A DNA stretch of 42,014 nt from Prevotella sp. (GTDB taxonomy: Bacteria > Bacteroidota > Bacteroidia > Bacteroidales > Bacteroidaceae). The DNA lies in NCBI GenBank assembly GCA_017619375.1, contig JAFZSL010000030.1, forward strand, positions 1-42,014, read 5' to 3'. The notes below the pieces were generated by a model. That model was not told the origin of the DNA, did not search any database, and saw only the letters and a program-made list of their open reading frames with translations. The position numbers and the translations under genes are program-made. Below are positions 1 through 42,014 of this stretch, in pieces. The first letter of the stretch is position 1; each line of letters opens with the position of its first letter.

Positions 1-777
1 ATTTCCTCTGCTTGCCCACAGCGAAGCAAAGACATCCAGACCATTGCTACGGTAGTTCATGTCAAACGATGCTGCCTCCTTGTCTTTACGGCTTTGCTGC
101 CAGCGTCCCCATGTATCAATACTGAAACCGTCGCCAGCCTTGCGAACGGTCTTTATCTTCACAATGGCACCTATCGTAGCATCGTACTTGGCTCCAGGAT
201 TGGTAATGAGTTCTATGCTCTTGATGTCTGTCGATTTCAGTTGCTCCAGTTCCTTGTAATTCCTCATTTTTTGGCCATTGATGTAGATAAGGGGAGTCCC
301 CTTTCCGAAAACCTCATATTGATTGTCTTTCGCAATAATGCCCGGCACATGTTTCAATACGTCACTGGCAGTTCCCAACTGGCTTAACAGCGTGTTCTCC
401 ACATTGGTCACCAATCCTTCATTGCCCATCTGGTATTGCGGACGCGAGCCTTTAACTACTACTTCGCCAAGCGTCTGCGTGTCGGGCTGCATCTGAATAT
501 CGCCAACATTTCCTTGACGTGCATCGATATATCTTATTATATATCCTACGCTCGACACTTTCAGCAGACCTTCTTGCTTGTCGGTGCAGATGCTGAATGT
601 TCCATCGTCTTTGGTGACGGCTCCAGCAACGAAAGCCGAGTCGGTACGGTTGACGAGCACGATATTGACAAACGGCATGGGCTGCGACTGCTCGTCAATC
701 ACCCGTCCGCTGATGCTCTGTGCATTCGAGGTTATCGCCACGAGGCACATCACCAGAAATAGGTTCAGTCTTTTCAT
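1..777 (-). CDS. TonB-receptor-like outer membrane beta-barrel protein, N-terminal part (runs off left edge)
   Basis: Reading the minus strand from the ATG at 775-777 gives an open frame of 259 codons to the window edge. Residues 1-20 are a signal peptide ending SNAQ. Residues 22-98 are a carboxypeptidase-regulatory-like beta-sandwich (SISGRVIDEQ start, SSVGYI end). Residues from about 104 to 215 are a TonB-receptor plug-like domain (LGEVVVKGSRP, GTPLIYINGQKM, NPGAKYDA), and the barrel begins after that. It lacks the N-terminal STN domain seen in the related protein at 2266-4833, whose plug motifs are very similar. The gene lies 147 bp downstream of a LuxR-type regulator on the same strand, with a 17-bp inverted repeat between them, so that regulator may control it. 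The substrate is unknown. The barrel and C-terminus are outside the window. Confidence 0.9.
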   Translation of the reverse strand, partial: MKRLNLFLVMCLVAITSNAQSISGRVIDEQSQPMPFVNIVLVNRTDSAFVAGAVTKDDGTFSICTDKQEGLLKVSSVGYIIRYIDARQGNVGDIQMQPDTQTLGEVVVKGSRPQYQMGNEGLVTNVENTLLSQLGTASDVLKHVPGIIAKDNQYEVFGKGTPLIYINGQKMRNYKELEQLKSTDIKSIELITNPGAKYDATIGAIVKIKTVRKAGDGFSIDTWGRWQQSRKDKEAASFDMNYRSNGLDVFASLWASRGN

Positions 778-829
778 ATCATTTTCGAATTTTTGCTGCA
801 AAGAAAATGACTCCGGCAAATAAATCCAC

Positions 830-882
830 TACCCAAATGGGTAATTCTGCATCGCGGGGATGAAAAATTACCCATTTGGGTA
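830..882. repeat. Perfect 17-bp inverted repeat upstream of the outer membrane protein gene
   Basis: The arms are TACCCAAATGGGTAATT (830-846) and its exact reverse complement (866-882), with a 19-nt loop. Each arm also holds an internal dyad, ACCCA-NN-TGGGT. It sits 53-105 bp before the start of the outer membrane protein and just after the stop of the LuxR-type gene. It could be an operator with two dyad sites, or a terminator. No T run follows on the minus strand, which favours an operator. Confidence 0.75.
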
Positions 883-924
883 ACAAAAGATGTTAAAATC
901 GGGGGAATGGCGGGGAAGTGAGGC

Positions 925-1680
925 TTACAAAAGGCCGTAGTTGGTGGCAAAAGCGATGGCCTCGGTGATGTTGGCGACGTCGAGTTTCTCGAAAAGTTGG
1001 CGGCGATAGAACTTCACCGTGTCGAACGAGCGGCAGATGTGGTCACTGATTTCCTTCATGGTGTAGCCCTGTGCCGAGAGAGTCAGCACCTGCTTCTCCT
1101 CGGGGGTGAGCGTGACACCCTCGCAGGGTTGCCAGCGGTGGGCGGTAAGCGAATACTGGCGATAGCCGCTCTGCTCCAGAATGCGGAAACGAATCTGCCC
1201 GGCTTCCCTGTGAGACGAGAGCGAGACGGTGCAGAGGGCGAGCCAGGCGCGACCGTCGGCAGTGAGCACAAGGGGCGTAATCTTGTGGTTGACGAGCAGC
1301 GGACGCTCCGAGGTAAGGATGTGGAAGTCGTAGGACATCACGCAGCGTCGGCGGTCGGCCAGCGGCACTTCGTCGAAGGCACGGAAGCCCGCACGGTTCA
1401 GTTCGGTGAGCATCGGCAGTTCGTCGGCAGGCACGTTGTTGATGTAGAAGCCGTAGCCCATCTGGCGCACCTCTTCGGCAGTGTGGCCGCAGAGGAAAAG
1501 GGGATTGTCAGACACATAGAGGAAGTTCTTGCGGAAATAGTCTATGATGTAGATGCTCTGGTAGGTCGATTGCGCGAAAGCCTGAGCCGCCTCCACGTAT
1601 GGCTTCGCACGCTCGTAGTCGGCCTCGGTGATGCCCTCCACGTGGTTTGTGTCAAAGAAGAAATCTTCTACTTGTGCCAT
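925..1680 (-). CDS. LuxR-family transcriptional regulator with PAS-like N-terminal domain
   Basis: 251 residues from the ATG at 1678-1680. Residues about 40-165 resemble a PAS-type sensory domain (IIDYFRKNFLYVSDNP, FLCGHTAEEV). Residues about 188-250 form a LuxR/GerE helix-turn-helix (LTPEEKQVLTLSAQGYTMK, then FDTVKFYRRQLFEKLDV). This is the arrangement of Bacteroidetes LuxR regulators that sense an unknown ligand and bind DNA as dimers. A longer frame begins at 1833, but a good promoter at 1702-1732 lies inside that extension, so the 1680 start is preferred. The nearest downstream gene on the strand is the outer membrane protein at 1-777, the most likely target. Autoregulation is possible. 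The ligand cannot be told from sequence. Confidence 0.88.
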   Translation of the reverse strand: MAQVEDFFFDTNHVEGITEADYERAKPYVEAAQAFAQSTYQSIYIIDYFRKNFLYVSDNPLFLCGHTAEEVRQMGYGFYINNVPADELPMLTELNRAGFRAFDEVPLADRRRCVMSYDFHILTSERPLLVNHKITPLVLTADGRAWLALCTVSLSSHREAGQIRFRILEQSGYRQYSLTAHRWQPCEGVTLTPEEKQVLTLSAQGYTMKEISDHICRSFDTVKFYRRQLFEKLDVANITEAIAFATNYGLL

Positions 1681-1701
1681 GATGCTTGCTTCTTTTTGTT
1701 G

Positions 1702-1732
1702 CAAAGTTACGGAAAATCGAGAGCAGAACAAA
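1702..1732 (-). promoter_or_regulatory. Bacteroidetes-type promoter of the LuxR gene
   Basis: On the minus strand TTTG (1729-1732) is followed after exactly 19 nt by TAACTTTG (1702-1709), matching the -33/-7 consensus TTTG-N19-TAnnTTTG. It lies 21 nt before the ATG at 1680 and decides the start codon. Confidence 0.8.
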
Positions 1733-1970
1733 GAAATCCTTTTCTTTTTATCAGATACAAGATGAAATTGGCGAATGAGGGAAAGGAAAGGGCCGCCAAC
1801 AGGGACAAGAAGCCGGATGACAAACAAGTCCACTTCCCCACGCCATACTGGACTGAGATTGTCAGGGTGATGTCCACGCAGAAAGCCATCACGACAGAGG
1901 CGGCAAATGCACTGGGAGAAAAGGTGAGCATGAGGATATGCAGCAATCCAAACAAGAAAGCAGAATACAT
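1707..1970 (-). CDS. Short hydrophobic open frame, doubtful gene or membrane-protein remnant
   Basis: 87 codons with two to three very hydrophobic stretches (MYSAFLFGLLHILML, ASVVMAFCVDITLTISV, LSLLAALSFPSFANFILYL), compatible with a piece of an integral membrane protein. A stop codon lies directly before its ATG and its 3' end overlaps the LuxR promoter. I do not recognise a family. It may be the remnant of a transporter-like gene or chance coding. The strand and amino-acid make-up are the only support. Confidence 0.2.
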   Translation of the reverse strand: MYSAFLFGLLHILMLTFSPSAFAASVVMAFCVDITLTISVQYGVGKWTCLSSGFLSLLAALSFPSFANFILYLIKRKGFLCSALDFP

Positions 1971-2134
1971 TTACGACATACTAAAGTACAAGAAAATGCC
2001 ATTCAAGAAAATAAAAATCTGTAGTACCACAAGTAAAGCAAGCCATCTTAGCTAAATGGCTGATAGGCAATCATACAATCATTAAATTGTAAAAGTTGGG
2101 TTAAATGTGTTAGAATTCCGTTACGACTCGACAA

Positions 2135-2259
2135 GGCATCGGTGTGGACCGATTGCCGTCTACGTTACGAGTAGTTTATAGGAATGGCGTCCTGCGACAT
2201 GTCTTCACTTTCGGTTGAATGATGAAGCAGGTAAAGTATGATGCCACAGGAACGCCATT
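2135..2259. repeat. Hairpin and long-range inverted repeat in the gene-free stretch after the TonB-receptor operon
   Basis: The 295 bp from 1971 to 2265 hold no convincing gene. Two structures are visible. A hairpin at 2135-2157 pairs GGCATCGGT with ACCGATTGCC (one bulged T, loop GTGG). An imperfect inverted repeat pairs AATGGCGTCCTG (2183-2194) with CAGGAACGCCATT (2247-2259; one extra A) across 52 nt. The second begins 7 bp after the stop of the minus-strand gene and may shape its 3' end, but no T run follows. Confidence 0.45.
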
Positions 2260-2265
2260 GTGATA

Positions 2266-4833
2266 TCATAGTCTGTTCTTCTCAGCATTACCGGCACCCG
2301 TGCCCTTGTATTTCGTAGGGGTGACATTGAAACGATAACGCAGGGAGAGTTGGATGCAACGAGAGTCGTTGTCCTCCATCTTGCGGAACATCATGCGGTT
2401 GCTGTAGAGTGTGAAGCGGTTGACGGCTCCGTTGAAGATGTCATTGCCAGAGAGTTTGATGTTGAGACGGCGCTTAAAGAAGTCCTTGCTGACGCTGAGC
2501 GAGAGAATAGGGTTTGTACAGTCGAACTTGGCGTTCGAACCAGAATAACCGTGGGTGTGTACGGTGAAGTCTGCCTGGAATAGCCAATCGTGTGGCATTG
2601 TGATGATATTGCTTAGTTGGAAGACCAGCATCGGTTGGTTGAAACTCTTTTGTCTGTCCAAAAACTCAGCATTGAACCATGGCTTCATCAACGAGATATT
2701 ATATTGTGGCGTCCATGTGGCATCGTGAGCCAATTTGACATTCTTTTGTGCCCCAAGCGTGATGGTAAGCCAGTCGGCATGGTCATAATTCTTATAGGTT
2801 ACAAGGTTCACCTTGCTGTCATTTTCCAAACTCCCAACCGTGTATAGTATGGGGTCTACACAATGGCTATAGTTGGCACTTAGATAGAGCCATTTCCACA
2901 TCACCATTGCATTCGCATTATGATACTTGATTGGCCTCAGGAAAGGATTGCCTGTCTGTTGGTTCAGACGGTTCTCATATACAACATCACTGCTCAACTG
3001 CCAATAGGACGGTCTCGTAGTTCGCTTGGCATAACTGAATGACAATTGCCATTTCTTCACGGATGTTGACATGGATACCGATGGGAAGAAGTCATTATAG
3101 TTACGACACTGTTCATCACGTCGGATGCCACTCACGAAGTATTCAGACTCCACATGTTCGTAACGCAGGCCGGCAGACAGATGGAAACGCCCCAGTTGCT
3201 GTCGCAACTCCACAAAAGGCGCAATGGCCTGCTCATGTTGCTCGTTATTGCTGTTGGCAATATAACCCTCTGCGTTCTCAAAACTGCTGTTCCAACGCGT
3301 ATTGGTGTATTCCTCTCCAACTTCTATCTGACCTTTCCATAATGGATGGGTCACGAATAGTTTCTCGGCCATCAACTTGCTTTTCGTCAGTGCGTTGGTG
3401 TTGACGTAGCGGTCTTCATACTCATCACTCAGTTCCTGCTGTTGATTGCGGTTGTGTTGGTTTCGGTAGATGTAGTCGGCGTTGAAATCAATGCTTAACA
3501 TTCCCACTTTGCCCGTATAGTAGAGATTCACCTGATGCTTTGGCACACCTTTGGCCCTATTGATGCTACTATTCTGCAAGTGGTCATACATGTGGCCATT
3601 GGCCTGCAGGTCATCGTCATTTTCACTCCAGGTTTTTACGTAATCGTAGGTGTTTTGATAATATCCGCCTAAGGAATTGTTGTCATTCAGTTGGTAGTTG
3701 AAACCGAACCGTCCCTCAAAGAAGGGATTGCGGGCAATATCCTTTTGCTTGTTGGCAATCACCCACAAAGTGTCGGCAAAGACTGTTTGTTCGAACTCTC
3801 CACGGCTCCAGTTTTTATTATATGCCCCGAAAATGTTGGCGAATAGTTCAAGTCCGCCTGTTCGATAGGTCAGATTAATTCGTTCATTATTGGCATGACC
3901 ACGCCCACAGCGAGACCAAGATGTAAGTTCCACGCCCAAGCCTTCCCCCGCGGCACGTTTGGTATGGATGATGATGACGGCATTCACCGATGCGTCATAA
4001 CGTGCACCGGGATTTTGGATGACTTCTACTTTTCGGATGTTGTCCGATTGGACATTCTTCAGTTCTTGCAAATCGGTCAGTTTACGGCTGTTCAGATAAA
4101 TCAGCGGCACCCCTTTTCCCAAGATCTCGTAGTTCTCGCCTCGTTTGGCAATCATAGGAACTCGTGTGAGCACATCTTCCGCCGTACCCATCCGCTCCAT
4201 CACCGTGCCCTCCACATTCATCACAAGCGAGTTGCCCTGTAATTGCACTTTGGGACGCTCCCCTTGCACCACCACGCCATTCAGGGTGTAGTTTTCCGGT
4301 GTCATCCATATCGTCCCTGTTTGTGGTTTGTTGCAAAGCCGATGGATGGTCTTGTAACCGACGTAGGAGATACGGGCAAGCACGGTGGGTTGCTCGTATG
4401 GAATTGCGAAATAGCCGCTCTCATTCGACACGCCGCCGGCAAGCAGCGTAGAATCTTGGGGCGAGAGCAGGGCGATGTTGGCGTAGGCCACGGGCTGACC
4501 TTGTTCGTCGATGATGGTGCCCGTGAGGTGGCGGTCGGTCTTGTGAATGCATTCCACGTAGATTTCGCGGTCTTCAGTCTTCATGGTCATACGGACGGGA
4601 TAGAAGCCTATCAACTGCTGGATGGCATCGGGCACAGTCTTGTGCGTGACGGTGGTGGTGATGCGGAAATCCTCCAGTTCGTTGTAGATGAAGACAATGG
4701 TGTAGTCCGTGGTCTGCGTTTGGATGTATTTGAGCGCATCCGACATCGACACGTTTTGGAAGTCTCGGGTTATACGCTGGGCACGAATTGACATGCTTGC
4801 CAGACACAATAGGATAATCATCAACTGTCTCAT
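2266..4833 (-). CDS. TonB-receptor-like outer membrane beta-barrel protein with STN domain
   Basis: 855 residues. Signal peptide 1-19 (SIRAQ), STN (secretin/TonB short N-terminal) domain about 21-95, carboxypeptidase-regulatory-like domain about 103-178 (LTGTIIDEQGQPVAYANI), plug domain about 185-290 (GVPLIYLNSRKL, NPGARYDA), then a long beta-barrel. The STN domain is the signalling module of transducing receptors that talk to an inner-membrane anti-sigma factor. The gene overlaps the anti-sigma gene by ATGA at 4830-4833 and is third in a sigma / anti-sigma / receptor operon, so cell-surface signalling to the ECF factor at 5509-5997 is the likely logic. There is no SusD-like partner, and this is the barrel family usually annotated 'outer membrane beta-barrel family protein' rather than a classical SusC. 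Ligand unknown. Confidence 0.92.
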   Translation of the reverse strand: MRQLMIILLCLASMSIRAQRITRDFQNVSMSDALKYIQTQTTDYTIVFIYNELEDFRITTTVTHKTVPDAIQQLIGFYPVRMTMKTEDREIYVECIHKTDRHLTGTIIDEQGQPVAYANIALLSPQDSTLLAGGVSNESGYFAIPYEQPTVLARISYVGYKTIHRLCNKPQTGTIWMTPENYTLNGVVVQGERPKVQLQGNSLVMNVEGTVMERMGTAEDVLTRVPMIAKRGENYEILGKGVPLIYLNSRKLTDLQELKNVQSDNIRKVEVIQNPGARYDASVNAVIIIHTKRAAGEGLGVELTSWSRCGRGHANNERINLTYRTGGLELFANIFGAYNKNWSRGEFEQTVFADTLWVIANKQKDIARNPFFEGRFGFNYQLNDNNSLGGYYQNTYDYVKTWSENDDDLQANGHMYDHLQNSSINRAKGVPKHQVNLYYTGKVGMLSIDFNADYIYRNQHNRNQQQELSDEYEDRYVNTNALTKSKLMAEKLFVTHPLWKGQIEVGEEYTNTRWNSSFENAEGYIANSNNEQHEQAIAPFVELRQQLGRFHLSAGLRYEHVESEYFVSGIRRDEQCRNYNDFFPSVSMSTSVKKWQLSFSYAKRTTRPSYWQLSSDVVYENRLNQQTGNPFLRPIKYHNANAMVMWKWLYLSANYSHCVDPILYTVGSLENDSKVNLVTYKNYDHADWLTITLGAQKNVKLAHDATWTPQYNISLMKPWFNAEFLDRQKSFNQPMLVFQLSNIITMPHDWLFQADFTVHTHGYSGSNAKFDCTNPILSLSVSKDFFKRRLNIKLSGNDIFNGAVNRFTLYSNRMMFRKMEDNDSRCIQLSLRYRFNVTPTKYKGTGAGNAEKNRL

Positions 4834-5504
4834 GGTCGTGCTTGCTCTTCTGATGATACAATCATGGTATTATTCTCGAAAGTGACGTGCAGCGTCTCAA
4901 AATTGTTCAACATTTCCACCACTTTCTCCAGGGAATAGTCTGGTTTCCATTGATAGAACAGTCTTATCTGGCGGGCTTCCTTGTTTTTGAACATCACATC
5001 CATGTGATAATGGTCCGACAGTTCTTCAAGAATCTGTTCCAAAGGTACATTGTCGAAGAGCCGGGGTGACGTGGGGACAATCGTGTCGGCATTTATTGTT
5101 GGTTTTTCTGTCAGGTGTTCAGGTCCGGCTTCTTTGACCATCTGCGTCTCATGGATAGGAGCCTTCAAGTCTTCTTCAACTTGTTGTTTGGGCATGCTGA
5201 GGAAACGGATGGCGGCATAGGCGATTCCCGTGAGCATCAGAATGCTAACAATCATGGCGGCGTATCTGTAAACCATGGATATCCGTCTGGCATAATGCCT
5301 CCTCTCAAAATGTCGCCACTCGGCATCCACCGCTTCGTCAGTTGTCTGCTCCTCAGCTTTTTCTGCACCGATGGCGCTCTTTGTCTTTGCCATCATTGTG
5401 TAGAGTTCTCGGCACTCTTCGTCAGCAAGTATCTCTTGCCATTCCCGGTCGGTGTATTTACTGGGCTGCTCCATCATCTGGAGCAAATGGTCGGTCTTGT
5501 TCAT
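4830..5504 (-). CDS. FecR-like anti-sigma factor with C-terminal DUF4974-type domain
   Basis: 224 residues from the ATG at 5502-5504. The N-terminal about 80 residues are soluble and acidic/helical (cytoplasmic sigma-binding part). One membrane segment follows at about 77-98 (YAAMIVSILMLTGIAYAAI), then a periplasmic linker and a C-terminal STN-like/DUF4974 domain (LFDNVPLEQILEELSDHY ... NNFETLHVTFENN). No clear central FecR beta-helix is visible, so this is a shortened variant. A longer start at 5549 would overlap the sigma gene by 41 bp; the 5504 start leaves a 4-bp gap and is preferred. It sits between the ECF sigma gene and the receptor gene and overlaps the latter by 4 bp. It should hold the sigma factor at the membrane until the receptor signals. 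Confidence 0.85.
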   Translation of the reverse strand: MNKTDHLLQMMEQPSKYTDREWQEILADEECRELYTMMAKTKSAIGAEKAEEQTTDEAVDAEWRHFERRHYARRISMVYRYAAMIVSILMLTGIAYAAIRFLSMPKQQVEEDLKAPIHETQMVKEAGPEHLTEKPTINADTIVPTSPRLFDNVPLEQILEELSDHYHMDVMFKNKEARQIRLFYQWKPDYSLEKVVEMLNNFETLHVTFENNTMIVSSEEQARP

Positions 5505-5508
5505 ACGT

Positions 5509-5997
5509 TCATTGGGTGTTGAGGTGGTTTCGTAATTGTTGCAGCGCATGGCGCAGATGTTTGTAGATGGTGGTCTCGCTCACACCGTGGCGGCGGGCTA
5601 TTGCCCCAAAGGTCTCTCCGTCTCGGAAATGCTCCATGATGATGTCGCGGCAGAGGGGAGGCTCCAACTTACGGATGCCATTACGCAATGTGTTCAGTTC
5701 CTCGGTGAGCGGACCTGACTGCGTCACCGTGGTATCGAGGTCGAGGAGATATAGTCGCGCCACCCGTTCCCGTAACTTGCGGTTGCGTATGATGTTCAGG
5801 CATCGGTTGCGAACGCATGTCTGCAGATAACTTCCTGCCGTCTCCTCTCTGATGTCGTGCTGTTCATCGAGAAGCCGGGCGAAGATGTCGTGCACCACAT
5901 CCTTGCTTTCCGCCTCGTCATGCAGCAGCGTGATGGCCATGCGGTACATCCCGCCGTAATGCTGTCTGAACAGTTTTTCCAGTTTTGTTTTCTTCAT
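5509..5997 (-). CDS. ECF-type RNA polymerase sigma factor
   Basis: 162 residues, the usual length. Region 2 covers about 8-75 (LFRQHYGGMYRMAITLL, AESKDVVHDIFARLL, CVRNRCLNIIRNRKL). Region 4 covers about 105-160 with a helix-turn-helix (GETFGAIARRHGVSETTIY, KHLRHALQQLR). First gene of the operon with the anti-sigma factor 4 bp downstream and the STN receptor after it. Upstream, the minus strand carries ATCCGTTTTTCGTGTG about 20 nt before the ATG, which may be an autoregulated ECF promoter element; a related string occurs at about 7118-7130 on the plus strand. Target genes beyond its own operon are unknown. Confidence 0.93.
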   Translation of the reverse strand: MKKTKLEKLFRQHYGGMYRMAITLLHDEAESKDVVHDIFARLLDEQHDIREETAGSYLQTCVRNRCLNIIRNRKLRERVARLYLLDLDTTVTQSGPLTEELNTLRNGIRKLEPPLCRDIIMEHFRDGETFGAIARRHGVSETTIYKHLRHALQQLRNHLNTQ

Positions 5998-6059
5998 TCT
6001 ATTCTATATACACACGAAAAACGGATTACTAAACCCTTAACCACCATTTTAAACATTAA

Positions 6060-6089
6060 GGCAGAGTCGGCATCATGCCAGACCCTGCC
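6060..6089 (-). terminator. Hairpin 3' of the TlpA-like gene
   Basis: A nearly perfect nested stem in 30 nt (GGCAGAGTC...GACCCTGCC outside, GGCAT-C-ATGCC inside). On the minus strand TTAATGTTTAAAAT follows, moderately T-rich. It lies between the TlpA-like gene (stop 6166) and the sigma gene, where a terminator is expected. Confidence 0.55.
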
Positions 6090-6165
6090 CTTTGAAGTAG
6101 AGTGATTGCGTTTGCTTTATTTTGTGGAAATTAGAATGTTTTTGTAGGGCTTGTATTCTCCTGCC

Positions 6166-6939
6166 TCATTCCTCGTTGGCCTCCTTGATTTTTGCCAGCA
6201 ATTCTCTGCGTTTTTCTTCACTCGTGCCGTGGACGGCATAACGGACGATGCCTTGTTTGTCGACGACGATGGTCAATGGAAAACCCTCGGTGCCTATCCA
6301 CGACATCATGTCCTTGGCTTCCACGAGGTGCGTCCATGTGAAGTGGTGCTTGTCGGTGATGCGCTTGGCCGTCTCGGCATCGTGGAATGTTGCGGAGAAG
6401 AACATCACCTCGGGCAGTTGCTCTTTCCACGTCGAGAGTTCGGGCATCTCGGCACGGCAGGGACCGCAGCCGGAATACCACAGGTTGAACACCATCACGC
6501 GGCCTCTGACGCTGTCGTTTGTCCATGTCCTCCCTTCCATGTCTGTCTCGCGAAACGACGGGAACGGCTCGCCTGCCTTGGGAGAGTAGAACGTGCCGTC
6601 ATCCTTGACATTCACCTGTGTCAGTTCCTGCATCGTCGCCATCGTATTGGCTCCCTTCAGGAATTGGTCGGCATTATGAACTTGTTCCTTGGGGATGGCA
6701 TGGCGTATGACCGACTTCGGTAGGTCGACATCAAGTCCGATGGCCAGGAGGCTGTTGCCCTCATTGTCTTTCAGACGTGTGTAACTTGGTGTGGCATCGG
6801 GCAGTTTCGGCAGTTCGCGGAAGAAATAGCCGTTGATTAAGAATTTGGGAACGACGGTATCGGTACGTACTTCCTGCGCGATTGCCCCCATCGACACGAT
6901 GAGGGAGAGGGCGAGCATGGTAATTCTAAGTTGTTTCAT
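6166..6939 (-). CDS. TlpA-family thioredoxin-like protein, exported
   Basis: 257 residues with a signal peptide at 1-22 (SMGAIAQ). The C-terminal half (about 120-255) is an AhpC/TSA-TlpA-type thioredoxin fold. The redox motif Cys158-Gly-Pro-Cys161 lies in NLWYSGCGPCRAEMPEL, and the cis-proline segment is GTEGFPLTIVVD. The N-terminal about 95 mature residues are an unassigned domain typical of Bacteroidetes TlpA proteins. It probably reduces or shuffles disulfides in the periplasm. A -7 box TAATTTTG lies at 6962-6969 on the minus strand. It is a single-gene unit with a hairpin behind it. The cytochrome c genes that might use such a reductant are over 20 kb away. Confidence 0.9.
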   Translation of the reverse strand: MKQLRITMLALSLIVSMGAIAQEVRTDTVVPKFLINGYFFRELPKLPDATPSYTRLKDNEGNSLLAIGLDVDLPKSVIRHAIPKEQVHNADQFLKGANTMATMQELTQVNVKDDGTFYSPKAGEPFPSFRETDMEGRTWTNDSVRGRVMVFNLWYSGCGPCRAEMPELSTWKEQLPEVMFFSATFHDAETAKRITDKHHFTWTHLVEAKDMMSWIGTEGFPLTIVVDKQGIVRYAVHGTSEEKRRELLAKIKEANEE

Positions 6940-6961
6940 TCTTCTTTGCTTTTAGAAAAAA

Positions 6962-6969
6962 CAAAATTA
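6962..6969 (-). promoter_or_regulatory. -7 promoter box of the TlpA-like gene
   Basis: TAATTTTG on the minus strand fits TAnnTTTG and lies 22 nt before the ATG. No good -33 TTTG at 19-21 nt was found, so this rests on the -7 box alone. Confidence 0.4.
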
Positions 6970-7093
6970 TGAAGAACCACTCAAAAGGACCTCGAAAAAG
7001 CCTCAAAAAAAGTCGCCGAGGGTGAAAGCCTGAACATAGTTTCAGATTTTTAGGGAAAAAACAATAAAAATGTGACGTTGTATGTGATACACA

Positions 7094-7128
7094 CGTATCA
7101 AGGGGATGGGGAATTTGATACGTTTTTG
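7094..7128 (+). repeat. Hairpin with T-rich tail in the 6940-7243 gene-free stretch
   Basis: CGTATCAA (7094-7101) pairs perfectly with TTGATACG (7115-7122), followed on the plus strand by TTTTTGTGTTTTCTT. It looks like an intrinsic terminator, but no plus-strand gene precedes it. A second smaller dyad, CAACTGC...GCAGTTG, lies at about 7152-7176. The rest of 6940-7243 is A/T-rich with no convincing gene. Confidence 0.4.
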
Positions 7129-7243
7129 TGTTTTCTTATGATGCTGAAGCCAACTGCTGAAAAATTGGGCAGTTGTCTGGTTCCCGCCCCCTTTTGCCAA
7201 GCGGAAATGAGAATCCTATCCCCGGCTATCTTCTCCTCTTTTG

Positions 7244-8341
7244 TCAGTCGTTCAGTTTCACCTCTCTCCATTTTGGCTTTATCTGGACAGGCTGGCCCAA
7301 AGACTTGATCATCTCACGGGCGGTCTCTTCATCTATGTTATCCCAGCCATCTACCGTGATTTTAGACTTGCCGCCCGAACCACCCGAGGCAGGATATTCG
7401 GTTATCATCTGCAACACATACCCATCCTTGAGAAAAGCAAAACTGGTGTATTCGTTGATTTCTGCTTTTGTCACCACCACGTTCGGATAGAAACTCAACT
7501 CATGATGACTGATGGGGTTGTTGATGCCAATCAGTTCGATGTCGCCCTTGTAGGGGGCGATGACCAGCATGCCCTCTTCATCGTCGTCGCTCAGCAGGTA
7601 AAAATAGTCTTCCTGTCCAGGAAGGGTTATGAAAGCAATCTTGGTCATCTCGACAAGGTAATCCGTCTCCTTTGGATTGAACCAGCGGTATCCGTATTTT
7701 AAGTCGTCGATGCTGACGTGCGAGAAGTGATGCTTGTTGCCATCCCAGGTGAAGACGTGGTTGATATTGCCTTGAAGGTTGATGTCGTATTCGCAAATAA
7801 TGAAATCCTTTCCCTTTTGGGGCAGGTTGTAACTAAAGTGGTTTTCCTTGTTGAGAGGGTGGTACTCTTGTTCTGGCCCCGTCTCCGGGTACAAGGTGGA
7901 GGTTTTTGGGTCGTAGTCGTAGAAGCATACGAACTCTATCTCCGGATCGACGGGTTGGCCCAGGACGATGGCAAATAACCGGTGTCCGTTGTCGCGGCGC
8001 CACACGCAAGCCTCCATGTAGCCGCTGTCTGAACCACCATTGTCCAGACTCACATAACCGTTTTTGCGGTCTACGGTGATGCCCCCTCCATATTCCTCGT
8101 CGACCTCATAGGTGAAGTTGGGGTTCTTGGCTTTCTCTAAAACGGGACTGATGGCGTAGGCGTTCCAGGTGTTCTGGAATGCCTTTACCAACTGTACAAT
8201 ACCTGGGTTGTTGCCGCCCTGGGGCACTTTGATGTTGCGTGACATCCATTGGTCGCGTATTTCTTCCAAAGAAGGATAATCGGTTGCTAACGCATATATG
8301 CTGGTCGTCACAGCCAAAAGAAGCAAAAAATATTTTTTCAT
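7244..8341 (-). CDS. Secreted protein of unknown function
   Basis: 365 residues with a signal peptide at 1-19 (LLLLAVTTSIYALA). I do not recognise the family. The mature part is acidic, rich in aromatic residues and glycine, and reads like repeated beta-strands (YDYDPKTSTLYPETGPEQEY, YFYLLSDDDEEGMLVIAPY). No catalytic motif, lipobox or membrane segment is visible. A -7 promoter box lies at 8365-8372. The gene stands alone: the GH43 gene upstream on the same strand is 161 bp away with that promoter between them. A periplasmic or surface location is likely from the signal peptide. Nothing supports a specific function. Confidence 0.75.
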   Translation of the reverse strand: MKKYFLLLLAVTTSIYALATDYPSLEEIRDQWMSRNIKVPQGGNNPGIVQLVKAFQNTWNAYAISPVLEKAKNPNFTYEVDEEYGGGITVDRKNGYVSLDNGGSDSGYMEACVWRRDNGHRLFAIVLGQPVDPEIEFVCFYDYDPKTSTLYPETGPEQEYHPLNKENHFSYNLPQKGKDFIICEYDINLQGNINHVFTWDGNKHHFSHVSIDDLKYGYRWFNPKETDYLVEMTKIAFITLPGQEDYFYLLSDDDEEGMLVIAPYKGDIELIGINNPISHHELSFYPNVVVTKAEINEYTSFAFLKDGYVLQMITEYPASGGSGGKSKITVDGWDNIDEETAREMIKSLGQPVQIKPKWREVKLND

Positions 8342-8364
8342 GGATTTTCTTTTTTATTCGACTG

Positions 8365-8372
8365 CAAAAATA
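8365..8372 (-). promoter_or_regulatory. -7 promoter box of the secreted unknown gene
   Basis: TATTTTTG on the minus strand, 24 nt before the ATG. The surrounding 17 nt (plus strand TGCAAAAATACCATTTT) are identical to those at the promoter of the hydrolase gene near 22230, which supports real promoter function. Confidence 0.5.
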
Positions 8373-8502
8373 CCATTTTATATGTAAATTCCATCTGTTT
8401 CCTCATAAAAATCAGCGATGACGGCAAAAAAGTGTGATTTCCGCTGTTCCTGGGGGACTTGCCAGAAGAACGTCCCCTTTTTGAACTTTCTAGGCTCAAT
8501 TC

Positions 8503-10113
8503 TTATCGGTTCCCACTATATTCAAACCAATCTATATCCACATACCCATTGTCCACCTCTTGGTCGCATTGTGCAAAGAGTCCGAGCATGACACCGGTAA
8601 AGCCACCGATAGTCTCGGTACTGAGAAAGCGGTACTCCATTTTGGCTAATTGTGTGAAGTTGATTCCATCGGACGAAACCATCATATAGTAGAAGTCCTT
8701 GTCGGATGTGATACGCAGATACGCAAGGTTGCCCGTCACAGAAATCTCTTTTTCTACGTGACAGGTCTGCCCCAGTCTTACATTCGATTTGACGAAAACT
8801 TTTCCGTCTCTTCTCTCGGCCACCACATCATAGTGGTTCAAAGGTGCGGCATAGGCTGTAACACCGGCTTGCATCCCTTCACAGAGGTGAGATAGGTCGA
8901 ATAGTGCTGTTGCCGAGAATGCCAGTTCTGTTTGTCTGCAAGCGATGAAAGTCGGTGATGCTGTTTCACTGAGGTTTGTGGTGGTGGGATGGAGCCTGAG
9001 CCACCCTTTGCGGTCGGTTAGCGAATATTTGGTATAGTCAGGATTGCACAGACTCATCCATCCCATGGGCAGCCCTAAGGAGTGGTGACTGTCTTTTGGG
9101 GCATTGCGTCTGATGTAATTGAATTCTTCTTTTATAGGGTCTTGAGCCAGTGGAACCAACGGGAGTGTTCTACATTTCATCTCTGTCTGCAATGTTCCGT
9201 CCCCATTTACAACAGGCCAGTCGCCTTGACTCCAACGCACGGGAGCAAGCATTGTCTCTCGACCCATTACATGTTGCAGATAGCCACTGGTCCGGTATCC
9301 AAGACATATCATCCACCAGGAAGAGTCGGGTGCTTGCACCAGGTCGGCATGCCCTAAACCCTGTATCGGACTGTTCTGCATCTTCATGTTGAAATGTGAG
9401 AGGATGGGATTGGCGGGGTTTGACTCATAGGGGCCATAAAGACTCTTGCTGCGCAGGATGTTCACATGATGCCCATGCTCAGTGCCACCCTCGGCCAACA
9501 ACAGGTAGTAGTAGCCGTCTTTCTTGTAGATGTGCGGTCCTTCAGGATATCGTCCTCCAAGGCCTGTGCCCAGGTGATGGATCTCACCCAGTTGCTTGCC
9601 CGTCTCCACATCAATCTCGCAGATTTTGATGTCGCCTTCCTTCCAAAGGAAATAGCATTTGTCTTCGTCAAAGAAGAGTGTAGGGTCACAACTGCCTATG
9701 GCAAAGTCAATCACGATGGGGTCCGACCACTCCCCTGCAGGGTTGTCTGTCCAGACATAGAAATGACAACGCGAGGGAAAGACCGTTGTCACCATATAAA
9801 AACGCCCATTGTTGTAGCGGATGGTTGGGGCATAGATGCCACTATTTCCATCAGTGTTCCTTAAGTCCACCTGATTGGGCCTTGTCAGGCAGTTGCCAAC
9901 TTGTTCCCAGTTCACCAAGTCCTTACTGTGGAATACAGGCACTCCGGGGAAGTATTGGAACGTGCTGTTTACAAGATAAAAGTCGTCACCGGCACGACAC
10001 ACGCTTGGATCGGCATGAAAACCTGGAAGCACGGGATTCCTGTATCCCTGGCCACAAACGCCAAGCGTCTGCATCAGCAAGGCTATGATTATTGTTGTTT
10101 TCAAATGTCTCAT
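8503..10113 (-). CDS. Glycoside hydrolase family 43 (beta-xylosidase / arabinofuranosidase type), exported
   Basis: 536 residues with a signal peptide at about 1-22. The five-bladed propeller catalytic domain covers about 23-310. The three family 43 carboxylates are visible: Asp35 (FHADPSV, general base), Asp143 (GSCDPTLFFDED, pKa modulator) and Glu191 (RYPEGPHIYKKDG, general acid). Residues about 330-536 form a C-terminal beta-sandwich of the GH43_C2/concanavalin-like type (ETASPTFIACRQ, VDIDWFEYS at the end). Members remove xylose or arabinose from xylan side chains and oligosaccharides; the exact substrate cannot be fixed here. It follows an unknown gene (10133-10864) by 19 bp and may share its transcript. 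There is no SusCD pair nearby. Confidence 0.93.
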   Translation of the reverse strand: MRHLKTTIIIALLMQTLGVCGQGYRNPVLPGFHADPSVCRAGDDFYLVNSTFQYFPGVPVFHSKDLVNWEQVGNCLTRPNQVDLRNTDGNSGIYAPTIRYNNGRFYMVTTVFPSRCHFYVWTDNPAGEWSDPIVIDFAIGSCDPTLFFDEDKCYFLWKEGDIKICEIDVETGKQLGEIHHLGTGLGGRYPEGPHIYKKDGYYYLLLAEGGTEHGHHVNILRSKSLYGPYESNPANPILSHFNMKMQNSPIQGLGHADLVQAPDSSWWMICLGYRTSGYLQHVMGRETMLAPVRWSQGDWPVVNGDGTLQTEMKCRTLPLVPLAQDPIKEEFNYIRRNAPKDSHHSLGLPMGWMSLCNPDYTKYSLTDRKGWLRLHPTTTNLSETASPTFIACRQTELAFSATALFDLSHLCEGMQAGVTAYAAPLNHYDVVAERRDGKVFVKSNVRLGQTCHVEKEISVTGNLAYLRITSDKDFYYMMVSSDGINFTQLAKMEYRFLSTETIGGFTGVMLGLFAQCDQEVDNGYVDIDWFEYSGNR

Positions 10114-10132
10114 TCTCTTGTATGTTTCTATT

Positions 10133-10864
10133 TTACGTTATTTCACCAATTGACAATTTGTTTGCAGTCACTTTTAGGTGAGCAGATTCAAATTCTGCGA
10201 CTATATACCCATTGTCAATATAGATTCTGCTTTCAGCCATATAGTCGTTTCCATAATCAATATCGGTTTCAATCCTGAGTAGGCCAGAAAATAAGAACTG
10301 GATGGTATGCGTATGGTTGTCTTTGCTCCATGCTGCGATTTGAGTGTCAACGATGACTTCCAAGGCATCATCTTCTCGATGATATGACATTGACCCTATC
10401 ACAGCATCATGCAGGTTCCATTCGTCTTCACCATAGAAATCTTGCAATTTGTCTACTCCAATGATTCTTTCTTTTGCTTCTAGGGCGATGCCTGTCGTCC
10501 TTTCCATGGCAATTTGTTTCAGGAAGGAGTCGTAATTATATTGGATGTCATTACGCATTTCTTTACAATGGCTGTACTTTATTGCCTCTTCGAAATATAA
10601 CTTCTTGGGTGCATACGCCCAACTGTCGCGTGCATGGTAAGCCATCCACATGCAAATGAAGCCATAGCAAGATGGTCTCTCCTTGAGTTCCTGTGCGAAC
10701 AAATATGCAGCACCCATTTTGTGCAAAGAACAAGATGGCACATAACTCGTGAGTTCCTTCCATCGAGCGAGCACATCGTCAATGGGCTTGTCGAAGACAT
10801 CCTCCACCAGAGTTATGACCAACATACATGGGTCGGATATGTATGAACCTATTTCCCTTTTCAT
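10133..10864 (-). CDS. Soluble protein of unknown function, two-part, immunity-protein-like C-terminus
   Basis: 243 residues from the ATG at 10862-10864; a TTG three codons upstream with GGAG 5 nt before it is an alternative start. No signal peptide or membrane segment. The first about 145 residues look alpha-helical and rich in Trp, Tyr and Cys (CYGFICMWMAYHARDSWAYAP). The last about 95 look like a beta-domain beginning WNLHDAVIGSMSYHREDDA and continuing IQFLFSGLLRIETDIDYG. That 'LHD...' beta pattern resembles small immunity or SMI-like proteins, but I cannot name a family, and no toxin gene is adjacent. The GH43 gene follows by 19 bp. A possible -7 box TATATTTG is at 11033-11040 on the minus strand. 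Confidence 0.65.
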   Translation of the reverse strand: MKREIGSYISDPCMLVITLVEDVFDKPIDDVLARWKELTSYVPSCSLHKMGAAYLFAQELKERPSCYGFICMWMAYHARDSWAYAPKKLYFEEAIKYSHCKEMRNDIQYNYDSFLKQIAMERTTGIALEAKERIIGVDKLQDFYGEDEWNLHDAVIGSMSYHREDDALEVIVDTQIAAWSKDNHTHTIQFLFSGLLRIETDIDYGNDYMAESRIYIDNGYIVAEFESAHLKVTANKLSIGEIT

Positions 10865-10873
10865 TTTTATCAA

Positions 10874-11128
10874 GGATTCTCCAAAACTATTGAGCCATAA
10901 TTCCGCAGCACTTTAGTTAAACATTTTTTATAAGTTCTTGAGCAACAAAAGTTGACGAGAATTATGCCATGTCGGAATCTTCACTTGTCTTAGTGCTGCA
11001 AAACAAAACAAGCAAAATCATCAATGGCATGGCAAATATAAGCATAAAATTTCAGAAAACTACCCCATTCAGAGGAATTTTTCACGAAATGGTCTTCTAC
11101 ATCGTTGACACTCTTTCCCTCCTGTCAA
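10874..11128. other. Gene-free stretch
   Basis: About 255 bp, A/T-rich. A weak plus-strand open frame crosses it but has no promoter or recognisable protein. The only signal seen is a minus-strand -7-like box, TATATTTG, at 11033-11040, without a good -33 element. No strong terminator for the gene ending at 11129 was found. Confidence 0.4.
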
Positions 11129-12208
11129 TCATGACAATTGTGATAGAGATGGCTTTTTATGTGTATTTCCGTTGGATTCGATAACTGTCTGTATGTCAAA
11201 TAATGTGTTATAAGTTGGTTTCAATGATGATAAAGGAGTGAGGTTGTCGGTACATCTATCCTCAATAACTTCAACAAATGCAGCGATTTCATTATAATAG
11301 CCTTGAGTATAGACTTGGTTGTTCGCTAATATGGACGTGAAATTGTTGCGCTGAAAGAGGATTTCTTTCGTCTCGTGACGTAGACGCAGTTTTTCTGTCG
11401 GGATGCCGAGAATGGTGGCGGGATTGGGCGTAAAAGCCAACGATTCCATTTGAGAGAGATGATAGACACCAGAACGGGTGCAGATTTTCAGGGACTCTTC
11501 GGCAGTAGACCATGAGTAGGTGGTTGAGAGTTCAAGGGTGCCGATGATATGCGGATGTTGGAGCATGAGGATGAACGAATCTTTGGCGATTTGGCGGCAA
11601 ACGAGGATTTCTGGCTGTCCGAATAGATAACATACGAGGTCGAGGGGATGGATGTATAAATCATGCAAAACGTTGCCTTCGGGATAGGCTCCTGTGAGGT
11701 AATGTAAATCGTAGTTAATAAGACGCTCTTTGCGGAGACGTTGTTTTAGGATTTGTACAGCGGGAGCATAGCGTTTCTGCAGTCCTACCATTGCGACGAG
11801 CGAGCCATATTGCTGCTGTAGGGCAATGAGTGTATCGAGTTCTTTCAGTGTCCGGCAGGGCGGCTTCTCAATAAAAAGTGATTTGCCACTCTGCAGCACT
11901 TGTGTGGCAATGGAGAAATGGGCCGACGGTGAGGCAGAAACGATGACGCCCTTGATGTCCTCGTCGTTCAGAATCTCATCGAGCGAATTCGTGCCCTTTA
12001 CTCTAAATTTTTCCTCTATAAGTTTTGCCTTCCGTTCCGACGTGACGCAGATGTATTTCAAGGGTACGCCGAGGTGGTGCAATACAGGATAGAGGTTGGT
12101 GAGCGAGTGCTGGCCCATACCCACGAAGGCATAATGATATTGGTACGTTTGGCGCAGGAACCGCTCCGTGCGCATACGTTTGTATCGGTTGATGATTTCT
12201 TGTATCAT
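11129..12208 (-). CDS. Gfo/Idh/MocA-family oxidoreductase
   Basis: 359 residues. The N-terminal Rossmann fold begins at about residue 25 (YAFVGMGQHSLTNLYPVL, glycine-rich NAD(P) loop). The family hallmark Glu114-Lys115-Pro116-Pro117 (LFIEKPPCRTL) follows SPSAHFSIATQVLQSGKS. The C-terminal catalytic/dimerisation part contains NVLHDLYIHPLDLVCYLFG. Such enzymes oxidise or reduce sugar carbons with NAD(P). An unusual basic N-terminal extension of about 24 residues precedes the Rossmann fold. The start overlaps the radical SAM gene by ATGA (12205-12208), so the two are translationally coupled and probably act on the same substrate, perhaps a modified sugar or polyol. Substrate unknown. Confidence 0.87.
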   Translation of the reverse strand: MIQEIINRYKRMRTERFLRQTYQYHYAFVGMGQHSLTNLYPVLHHLGVPLKYICVTSERKAKLIEEKFRVKGTNSLDEILNDEDIKGVIVSASPSAHFSIATQVLQSGKSLFIEKPPCRTLKELDTLIALQQQYGSLVAMVGLQKRYAPAVQILKQRLRKERLINYDLHYLTGAYPEGNVLHDLYIHPLDLVCYLFGQPEILVCRQIAKDSFILMLQHPHIIGTLELSTTYSWSTAEESLKICTRSGVYHLSQMESLAFTPNPATILGIPTEKLRLRHETKEILFQRNNFTSILANNQVYTQGYYNEIAAFVEVIEDRCTDNLTPLSSLKPTYNTLFDIQTVIESNGNTHKKPSLSQLS

Positions 12209-13266
12209 TGTATTGCTTTTAGATGTTTACGATAGGTTTGCTTGGGGTCTGCCGTCCACTGATACGGGCCGTAGAACCTTTCAATGAGCCACTTGGGCAG
12301 TAACCGCTCAAAGTTGCGCACGAGGATGATGTCGTACTTGCGGTGGAAGTTAATCCAGCAATCATTGCAATGGTGAGAGTAGTAACATTGAGTCTGACGG
12401 GCCGACGCTCCGTTGAAAATCTCGTCAAGCGTTTGCTCGTGAATGTTCCCCAACACCACGTCAAGATTTTGGCAGAGGGGAACGTCTCCATTGCTATGCA
12501 CGACAAGGCTGCTCATGATGCTTTGACAGCGCAGTCGAAGATGCCCGTTTCGCCATTCATCATAGAGTGCCACGAAGTCGTAGTTTTCCTGCGTGTTGTG
12601 GATGTTCTGGGGAATCTGCTTCACGAAATTCGACGCCGTCAGCAGTTCGCTCGTTGTATCAAAGAAGGCCATTGTACTGTAGATGCCTATGCGAATGTCT
12701 ATGCCGTAATGCTTGGCAACGTCTATGACATACGCCATATCTTCAAACGTGTTCCATGGTGAAAGGCAGAACATCAACGACAAGGGTACTTCATCTTTGA
12801 GAGTTTCCACCACTTTAATCACTCGGTCGTAGCCGTCACAGCCCCGCATTTGCTGGTAAGTCTCGTGGTCACCGTCGAGAGAGACGTACAGATGACGGGG
12901 GTGATAGCGACGGACGGCATCTATGACGAGACGGGGCGCGAGACAGTTGGATAGTAGCGTGTAGTTAGGGTGATTCTCTTGAAACCAGTCCATGATTTCA
13001 TCTGCCTGCGGGTGTAGGATGAACTCGCCCCCCTCCAGTCCTACGGTGGTTCTCTTGATCACACATCGGCTCTGCATGATACGTTGAATGTCTTCGAGCG
13101 AAAGATGCTCCACTGGCCGTTTCTGCCAGATGTTGCAGTGTTTGCACTTCGATTGACAGAGCGTAGTCGAGTAAATCATCAGTTGTGAGAGTCGCTTGTG
13201 TCTTGGCCTCATGACGTTGTTCAAATAGAGTAGTCCATTATAGGCGTAATCATGAATACTATACAT
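12205..13266 (-). CDS. Radical SAM protein with SPASM-like C-terminal cysteines
   Basis: 353 residues. The radical SAM [4Fe-4S] motif is Cys37-x3-Cys41-x2-Cys44 (TLCQSKCKHCNIW), followed by the glycine-rich SAM-binding segment TVGLEGGEFILHP and strands such as RHLYVSLDGDHE. A C-terminal SPASM/twitch-like region holds further cysteines (DVPLCQNLDVVLGNI, then CYYSHHCNDCW), suggesting auxiliary cluster(s). Members modify peptides or dehydrogenate small molecules such as sugars and inositols. No precursor peptide is visible next to it, while an NAD(P)-dependent oxidoreductase is coupled downstream, so a small-molecule substrate is more likely. It lies 65 bp after the sigma/beta-barrel fusion gene, with an inverted repeat and promoter-like box between. 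Confidence 0.88.
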   Translation of the reverse strand: MYSIHDYAYNGLLYLNNVMRPRHKRLSQLMIYSTTLCQSKCKHCNIWQKRPVEHLSLEDIQRIMQSRCVIKRTTVGLEGGEFILHPQADEIMDWFQENHPNYTLLSNCLAPRLVIDAVRRYHPRHLYVSLDGDHETYQQMRGCDGYDRVIKVVETLKDEVPLSLMFCLSPWNTFEDMAYVIDVAKHYGIDIRIGIYSTMAFFDTTSELLTASNFVKQIPQNIHNTQENYDFVALYDEWRNGHLRLRCQSIMSSLVVHSNGDVPLCQNLDVVLGNIHEQTLDEIFNGASARQTQCYYSHHCNDCWINFHRKYDIILVRNFERLLPKWLIERFYGPYQWTADPKQTYRKHLKAIQ

Positions 13267-13269
13267 ACA

Positions 13270-13319
13270 ATTCGTTGCAATTTTGTTCTCTACTTATAAA
13301 GTCCAAAATTGCAACGAAT
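13270..13319 (-). promoter_or_regulatory. 16-bp perfect inverted repeat enclosing a promoter-like box before the radical SAM gene
   Basis: The arms are ATTCGTTGCAATTTTG (13270-13285) and its exact reverse complement (13304-13319), with an 18-nt loop. On the minus strand the loop region carries GGACTTTATA-N2-TAGAGA (13304 down to 13287). The same two blocks with the same 2-nt spacing occur at 15042-15059 before the ECF fusion gene. It could be an ECF-dependent promoter flanked by operator arms, or a terminator for the gene ending at 13331. Confidence 0.6.
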
Positions 13320-13330
13320 GACTGCGCCGA

Positions 13331-14944
13331 TTACCAAGTAAATCTGATGCCTAAGGGCATGGAAAAGTTGAACGGATGCTCTGTGCGGTATGTTTCAATT
13401 TGTGTCCCAGTCGGGATGAAGTATTGCAGGCTTGGCTCTGCGAACAGTCCGATGTTGGGAGTGAAATTGTATTGTAAGCCAAGGCCCGTGCCGACCGACC
13501 ACTGCCACGGAGCGCGGATGGTGGTCTTTTCGGTTGTTTCCAATGCGCCATGCAAGTAGTAACTTGTGTTGAGTGGCGAGGAAACAGGAATCTCCGTGGT
13601 AACACCAAGACTACCGTAGAGACTCCACGCCTTTCTGTTGTATATGTTGTAGATGCCCTTTACGGGAATGCCGAGGTAGTGGATGGTCTGCTGTTCGTTG
13701 ATGGTATTGCCATTTGAACCCATCTCAAACTCAGACCTTAGCCGACAATAACTCACCCCGGTTTCCAACCCAAAGCGATTGTTCAACCTATACTTCAACG
13801 CCAAAGAGAGATTGATTGGCATGTAGTGGTGGCTCTTGCGGATAATCTTGTCTGTGCCTGTACCTGTGGCATCGCCTGCATTATTTAAGGCAATATTCAT
13901 GATGACTCTCCGGCTATGGCTATTGCCGTCGTCAGGATTTTCTGCCAAGAAGGCTGCATAGTCGCTCCAGTTCTCAAAAGTGACGGGCGATGGCGGTTCA
14001 CCGGTGATTGCCAACGTCGGTGTTTCCGTGAAGCCGTATGGGCGGCTCGCATTTTGCTCACCCATACCTCCTGTATATGCAAGGTCTATCGACCACTTTT
14101 GTTTGTTGTGGGGGCTTGATACTGGTTTGCCGGGGAACAAGTCTGCAATGTTGTAATGAGGCAGATTTTGTTGGTCTGTTATATATGTCGTATCTGCTTG
14201 TTCATTATTCTTTATGGTGTCTGGAATGGTTTGCTCCTGCGCAATCATGTTTGACAAGGAGTCAGGCATAATGGAATCATGAGCCTGAGTGATGACAGGC
14301 TGGAGCGTATCAATTGGCGTATGATGTACGGGGATATGAACAATCACAGGCTCTTGTGCCTGTTCTGTTGATGGCTCGTTTGTAGGTGTTTTTTGCTTAG
14401 GCGTGTCTTTCTGCTTGGATATAACAGGTTTTTCGACAGTTTTGTCTTCCCTCTTGAGCAGAAAGAATGTGAGAGGCATAAGCAACAACAGAAGCACGGC
14501 TGCCCAATATTGCTGCATCATCTTGCGGAGTATCTTCTTGGCCCGTGACAGTTGCGATGATGACGAATGTGGTTCAATGTTCAACATGGCTGCAATCTCA
14601 TTGTGCGATAGTCCTTCAAATACTGAAAGTCGGAACACTTTTCCGTATCCTTCTGGCAACTTGTCTATCAACTTCAATACCTCTTCCAGGGGAACACCTT
14701 TCACAGTGGTCTCTTCATTGGGAACCACCAATGATTCCGCTTCTTCTATTGGAACGAATGGAAGACTTTTCAAATGGTCTTTGTATTTCGAAGCCACGTT
14801 TCGCGTAATCGACATCATCCACGATTCGGCCTTTCGATTGTCTCGCAGACGGTCAAACGAAGTGAAGATAATTACAAAAGCATCGTGCAACACATCGTCC
14901 ACCGCCTGTTCGTTACTGACATAACGACGACATACACCCTTCAT
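13331..14944 (-). CDS. ECF sigma factor fused to a membrane segment and an outer-membrane-type beta-barrel
   Basis: The uninterrupted frame encodes 537 residues from the ATG at 14944. Residues 1-58 are sigma region 2 (EQAVDDVLHDAFVIIFTSF, AESWMMSITRNVASKY). About 85-143 are sigma region 4 (LPEGYGKVFRLSVFEGLSH, HNEIAAMLNIEPHSSSSQL). Residues 147-163 are one membrane segment (AAVLLLLLMPLTFFLL), then a Pro/Thr/Gln-rich linker to about 270, then a beta-barrel-like domain (KWSIDLAYTGGMGEQ, NRFGLETGVSYCRLRSEF, ending MPLGIRFTW). The same frame continues 28 codons upstream to a better start at 15028 but is broken by TGA at codon 11 (14996-14998). With that start the product would be 565 codons long. 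Internal initiation at 14944 would lose the start of region 2. The layout puts a sigma factor, inner membrane, periplasm and outer membrane in one chain. Confidence 0.85.
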   Translation of the reverse strand: MKGVCRRYVSNEQAVDDVLHDAFVIIFTSFDRLRDNRKAESWMMSITRNVASKYKDHLKSLPFVPIEEAESLVVPNEETTVKGVPLEEVLKLIDKLPEGYGKVFRLSVFEGLSHNEIAAMLNIEPHSSSSQLSRAKKILRKMMQQYWAAVLLLLLMPLTFFLLKREDKTVEKPVISKQKDTPKQKTPTNEPSTEQAQEPVIVHIPVHHTPIDTLQPVITQAHDSIMPDSLSNMIAQEQTIPDTIKNNEQADTTYITDQQNLPHYNIADLFPGKPVSSPHNKQKWSIDLAYTGGMGEQNASRPYGFTETPTLAITGEPPSPVTFENWSDYAAFLAENPDDGNSHSRRVIMNIALNNAGDATGTGTDKIIRKSHHYMPINLSLALKYRLNNRFGLETGVSYCRLRSEFEMGSNGNTINEQQTIHYLGIPVKGIYNIYNRKAWSLYGSLGVTTEIPVSSPLNTSYYLHGALETTEKTTIRAPWQWSVGTGLGLQYNFTPNIGLFAEPSLQYFIPTGTQIETYRTEHPFNFSMPLGIRFTW

Positions 14945-15028
14945 TCTTTGGGCGTATGTCTTATACAGTTCTCCGAGTGCATCTGTATCGCCTTGTCAGC
15001 ATCGTTCTATCAGCCGTGTTGTCTCCAT
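14945..15028 (-). pseudogene. N-terminal 28 codons of the sigma/beta-barrel fusion, interrupted by TGA at codon 11
   Basis: From the ATG at 15026-15028 the frame reads METTRLIERC, stop, QGDTDALGELYKTYAQR, then joins the main frame. This is the usual start of region 2 of such sigma factors, where an arginine normally stands at the stop position. A CGA to TGA transition explains it. The remaining 26 codons are conserved-looking, so the lesion is recent, a sequencing error, or tolerated. Confidence 0.8.
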
Positions 15029-15041
15029 CGTGAACATAACA

Positions 15042-15059
15042 TCTCTATCTATAAAGTCC
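15042..15059 (-). promoter_or_regulatory. Promoter-like box before the sigma/beta-barrel fusion gene
   Basis: The minus strand reads GGACTTTATA-N2-TAGAGA, 14 nt before the ATG at 15028, preceded by ATTTTC. The same blocks with equal spacing lie before the radical SAM gene (13287-13304). It does not match the housekeeping TAnnTTTG box, which suggests recognition by an ECF factor, perhaps this one. Confidence 0.5.
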
Positions 15060-15169
15060 GAAAATCACGAAAAGACTGCATGGAAAATACAACTTTTTTC
15101 AAACAAAGGTCATTTTATGTCTCTTATGCGACCAAATGACAGCTATATTGTTCATGTCTTCGTGTTCCC

Positions 15170-15370
15170 ATTCTCGGACTACCCTACAAGTACTTCAAGA
15201 ACGAAAGGACTGACGCTGCTATATAGGCGCTCTTCGACAAGCTCTACCATTCGGGTGGAGCGCAGTGGGTGGAGAACGGCGTGGCCATGAGCTTCAGCCT
15301 CTCCACTTTCCGCACCCATGCGAAGAACGCGGTGGAGGATAACAAGGCATTGGACAATGTGCTACACTAA
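15170..15370 (+). pseudogene. Gene remnant of unknown family
   Basis: In one plus-strand frame the DNA reads YKYFKNERTDAAI, a TAG at about 15224, then ALFDKLYHSGGAQWVENGV, AMSFSLSTFRTHAK and so on to a stop at 15368-15370. The composition is clearly protein-like and has no start codon, so it is the 3' end of a decayed gene. The sequence is not recognised. The rest of 15029-15536 holds no other gene. Confidence 0.45.
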
Positions 15371-15536
15371 ACGCCAAGAATATTTGGTCGCAAACAAAGC
15401 CAACAGAACAATTTATCGAATAGTTGAATGATATCACCATGGCGACCATTTGGAGGCATAGGTTCGCCCTGCCATCTGTGCTGGCATCAATTAATCAGTG
15501 AATGCTATTTATCTAAAGTATCTTAGATGAGGGGAA

Positions 15537-16256
15537 TTAATCCATCTCAAAGGTGACAGGGACGTTGCATTTCACTTTGACTGGAGTGCCATTTTCTGTG
15601 CCAGGCTTCCATTTTGGCATGAGTTTCACCACACGCAGTGCTTCGGCATCGAGAAGGGGATGGACACTCCGTATAACTTCAGGGTCGTTGATGTTGCCGT
15701 CGGTGTCTACGACAAAGCCAACCTCCACTCGCCCTTCTACGCCGTCTTTCTTTGCTTGTTCGGGATAATTCACGTTTTGATCCATAAAATCGAGGAGGGC
15801 TTGCCGACCGCCGGGGAATGAGGGATGGTGTTCTGCATCATCTAAAGATAATGTGTCGGGAAGGTCTATGAAGCCGGTGATTTGGCTTTCTATTGACACG
15901 GTGTCGGGGACAGTGTTCGAGTCTGTCGCACAGGGTTCTGCCGCAGTGTTGACTTCCGTCAAGGTGTCGGGGATGACATCCGCTTCGTCGGCAGTCTTAT
16001 TTGATACGTTACTATTACATGCCGTCAGGGCTGCCAGTCCTACGCTCACGCCCACCATGGCCACGGCCTTGCCTAATTGTCGGCGCAACTGAAGCTGTTG
16101 TTCGAGCCAGCGCACCTCGGATTCGCATTTCGGGCAGGTGCCGGCGCAGTCACCCTCATGGCGGCACTCCGTGGGCGCATATTTGATGTCGTTGGCCTTC
16201 GCCACTTGCATGCGCACCTCCTTGAGGGTGTTGCATATCTTTTTTCCTCTTTTCAT
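15537..16256 (-). CDS. TonB C-terminal-domain protein with cysteine-rich N-terminus
   Basis: 239 residues. The N-terminal about 50 residues are cytoplasmic and carry a compact cysteine motif (CRHEGDCAGTCPKCESEV) that looks like a small metal-binding knuckle. A hydrophobic segment follows at about 63-80 (AVAMVGVSVGLAALTAC), then a Thr/Asp-rich periplasmic linker and a TonB_C domain at about 145-239 (HHPSFPGGRQALLDFMDQN, YPEQAKKDGVEGRVEVGF, LMPKWKPGTENGTPVKVK). TonB domains pass energy to outer membrane receptors, but no exbBD genes are nearby and the N-terminal part is not a classical TonB anchor. It is divergent from the ECF sigma gene at 16510, with back-to-back -7 boxes between. Confidence 0.87.
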   Translation of the reverse strand: MKRGKKICNTLKEVRMQVAKANDIKYAPTECRHEGDCAGTCPKCESEVRWLEQQLQLRRQLGKAVAMVGVSVGLAALTACNSNVSNKTADEADVIPDTLTEVNTAAEPCATDSNTVPDTVSIESQITGFIDLPDTLSLDDAEHHPSFPGGRQALLDFMDQNVNYPEQAKKDGVEGRVEVGFVVDTDGNINDPEVIRSVHPLLDAEALRVVKLMPKWKPGTENGTPVKVKCNVPVTFEMD

Positions 16257-16387
16257 GATAGTATTCTCCTTTTCAAATAAAAAACGTTGTAGGGATATTG
16301 GTCAATGAGAAGACTTGCTCTTTGACAAGGCCTTTTATATACAACGTATTTTTTTCTTTTGTATTACAATTTCCAATTTCAAATTAG

Positions 16388-16403
16388 TAACTTTGCAAAA
16401 GTA
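16388..16403. promoter_or_regulatory. Back-to-back -7 boxes between two divergent genes
   Basis: TAACTTTG (16388-16395, plus) directly abuts CAAAAGTA (16396-16403), which reads TACTTTTG on the minus strand. Both fit TAnnTTTG; -33 elements are weak. The plus box would serve the sigma gene at 16510 and the minus box the TonB-domain gene ending upstream at 16256, giving leaders of about 100-140 nt. The minus leader also contains ACGTTGTA...TACAACGT (about 16284-16346). Nothing else was seen in 16257-16509. Confidence 0.45.
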
Positions 16404-16509
16404 TTGTAATTTTGTGACATAAATACAGAAAATCACTTTTTTTGCAAATAGGGGTATTGGGTTTTGCCTTTCGAAGGTCTTATAACTGAATAGAGCCAAA
16501 AAGACAAAT

Positions 16510-17001
16510 ATGGACTACAGTAGACAATGGTTTGGACACTTGTTCAAGGACAACTATCCGATGATGTATCGCATGGCGTTCTCAATGGTGGAGAACGCCG
16601 ACGATGCGAAGGATGCCGTGAACCAAGTGTTCACCCAGATGTGGAGAGGGAAACCCAATGTGAACGAAGGCAGCGTCAGAGGCTATCTGCTGGCAGCCAC
16701 ACGCAACCAATGCCTGCACATCCTCAGGCAGCGGCAACTGCAACGCCAACTGGAGGAAGAGTTGCAGCGAGATGAGGAAGTACATCAGGATGAAGCGAGA
16801 AAGGAATTGATGCAGGAACTGCAACAGGTTATCGAAGACAACCTGACGGAACAAGACCGACGTGTGCTGCAACTGCACTATGACGAGGAAATGACCTACG
16901 CGGAGACAGCGACGGTGCTGGGCATCAGTACGGCGGCAGTGAACAAGCACATCACCCGGTCGCTGGCAAAAATCAGACAAACCCTTAAAATTGCAAAGTA
17001 A
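16510..17001 (+). CDS. ECF-type RNA polymerase sigma factor
   Basis: 163 residues. Region 2 about 8-75 (LFKDNYPMMYRMAFSMV, DDAKDAVNQVFTQMW, LLAATRNQCLHILRQRQL). Region 4 about 105-160 (LTEQDRRVLQLHYDEEMTY, AETATVLGISTAAVNKHIT). An unusually Glu/Gln-rich stretch (about 78-103) links the two. The gene lies 1 bp before the anti-sigma/TonB/plug protein at 17003 and is probably held inactive by that protein's N-terminus. The transmembrane partner here is not a FecR, unlike in the operon at 2266-5997. Confidence 0.93.
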   Translation: MDYSRQWFGHLFKDNYPMMYRMAFSMVENADDAKDAVNQVFTQMWRGKPNVNEGSVRGYLLAATRNQCLHILRQRQLQRQLEEELQRDEEVHQDEARKELMQELQQVIEDNLTEQDRRVLQLHYDEEMTYAETATVLGISTAAVNKHITRSLAKIRQTLKIAK

Positions 17002-17002
17002 G

Positions 17003-18550
17003 ATGAAAACAGAAGATATCGACAAGAAAATAGGCATGCCTGACGTGGACGCAGAATGGGAAAAGTTCGAGCGCGAGGTCATCGACAAGGAGTCCACATC
17101 CAACAAGAGCGTCATCATGTGGGGACTATCCATCGCTGCGTCCATCGCACTGGTGGCAGGCATCTTCCTTTGGGGAAATGTCTTCAAAGAACAGAAAGAC
17201 AATACTTTGGCCAAGGTGGAGCAACCTGCCACACCAAAGACCCAAGAAGAAGTCACAACTACACCAAAGACAAATGCGGTATCAGAGGAAAAAATAGATG
17301 CTGAGAACAATAGGGTTTCAGAGAAAGATATTGCCTCTGAGAGGAAGACGGTTTCCGAGCCTGTGCAACGCCCTGTTGGAGAAATGCTCACCATGACCAC
17401 CCCTTCGGATAGGGAGGGGAATAAGGAGGACAATGGCAACAAGGCTGTTGAGGAACCCGTCAAGCAAGAGAAAATATTTTCCGTTGTAGAGCAAAATCCC
17501 AGTTTTCAGGGAGGCAACAGGGCTTTAGAGGAATTTATCAAGACCAACCTGAGGTATCCTGACCTGGCAATGGAATATGGTGCAAAGGGCAGGGTAGTCA
17601 TGAGTTGCTTGATAGACAGTTTGGGATACGTGTCAGACGTCAAAGTCGCTAAGTACTTGAGGATGAGTTACGATACCTTGCGCTTGAGCCAGGAGACTGT
17701 GGAAAGACAAGAGCAGGTGAAGGAGCTGATCACCCAACAGTTGGGTGAAGAGAGCATACGTGTCCTCAGTCAGATGCCGAGGTGGAGTCCGGGTAAGATG
17801 TATGGTAAGGTGCGGAGTGTGAGATACAATGTACCTGTTCAGTTTCAGTTCACAGATGACGAGCGGCAAACGTTTCTTGCCCAAAAGGCACTTCAGACCC
17901 GCATTGCCGGACTTGACATCGTTTCTACATCGGCAGACTTAGGTACGAATAATGTCATGCGACTTAGAGGGAACCGCAACATCAACGACTCCATTCTCAT
18001 TGTGGTCAACGGCACGCCACTGCTTGATTCACGGAACAACATTTCAACCGATTGGACAAGATTGACATTGGACTTGTATAAGAAAGGACAGTTCATTCAT
18101 GGTATCGAAGTGTTCAAAGACGAGGAGAAAATCAAACAATATGGCGAGCGGGGCAAAAACGGAGTGATATCAATCACCACGACACCCGACACACTTTGTG
18201 ACGCCTACATCCGCGAGCATCCAGAACTGAAGCAGAGCCGTCGACGCGTAGAGGGCTACGTCATGAATGAAAAAGGCGAGCCGCTTGCCGATGCATGGGT
18301 AGGTACAACAGCCGGTGCCGCCACCGACTCCGAAGGACATTTCGCTCTCTGGCTGCCCCTGACACAAAAAGAACTATTGGCTACCTGCACAGGTTACAAA
18401 AGTTCACGGCAGCAAGTAGACCATGCAAATCCCACGCTCATCTTCCATCTGGAAAAACAAATCTCCCTGAAAGACGTGAAAATCGTACCCCGTGGAAAAA
18501 AGGAAACGGAGGGGGAGGCCATACCGATAAAAGAAATACGCATTCGCTAA
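17003..18550 (+). CDS. Inner-membrane protein: anti-sigma-like N-terminus, TonB C-terminal domain, receptor-plug-like and carboxypeptidase-regulatory domains
   Basis: 515 residues from the ATG at 17003, 1 bp after the sigma gene stop. Residues 1-37 are short, charged and cytoplasmic (DVDAEWEKFEREV, typical of anti-sigma heads). The membrane segment is 38-58 and a Thr/Glu-rich linker runs to about 158. Residues 160-284 form a TonB_C domain (NPSFQGGNRALEEFIKTNL, QMPRWSPGKMYGKV) with an internal insertion at about 220-250. Residues 297-394 resemble a TonB-receptor plug (TRIAGLDIVST, NVMRLRGNRNINDSILIVV, ERGKNGVISITT). Residues 416-484 are a carboxypeptidase-regulatory-like fold (VEGYVMNEKGEPLADAWVG). 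There is no barrel, so the plug is detached from its usual context. The chain could sense or bind an outer membrane receptor and release the sigma factor. Confidence 0.85.
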   Translation: MKTEDIDKKIGMPDVDAEWEKFEREVIDKESTSNKSVIMWGLSIAASIALVAGIFLWGNVFKEQKDNTLAKVEQPATPKTQEEVTTTPKTNAVSEEKIDAENNRVSEKDIASERKTVSEPVQRPVGEMLTMTTPSDREGNKEDNGNKAVEEPVKQEKIFSVVEQNPSFQGGNRALEEFIKTNLRYPDLAMEYGAKGRVVMSCLIDSLGYVSDVKVAKYLRMSYDTLRLSQETVERQEQVKELITQQLGEESIRVLSQMPRWSPGKMYGKVRSVRYNVPVQFQFTDDERQTFLAQKALQTRIAGLDIVSTSADLGTNNVMRLRGNRNINDSILIVVNGTPLLDSRNNISTDWTRLTLDLYKKGQFIHGIEVFKDEEKIKQYGERGKNGVISITTTPDTLCDAYIREHPELKQSRRRVEGYVMNEKGEPLADAWVGTTAGAATDSEGHFALWLPLTQKELLATCTGYKSSRQQVDHANPTLIFHLEKQISLKDVKIVPRGKKETEGEAIPIKEIRIR

Positions 18551-18638
18551 TGATTCCATTGTCTTTATTCTGGAATGAGTGGTGAAAGCCATCTACAGCC
18601 ATGCCATAACAAAATATAAAACAAACGCATTATATTAC

Positions 18639-19517
18639 ATGATGAAAAGACTTGTATTTTTCTTTATATTGACACTCGTGTCCTTGAACATGCATGCCAC
18701 AGGTCAGGAAGGTGACATCATCTATATCGACGGTGAGTATTGGGAACTGTTGGGCAAACCAGTCTATGCAGACTCCGTACTCAGTCGAGAATTGAAGGAA
18801 GCATTGCCAAAAGGACGTGGCTATACCACATCAAACTGGGCAGGCTACACGGCATTTTGGAGCATCCAGCAAGAGCAACTCTGTCTGGACAGCATACAGT
18901 ATGAGATATACAATGCCGACCCTAAGAAGAGCAGGACGGAATGTCTGCCCTCAGATACACTGCATCGCGTGTTCAGTAAATACATCGACGGGAAGCGCAT
19001 CGTTGCCACATGGTTCAATGGAGACATCCGCTTGGCAAAAGGAAAAATGATTTACTATGTGCATTCGGGTTTCGAGAGGAACTACGAAAACGAGAGACTT
19101 GTCACCCTCGACCACGGGAAGGTTTGCGAGATGAAAGACTTTCAGAACTATTTCGTGGAGGGGTTCTCCTTTGATCGTTCTTCCTCTGGTCGCTGGCCAG
19201 GCAAGAATATGCAGCCAATGACTAATGTGAAACTGCATGAGGTGTTCCCCCTGCACATGGAGAATTATCCAGAACTGGCTGATGTCAAGCAAATCGTGTT
19301 CAGTGTCAAGCGGGCTCGTGTCGATGCACAGGGGCATCTTGTCGAGTGCGAGGTGAGGGTGTTAAGACCTAAAGACGTAGAGTGCAGCCCACGTCTTGCC
19401 GCCGAGATGGCTGAAGCGATGAAAGCCTATCATCCTTGGCTTGTCTCCTACATCAACGGCGAGTTTCGCGGCTATGGTATTCAAGGATACTCTTTCCCAT
19501 ATATATTGGACAAGTGA
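18639..19517 (+). CDS. Secreted protein of unknown function, possible degenerate TonB C-terminal domain
   Basis: 292 residues from the ATG at 18639; ATG 18642 is equally possible. A signal peptide covers about 1-22 (LVFFFILTLVSLNMHATG). The mature N-terminal part (GDIIYIDGEYWELLGKPV, then WAGYTAFWSIQQEQLCLD) belongs to a type of Bacteroidales secreted protein I have seen only as hypothetical. The last about 75 residues (VKQIVFSVKRARVDAQGHL, MAEAMKAYHPWLVSY) follow a TonB_C-like pattern weakly. It lies 88 bp behind the TonB/plug protein and is probably co-transcribed. No catalytic residues are evident. Confidence 0.75.
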   Translation: MMKRLVFFFILTLVSLNMHATGQEGDIIYIDGEYWELLGKPVYADSVLSRELKEALPKGRGYTTSNWAGYTAFWSIQQEQLCLDSIQYEIYNADPKKSRTECLPSDTLHRVFSKYIDGKRIVATWFNGDIRLAKGKMIYYVHSGFERNYENERLVTLDHGKVCEMKDFQNYFVEGFSFDRSSSGRWPGKNMQPMTNVKLHEVFPLHMENYPELADVKQIVFSVKRARVDAQGHLVECEVRVLRPKDVECSPRLAAEMAEAMKAYHPWLVSYINGEFRGYGIQGYSFPYILDK

Positions 19518-19601
19518 TGAACACTCATGTCGCGCTGCCCATTTGGAATTGCTGCAGAAAAAGATGTCAAGCGAGGTCTCATTCATTAATGTTCTAAACA
19601 T

Positions 19602-20060
19602 ATGCCAAATAAGATGAAAATGATAATCAATTCCACCTTGTGGATGCTTTTCTTGGCAATTATAACAAGTGTGTTTTCCTGCAAATCTCTTGAACATAAG
19701 CAGGAAATAACCCAATATGATAAAATGACACGAAAGAATGTCTATATGGTTGTTGAGGAGATGCCAAAATATAAAGGTGGTGATGGCGTGTTCCTAAAAG
19801 AACTTGTCAATAATATCCAATATGTTTATTCGGAAAACGACAATCTCCAAACAAGAGTGCAGGTGCAATTTGTTATTGACAAAAAGGGACATTTAATAGG
19901 TGCGAGAATTTACGGGAAGGAATCCGATGCATTATCTGATTTTGAAAAAGCAGTATTGAAGGCGTTATGTTTATTGAATGATTGGCAAGCAGGCAGACAA
20001 GATGACAAACCAGTCAACGTATTAATAACAAAGACAATAAATATATGTCCTAATCCGTGA
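19602..20060 (+). CDS. Small lipoprotein with TonB C-terminal-like domain
   Basis: 152 residues from the ATG at 19602; ATG codons 4 and 6 are alternatives. The N-terminus is a lipoprotein signal (MLFLAIITSVFSCKS, Cys at about 27). The rest is close to a TonB_C domain: VEEMPKYKGGDGVFLKELV, RVQVQFVIDKKGHLIGARI, LLNDWQAGRQDDKPVNV. It lacks the cytoplasmic and transmembrane parts of a TonB, so it would sit as a lipid-anchored stand-alone domain. It follows the secreted unknown by 84 bp. Its base composition is more A/T-rich than its upstream neighbours. Confidence 0.8.
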   Translation: MPNKMKMIINSTLWMLFLAIITSVFSCKSLEHKQEITQYDKMTRKNVYMVVEEMPKYKGGDGVFLKELVNNIQYVYSENDNLQTRVQVQFVIDKKGHLIGARIYGKESDALSDFEKAVLKALCLLNDWQAGRQDDKPVNVLITKTINICPNP

Positions 20061-20074
20061 ACTCTGATGATGCC

Positions 20075-20200
20075 ATGTTGAAAAAGGCATTGACCATCTA
20101 TTTATTGTTATTTGTGTCAATCACATTGGAAGCACAAATAGGAATTGTGATGGAAACGCAGGATTTTTTTAGGTGCCAGACAATACGTCCAATGCTATGA
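20075..20200 (+). pseudogene. Signal-peptide gene fragment with probable frameshift
   Basis: From the ATG at 20075 a clear signal peptide is read (MLKKALTIYLLLFVSITL, then EAQ), followed by about 20 residues and a stop at 20198-20200. At the run of seven T (20164-20170) a one-base shift gives a more protein-like continuation (FLGARQYVQCYEYIIGI) to a stop about 20 codons later. It is either a truncated secreted-protein gene or a very small secreted peptide. The remaining 20201-20292 holds only a -7 box (TATCTTTG, 20246-20253) for the next gene. Confidence 0.4.
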
Positions 20201-20292
20201 ATACATTATAGGTATATAGATTCCTCTTATATCAAAACAAAAGATTATCTTTGTGATGGATATTAGACAAAGCAATCAAGCCTATAATATGT

Positions 20293-20850
20293 ATGAATAA
20301 CAGTCACATTTCAAAATCATCCGTCACTATCAAGCAAGTATCTTGCGATGATGCATTCTATAAAACCATAGAAAAAGAATTTGAGGAGAATGATACCAAT
20401 GCCAAAACGTTTTGGAATCTTCTATATGGTGAGGATACACGACGTTCATCCCCAAGGCTGCTGGCCATCTCCGTGGAAGGACAATTGATGGGCTATGTCG
20501 TCACATTTGATTTCTTCCAAGCAACCTACATCACGTGCCTTCAAATCAATGAGGCGCATCGGGGAGAAGGGTTCGGTTCCATGCTTTTGCAGCATGTATG
20601 CAAAGAACCCAACCGCACTTTTGTGCTGCTCACTGACGTGGCGATGAGCGACAGCGAACAACTGGCCGTTTGTGTTCGAAGGAAAATGTTTTATCTCAAA
20701 AATGGTTTCAGAACAGTGCCTGTCAAATGGCATAGTGAATATTATTACAAGTATGATGTCCATGTCAAGGGCCCAGACTTGGAATTGGGTTCGCTGCTGG
20801 CGGTATTGAGAAAGGGAAGAGAGATATGGAACACTGCGTATTTGGCGTAG
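20293..20850 (+). CDS. GNAT-family N-acetyltransferase
   Basis: 185 residues. The acetyl-CoA loop is Arg90-Gly-Glu-Gly-Phe-Gly95 in INEAHRGEGFGSMLLQ, after a strand rich in hydrophobic residues (TYITCLQI). Late strands include FYLKNGFRTVPVKW. Such enzymes move an acetyl group to an amine on a small molecule or protein; the substrate is not predictable. A -7 promoter box is at 20246-20253. Two terminator-like hairpins follow the stop, so it is a one-gene unit. Confidence 0.85.
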   Translation: MNNSHISKSSVTIKQVSCDDAFYKTIEKEFEENDTNAKTFWNLLYGEDTRRSSPRLLAISVEGQLMGYVVTFDFFQATYITCLQINEAHRGEGFGSMLLQHVCKEPNRTFVLLTDVAMSDSEQLAVCVRRKMFYLKNGFRTVPVKWHSEYYYKYDVHVKGPDLELGSLLAVLRKGREIWNTAYLA

Positions 20851-20857
20851 ATAACTC

Positions 20858-20951
20858 AGAGGGTGTGTCAAAATGAAGTGAACCCTCTATTTTGTAAAAA
20901 ATGCTCAAAGGGGATGTGTCAAAATGAAAAATTGACACATCCCCGGTTTTT
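20858..20951 (+). terminator. Two tandem terminator-like hairpins
   Basis: First: AGAGGGT (20858-20864) pairs with ACCCTCT (20882-20888), then ATTTTG. Second: GGGGATGTGTCAA (20910-20922) pairs perfectly with TTGACACATCCCC (20932-20944), then GGTTTTTG. Both contain TGTGTCAAAATGAA, so the pair looks like a duplication. The second is a strong intrinsic terminator for the GNAT gene. Confidence 0.8.
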
Positions 20952-21008
20952 GTTACACGATTATTTTGTTGAAGACTCCCCCTTTCTGCCGACGGGAGAC
21001 ACGATGGC

Positions 21009-21124
21009 TCATTCTTTTTTCAGTTCGGCAAAACCCTTGTCCACTTCCTTGCAGTCGGCACTTGGTGCCTTGGTCACTTCGTCTGCCGAAACGGGGTCGG
21101 TTTGAGGAGATTCCTTTTCACCAA
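21009..21124 (-). pseudogene. Out-of-frame C-terminal tail of the alpha/beta hydrolase
   Basis: Directly after the hydrolase stop the minus strand stays open in another frame for about 40 codons (LIGEKESPQTDPVSADEV, TKAPSADCKEVDKGFAEL, KKE, stop 21009-21011). A change of one base in the run AATTTTTGA at the junction would join it to the hydrolase. The codons look coding. Confidence 0.55.
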
Positions 21125-22186
21125 TCAAAAATTCTTTCTGACGCCCTGCCAATCGGGGAATTTCATCTTCAGGTATTCGTCATCGAGGAAGAGGGCGGAT
21201 TGCCCCACCTGGCCTTTCAACTGCCAGTCGAGCCATTTCACCACAGCCTTGGAATAGTTGCCGCCATGTTTCTCGTAATATGTGCCGCTGTGTCCGTCCT
21301 TCGAATTGAGCATCACCACGGGGATGTTGTCGGCTATGCGCTCGTAATCTTTCTGCGCATTGGCGTATGCGATGTCGCCAGGGCCGCCGATCATGTAGAA
21401 CATCGGTGTGTGGAGGTTCTTGAGCGACTCCTTCGTCGACCCCATCATCTCCATGTCGCCGATGCCTGAGTTCAGCATCACACAGGTCTTGATGCGGGGG
21501 TCGTGGGCGACGCCTAACACTTGTGCACCACCGCACGACTGTCCCATTGCTGCCACATGGTCGAGGTCGAGGCAATGGTAGTATTCTGAGCCAGAGGTGG
21601 CGTTCTGGTCGGTCAGCCAGTCGAGCACCTCGAGCAGCATCTTGGGATAAGTGCTGAATTGAGGGGCGGCGGGCTGCTGTTTCTTGCTTTTCTTGGCGTT
21701 TTTGGCGGCTTGCTCTCTCTGTTTGGCTTGCTTCTCTTGACGGGCCTTGATTTCCTCGGGGGTCAACGGAAGGATTTTCTCGCCATTGGCCATGATCACC
21801 TCGCCTTTGGTCTCGGGATAAGCCGACTTCAAGACCCCTCTCCATTGCGCCATCACATCCTCCTCGTCATACGGGCCTATGGCGGCGGCCACATAACCGT
21901 AGGATGCCACTTCGCTCAACAGCAGGCGCATCTCCACGTTGTTGTTGAAACAGGCACCGTTGGCATAGACGATGACGGGTAGGGCACCTTGTTTTGCCAC
22001 CACTTCCTTTAGGTTCTGTGGACGATACACCGTGAAACCGGTACATGAGGCGTCGCCTACCACTTCCGATTTGAACGGTCCCGTGCCGCCTTCTTCCACA
22101 ATCTGCCTTTGAGTGGTCTGGGCATTCATCAGCCCGACGCTTGCAGCGGACAACATGACCGCCATGAATATTCTTTTCATTCCCAT
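21125..22186 (-). CDS. Exported alpha/beta hydrolase (dienelactone-hydrolase / chlorophyllase-like)
   Basis: 353 residues (ATG at 22186 or 22180) with a signal peptide ending about residue 22 (ASVGLMNAQ). The alpha/beta hydrolase fold shows the oxyanion strand LPVIVYANGACFNN, the nucleophile elbow Gly-Gln-Ser-Cys-Gly-Gly (VAAMGQSCGGAQVLGVAHD) and a late histidine in SKDGHSGTYYE; the acid is probably in MIGGPGDIAY. A highly charged Lys/Gln/Ala-rich insertion (about residues 145-172) interrupts the fold as a probable helical lid. It likely cleaves an ester outside the cytoplasm; the substrate is unknown. The frame may have lost a 40-residue tail to a frameshift at its 3' end. The promoter box is at 22230-22237. 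Confidence 0.85.
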   Translation of the reverse strand: MGMKRIFMAVMLSAASVGLMNAQTTQRQIVEEGGTGPFKSEVVGDASCTGFTVYRPQNLKEVVAKQGALPVIVYANGACFNNNVEMRLLLSEVASYGYVAAAIGPYDEEDVMAQWRGVLKSAYPETKGEVIMANGEKILPLTPEEIKARQEKQAKQREQAAKNAKKSKKQQPAAPQFSTYPKMLLEVLDWLTDQNATSGSEYYHCLDLDHVAAMGQSCGGAQVLGVAHDPRIKTCVMLNSGIGDMEMMGSTKESLKNLHTPMFYMIGGPGDIAYANAQKDYERIADNIPVVMLNSKDGHSGTYYEKHGGNYSKAVVKWLDWQLKGQVGQSALFLDDEYLKMKFPDWQGVRKNF

Positions 22187-22229
22187 AGTTTGTTGTTTGT
22201 TGGATGGTTGATAAATGAATTAGTTCTTG

Positions 22230-22237
22230 CAAAAATA
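22230..22237 (-). promoter_or_regulatory. -7 promoter box of the hydrolase gene
   Basis: TATTTTTG on the minus strand, 43 nt before the ATG. It shares a 17-nt identical context with the box at 8365-8372. The -33 element is not clear. Confidence 0.5.
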
Positions 22238-22381
22238 CCATTTTTTCACAATACAATACGTCCAAACTCCATTTTTTTGATGATAAAACGGCATTTTCCT
22301 GAAAACAGCCTGAAATATTTATGGAAAATGATGCCTGGTGTCATGCTACGCAGACTTTTGTCTTTTTTTTCACCATAAATG

Positions 22382-22412
22382 TTTGGTGGTTGTCAAAAAA
22401 GATGTATATTTG
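22382..22412 (+). promoter_or_regulatory. Promoter of the reverse transcriptase locus
   Basis: TTTG (22382-22385), 19 nt, TATATTTG (22405-22412): an exact fit to the Bacteroidetes consensus. It predicts a start of transcription near 22419 and a leader of about 50 nt before the ATG at 22468. No second promoter was seen before the reverse transcriptase, so one transcript should cover partner gene, intergenic RNA and reverse transcriptase. Confidence 0.8.
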
Positions 22413-22467
22413 CAATCTGCTCAACTGTTTGAAGTTGGGTGAATGTAAAACCAAATATATTACTGCT

Positions 22468-22989
22468 ATGGATTTTATAAAGGTATTGTTGAAACTGGTG
22501 GGACTCGCCAAGGAATACATTGACGAATCACCCAAGCAAGCCGCCCCTGCGCGGCAGCCTCGGTACGAACCGCGACAGGAAGAGCCCGTTGTCGTGGAAA
22601 GGGAGAAGACCGCCGAAGAATGGGAAGCCTATTTCAGGGAAATCCTGTCGAGTGAGTTCTCTGCCTACAGCGTTCGTGAGAAAGTACCGGTCACGGATAT
22701 CGCAGGATTTGCCAACGATGAGTTCAAACTCTACAAGAAACGCCCTTATCAGGCCTACAAAGCCGAATGGGGCCAGCCATACACCTTCGTGCTGGAAAAA
22801 GACGGAAAGGCTAAGGGGGTGGTGATGCTCGGCAACGGCCACAGTCACTACAACAATGTCAAATACCTGATAGCAAGGGTGTATGCCAAGAAACTGGGTG
22901 TTCCCTACATCAACTTCTACACGCAGATGGAAAATGAGAGAGGTTATGTCATTGGGCGCATCCGCAAGTTTTTGAACGGGGAGGCATGA
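22468..22989 (+). CDS. Small protein of unknown function, partner of the reverse transcriptase
   Basis: 173 residues from the ATG at 22468; a longer frame from 22321 is excluded by the promoter at 22382-22412. An N-terminal amphipathic helix (MDFIKVLLKLVGLAKEYI) is followed by a Pro/Arg/Glu-rich linker (about 22-50) and a compact domain (about 50-173) with EWEAYFREILSSEFSAYSV, GQPYTFVLEKDGKAKGVVM, GHSHYNNVKYLIARVYAKK and NERGYVIGRIRKFL. The domain end recalls small nuclease-like folds of the DUF2726/restriction-endonuclease kind, but I see no complete D...ExK site, so this is only a guess. It precedes the reverse transcriptase by 161 bp on the same transcript. Confidence 0.78.
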   Translation: MDFIKVLLKLVGLAKEYIDESPKQAAPARQPRYEPRQEEPVVVEREKTAEEWEAYFREILSSEFSAYSVREKVPVTDIAGFANDEFKLYKKRPYQAYKAEWGQPYTFVLEKDGKAKGVVMLGNGHSHYNNVKYLIARVYAKKLGVPYINFYTQMENERGYVIGRIRKFLNGEA

Positions 22990-23002
22990 TACTCGAAGAG
23001 AC

Positions 23003-23141
23003 AAGGAAAAAGGGGATGCAGCACGGCTGTGCCTGCGATGGAGGCAGCCTTGGCCATTTCTAATGGTTTTGCAGGCAACAGGGCAAGGTACCCTCTTGTG
23101 ATCAGCAATTTTGCTGATTCAAAATCTTTCCCCTTTTTCTT
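23003..23141 (+). ncRNA. Structured intergenic RNA candidate closed by a 12-bp stem, upstream of the reverse transcriptase
   Basis: The 161 bp between the two genes fold as a closed unit. GGAAAAAGGGGA (23005-23016) pairs with TCCCCTTTTTCT (23129-23140), 12 pairs counting one G.U, plus a further A-T. Inside are GCAG-CAC-GGCT-GTG-c-CTGC (about 23018-23036), a CCAT-TTCTA-ATGG hairpin (about 23054-23066) and the perfect ATCAGCAA-TT-TTGCTGAT hairpin (23101-23118). The spacer has no gene and is longer than needed for a same-strand pair. The position just before a reverse transcriptase suggests a template/primer or binding RNA, in the manner of retrons, but this is inference. Confidence 0.55.
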
Positions 23142-23150
23142 CTTTTCATC

Positions 23151-24356
23151 ATGGAAAGCATCATCACCCAACTGACCCAGCAAAAGGCTTGGGAGGAGTT
23201 TCTCAAATACCGACTGCTGAAAGGTCGTTTCAACTGGCATGAGTTCGACGTCGCCGACAGCTATGTGGAGCAAGAGAAATATCTTCACATGGCTCAAAAG
23301 ATTGCGCGCTGCGAAGACTTGAGCATTCCCCAAAAGATGATGGTCAACAAGATGGGGGCGGGCAGGAAACGGGTGGTTTACAGTTTTGCGCCCGACGAGA
23401 TGACGATGCTCAAGTTCATAGCCTATGGACTCTATCATTACGATGGGCATTTCGCCCCCAACTGCTATGCCTTCCGTCGGGGCGTGAAGGCTCATGACGC
23501 CATCCGCAGCATCAACAGGGCTATCAACGGACGGCCCATGTGGGCGTACAAACTCGACATCCATGACTATTTCAATTCCATCTCCATAGACATCCTCCTG
23601 CCGATGTTGGAGGAAATGTTGGCCGACGACCCGCCTTTATACCATTTCTTTGAAAGGATGCTGACCAACAACCATGTAGAATACAATGGCGAGGTCATCC
23701 TTGAGAGTCACGGCGTGATGGCAGGCATACCCACGTCGCCATTCCTGGCCAATGTCTACCTCAAGGAAGTGGACTGGCATTTTCATAAGGTTGGCGCCAT
23801 CTATGCCCGCTATTCCGACGATATCATCATGTTTGCTCCTGACCGTGCCATTCTGGAAGAATACAAGGGGTGGATGGAGGGTTTTCTCAGTCAATACCGA
23901 CTTGAGGTCAACCCGGAGAAGGTGAATGTTTATTCTCCCGACAAGGCATACGAGTTCTTGGGTTTCAAATGCCATGCCGGCGACATCGACATATCTGATT
24001 CGACCAAGAAAAAGATGAAAGGCAAAATCAGGCGGGCGGCTCACTCTCTGCTGCGCTGGAGCAGAAAGAATCACCTTCCTCCCGAAAAGGCGATGAAGGG
24101 CCTCGTCAACCGTTTCAACCGAAAGTTCTTTGAGGGTGACGATGCCGAAACGCTCTCCTGGTCGCGTTGGTTCTTCCCCATCGTCAACCAGGTTGACGGC
24201 CTAAGGGAAATCGACCATTACCTTCAGCAGTATGTACGCTACCTCGGCACGGGAAGACATTGCAAGGCCAACTACAAGACGGACTACGCCCAATTGAAAC
24301 GACTGGGTTACCGGAGTTTGGTCAACGAGTTCTACAAGTTCAAGGATAATCGATAG
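23151..24356 (+). CDS. Free-standing reverse transcriptase, maturase-like lineage
   Basis: 401 residues. Reverse transcriptase palm motifs are intact: Asp136 in YKLDIHDYFNSIS, the GIPTSPFLANVYLKEVD segment (192-208), the catalytic Tyr-Ser-Asp223-Asp224 (ARYSDDIIMFA), and EFLGFKCHAGD (268-277) beginning the thumb side. The C-terminal 110 residues are basic and helical (SLLRWSRKNHLPPEKAMKG, YVRYLGTGRHCKAN). There is no endonuclease, integrase or HNH domain, no intron boundaries, and no retron-type VTG motif. No variable-repeat target protein of a diversity-generating retroelement is nearby. It is therefore a domesticated or defence-type enzyme of unclear group. It follows a structured 161-bp spacer and a small unknown gene. 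Confidence 0.92.
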   Translation: MESIITQLTQQKAWEEFLKYRLLKGRFNWHEFDVADSYVEQEKYLHMAQKIARCEDLSIPQKMMVNKMGAGRKRVVYSFAPDEMTMLKFIAYGLYHYDGHFAPNCYAFRRGVKAHDAIRSINRAINGRPMWAYKLDIHDYFNSISIDILLPMLEEMLADDPPLYHFFERMLTNNHVEYNGEVILESHGVMAGIPTSPFLANVYLKEVDWHFHKVGAIYARYSDDIIMFAPDRAILEEYKGWMEGFLSQYRLEVNPEKVNVYSPDKAYEFLGFKCHAGDIDISDSTKKKMKGKIRRAAHSLLRWSRKNHLPPEKAMKGLVNRFNRKFFEGDDAETLSWSRWFFPIVNQVDGLREIDHYLQQYVRYLGTGRHCKANYKTDYAQLKRLGYRSLVNEFYKFKDNR

Positions 24357-24412
24357 GAGCGCACGAGGTCGTATGTTCTTGTTTCAATGCCAAACGGTCC
24401 CTTGAAATAGTA

Positions 24413-24435
24413 GGGGCGGGTCTTGTGCCCGCCCG
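24413..24435. repeat. GC-rich hairpin after the reverse transcriptase gene
   Basis: GGGCGGG (24414-24420) and CCCGCCC (24428-24434) with a 7-nt loop, in an otherwise A/T-balanced spacer between convergent genes. It resembles the dispersed GGGGCGGG...CCCGCCC hairpins seen between genes in many bacteria. It may also stop transcription from either side, but no T run follows. Confidence 0.6.
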
Positions 24436-24457
24436 CAAATCCACACTGTCCCAAAGA

Positions 24458-25216
24458 TTATTCTCTTTCCTTTTCTCCTACCATGCGGAGAAACTTTCCA
24501 TCGAGGGAATAGGCCTTTTTAACGGAATAGCGCCCATCTGTATCATAACCATAGGATGCAGCGACAATCTCTTTATTCTTCCAGTCAAGACTTACCACAC
24601 CCTCGGTAGAAGGCAATTGTTTGGCTGTGCCTTTATAGGAATCAATGATGTAGGTCCAAATGTTGCGTCCATCTGGACAGCCCTCGACAATCACCTTGCC
24701 CACGTCGCCTGGAGCAATCATGGCCTTGTCGGCTGCTGCTATCTGGGTAAGAGGAACACTGATGGCATCACCTTTCATTTTCTCCCACTGCGTTTCTGCC
24801 ATGGGATTGGTCTCGCAGACCTTGACGACAGTGCCAGAACGCTCGTCGGCAAGCCATACGGACGTCACATCAGCCATCTCACCTTCACTTGCTGGCCTCA
24901 CCACATCAATATACACAGCATATTGGAAATGGGAACCTTGCTGGCGGACAGCAGTCTTCGGCAGTTCACTTATGTCGAGCAAATCCACCTCCACACCATC
25001 CTTGCTTCCCGAAAGGGCATGCGCCGAAGTATCATCGGAACCATCAGGGGACATCTCCTTGTTCTGGGCATCCACTGACTCTTTCGTGGGATAATCTGCA
25101 GAATCACGTTCCATTCCCGGGCCGTCGAGGATTTGGCCTCTGAAATGCTTGCAACCCACAAATACCGCTGCGACAAGCGCAACAGCAACCACCATGATGA
25201 TCGTCATCTTTTTCAT
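24458..25216 (-). CDS. Lipoprotein of unknown function
   Basis: 252 residues with a lipoprotein signal; the lipidated cysteine is Cys22 (AVFVGCKHF). An acidic, Ser/Asp-rich linker follows (about 30-75), then a beta-rich domain (FQYAVYIDVVRPASEGEMA, VGKVIVEGCPDGRNIWTYI, KAYSLDGKFLRMVGEKERE). I do not recognise the family. It has its own promoter at 25343-25374 and faces the reverse transcriptase gene convergently. Confidence 0.78.
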   Translation of the reverse strand: MKKMTIIMVVAVALVAAVFVGCKHFRGQILDGPGMERDSADYPTKESVDAQNKEMSPDGSDDTSAHALSGSKDGVEVDLLDISELPKTAVRQQGSHFQYAVYIDVVRPASEGEMADVTSVWLADERSGTVVKVCETNPMAETQWEKMKGDAISVPLTQIAAADKAMIAPGDVGKVIVEGCPDGRNIWTYIIDSYKGTAKQLPSTEGVVSLDWKNKEIVAASYGYDTDGRYSVKKAYSLDGKFLRMVGEKERE

Positions 25217-25342
25217 ATATTTCAGTTGTTTTCAATAAAACAATAATGGTTCTCAGTAACCAAGGAATTCCTTGAGGCCTTCGGTTTGCTCAAGGTCGGC
25301 TCTCCCGACTTAGAAGGGGCCTGGGGAAACCAGTTCAAGGTA

Positions 25343-25374
25343 CAAAGATAACACAAATTACCGAGAATGACAAA
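25343..25374 (-). promoter_or_regulatory. Promoter of the lipoprotein gene
   Basis: On the minus strand TTTG (25371-25374), 20 nt, TATCTTTG (25343-25350). The leader to the ATG at 25216 is about 120 nt and contains short GC-rich dyads. Between this and the next promoter, 25375-25523 holds only a C/G-rich patch at about 25410-25450. Confidence 0.65.
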
Positions 25375-25523
25375 ACTTGACTCATCTTTCTACGCAAAAA
25401 GGCAGTGTGCATCTCCCCCCCGAAGGAGGAAGCGGGGTGGGTGTGAGAGAACATTTTATAGTAGACTCAGAAAATGATAAAAGATTCACAGTCCTTTCCT
25501 GACAGAAAAAAGTGCTACAAATT

Positions 25524-25554
25524 TTTGTGGATCATAACCTTTTGCGTATATTTG
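25524..25554 (+). promoter_or_regulatory. Promoter of the small cationic peptide gene
   Basis: TTTG (25524-25527), 19 nt, TATATTTG (25547-25554): an exact consensus match, 27 nt before the ATG at 25582. Confidence 0.8.
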
Positions 25555-25581
25555 CACTTATAAATCTAAAACAAGCAATCT

Positions 25582-25701
25582 ATGAAAAAAACTGGGCTAT
25601 TGTTTGCGGCCCTTTGCTGCCAAATGTCTGCCAGTTGCTACAAAGACTTTCTGAAGGCTTTTGTGCCCAAAAGAAAAAGACGTTGGGGCAGAAGAAGATA
25701 G
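25582..25701 (+). CDS. 39-residue exported peptide with strongly cationic C-terminus
   Basis: From the ATG at 25582 a 39-residue frame ends at TAG (25699-25701). It begins MKKTGLLFAALCCQMSASC, a typical export signal with a possible lipobox (SASC, Cys19). The rest, YKDFLKAFVPKRKRRWGRR plus a final Arg, has nine Lys/Arg in its last eleven residues with one Trp. A perfect promoter lies 27 nt upstream and the membrane-protein gene starts 35 bp after the stop. This looks like a real small gene. Function is open: an antibacterial peptide, a membrane- or nucleic-acid-binding lipopeptide, or a signal. No family recognised. Confidence 0.6.
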   Translation: MKKTGLLFAALCCQMSASCYKDFLKAFVPKRKRRWGRRR

Positions 25702-25736
25702 ATGCATTGATAACATAACAACCTAAAATAACATTT

Positions 25737-26408
25737 ATGGATAATGTGACCTCCCATGGCCAAGACAACCAAACATTAGTGGACGAAAAATACGACGGAA
25801 GGAAAGTCCGCCTGTGTGTTGACGGCAAGTATCGATGGACATACCCGATGAGCATGCTTAAGAATCCCGTCCTTTTCCTCACGGTCTTCAAGGTGATTGG
25901 TGGCATCATGGCTGCCATTCTTGTCTTTGTAATATGCTTAAGCCATTGGAAAGATATCACCAGTGGTAATTTCAAGATTATTTTCCATGACCTCCGCATG
26001 TTTGGCTACATCATGTTAGGATGCTTGGTGATCACCATCGTTGCTTTCCTGATAGTAGCGGCTCAATATGGTTGGAACTATATCATTAGGTTCACCATGG
26101 ACGAAGATGGATTCCTGCACGAGCAGATTCCTGCTCAAAAGAAAATCGCCCGCAAATTGGGGAAAACAGTGGCTGCAACAGGTGCCCTGACGGGGAGTCT
26201 CGGTAGGGTAGGCCAGGGGATGCTGGTTGCCAACCACACGTCGCTAGCCTCTGACTTCAAAGTTGTAAGAAAGGTGAAGCCTCTTCGCAAGTGGAACACC
26301 ATCAAGGTGAACGAACCCTTCGCCAAGAATCAGATATACTGTGACAGTGAGGACTTCGACTTCGTGCTCAACTACATCCTTGAGCACTGTCCTAAACTGA
26401 AGGAATGA
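25737..26408 (+). CDS. Membrane protein of unknown function with two transmembrane segments
   Basis: 223 residues. An N-terminal cytoplasmic part (YDGRKVRLCVDGKYRWTYP) is followed by two membrane segments at about 43-65 (FLTVFKVIGGIMAAILVFV) and 88-112 (MLGCLVITIVAFLIVAAQY). A C-terminal soluble domain follows (FTMDEDGFLHEQIPAQKK, LASDFKVVRKVKPLRKWNT, DFDFVLNYILEHCP), in the style of a PH-like fold. Proteins of this kind are common as hypotheticals in Bacteroidales. It follows the cationic peptide gene and shares its promoter, so it could be a partner or self-protection protein; that is inference. Confidence 0.8.
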   Translation: MDNVTSHGQDNQTLVDEKYDGRKVRLCVDGKYRWTYPMSMLKNPVLFLTVFKVIGGIMAAILVFVICLSHWKDITSGNFKIIFHDLRMFGYIMLGCLVITIVAFLIVAAQYGWNYIIRFTMDEDGFLHEQIPAQKKIARKLGKTVAATGALTGSLGRVGQGMLVANHTSLASDFKVVRKVKPLRKWNTIKVNEPFAKNQIYCDSEDFDFVLNYILEHCPKLKE

Positions 26409-26445
26409 GAAAAAAAAGGTATAATAAATAAATCCATAGTTCATC

Positions 26446-27387
26446 ATGTGGAATAAACCTTGGAGAATGCAAGAGGGTTTCGTGATCGGGGGCGGACTCA
26501 TCTGCGCCGGTCTGATGCTTGAACTGGCTGTCGGAAAGGTGATGTGGGATGCCTTCTCTTGGCCTGCCAACCTCATCGTGCTGGCGGGATTCCTTCTTCT
26601 TGCTCTGTTGTTCTTCTTGCAGCCGAAATCCTATTTCAGTCGCTTCCTCGCCTCCTATCATGCTGCCGTTCCCGCCTTGGTCTATGTCGTGGCGCTTACG
26701 ATAATCATGGGACTCACACGCCAGCAGGCGAATGGCACCTGGTTCAACGACATGCTCTCGTTCTGGCCATTCGTACTCATCTACACCTATGTGGCACTGA
26801 TTCTCGCTTTGGTCGTCCTCAACCGCCTGTCTCGGCTGCTGAGAGGGAAAAAGAAATGGGTATGGCGTAGCGACGTGCCTTTTTTCCTCAACCACGGCGG
26901 AATTCTTATCGCCCTCGTCACCGCCACGCTGGGCAATGCTGACATGCAGCGACTGAAGATGATCACCGTGGTGGGCGAACCCGAGTGGCGGGCCGTCGAC
27001 GACAGGGGTGTGGTGCAGGAACTGCCCATCGCCATCCAACTCAAGAAATTCATCCTTGAGGAATACCCCGCCGAGATGGAGCCACAAATCTCTGCCGACT
27101 CTGTGATGATGCAGCGCACGCCCAAGCGGTTTGCCAGCGACATACTGATTCTCACCAAGTCGGGAAAGAAAATCTCTGCCACGGTCGATGTCAATCAACC
27201 CGTGAGCATCGAAGGATGGAATATCTACCAGTATGGCTACGACACGCAGATGGGCGCCATGAGCAGCATAAGCATCCTCGAACTGGTTAGCGACCCGTGG
27301 CTGCCCTTTGTTTATACCGGCATCTGGATGATGATAGCAGGAGCAATCACCATGTTTATTTTTGGAGTGAGGAGGAAGAGAGCATGA
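26446..27387 (+). CDS. ccsB: Cytochrome c biogenesis protein CcsB/ResB-like (copy 1)
   Basis: 313 residues. Four membrane segments are visible (GGGLICAGLMLELAVG, LIVLAGFLLLALLFFL, FWPFVLIYTYVALILALVV, IWMMIAGAITMFIFG) with a periplasmic domain between the third and fourth (NADMQRLKMITVVGEPEW, QLKKFILEEYPAEM, IYQYGYDTQMGAMSS). With CcsA it forms the system II heme-delivery and ligation complex. The stop overlaps the ccsA start by ATGA. A very similar pair lies at 37044-38725 behind nrfHA. This copy has no cytochrome gene next to it. It starts 37 bp after the unknown membrane protein. Confidence 0.9.
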   Translation: MWNKPWRMQEGFVIGGGLICAGLMLELAVGKVMWDAFSWPANLIVLAGFLLLALLFFLQPKSYFSRFLASYHAAVPALVYVVALTIIMGLTRQQANGTWFNDMLSFWPFVLIYTYVALILALVVLNRLSRLLRGKKKWVWRSDVPFFLNHGGILIALVTATLGNADMQRLKMITVVGEPEWRAVDDRGVVQELPIAIQLKKFILEEYPAEMEPQISADSVMMQRTPKRFASDILILTKSGKKISATVDVNQPVSIEGWNIYQYGYDTQMGAMSSISILELVSDPWLPFVYTGIWMMIAGAITMFIFGVRRKRA

Positions 27388-28172
27388 CTTGGACACATTT
27401 CCCTTATTTCGCCATCGTGGCGGTATTGCTGTGGATGGCTGGAGCATGGCTTGCATGGAAAGACCGGCGCAAGCAGGCCGTTGCCATGACCAGCACCGGA
27501 CTGGTGGTGTTCTTTGCGTTCATCGTCCTGTTCTGGATTGCTCTTGAACGGCCTCCCCTGCGCACCATGGGCGAGACGCGCCTATGGTATTCTTTCTTCC
27601 TGCCGCTCTCGGGACTGCTTGTCTATGGACGGTGGAAATACAAGTGGATTCTCACATTCTCCACCGTCCTGGCACTCGTCTTCATCTGTGTCAACCTGCT
27701 CAAGCCCGAGATTCATTCCAAGACGTTGATGCCGGCCCTGCAGAGCCCGTGGTTTGCACCCCATGTCATCGTCTACATGTTTGCCTATGCCCTGCTCGGC
27801 GCCTCGGCGGTCATGGCATTCTATCTGTTGTTTTTCAAGAAGCAGCAGCCGACGAAGGAGGAGTTCGGCATCTGCGACGACCTCGTCAACGTGGGGCTGG
27901 CTTTCATGACAGTCGGCATGCTCTTCGGGGCGCTTTGGGCAAAGGAGGCATGGGGACACTATTGGTCGTGGGACCCGAAGGAGACATGGGCGGCCATCAC
28001 ATGGTTTGCCTACCTCGTCTATGTGCACTACCGGCGCATCTCCTCACACCATGGCAAAGTGGCGCTTTGGATGCTCCTTGTAGCCTTCGTCTTGCTCCAG
28101 GTGTGTTGGTGGGGAATCAACTACCTGCCCAGCGCACAAGGCTCCAGTGTGCATACCTACTCTACCTCCTGA
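27384..28172 (+). CDS. ccsA: Cytochrome c biogenesis protein CcsA-like (copy 1)
   Basis: 262 residues from the ATG at 27384, overlapping the ccsB stop by 4 bp. Eight or so membrane segments. The tryptophan-rich heme-binding loop is intact (WGHYWSWDPKETWAAITW), as are histidines in the conserved positions (FAPHVIVYMFAYA and YVHYRRISSHH). It is the partner of CcsB for export of heme and its ligation to apocytochromes c. Long stretches are identical with copy 2 (for example RTMGETRLWYSFFLPL and VLALVFICVNL), pointing to duplication. A longer upstream start inside ccsB is not needed. Confidence 0.92.
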   Translation: MTWTHFPYFAIVAVLLWMAGAWLAWKDRRKQAVAMTSTGLVVFFAFIVLFWIALERPPLRTMGETRLWYSFFLPLSGLLVYGRWKYKWILTFSTVLALVFICVNLLKPEIHSKTLMPALQSPWFAPHVIVYMFAYALLGASAVMAFYLLFFKKQQPTKEEFGICDDLVNVGLAFMTVGMLFGALWAKEAWGHYWSWDPKETWAAITWFAYLVYVHYRRISSHHGKVALWMLLVAFVLLQVCWWGINYLPSAQGSSVHTYSTS

Positions 28173-28258
28173 TAACCTTTCCCAACCCTATCATCATGTT
28201 TTCCACGCCTTCCACATGCAGGCACTGTGCCCAGCCCCACCTGTCAAGTCGTGTTTGC

Positions 28259-28301
28259 AAAAAAAATCTCCACACCCCCAAAAAACGAGGGCGTGGAGAT
28301 T
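28259..28301 (-). terminator. Intrinsic terminator after the porin gene
   Basis: On the minus strand AATCTCCAC-(g)-CCC pairs with GGG-(t)-GTGGAGATT, followed by TTTTTTT. It ends the glnK-amtB-porin operon. The convergent ccsA gene may also use the stem. Nothing else was seen in 28173-28336. Confidence 0.85.
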
Positions 28302-28336
28302 GTAGGCAGCAATGCACCGAAGAAAATTCAGGATGA

Positions 28337-29041
28337 TTACGGTTGTAATGTGAATCCTATGACCAGATAGGCTTTCCGTGAACAGGGGTTGGCGACGACT
28401 TGCCCGAAAACTGGAACAGAAAATGTATCGGTCACTTTGATGTCTTTCGTTGCTTTCAAAGCAAGGTTGGTGACTGCAAATCCATTCGTGCCATAAAAGT
28501 CGGTCGAGAAAGGGACGGCGCCGGCTGTGGCAGCCCAGTCTACGGTTGCAAGTTTGAATGGGACTGAAAGTTCGACGTAACTGCTGTAAGCCCGCTTGCC
28601 GTCCTTGTTCATGCCGTCATTGCCAGCGAAATTGGTGAACCACTGCAGGCTGGCAAGTCCGAAATCGTAGCCGACATTTGCCTCGAAGACATGGTTCGTC
28701 TCATGGGCATCGTACTTGAAATAGCGATTCTCTGGGTCGAGACCAACATTGAACCAGTAGTCGGTAATGCCGATGTTGAGACCGCCAATGGCGTATCCTA
28801 ACGTCAAGTCAAATTCCTTCGTGTCGGAAGGGTCGGAAAGTCCTACACTTCCCCAAGCCGTCAAAGAAAGACCCTTGTAGCCTATGCCGAGGGTTGGCTG
28901 CAGAGACACGTCTCCCAAGTCCTGGCCACGCCAGATGTAACTGCTCACCACATCACCACAAATGGTGGTCTCAACTTTCTCCTGTGCAAGGGTGCCCAAA
29001 CTTACGGCCAAACCCATTGCAAAACAAACAATCTTTTTCAT
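28337..29041 (-). CDS. Outer membrane porin-like protein (TorF/Gcw_chp type)
   Basis: 234 residues with a signal peptide at 1-19 (VSLGTLAQ). Alternating beta-strand pattern throughout. The family start SSYIWRGQDLGDVSLQPTL with GLSLTAWGSVGL is typical of Gcw_chp/TorF putative porins, and the chain ends in a hydrophobic strand (KAYLVIGFTLQP). It follows amtB by 12 bp on the same strand and should be co-transcribed. The context suggests passage of ammonium or other nitrogen compounds across the outer membrane, which is inference. Confidence 0.82.
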   Translation of the reverse strand: MKKIVCFAMGLAVSLGTLAQEKVETTICGDVVSSYIWRGQDLGDVSLQPTLGIGYKGLSLTAWGSVGLSDPSDTKEFDLTLGYAIGGLNIGITDYWFNVGLDPENRYFKYDAHETNHVFEANVGYDFGLASLQWFTNFAGNDGMNKDGKRAYSSYVELSVPFKLATVDWAATAGAVPFSTDFYGTNGFAVTNLALKATKDIKVTDTFSVPVFGQVVANPCSRKAYLVIGFTLQP

Positions 29042-29053
29042 TCCTTTTCTTTT

Positions 29054-30307
29054 TTAGTTATAACAAGCCTCGCCGTGTTCGTAGATGTCGAGGCCTTCTT
29101 CTTCCACACGGGAACCAACCCGGAGTCCGTGTATTTTCTTGATGCCGAAGAACAGCAGGAAACCACATGCGGCGGCCCAGAGGTCGATGACAAGGATTCC
29201 AAAGCACTCGGCTCCGAAAAATCCCCAGCCGTGACCGTAGAAGGCACCATTGGATGTGGAGAGCAGTCCTGTCAACAGCGTGCCAAGGATGCCGCACACG
29301 CCATGAACTGATGAAGCACCAACGGGGTCGTCGATGTGAAGACGGTGGTCGATGAACTCTATGGCATAGACAAGAGCAACTCCACATACCAGGCCGATGG
29401 CTACGGAACCGATTGGCGAAACAAGGTCGCAACCTGCCGTGATGCCTACCAACCCGGCCAGGACGCCGTTGAGCGTCAGAGAGAGTGAAGGCTTGCCATA
29501 TTTCATCCACGTGATGACCATTGTTGCCGTACCGCCAGCCGCAGCCGCAAGGTTGGTTGTCAGGAACACGTGACTGATGGCTATGCGGTTCACCTCACCG
29601 GAAGCCGCCAACTGCGAGCCGGGGTTGAAGCCGAACCATCCAAGCCAGAGGATGAACACACCGAGGGCGGCCATCGTAAGGTTATGTCCGGGAATGGCAC
29701 GGCTCTTGCCGTCTTTCCCATACTTGCCGATACGCGGACCAAGTGCCATCGCACCAACCAACGCCAGCACACCACCAACGCTATGTACAATGGCGGAACC
29801 TGCGAAATCATGGAACACATCGCCGAAGGTTGTCATCATGAAACTATCAGTTGCATCATTGCAGAGCCATCCGCCTCCCCATGTCCAATGACCTTCGATG
29901 GGATAGATGAATAACGATATGACTGCGCTGTAAATGAGATACATCGAGAACTTCGTCCTTTCTGCCATGGCACCACTCACAATCGTGGCACTCGTGGCAC
30001 AGAATACCGTCTCGAAAATCAAGAAACCCTCTACAGGCAAATCCCCTTTGTAGAAACTCAGGTCGCCCCAATTGGGCATGCCGATGAAACCTGCTCCCTC
30101 GCTGCCGAACATGAAGCCGAAACCGAGGAAAAAGAACAGAAGTGAGCCGAACATGAAATCGACGAAGTTCTTCATCAGGATGTTCGCCGTGTTCTTGCTT
30201 CGTGTGAAACCTGCTTCGCATAATGCGAATCCCGGCTGCATCCAGAATACCAACATGGCAGCCAACAACATCCATACAGTGTCGAGTGATAATCCTATTT
30301 CGTTCAT
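29054..30307 (-). CDS. amtB: Ammonium transporter AmtB
   Basis: 417 residues, the family's usual length, with 11 membrane segments. Hallmarks: AMLVFWMQPGFALCEAGF near the start, the first pore histidine in FHDFAGSAIVHSVGG, the second in SSVHGVCGILGTLLTG, and the family segment MALGPRIGKYGKDGKSRAI. There is no separate signal peptide. It conducts ammonium into the cell as a trimer and is blocked by GlnK when nitrogen is ample. glnK lies 30 bp upstream and the porin 12 bp downstream. Confidence 0.96.
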   Translation of the reverse strand: MNEIGLSLDTVWMLLAAMLVFWMQPGFALCEAGFTRSKNTANILMKNFVDFMFGSLLFFFLGFGFMFGSEGAGFIGMPNWGDLSFYKGDLPVEGFLIFETVFCATSATIVSGAMAERTKFSMYLIYSAVISLFIYPIEGHWTWGGGWLCNDATDSFMMTTFGDVFHDFAGSAIVHSVGGVLALVGAMALGPRIGKYGKDGKSRAIPGHNLTMAALGVFILWLGWFGFNPGSQLAASGEVNRIAISHVFLTTNLAAAAGGTATMVITWMKYGKPSLSLTLNGVLAGLVGITAGCDLVSPIGSVAIGLVCGVALVYAIEFIDHRLHIDDPVGASSVHGVCGILGTLLTGLLSTSNGAFYGHGWGFFGAECFGILVIDLWAAACGFLLFFGIKKIHGLRVGSRVEEEGLDIYEHGEACYN

Positions 30308-30337
30308 GATTTTTCTGTTTTTTTAGTTTCCAACATG

Positions 30338-30685
30338 TTATTTCTTGTCTCTCAGTACGGTGTCACCGTGTTCACCCGTACGTATGCTCCAGGTGTCAAT
30401 CATTTCGCTGACAAAAATGCGGCCGTCGCCTACCTCGCCCGTGTGGGCTACATCCAATATCACTTGCACAGTTGGCTCCACAAACTGGTCACGACACACG
30501 ATGGTTAGGGCCACACGCTCTATCACATCTGTCGAATACTGGACGCCACGGTAGATGCGTTCCTCACGGCTTTGACCTATGCCATGCACGTTGTGATACT
30601 CAAACCAGTCGATGTCTGACTGGAGCAGCGCTTCCTTGACATCCTCAAACTTCGTTTTACGGATAATCGCTTCAATCCTTTTCAT
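30338..30685 (-). CDS. glnK: Nitrogen regulatory protein P-II
   Basis: 115 residues. The T-loop carries Tyr50 (YRGVQYSTDVIERV), the position corresponding to the uridylylated Tyr51 of enteric P-II. The B-loop is TGEVGDGRIFV, and the N-terminal strand is MKRIEAIIRKTKFEDVKEAL. The T-loop is diverged from enteric GlnB/GlnK, as is usual in Bacteroidetes, so modification by uridylylation is uncertain. It senses 2-oxoglutarate and ATP/ADP and controls AmtB. First gene of the operon, with promoter at 30760-30790. Confidence 0.94.
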   Translation of the reverse strand: MKRIEAIIRKTKFEDVKEALLQSDIDWFEYHNVHGIGQSREERIYRGVQYSTDVIERVALTIVCRDQFVEPTVQVILDVAHTGEVGDGRIFVSEMIDTWSIRTGEHGDTVLRDKK

Positions 30686-30759
30686 AATTTTCTACTTTTT
30701 ACCTTAACATTATTACACTCAATCATGTCACCGGGACATCATTTTGCCAATTGACGTTG

Positions 30760-30790
30760 CAAAGGTACGACATTATGAAACGAAAACAAG
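30760..30790 (-). promoter_or_regulatory. Promoter of glnK-amtB-porin
   Basis: On the minus strand CTTG (30787-30790), 19 nt, TACCTTTG (30760-30767); the leader is about 70 nt. No nitrogen-regulator site could be named. The rest of 30686-30975 is A/T-rich with no gene. Confidence 0.7.
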
Positions 30791-30975
30791 TGTAATTTTG
30801 CCACTTTGATTAAAAAATAATCATATATCTGACACAATGCAATGAAAATTCTTGTAAAAATGACAAAATGTATTGAAAAGAACTGCAAAAGCAAACGTTT
30901 TGTTACAAATTGTCAAACGGACTAAAAGCATTTCTTGCCTTGTCGAGCCTTGTTTTTTTGTAAAAAAGCCGATAT

Positions 30976-31287
30976 ATGTCCCGTGCAACCGGCTACAACT
31001 ACGTGCCCTCGCAAGGCTGGTTACTGCATATCTCCGCCCTTCCCACCTTCATAGTCTATAGCAATACCTCGATGACCTTCGGTGACTCATGCGTTCCCCT
31101 TCATTATCACTTCCCCGAGGTCATCATTACAGGCCGTGGAGCCATCGTTCGCCAGTGGGGAAACAAATACCTCGGCATGTCGATGGTATTCAATTTCACC
31201 AACAATGGCTACGAAGAGAGCCTCGCTCTGCACAACATCAAATGGCGCATCCGCACCTTCTTCGGCCTGAGGCTGGGTAAGAAATAA
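30976..31287 (+). pseudogene. C-terminal remnant of a DUF4421-like outer membrane protein
   Basis: 103 codons. The frame is strongly protein-like and resembles the end of DUF4421 beta-barrel proteins (NTSMTFGDSCVPLHYHFPE, GRGAIVRQWGNKYLGMSMV, HNIKWRIRTFFGLRLGKK). The apparent ATG lies inside a conserved strand; there is no signal peptide and the DNA before it is A/T-rich and non-coding. So the 5' part has been lost, and the fragment is probably not made into a working protein. Confidence 0.65.
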
Positions 31288-31358
31288 AATAGATTCCCAT
31301 GTGGTATCATGACTGCAGCGGATTTCCAATATGCTGTGGAGATTTACAAAAAAAATGT

Positions 31359-31366
31359 TACCTTTG
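31359..31366 (+). promoter_or_regulatory. -7 promoter box of the GNAT gene at 31421
   Basis: TACCTTTG, 54 nt before the ATG; no clear -33 element at the normal distance. The rest of 31288-31420 is A/T-rich. Confidence 0.5.
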
Positions 31367-31420
31367 CAAAAAAGTTAGTACAATTGGATATCTTTCCATT
31401 TAACTGCGTATTTGTGAAGT

Positions 31421-31984
31421 ATGGAAAAACTTGATGTCAAATTGATTCCCCTTCAACCGGAAGACCGGGAACAATTCATTCTTGACAACCAGTGGGCATT
31501 CAAGTATGGTGCCCAACAGGAATTCGGAATGCGTGACGAGCATTGTGAGGAGGGTGATGAAGTGATTTCCCGAAGCACCATCGAAGGCTCCATTGATGGA
31601 GAGAAAGCCGAGGCATATCGCATCGTCTATGACGGAGAGAAAGCCGGCGGCCTTGTCCTGAGCATTGACAAGGAAGTCCGAAAAGGAGAGTTGGAATTGC
31701 TTTTTGTGAATCCCAACGCCCATAGCAAGGGTATTGGCCAGGCTGCATGGCAAGCCGTGGAACGGATGCATCCAGAAATCAAGGTTTGGGAGACCATCAC
31801 CCCGTATTTCGAGAAGCGCAACATACACTTCTATGTCAACCGCTGCGGTTTCCATATCGTGGAGTTTTGGAACAAGTATTTCCATGGTCCGGCCATCCCC
31901 GAAGAGGAAGAAGGGCACTGGAGCAAAGACGACGAGATGTTTCTTTTCAGAAAAGTGATGACGGATGGGAATGGACCGATTTGA
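31421..31984 (+). CDS. GNAT-family N-acetyltransferase
   Basis: 187 residues. The GNAT core is seen in GELELLFVNPNAHSKGIGQ with the acetyl-CoA loop SKGIGQAAW, then VWETITPYFEKRNIHFYVN and CGFHIVEFWNKYF. An acidic N-terminal region (about 35-60) and an acidic insertion near the end (PEEEEGHWSKDDEMF) are features of its subgroup. Substrate unknown. The GH5 gene starts 60 bp later without an evident promoter, so both may share a transcript. It is not closely similar to the GNAT at 20293. Confidence 0.87.
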   Translation: MEKLDVKLIPLQPEDREQFILDNQWAFKYGAQQEFGMRDEHCEEGDEVISRSTIEGSIDGEKAEAYRIVYDGEKAGGLVLSIDKEVRKGELELLFVNPNAHSKGIGQAAWQAVERMHPEIKVWETITPYFEKRNIHFYVNRCGFHIVEFWNKYFHGPAIPEEEEGHWSKDDEMFLFRKVMTDGNGPI

Positions 31985-32044
31985 ATGAGAGATAATAAAG
32001 AGGACAAGAACAAGAGGGGAAATAAAAAACTCAAATTGAAAGAT

Positions 32045-33412
32045 ATGAAAGACAATCGAATAAGGCCTATCCTCATCATGGCGTGTCTGCTGTTTGTTGG
32101 GATGGCAACGAGAGCCCAGGACGGATTTGACCGTTCGGCAACGGAGGTAATCAACGACATGGCTCCCGGATGGAATCTCGGCAACACGCTCGAAGCCACC
32201 ACCAGTTGGACGGGAGCCGCCCTATGGAACAACAAGGGAGGGCTCGGCACAGAGACAGGATGGCAGGACACGAAGACCTCACAGGAAATCATCGACTTCG
32301 TGAAGAGCCTTGGATTCAAGAGCATACGCATACCATGCGCCTGGGCATTCGGTCATATCAGCAACGCTTCGACCTACGAGATTGACGGCCAATGGATGGC
32401 GCGTGTGAAGGAGGTGGTGGATTACTGCATCAACGACGGACTCTATGTGGTATTGAACGACCATTGGGACGGAGGATGGCTGGAGAATCATATCAAAGAT
32501 TCCGATGCTGCCACCATCGAGAAGAACAAGGCCATCCTAACGGCTCTGTGGACGCAGATTGCCAATGCCTTCATCGACTATGACGAGCATCTGCTTTTTG
32601 CCGGACTGAACGAGCCGAATGCTGAAGACCAGGCTGCCACGAACAACCTGATACAGTACAACCAAACCTTCGTGGATGCCGTGCGAGCCACTGGTGGCAA
32701 TAATGCCAAACGCGTTCTGGTGGTGCAGGGTCCCTCCACCAACATTTACCACACCTGTGATTTCATGGCGGGCAAGATGCCGACAGATGTCACGGAAGGC
32801 AAACTGGCTGTCGAGATACACTATTACAACCCTTGGCAGTTCTGGGGAATGGAGAAAGACGAGTCGTGGGGCAAGGTCTTCTACTATTGGGGGAAAGGCA
32901 ACCATTACAGCGGTTCCACTCACAATGCCACATGGGGTGAGGAAGACGACATGAGGAACCAACTGCAGATGATGAAGACCAACTTCGTGGCCAAGGGCTA
33001 TCCCGTGGTGATTGGAGAGTTTGGTGCCAACTGGCGCGACTTATCATCACTGTCCAATGAAAGCCAGGAAAAGCACAATGCGTCCATCAAATCACACTAC
33101 CGTGAGTTGCACCGCCTGTGCAAAGAGATGGGAGGAATGGTGCCGATGACATGGGATACGAACTATCGCAACCAAGAGGGAACCAAAGGTTGCATGACCA
33201 TTGTTGACCGTAAGACGCTCACCGTCTTCGGCACATACGCCATGGAAGGCATCAATGAAATCTACCCCCGTCCATCAGAGTCAAACATCAATTCAACTGT
33301 TCTGCCAAACAATGAAAACAAAGCCATCTACACTCTGCAAGGCATCCGCATCAATGGAGAGCCACAGAAGAAGGGTGTCTATATCATCAACGGCAGGAAA
33401 TGGTTGAAATAG
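32045..33412 (+). CDS. Glycoside hydrolase family 5 endo-beta-glucanase, exported
   Basis: 455 residues from the ATG at 32045; an upstream start at 31985 would put a charged stretch before the signal peptide. Signal peptide about 1-25 (VGMATRAQ). The TIM-barrel catalytic domain covers about 30-400. Family residues seen: PGWNLGNTLEA at the start, acid/base Glu190 in GLNEPNAED, nucleophile Glu325 in IGEFGANW, and HYYNPWQF. The last about 30 residues (AIYTLQGIRINGEPQKKGV, YIINGRKWLK) resemble the short C-terminal sorting-like tail common on Prevotella secreted enzymes. It should hydrolyse beta-1,4-glucan or a related polymer (subfamily not assigned). Confidence 0.93.
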   Translation: MKDNRIRPILIMACLLFVGMATRAQDGFDRSATEVINDMAPGWNLGNTLEATTSWTGAALWNNKGGLGTETGWQDTKTSQEIIDFVKSLGFKSIRIPCAWAFGHISNASTYEIDGQWMARVKEVVDYCINDGLYVVLNDHWDGGWLENHIKDSDAATIEKNKAILTALWTQIANAFIDYDEHLLFAGLNEPNAEDQAATNNLIQYNQTFVDAVRATGGNNAKRVLVVQGPSTNIYHTCDFMAGKMPTDVTEGKLAVEIHYYNPWQFWGMEKDESWGKVFYYWGKGNHYSGSTHNATWGEEDDMRNQLQMMKTNFVAKGYPVVIGEFGANWRDLSSLSNESQEKHNASIKSHYRELHRLCKEMGGMVPMTWDTNYRNQEGTKGCMTIVDRKTLTVFGTYAMEGINEIYPRPSESNINSTVLPNNENKAIYTLQGIRINGEPQKKGVYIINGRKWLK

Positions 33413-33481
33413 GACGCCAAATGATTAGACTTGAGATGTGAATGTAAAGATTGTTAATTCAATATAAACCACCTTGGTCTT

Positions 33482-33738
33482 ATGAAGAGAATCTTATGCA
33501 TGCTTGTCATCTTTTTTTCGATGACTCCGCAACGACATCATCCACGTCGAAATTCAACGGTTCCCGCCTCGGTCTTCTTTCCGTTGATGAGGTCACCATC
33601 GACGAACAAGGCAATATGCATTACCTCCGCCGCCACAATGGCGACCAAAGTCATCAGGGCCGCCACGCCCGCCACGCCCGCATCAGCGTCGGCGATTGGA
33701 AGATACTGCACATTCAACTCTACGAATTCAAAGAGTAG
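33482..33738 (+). pseudogene. Small secreted-protein gene with probable frameshift at a T run
   Basis: From the ATG at 33482 a signal-like start is read (MKRILCMLVIFF). At the seven-T run (33512-33518) the following sensible frame (KFNGSRLGLLSVDEVTIDE, GNMHYLRRHNGDQSHQGR, ISVGDWKILHIQLYEFKE) is offset by one base. With one more T it would be a single frame of 85 residues ending at TAG 33736-33738. The middle is His/Arg-rich. Family not recognised. The preceding 33413-33481 holds nothing visible. Confidence 0.45.
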
Positions 33739-33740
33739 TG

Positions 33741-33992
33741 ATGAATTATATTGAGAAAAAGAATAGCCGAACTGAGTTGAAGATAAAGTTGGATTTGCCA
33801 GAAGAAATCACCGTCGAGAACACCTGGGATGTGACCTCCCACGATACGGACAACATCGTTGGCCCGCAGTGGTTGATGGACAGTTACGCTCCTGCCGTCT
33901 ACTGGAAAAACAATGCCGGTGCCCACAATCAGATTATCATCCGTGAGGAAATCATGGCAGACCGGGCCAAACGCTGGGCATGGTTGAAATAG
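33741..33992 (+). CDS. Short open frame of unknown function, possibly a gene remnant
   Basis: 83 codons from the ATG at 33741, 2 bp after the preceding remnant's stop. It reads as real protein (LDLPEEITVENTWDVTSHD, QWLMDSYAPAVYWKNNAG, EEIMADRAKRWAWLK), acidic and Trp-rich, without a signal peptide. It may be a fragment of a larger enzyme. It ends 2 bp before the convergent Crp/Fnr gene. No family could be named. Confidence 0.4.
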   Translation: MNYIEKKNSRTELKIKLDLPEEITVENTWDVTSHDTDNIVGPQWLMDSYAPAVYWKNNAGAHNQIIIREEIMADRAKRWAWLK

Positions 33993-33994
33993 AC

Positions 33995-34654
33995 CTACTT
34001 CTGTAACGAAAGGATTTGGATATGCCGGCCTTCAACAAGGATGGCGCCTTCCTGCTTCAATTCATTCAGACAACGCAGCAATGAATATTTCTGAATGCCG
34101 AAGTGGTCGGCCAGTTCCTGCCGCGACAAAGGCAAGAGTATACGGTCGGTCTGTTGCAGCCTGCTCTGCTCCTTCAAATAAAGAATTACCTTTTCACGCA
34201 CGTTCATGGTAAGCATCCGTACCTTTTTGGTCAGATGGGAGATGATGTTGGAAAGCAACCGAATGTAGTTCATCATCAGACTCTGGTCACTGTTGAGCAT
34301 CTTCTCAAGATCGTTAGGCGACAGGCGCAAAACGGAGGTCTCGGTAGTCGCCTCAACAGTCACAGGATATTTGTTGTCCGAGGCAAAGAGAAAGGCGGGA
34401 GCCAGCAATTTGCTTGCCTGATGGGTTTCCACCCGGACAATACGTCCTGAGGGACCTGTGATATTCGCCACCAGCTCGCCGCTGATGATGATGTCGGCAT
34501 TTTGGCAAACATTGCCTTCAATGGCAAGAATCTCGCCCTTGTGATACCGAACAATCCTATAACGAACCGTGTGCATCAGATCGATGATTTCTGACTCGGC
34601 CATACCCTTGAATAGAGGGCATTGTTTCAGTCCATGTAATGTGTCTTTATCCAT
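33995..34654 (-). CDS. Crp/Fnr-family transcriptional regulator
   Basis: 219 residues from the ATG at 34652-34654. N-terminal cyclic-nucleotide-binding-type beta-roll about 10-125 (CPLFKGMAESEIIDLMH, YHKGEILAIEGNVCQNAD). Dimer helix about 125-160. C-terminal helix-turn-helix about 165-210 (PLSRQELADHFGIQKYSLL, RCLNELKQEGAILVEGRHI). It lacks the N-terminal cysteine cluster of FNR, so it is not an oxygen-sensing [4Fe-4S] FNR; a heme- or NO-sensing HcpR-like role is suggested by the position. It is divergent from nrfH, with an 11-bp inverted repeat between, one arm of which overlaps its own start codon. That fits regulation of nrf and of itself. Confidence 0.88.
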   Translation of the reverse strand: MDKDTLHGLKQCPLFKGMAESEIIDLMHTVRYRIVRYHKGEILAIEGNVCQNADIIISGELVANITGPSGRIVRVETHQASKLLAPAFLFASDNKYPVTVEATTETSVLRLSPNDLEKMLNSDQSLMMNYIRLLSNIISHLTKKVRMLTMNVREKVILYLKEQSRLQQTDRILLPLSRQELADHFGIQKYSLLRCLNELKQEGAILVEGRHIQILSLQK

Positions 34655-34734
34655 AACATTTGTAAAGGTAAAGAAAAAGTGCAATCAAACTGGAGATTTA
34701 ACAATAATTATATGGTTGGGGGCACAAATGTTAT
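34653..34734. promoter_or_regulatory. Regulatory region between the Crp/Fnr gene and nrfH
   Basis: ATAACATTTGT (34653-34663) and its exact reverse complement ACAAATGTTAT (34724-34734) lie 60 nt apart. Downstream, TATTTTTG (34758-34765, plus) is a -7-like box 24 nt before the nrfH ATG. The paired sites could be bound by the regulator in a loop or independently. Confidence 0.5.
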
Positions 34735-34789
34735 CATTTAGCATCCTCATAAATGAGTATTTTTGTTGTCTAAATGGAAACTTTTACGT

Positions 34790-35389
34790 ATGAGTTGGAA
34801 AAAGTTGTTGACACTTAAAGGTTTGTTCTCATACAAGCAGAAAGTAGGCTTACTGGTCTTGGCGGGTGTAATCTGCGGTCTCGGCGGGCTGTTCATGTAC
34901 CTGCTCAGGGCGCATACCTACTTCGTGGGCGACAACCCATCGGCCTGTGTCAACTGTCACATCATGACACCCTATTATGCCACATGGAGCCACTCCTCGC
35001 ATGGACGCGACGCCACGTGCAACGACTGTCACGTGCCCCACCAGAACCTCGCCCTGAAATATGGCTTCAAGGCGATGGATGGCCTGAAACACACGGCTTA
35101 CTTCGTGACCCACTCCGAGCGGCAGGCTCCTATGGCAGAAAAACTGACGGGAGAGGTGGTGATGGACAACTGCATCCGCTGCCATACGCAACTCAATCAG
35201 GAATTTGTGAAGACAGGTCGGATGGGTTACATGCAACAGCAGGCTCAAGGCGGGAAAGTGTGCTGGGACTGTCATCGCAACGTACCCCATGGTGGCATGA
35301 ACTCGCTGATGGCCACACCGAATGCGGAGGGTGTGACACCGCTGCCGCCCTCACTGGTGCCGGAATGGTTGCAGAAGATAATGAATTGA
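34790..35389 (+). CDS. nrfH: Cytochrome c nitrite reductase small subunit NrfH
   Basis: 199 residues from the ATG at 34790. One N-terminal membrane segment at about 19-38 (GLLVLAGVICGLGGLFMYL). Four CxxCH heme sites are visible: CVNCH, CNDCH, CIRCH and CWDCH. It is the NapC/NirT-type quinol dehydrogenase that takes electrons from menaquinol to NrfA. nrfA follows by 41 bp and ccsBA after that, so the operon carries its own heme-attachment proteins. Confidence 0.96.
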   Translation: MSWKKLLTLKGLFSYKQKVGLLVLAGVICGLGGLFMYLLRAHTYFVGDNPSACVNCHIMTPYYATWSHSSHGRDATCNDCHVPHQNLALKYGFKAMDGLKHTAYFVTHSERQAPMAEKLTGEVVMDNCIRCHTQLNQEFVKTGRMGYMQQQAQGGKVCWDCHRNVPHGGMNSLMATPNAEGVTPLPPSLVPEWLQKIMN

Positions 35390-35430
35390 CTGTCATCATT
35401 CGCAAACAAAGAAACTAAAATCCAAACAAT

Positions 35431-36966
35431 ATGGCAAAGACGTTAAAGAAATGGCAAGGTTGGGCACTATTCTTAGGCTCGATGGTTGTCGTGTTCCTGT
35501 TGGGACTGCTTGTTTCGTCGTTGATGGAACGACGTGCGGAAGTGGCGAGCGTGTTCAACAACAAGCGCACGGTGTTTGAGGACAGCATCGTGGCGGTGAA
35601 CGAGAAGTTCAAGGCCGACTATCCTCGTGAGTATGAGACATGGGCGATGACGGAGGACACCACGTTCAAGTCGATGTACAACTCGTCGCAGGAGGTGGAC
35701 GTGCTTGAGCAACGTCCCGAGATGGTGGTGCTGTGGGCTGGCTATGCTTTTTCGCGCCACTACAACACACCACGCGGTCACAAGCACTGCATCGAGGACC
35801 TGCGCAAGATTCTGCGCACCGGCAATCCGGGCATCGATGGCGACAGCGACATGCAACCAGCCACCTGCTGGACGTGCAAGGGACCCGACGTGCCCCGTAT
35901 GATGCGCGAACTGAGTGGTTCGAAGTCTGTCTTCGACCCTGCAAACTATTATGCCTATGAGGGCAAGTGGAGCGGACTTGGTGCGGAGATGATGAATTCT
36001 GTTGGTTGCAGCGACTGTCACGACGCCAGGACAATGGACCTGCGTCCCGCCCGTCCCGCCATCTATGAGGCATTCGCCCGAAGAGGTCTCGAAGTCAGAA
36101 AGCAGAGCCATCAGGAGATGCGCTCGCTGGTGTGCGCCCAATGCCATGTGGAGTACTATTTCATCAAGCCCGATGACCCCAACAATCCCGGCAAGGCCAA
36201 CTATCTGGTGTTCCCGCACGACAAGGGCCTGACCTGCGAGGCTGCTGAAGAATATTACGACAGCATCGGATTCTATGACTATATCCATCCGCTGTCGAAG
36301 ACCCCGATTCTGAAAGCCCAGCATCCAGGCTATGAAATGTCACAACACGGCATCCATGCCCAGCGTGGCGTGTCTTGCGCCGACTGCCACATGCCATACA
36401 AACAAGAGGGCGGCGTGAAGTTCAGCGATCACCAAATCATGTCTCCGCTTGCAAAAATCGACCGTACTTGCCAGACCTGTCACCGTCAGGATGCGGAAGT
36501 GTTGCGTCAGAACGTCTATGACCGTCAGGCGAAGTGCAACGAGGTTCGCAACCGTGCCGAACAGGAACTTGCCCGTGCCCACTTCGAGACGAAGTTCCTT
36601 ATTGACAAGGGGGCCACAGAAGCCGAGTTGAAACCCATCCAGGCTCTGCTGCGCAAGAGCCAGTGGCGCTGGGACTATGCCATTGCCTCGCATGGAGCCA
36701 CTTTCCATGCTCCTCAGGAAGTGACCAGACTGCTGTCCCACTCCGTGGATTATGCCCAGCAGGCCCGTCTGCTTATCGCTCGTGTTGCAGCCAAGTATGG
36801 ACATACCGGCGAAATCCCCGTGCCTGACTATTCCACCAAGGCAAAGGCACAGGCTGCCATCGGTCTCGATATGAACACACTGAATGGCAAGAAGCAGCGC
36901 TTCCTCCAAGAGGTGGTTCCGAAGTGGATTGAAGAGGCGAAAAAGAACGGAAAGGTCGCGATTTAG
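35431..36966 (+). CDS. nrfA: Ammonia-forming cytochrome c nitrite reductase NrfA
   Basis: 511 residues. An N-terminal membrane anchor/signal covers 10-30. The active-site heme motif is Cys146-Trp-Thr-Cys149-Lys150 (CxxCK, lysine ligand). Four classical CxxCH hemes follow: Cys193-Cys196-His197, Cys235-Cys238-His239, Cys316-Cys319-His320 and Cys347-Cys350-His351. The helical C-terminal part ends KWIEEAKKNGKVAI. It reduces nitrite to ammonium with six electrons, in the periplasm with NrfH. All five heme sites are intact. The product, ammonium, links this locus to the glnK-amtB operon 4 kb away. Confidence 0.97.
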   Translation: MAKTLKKWQGWALFLGSMVVVFLLGLLVSSLMERRAEVASVFNNKRTVFEDSIVAVNEKFKADYPREYETWAMTEDTTFKSMYNSSQEVDVLEQRPEMVVLWAGYAFSRHYNTPRGHKHCIEDLRKILRTGNPGIDGDSDMQPATCWTCKGPDVPRMMRELSGSKSVFDPANYYAYEGKWSGLGAEMMNSVGCSDCHDARTMDLRPARPAIYEAFARRGLEVRKQSHQEMRSLVCAQCHVEYYFIKPDDPNNPGKANYLVFPHDKGLTCEAAEEYYDSIGFYDYIHPLSKTPILKAQHPGYEMSQHGIHAQRGVSCADCHMPYKQEGGVKFSDHQIMSPLAKIDRTCQTCHRQDAEVLRQNVYDRQAKCNEVRNRAEQELARAHFETKFLIDKGATEAELKPIQALLRKSQWRWDYAIASHGATFHAPQEVTRLLSHSVDYAQQARLLIARVAAKYGHTGEIPVPDYSTKAKAQAAIGLDMNTLNGKKQRFLQEVVPKWIEEAKKNGKVAI

Positions 36967-37043
36967 CGAGAGCAGAGCCAAACTTTCTTCAACTCTGCCG
37001 AGCATAAGCAAACTCGACTTGAGGTCAAACTCATCGAAAAGTG

Positions 37044-37937
37044 ATGTGGACTAAACCCTATGGAATGAAAGAAGGCTTCCTCGTTGGAGGAGGCCTTATC
37101 TTTGCGGGACTGATGCTGGAATTGAGTGTCGGTCCTGTCGATTGGGATGCTTTCCGATGGCCTGTCAACGGAATTGTGTTGGCAGGATTTCTTGGTATCA
37201 TTGCCATCATCTATCTTCTCAGGAAGAAGGTGTACGGCTTCCTGTTCATCGGCACCTACAAGGCCGCTATACCCGCTTTGATTTATGCCGTCGTGCTGAC
37301 CGTCATTATGGGACTGACGCGGCAGACTGTTGACGGTAGATGGCTGAACAACATGTTGTCGTTCTGGCCTTTCATACTGATTTATGTGTATATCGCCGTT
37401 ATTCTGGGGCAGATTATTATCCTGCGGATTTTCAATTTTCATTTTTCATTTTTCAATTTGAAAAAAGACATTCCATTCTTGCTGAATCATTTGGGATTGT
37501 TTCTCGCGATGACCACCGCCACCTTGGGCAATGCCGACATGCAGCGGCTGAAGATGATTACGGTGAAGGGAGAGCCCGAGTGGCGTGCATTGACCTCGAA
37601 GCAGCAGATTGTGGAGATGCCCATCGCCATCGAACTGAAGGAGTTTGTCATGGAGACCTACGATGACGGTTCTCCCCGTCGCTTTGCTTCAGACATCCAG
37701 ATTCTGACTAAGTCGGGCAGGAATATCTTGACCACTGTAGAAGTGAACAAGCCCGTAGAGGTGGACGGTTGGAAGATTTACCAATACGGTTACGACACGC
37801 AGATGGGTGCCATGAGCCAGACAAGCATTCTTGAACTGGTGAGCGATCCATGGCTGCCGCTGGTTTATACGGGCATCTATATGATGCTGGGCGGTGCTGT
37901 ATGTATGTTTGTTTTCGGTGGGAGGAGACGCGTATGA
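37044..37937 (+). CDS. ccsB: Cytochrome c biogenesis protein CcsB/ResB-like (copy 2, nrf operon)
   Basis: 297 residues from the ATG at 37044 (a GTG directly before is the alternative). Same layout as copy 1: N-terminal MWTKPYGMKEGFLVGGGLI, four membrane segments, a periplasmic domain with NADMQRLKMITVKGEPEW and IYQYGYDTQMGAMSQ. It is shorter than copy 1 in the periplasmic domain (after ELKEFVMETYDDG), where copy 1 has an insertion. The region around 37430-37460 is T-rich and repetitive. The stop overlaps ccsA by ATGA. It supplies heme attachment for NrfH and NrfA. Confidence 0.92.
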   Translation: MWTKPYGMKEGFLVGGGLIFAGLMLELSVGPVDWDAFRWPVNGIVLAGFLGIIAIIYLLRKKVYGFLFIGTYKAAIPALIYAVVLTVIMGLTRQTVDGRWLNNMLSFWPFILIYVYIAVILGQIIILRIFNFHFSFFNLKKDIPFLLNHLGLFLAMTTATLGNADMQRLKMITVKGEPEWRALTSKQQIVEMPIAIELKEFVMETYDDGSPRRFASDIQILTKSGRNILTTVEVNKPVEVDGWKIYQYGYDTQMGAMSQTSILELVSDPWLPLVYTGIYMMLGGAVCMFVFGGRRRV

Positions 37938-38725
37938 CCTGGGAGCAATTCATATATTTTGCAATAGCAGCAGTATTACTGTGGGCCATAGGAGCCTGGG
38001 CAGCATGGCGTGACAGGAAGACGATGGCCTATGCATCGACCATCATAGGACTCATCGTGTTCTTCAGTTTCATCCTGATGATTTGGATATCGCTGGAACG
38101 ACCACCATTAAGGACAATGGGCGAGACGCGCCTCTGGTACTCGTTCTTCCTGCCGCTGGCGGGCATCATCGTCTATTTCCGTTGGAAGTACAAATGGATT
38201 CTCTCATTCTCTACCGTCCTGGCGTTGGTGTTTATCTGCGTCAACCTCTTCAAGCCAGAGATTCATTCCAAGACGCTGATGCCGGCCCTGCAGAGTCCTT
38301 GGTTCGCCCCGCATGTCATCGTCTATATGTTCGCCTACGCCGTGTTGGGTGCTTCGGCTGTGATGGCACTCTATCTGTTGTTCTTCCGGAAAGACAATAT
38401 TGCCGACGAAGAATTCGACATCACGGATAACCTGGTGTATGTCGGCTTGGCTTTCATGACCATTGGCATGCTCTTAGGGGCATTGTGGGCCAAGGAGGCC
38501 TGGGGACATTATTGGTCGTGGGACCCCAAGGAGACATGGGCCGCCATCACCTGGTTCGCCTATCTGGTGTATGTGCATTACAGGCAAATACCCACACACA
38601 AGCCAAAATTCGCCCTGTGGGTATTGCTCATTTCGTTTGTACTCTTGCAGATGTGTTGGTGGGGCATCAATTACCTACCCTCGGCCCAAGGCTCCAGCGT
38701 CCATGTCTATAGTATGCCGTCATAA
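37934..38725 (+). CDS. ccsA: Cytochrome c biogenesis protein CcsA-like (copy 2, nrf operon)
   Basis: 263 residues from the ATG at 37934, overlapping ccsB by 4 bp. The heme loop WGHYWSWDPKETWAAITW is identical to copy 1, as are FAPHVIVYMFAYA and long internal stretches. It works with CcsB in system II cytochrome c maturation. It is the last gene of nrfHA-ccsBA; the convergent VOC gene ends 18 bp further on, with no obvious terminator between. Confidence 0.93.
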   Translation: MTWEQFIYFAIAAVLLWAIGAWAAWRDRKTMAYASTIIGLIVFFSFILMIWISLERPPLRTMGETRLWYSFFLPLAGIIVYFRWKYKWILSFSTVLALVFICVNLFKPEIHSKTLMPALQSPWFAPHVIVYMFAYAVLGASAVMALYLLFFRKDNIADEEFDITDNLVYVGLAFMTIGMLLGALWAKEAWGHYWSWDPKETWAAITWFAYLVYVHYRQIPTHKPKFALWVLLISFVLLQMCWWGINYLPSAQGSSVHVYSMPS

Positions 38726-38743
38726 CTTTTATTACTATCTATA

Positions 38744-39130
38744 TTATTCTGTTATCTCAATTAGAATCTTCTCGGGTCCTATAATGCAACTCTCATAGTA
38801 GCCGTCGCCTGTGGTTCTCGGGCCACTCAATACTTGGTAGCCATCCTCTTTCAGCAACTTCGTGAGATTGTCAACCAATTTTTCAGAACCTACAGAGAAA
38901 GACAGGTGTATGAATCCCTGACGGTAGATGTTTTCTCTTTCATCCTCCACCTCTGGCCTTGTCATCAATTCCAGCCTCGCATCAGAGTCCTCGAAACTCA
39001 GGATATACGTCTTTAGTCCAGTATTAGGATTGTGGTACATATTGTTTGGGGCACCATTGAAATAATGAATGAAGAACTTCTTCATCCCTTCCAAATCCAG
39101 GCAATACAGTGCTATGTGATTGATTTTCAT
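38744..39130 (-). CDS. VOC-superfamily (glyoxalase-like) protein
   Basis: 128 residues from the ATG at 39128-39130, which overlaps the acyltransferase stop codon by one base. Typical VOC halves: MKINHIALYCLDLEGMKKFF with metal-ligand-type His, LSFEDSDARLELMTRPEV, GFIHLSFSVGSEKLVDNLT and the end GPEKILIEITE. It could be a lyase, isomerase or resistance protein. A longer start would lie inside the acyltransferase gene and is not needed. Translational coupling to the acyltransferase is likely. Confidence 0.87.
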   Translation of the reverse strand: MKINHIALYCLDLEGMKKFFIHYFNGAPNNMYHNPNTGLKTYILSFEDSDARLELMTRPEVEDERENIYRQGFIHLSFSVGSEKLVDNLTKLLKEDGYQVLSGPRTTGDGYYESCIIGPEKILIEITE

Positions 39131-40305
39131 TATTCCTTTATCTTTCTGAACCATTTCTTTTTCAGCCACTCACGCACAGGCAGGTCGTAGAGTTTGTAGG
39201 CTCCGTATGCCACAAGGATGGCAAGCAGGAATATGCAGACGGCGACGAAGATGTGCGTGCCGAGTGGGGCGTCCTTATGGCTGTCCACCCATGACATCTG
39301 CATATAGACAAGCGGATAGTGGGTGATGTAAAGAGGATAAGATATCTCACCGAGGAATCGGTTGATGGCTTCTGACTTGCCGCCCTTTACACTGCTGCCA
39401 GCGCCCATCGCCACGATGAGGGGGAAGCAAATGAGGATGCAAAAGGCCTCATAGAATCCGTTTGTCCAACGGGCATCCCCCTCGGTTCCTAAACCCATCC
39501 AAGGCATGCAGAACAGCACCACGATGGCCAGCGAGCACCACCAGAAGCCACCTTTCACCTTGATGAGTTTGCCCATGCGCGAGACGAGCAGTCCGCAGAA
39601 GAAGGGATAGAGCAGACGGGTGAGCCCCACCTGAAGTTGGTCGGGCGTGGTGCTCCAGCCGCCAACAACGGTATACGATGCCCAGTCGCGCTTTTCGAGG
39701 AATCCTGTCACATCGATGTTCAAGCAGAGGATGATGGTCAGGACGGCAAAGATGGCCACGCAGATGCCTAATGCCACCTTCGATATCTTGCGGAAAATGA
39801 GCGCATAGAGGATGTTGGCGATATACTCCCATTGCAACGACCAGGCCGGCCCGTTCAGCGGATTGGTCTCTGACCAGCCCCGGATATCCATCGTGTTGGG
39901 CAGAGGAATCATCGTGAAGCACCAGAACATCACCAGTAAAACCATCCACCACGGTGTGTCGTTAATCAGCGGGAACTCACCACAACTGCCGAAGTAAAAC
40001 ATCAAGGCTCCGAAGAACGTGCCGAAGATGACCATCGGGTGCAGGCGAATCAGTCGGCGCTTGAAAAAAGCCCATGTCGACATCTTGTCCCAGCGGTCAT
40101 CATAGGCATAGCCGATGACGAAACCTGACAGCACAAAGAAGAAATCCACTGCGAGGTAGCCATGATTGATAGGCTGATTAGGCGCTCCATGAAAATAGGT
40201 CTCAAAAAGATGATAGGCCACCACCAACATGGCTGCCACGCCGCGCAGTCCGTCAAGGATCTCATAGCGCGGTTTCGAGGCGAGATAAATATTACTCTTG
40301 CTCAT
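39130..40305 (-). CDS. Acyltransferase family 3 membrane protein
   Basis: 391 residues with about ten membrane segments. The family start ILDGLRGVAAMLVVAYHLFE carries the conserved arginine and histidine. Further family features are LAVDFFFVLSGFVIGYAYDD, RRLIRLHPMVIFG and YPLYITHYPLVYMQMSW near the end. Such proteins acetylate or otherwise acylate cell-surface sugars. No polysaccharide locus is adjacent, so the acceptor is unknown. A -7 box TAACTTTG lies at 40325-40332. Confidence 0.92.
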   Translation of the reverse strand: MSKSNIYLASKPRYEILDGLRGVAAMLVVAYHLFETYFHGAPNQPINHGYLAVDFFFVLSGFVIGYAYDDRWDKMSTWAFFKRRLIRLHPMVIFGTFFGALMFYFGSCGEFPLINDTPWWMVLLVMFWCFTMIPLPNTMDIRGWSETNPLNGPAWSLQWEYIANILYALIFRKISKVALGICVAIFAVLTIILCLNIDVTGFLEKRDWASYTVVGGWSTTPDQLQVGLTRLLYPFFCGLLVSRMGKLIKVKGGFWWCSLAIVVLFCMPWMGLGTEGDARWTNGFYEAFCILICFPLIVAMGAGSSVKGGKSEAINRFLGEISYPLYITHYPLVYMQMSWVDSHKDAPLGTHIFVAVCIFLLAILVAYGAYKLYDLPVREWLKKKWFRKIKE

Positions 40306-40324
40306 CAGTTATCAAGTTTTGACG

Positions 40325-40332
40325 CAAAGTTA
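40325..40332 (-). promoter_or_regulatory. -7 promoter box of the acyltransferase gene
   Basis: TAACTTTG on the minus strand, 19 nt before the ATG; no good -33 element. Between here and the plus-strand promoter at 40554 no gene is seen; 40333-40553 is A/T-rich. Confidence 0.5.
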
Positions 40333-40553
40333 AAACAAAAATGTTTTATTCTTGTTTGATTGCAAGAAATAATTGTCCTTTCTTTACCGTATAGGAAAAA
40401 ACGGATCAAGAAAATGAAAGAAATTACGCCCTAAAAATACAGAGGAAATACAAGATTAACGTAATTGTGAGCAGTTATTGTGACAATAACAGGATGATGA
40501 AATTATAAGTAGGCGGAAACGTCGAAATACATGTGGGCAAACGTCGAAGGTGA

Positions 40554-40586
40554 TTTGGAAAGTGCCCCATATGCTTCATACCTTTG
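40554..40586 (+). promoter_or_regulatory. Promoter of the small periplasmic protein gene
   Basis: TTTG (40554-40557), 21 nt, TACCTTTG (40579-40586). It predicts a leader of about 130 nt before the ATG at 40727, long enough to hold control elements, though no known riboswitch was recognised. Confidence 0.7.
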
Positions 40587-40726
40587 CATTGTCAACCGAT
40601 GGAACGGCGAGAGACATCAAGTGCACTTGAATACCTGAGTCGCGACAGAGGAAGACGAAGTCAAAAGACGAAAACAAAGTCTGGAGACGGGAAACAGATT
40701 ATTAACTATTTAAAAACGCAAAGGAT

Positions 40727-41101
40727 ATGAAAAAGATGATGATCGCCCTCGTGGCAATGTTAGTAATGGTAATGAGTGCAAACGCACAGAGTAATGACAA
40801 CAACGGCAACCTCTCTTTCGACCGTATGAGCAGTTATCTGGAACTGACAATTGACCAAAGAGAACCCGTAAAGACAGCAATGGCGCAACTCAACAGTTCA
40901 ATGGAGGCATATTATCAACTGCAGGATGCCACAAAAGGAGGTGAAGCGTGGGAGAAGATCCAGGCTAGTCATAAGAAGACGATGAAGAAAATTCTGAATG
41001 AGAAACAGTACAACAAATATGTGCAGATTTTCGACCTGACAGTAAAGCACACGGCAGAGCGGATGATGAACCAAGATGGCTTGGAAACGGTCTCTAACTG
41101 A
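40727..41101 (+). CDS. Small exported helical protein of unknown function
   Basis: 124 residues with a signal peptide at 1-20 (VMVMSANAQ). The mature part is charged and alpha-helical (SSYLELTIDQREPVKTAMA, QLNSSMEAYYQLQDATKG, KILNEKQYNKYVQIFDL) and resembles, in style only, small Spy/CpxP-like periplasmic helical proteins with an LTxxQ-type phrase. It has its own promoter and a strong hairpin at 41134-41164. It is a one-gene unit before the GH5 gene. Confidence 0.75.
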   Translation: MKKMMIALVAMLVMVMSANAQSNDNNGNLSFDRMSSYLELTIDQREPVKTAMAQLNSSMEAYYQLQDATKGGEAWEKIQASHKKTMKKILNEKQYNKYVQIFDLTVKHTAERMMNQDGLETVSN

Positions 41102-41133
41102 ATACTGAAAAATAGACATACTTAAGCATTTTG

Positions 41134-41164
41134 TCTCTCCTGCATAGGGATTGTGCAGGAGAGA
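41134..41164 (+). terminator. Terminator-like hairpin
   Basis: TCTCTCCTGCA (41134-41144) pairs perfectly with TGCAGGAGAGA (41154-41164) around a 9-nt loop. The following TATTG is only weakly T-rich, and the next promoter's -33 element begins right after it. Confidence 0.65.
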
Positions 41165-41166
41165 TA

Positions 41167-41196
41167 TTGCCGTTCCAAAATCATTTCGTATATTTG
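41167..41196 (+). promoter_or_regulatory. Promoter of the second GH5 gene
   Basis: TTG (41167-41169), 19 nt, TATATTTG (41189-41196). It lies 23 nt before the TTG start codon at 41220, giving a leader of under 20 nt and supporting that start. Confidence 0.75.
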
Positions 41197-41219
41197 CAAC
41201 TGCAAAATTCCAGCAAGAT

Positions 41220-42014
41220 TTGAAAAATCTATTGTTACTTTTATCCGTCTTTTGTGTAGCGATTGGCATAAAGGCCCAGCAGACCACTTTCGAGGATGCT
41301 CATCAGGCCGTCCGGAACATGGGTGTTGGCTGGAACCTCGGCAACACCCTTGAGAGTTGTAATTACAAACAGGACAGTCTCATAGAGAAGACAACCGACT
41401 GCTCGGTCAAGGCGTATGAGACAGCATGGGGGCAGCCGCAAGCCACCCGCGAACTGATGCACAAGTTTGCCGAGGCTGGATTTAAGACCATCCGTGTACC
41501 AGTCACTTGGTATCCTCATCTTGACAAGGACAACAATGTTGACCCAGAGTGGATGGACCGTGTGGAAGAGGTTGTCAACTATGTGTTGGACGAAGGCATG
41601 TACTGTGTGCTGAATGTACACCACGATGCCGGTGATGCGAAGACCTGCTGGCTGAGAGCCGACCTGGAAAGGTTGGATGAGATCAATCCGCGATTCGTTT
41701 CCTTATGGCAGCAGATAGCCGCTCGATTCAACAAATATGGCGAGCGCCTTGTTTTCGAAGCCTGGGGGGAAATCATCGACAAATATGACGTTTGGAGTTG
41801 CCCTAAAGATACATCTGCCTTTGAGGCTATCAACAGGTTGGCTCAGGGTTTCGTGAATACGGTGAGGGCCACAGGTGGCAATAATGCCCAGCGCAACCTG
41901 ATGCTCTGCACCTATAGTGCATCCGTGGGAGGCTGGTATGCCCACGATGGCATTGCCGGTCAATCAGACCTGGCTCTTTCTGCATTTGAGTTTCCTGAAG
42001 ACGTAGTGGAAGGC
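41220..42014 (+). CDS. Glycoside hydrolase family 5 endoglucanase-like, N-terminal part (runs off right edge)
   Basis: 265 codons to the window edge. The frame starts with TTG at 41220; no in-frame ATG precedes a clean signal peptide (KNLLLLLSVFCVAIGIKAQ). The GH5 barrel start GVGWNLGNTLES, IRVPVTWYPHL and CVLNVHHDAGD are intact. The acid/base position is Glu184, but it sits in FEAWGEIIDKYD: the Asn that normally precedes this Glu is Gly183. GH5 relatives of this kind usually read FEG(Y/F)NEMLD. Activity may be altered. Homologous to but clearly different from the GH5 at 32045. The nucleophile lies outside the window. Confidence 0.88.
   Translation, partial: MKNLLLLLSVFCVAIGIKAQQTTFEDAHQAVRNMGVGWNLGNTLESCNYKQDSLIEKTTDCSVKAYETAWGQPQATRELMHKFAEAGFKTIRVPVTWYPHLDKDNNVDPEWMDRVEEVVNYVLDEGMYCVLNVHHDAGDAKTCWLRADLERLDEINPRFVSLWQQIAARFNKYGERLVFEAWGEIIDKYDVWSCPKDTSAFEAINRLAQGFVNTVRATGGNNAQRNLMLCTYSASVGGWYAHDGIAGQSDLALSAFEFPEDVVEG

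Follow-up and report, generated by a model that had tools for sequence, protein, structure and literature searches.

A UG26 reverse transcriptase, an RT-5 RNA and a small, probably Vsr-like protein form a three-part unit in Prevotella: a candidate for RNA-templated synthesis of repeat DNA

Introduction

In a 42,014-nucleotide stretch of Prevotella sp. DNA (contig JAFZSL010000030.1, hereafter the window), a small gene is followed on the same strand by the gene of a reverse transcriptase (RT), an arrangement that raises the question of what template the enzyme copies, and for what purpose. An earlier note on this DNA described a consensus promoter, a 173-residue protein and a 401-residue RT with intact Asp136 and YSDD, all of which were confirmed, at the following positions.

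22382..22412, + strand: Bacteroidetes-type promoter, TTTG-N19-TATATTTG, in front of the partner gene
22468..22989, + strand: partner gene, 173 aa (ATG at 22468, stop at 22989); its product consists of an amphipathic N-terminal helix, a Pro/Gln-rich linker and a probable Vsr/DUF559-like domain (about residues 46-173)
23151..24356, + strand: UG26 reverse transcriptase, 401 aa (open reading frame and profile match)
23556-23558, + strand: Asp136 of the RT (RT alignments)
23811..23822, + strand: YSDD catalytic motif, residues 221-224 (RT alignments)
24285..24287, + strand: Tyr379, candidate priming residue (conservation among 49 RTs)

The two genes and the promoter stand as described, but a folded RNA between the genes (RF03026, 88 bits) had been overlooked. 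The locus is a three-part unit of RT, folded RNA and small protein, and seems to be a so far unstudied relative of the anti-phage systems in which DNA is made on a short RNA template. The reading favored here, to which comparison of sequences lends a probability of roughly 0.6, is that a UG26 RT works as a ribonucleoprotein, bound to the RT-5 RNA and joined in this lineage by the small partner, and makes short-repeat cDNA from an RNA template, with anti-phage defense as the likeliest purpose.

The reverse transcriptase

The earlier label of an unclassified RT fails because the enzyme matches the PADLOC RT_UG26 profile over residues 3-399 at 530.5 bits, with the next profile reaching 116.7. All 32 aligned RTs match the UG26 profile, as they do, at an E value of 1e-5, each of the profiles that follow it, namely a generic RT profile and then UG27, UG17 (DRT10), UG4, Drt3a and Drt9; this series of named profiles is at most an indirect pointer to Class 2 (ncRNA-templated) DRTs. 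Asp136 and the YSDD motif (221-224) are invariant among these 32 enzymes, the window's included, and D136 and Y221-D224 are at least 97% conserved in a larger set of 49 RTs. In the same 49, Tyr379 is the only position from residue 300 onward occupied by Y, S or T in at least 97%. Pairs of RTs yield dN/dS values of 0.06-0.22 (n=8), indicating purifying selection.

That the RT is free-standing, and no group II maturase in place, is borne out because the maturase model scores 121.8 bits against a cut-off of 300 and no intron family was found; RVT_1 alone among Pfam families passes its cut-off, and in the window no Rfam family besides RT-5, and no group II intron RNA, was found above threshold. 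The UG26 match also speaks against a diversity-generating retroelement (DGR). Across the order, matches to the UG17 and Drt9 profiles are weak, at most 168 bits. A true UG27 RT was found at one locus (L083), where neither a partner of the UG26-unit kind nor an Rfam match was seen.

No account of a UG26 mechanism was found in the literature searched; Mestre 2022, reportedly a survey of UG/Abi enzymes, and Weinberg 2017, said to be the RT-5 discovery paper, lay outside that search. The PADLOC entries for UG26 and its associated protein family RTasCOG2852, as shown, carry neither an RNA nor a mechanism.

The structured RNA

The intergenic RNA is the same RNA as Rfam RT-5 (RF03026), whose covariance model has a curated cut-off of 45.7 bits. 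The Rfam model spans 104 positions, and its nested structure line lacks both the closing stem and the pseudoknot found here.

23006..23139, + strand: full structured RNA, 134 nt (Rfam match and alignments)
23027-23131, + strand: portion matched by Rfam RT-5 (88 bits, E 2.8e-16)
23006..23016, + strand: closing stem P1, 5' strand, outside the Rfam model (covariation)
23129..23139, + strand: closing stem P1, 3' strand (covariation)
23018..23030, + strand: hairpin P2 (both alignments)
23031..23036, + strand: pseudoknot 5' strand, GCCUGC (alignments, variant pairs)
23071..23076, + strand: pseudoknot 3' strand, GCAGGC, within the P4 loop (alignments, variant pairs)
23040..23096, + strand: P3/P4 arm, with P3 pairing 23040-23055 to 23081-23096 and P4 at 23065-23080 (both alignments)
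23101..23118, + strand: hairpin P5, proposed to bound the template on its 5' side (covariation)
23118..23128, + strand: UUCAAAAUCUU, proposed template loop, the first U of which pairs in P5 (position, UCAAA conservation)

The predicted fold, including the closing stem and the pseudoknot, is supported by covariation. In an unfitted alignment of 35 RNAs, 95.6% of cells are paired and both-sided changes affect 16 of the 46 pairs; the corresponding values for a fitted alignment of 46 RNAs are 96.4% and 36 of 46, and in each case 0/500 shuffles reach them. Closing stem P1 is 96.3% paired in the unfitted alignment, where one of its 11 pairs changes on both sides and seven never vary, and 100% paired in the fitted alignment with distant RNAs, where 10 of 11 pairs do so. 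For P5 the both-sided changes rise from 4/7 pairs to 7/7. The pseudoknot, taken alone, is 99.2% paired with 7 cells changed on both sides (0/500 shuffles), and counted by pairs it has two such changes, a number that 21 of 500 shuffles reach. Its strands vary together as ACCUGC/GCAGGU, GCCUUC/GAAGGC and, by eye, GCUUUC/GAAAGC.

The sequence UCAAA lies just 3' of the last hairpin, P5, in 50 of 50 RNAs (46/46 aligned, and four more by eye). This is the template position of DRT3a (PMC13174585), DRT9 (PMC12483538) and DRT10 (PMC12632851), in each of which the template is directly 3' of an ncRNA hairpin. UCAAA may be a protein-binding site instead of a template. An A-B-A' pattern occurs in 18 of 26 distinct loops against a null mean of 13.6 (P 0.047; for the mean length, P is 0.17), and the copy on the downstream side overlaps P1; not being clearly above chance, it was set aside as proof of telomerase-like repeat addition. 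A tertiary contact that, by eye, seemed to join UUUG in the P4 loop to CAAA in the template loop was also dropped, because one distant RNA (L050) lacks UUG at this place and yet retains UUCAAA.

Promoter and partner protein

The site at 22382-22412, identified by what is taken here to be the Bacteroidetes-type promoter consensus, upholds the promoter claim of the earlier note and probably drives the whole unit. The TTTG/TATATTTG pattern, allowing 18-22 nt between its two halves, occurs at 6 sites in the window against 0.54 expected, and a looser pattern is found no more than 130 nt ahead of the partner at 17 of 34 loci, as compared to 48 of 3000 random stretches. A 222-aa version of the partner proposed by the ORF lister starts upstream of this promoter; most relatives start near MDF, as does the 173-aa form.

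A model of the partner resembles Vsr-type nucleases, and the RTasCOG2852 profile matches 28 of 29 partners, the window's own weakly (22 bits). Run over 188 genomes, this profile gave zero matches even in the partner-bearing genome of the window, making that search uninformative, and a partner profile matched nothing meaningful in the PDB. Among 36 partners, none of the catalytic-type residues (acidic, Lys or His) reaches 97% conservation, which agrees with the earlier impression of a nuclease-like protein whose active site is incomplete. Taken together, model and alignment point to a probable Vsr-like protein that lacks any catalytic site common to the whole family. Three of four partner pairs have dN/dS of 0.10-0.17, consistent with purifying selection.

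Distribution and genomic setting

Every one of the 37 close relatives has the RNA along with the RT (two of them cut at the 5' end), so that the Class 2 DRT trait of a conserved structured ncRNA with the RT is present, with covariation. The RNA was also found at 16 of 19 additional UG26 loci, in one case 3 kb away; no RNA lies alongside the UG26 RT of L060. The idea of a dedicated partner holds beside close homologues, the gene adjoining the RT unit in all 35 relatives with room for it, but does not extend to the four distant UG26 loci whose sequence was long enough to judge (L047, L048, L049 and L050), where no partner-like gene was seen.

Among 395 sampled genomes of the phylum, RT and RNA were each found in the window's own genome alone, the RNA filters being the stricter. 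Within the order, 11 genomes out of 393 have the unit, the window's own counted, and within genus g225 it is present in 10 of 18; this patchy distribution is as expected for an accessory function. Plasmid and phage collections hold distant RTs, with at most 31% identity among the matches listed. Ten window proteins gave a weak match to pVip (viperin) and nothing else; the window thus shows no visible defense island, and the genes around the unit lend no support to an anti-phage role. The 87 neighbors in relatives match 99 PADLOC families, of which the first 25 match two members each, probably RecQ-type helicases.

Comparison with characterized systems

DRT10 (UG17) and the window unit are both tripartite, the former consisting of an ncRNA, a SLATT protein and an RT (PMC12632851). 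The ncRNAs are of similar length (137 nt in DRT10, 134 nt in the window), both place a loop directly 3' of a stable hairpin, and both RTs have a C-terminal hydroxyl candidate (PMC12632851). The partners differ, SLATT in one and Vsr-like in the other, and the template loop of DRT10 is poorly conserved, whereas the core of the window loop is fixed; the A-B-A' pattern, a DRT10 feature, is not clearly above chance in the UG26 loops. DRT9 (UG28, PMC12483538) has a poly-U tract in place of UCAAA and lacks the additional partner protein, and the window RT is about 80-100 residues shorter than solved DRT9 chains. The ncRNA-templated repeat cDNA of DRT3a (PMC13174585) and DRT2 (PMC11100668) resembles the product proposed here. 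The template loop of DRT3a has the same position, and DRT2 has the shared promoter and processed ncRNA proposed for the window unit. In contrast to these systems, no second RT lies alongside and a rolling-circle gene template is not apparent. The PADLOC pair of RT_UG26 and RTasCOG2852 is among the closest descriptions, the former matching the window RT over its full length.

A proposed mechanism

A single promoter would yield a joint transcript of partner, RNA and RT, from which the RNA would be excised to fold into the closing stem, hairpins P2 to P5 and the pseudoknot, the last step having the backing of covariation. To judge by position, the RT would copy the single-stranded loop 3' of P5, with its invariant core 5'-UCAAA-3', and be halted by hairpin P5. 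Repeated copying might produce DNA of short units, for instance repeats of AGATTTTGAA or TTTTGA, which would be complementary to UUCAAAAUCU. Synthesis may be primed on a tyrosine of the RT itself, with Y379 the best candidate. The partner, probably non-cutting and Vsr-like with an amphipathic tail, may bind the RNA or the newly made DNA, and is perhaps located at the membrane as an adaptor or effector. A bolder version, offered tentatively and itself rather doubtful, is a telomerase-like unit of an undescribed kind, in which a conserved pseudoknot and a fixed template would specify constant repeat DNA for a non-cutting, membrane-tethered Vsr-like effector.

Alternative explanations

Retrons likewise combine an RT, a structured RNA and an accessory protein. 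On that reading the RT would copy a long stretch of RNA once into branched msDNA and the partner would be a silenced toxin or toxin-like protein, and the retron St85 model does recognize the RT domain. That recognition amounts to 62.6 bits against a cut-off of 235, far from the 530 bits of UG26. Retron RTs carry the hallmark motifs NAxxH and VTG; the former occurs in none of 49 RTs and the latter in one, VTG being missing by eye from the window RT, as the earlier note had observed. No msr/msd inverted repeat with a branching G was noticed by eye. A retron-like mode of action is highly improbable. Little credence can likewise be given to the RNA being a mere cis-regulatory leader of the RT gene, with the template elsewhere. 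Such a role would suit an RNA whose 3' end, in the window, is 11 nt from the first codon of the RT gene and which immediately precedes that gene at most loci. In G602, however, trkA- and trkH-like genes stand between the RT and both the RNA (119 bits, 3.06 kb upstream) and the partner. Three members of genus g225 (G776, G784 and G790) have the RNA more than 550 nt upstream of the RT, an ORF filling the gap in G776. Because other genes intervene in G602 and G776, the RNA is not tied to the leader of the RT.

The remaining alternatives accept RNA-templated chemistry or concern the partner. A domesticated unit serving, for example, stress response or DNA repair would fit the housekeeping-type neighbors in the window, the neighboring genes shared within groups of 10, 7 and 3 relatives (in two groups of relatives the same neighboring genes recur, as around a vertically inherited housekeeping gene), the mostly single copy per genome, the purifying selection, and a viral_contigs scan with a single match, at 23%. 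The patchy distribution within order and genus argues against it, as do the restriction-type neighbors of L027 and L066 (by our own reading of the genes) and the fact that the Class 2 systems DRT2, DRT9 and DRT10 act in defense (PMC12632851). A non-defense role is viewed as unlikely, and anti-phage defense, judged solely by kinship of the RT family, as the likeliest purpose. It is also rather unlikely that infection activates the partner as a nuclease effector. The 29 closer partners do share six invariant residues (Glu71, Glu100, His125, His127, Lys132 and Lys142), which leaves some probability to enzymatic activity in this lineage; this constancy is lost in the set of 36.

Significance

The reading of the locus as an RNA-templated UG26 system joins the RT-5 RNA, the UG26 RT and the RTasCOG2852 protein, catalogue entries that as shown come without a mechanism, into one machine, and the model predicts the site of the template, the base pairs that keep the RNA together and the tyrosine on which synthesis begins. 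If it is correct, many Prevotella-like genomes would encode a further mode of RNA-templated synthesis of repeat DNA, and an RNA that combines a pseudoknot with a template would be useful for comparison beside that of telomerase.

The reverse transcriptase and its unit

The unit consists of the features below, with both open reading frames (ORFs) taken from an ORF reading of the window, and the promoter starting at the first base of the finding.

22382-22412, TTTG-N19-TATATTTG, taken to be a Bacteroidetes-type promoter
22468-22989, + strand, partner ORF, 173 aa
23006-23139, full structured RNA, 134 nt
23027-23131, match to the Rfam family RT-5 (RF03026), 88 bits, E 2.8e-16
23151-24356, + strand, reverse transcriptase (RT) ORF, 401 aa

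The two ORFs, the consensus promoter, and the Asp136 and YSDD of the RT were described in an earlier note and are all present in the window, but that account of the unit as two genes and a promoter overlooked the RT-5 RNA that lies between the genes. The promoter was recognised by the Bacteroidetes consensus; with a spacer of 18-22, the pattern occurs at 6 sites in the window versus 0.54 expected, and 17 of 34 loci have a looser pattern no more than 130 nt from where the partner starts, versus 48 of 3000 random stretches.

Whereas the earlier note left the RT unclassified, profile matches place it in a catalogued family, UG26, because the best PADLOC profile, RT_UG26, scores 530.5 bits and the group II maturase model, whose cut-off is 300, gives 121.8 bits, in agreement with the earlier view that the enzyme is not a group II intron maturase in place. 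Lower-ranked PADLOC matches are the generic RT (116.7 bits), UG27 (105.7), UG17 (102.6), UG4 (100), Drt3a (88) and Drt9 (87.8). dN/dS is 0.06-0.22 in eight RT pairs and 0.10-0.17 in three of four partner pairs, the fourth being 0.81 but with almost no changes.

The window's own genome carries a second RT (G000:C2:2201-3418), 24% identical, whose matched stretch is interrupted by one TGA and one TAA; it may be what remains of a group II intron RT. In a close relative (L027, 4001-5008) the RT frame stops early, at 336 aa, while RNA and partner appear whole. Locus L083 (G419:C42) holds a true UG27 RT (761 bits); Rfam matched nothing there, and no gene like the UG26-unit partner was seen nearby.

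The structured RNA

RT-5 was the only family above its threshold in an Rfam search of the window. The region aligned across relatives extends beyond the Rfam model, and the 5' end of the full RNA, GAAAAAGGGGA, pairs with its 3' end, UCCCCUUUUUC, as a closing stem. The structure tested has 46 pairs, including a pseudoknot. In an alignment of 35 RNAs, 95.6% of cells are paired and 16 pairs changed on both sides; shuffled alignments average 8.1 and none of 500 reaches 16, and slid versions give at most 7. One of five measures, further pair types, was matched by 10 of 500 shuffles. In this alignment the closing stem shows little variation: 7 of its 11 pairs never change and 1 changes on both sides. 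A second alignment comprises 46 RNAs, 44 of them distinct and 11 taken from distant loci. It had been fitted to the nested structure, so its counts lean that way: 96.4% of cells are paired and 36 of 46 pairs changed on both sides, as did 10 of 11 closing-stem pairs. Shuffled versions average 19.4 such pairs and none of 500 reaches 36, while slid versions give at most 16.

The pseudoknot lies outside the fitted model. Taken alone, 99.2% of its cells are paired and 7 have both bases changed, a number that none of 500 shuffles reaches; pairs with such a double change number 2, a count reached by 21 of 500 shuffles. Its variants are GCCUGC/GCAGGC, ACCUGC/GCAGGU and GCCUUC/GAAGGC, and, by eye, GCUUUC/GAAAGC in L046, L049 and L050.

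Distribution of the three parts

In the contig collection genome_contigs, 37 relatives were found, with 68-85% identity over their best segment, and their records read uncultured Prevotella, Prevotellaceae, Bacteroidales and so on, many from cattle, sheep, yak and buffalo. Conservation of the partner beside the closest RT homologues, a check proposed in the earlier note, is borne out: it lies upstream in 35 of the 37 (33 full length, 2 cut by a contig end), and the sequence of the other two, L010 and L028, leaves no space for it. RT-5 exceeds the Rfam threshold in all 35 loci given, among them L010 and L028 with their truncated 5' ends, and was found in the remaining L036 and L037 by an RNA model built in this analysis.

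Among 395 genomes sampled across the phylum, the window's own was the only one with the UG26-type RT and likewise the only one with the RNA (searched under stricter filters); the RT is present in 11 of 393 genomes of the order, own genome counted, and in 10 of 18 of one genus, g225. The RNA stands beside or near the RT in 16 of 19 further UG26 loci (L041-L051, L053-L060), L051 and L056 being cut by contig ends and L060 having none beside it. L060 (G786:C206) is a second UG26 RT with no recognisable RNA adjoining, and its genome's one RNA is on another contig. The partner was found in G592 (L041), G602 (L061) and the g225 loci L043, L044, L045, L053, L054 and L055, and in L057, L058 and L059 the DNA immediately upstream of the RNA resembles the partner's end by eye. 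No partner ORF of at least 90 aa was seen in L047, L048, L049 or L050; L046 offers too little sequence.

The RNA is unlikely to be just a leader of the RT gene, as it stands away from that gene in some genomes. In G602 (L061, C12:44000-51493), partner and RNA, the latter scoring 119.1 bits, occupy C12:46.2-46.9 kb, whereas the RT is found at 49999-51189, beyond two genes whose proteins read like trkA and trkH. In G776, G784 and G790 the RNA precedes the RT by over 550 nt, with a 158-aa ORF in between in G776; this ORF (L066, G776:C20:25000-36602, at 8064-8540) looks lipoprotein-like by reading.

A candidate template and priming residue

In the stretch directly 3' of P5, the last hairpin, and ahead of the closing stem's 3' strand, UCAAA is found in 46 of 46 aligned RNAs, as UUCAAA in 45 and GUCAAA in L025, and by eye also in L046, L049, L050 and L061. 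From the position of the templates in DRT3a, DRT9 and DRT10 (PMC13174585, PMC12483538, PMC12632851), which likewise follow the last hairpin, we infer that this stretch 3' of P5 serves as template. In DRT10 an A-B-A' repeat allows resetting (PMC12632851); in UG26, 18 of 26 distinct loops hold a repeat of at least 3 nt versus 13.6 with downstream letters shuffled (P 0.047), and mean repeat length is no different from shuffled (P 0.17), so that there is no clear excess over chance; the downstream copy also overlaps the closing stem. In DRT9 and DRT10 the RT itself provides the start of synthesis, through a tyrosine or serine in its C-terminal part, and PMC13174585 identifies no priming residue for DRT3a. 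Only at Y379, among positions from residue 300 onward, do at least 97% of 49 UG26 RTs carry Y, S or T, making it a candidate priming residue.

Neighbouring genes and defence

Pfam matched six of ten window neighbours (two TonB-like, GNAT, ResB, cytochrome c assembly, ammonium-transporter) and not the other four; PADLOC on ten window proteins gave nothing beyond one weak prokaryotic viperin match (26.8 bits), to a radical-SAM-like protein about 9 kb away (12205-13266, - strand). The 87 neighbours taken from other loci drew matches from 99 PADLOC families; each of the first 25 listed matches two members, by reading probably RecQ-type helicases. Certain neighbours are common to groups of 10 and 7 relatives, and a yggS-like one, by reading, to L047, L048 and L050. 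A defence role would thus rest on kinship, not neighbourhood.

By reading, an HsdR-like (type I restriction) protein lies upstream at L027, and a DNA-methyltransferase-like gene, a possible defence neighbour, directly downstream of the RT at L066 (9781-11601). Cytochrome c assembly genes of ResB/CcsA type also occur in the window as two pairs that look alike, separated by about 10 kb (26446-28172, named by Pfam, and 37041-38725, by reading), the second adjoining genes that read as cytochrome-c-nitrite-reductase-like (34763-36966).

What is known and what appears new

RT-5, UG26 and the partner profile RTasCOG2852 are already named in Rfam and PADLOC. One survey reportedly defined the UG groups and one paper reportedly described RT-5 RNA, so part of these findings may already be in print; the papers searched gave no account of the UG26 mechanism. 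PMC10504277 lists UG26 among viral RTs. Several points appear to be new: that RT-5 goes with UG26 and a conserved partner; the closing stem, pseudoknot and fixed UCAAA loop of the RNA; its location apart from the RT gene in certain genomes; and Y379 as priming candidate. Because the RNA accompanies most UG26 loci and no partner ORF is seen in L047-L050, the core of the family is the RT and its RNA, with the partner confined to part of UG26.
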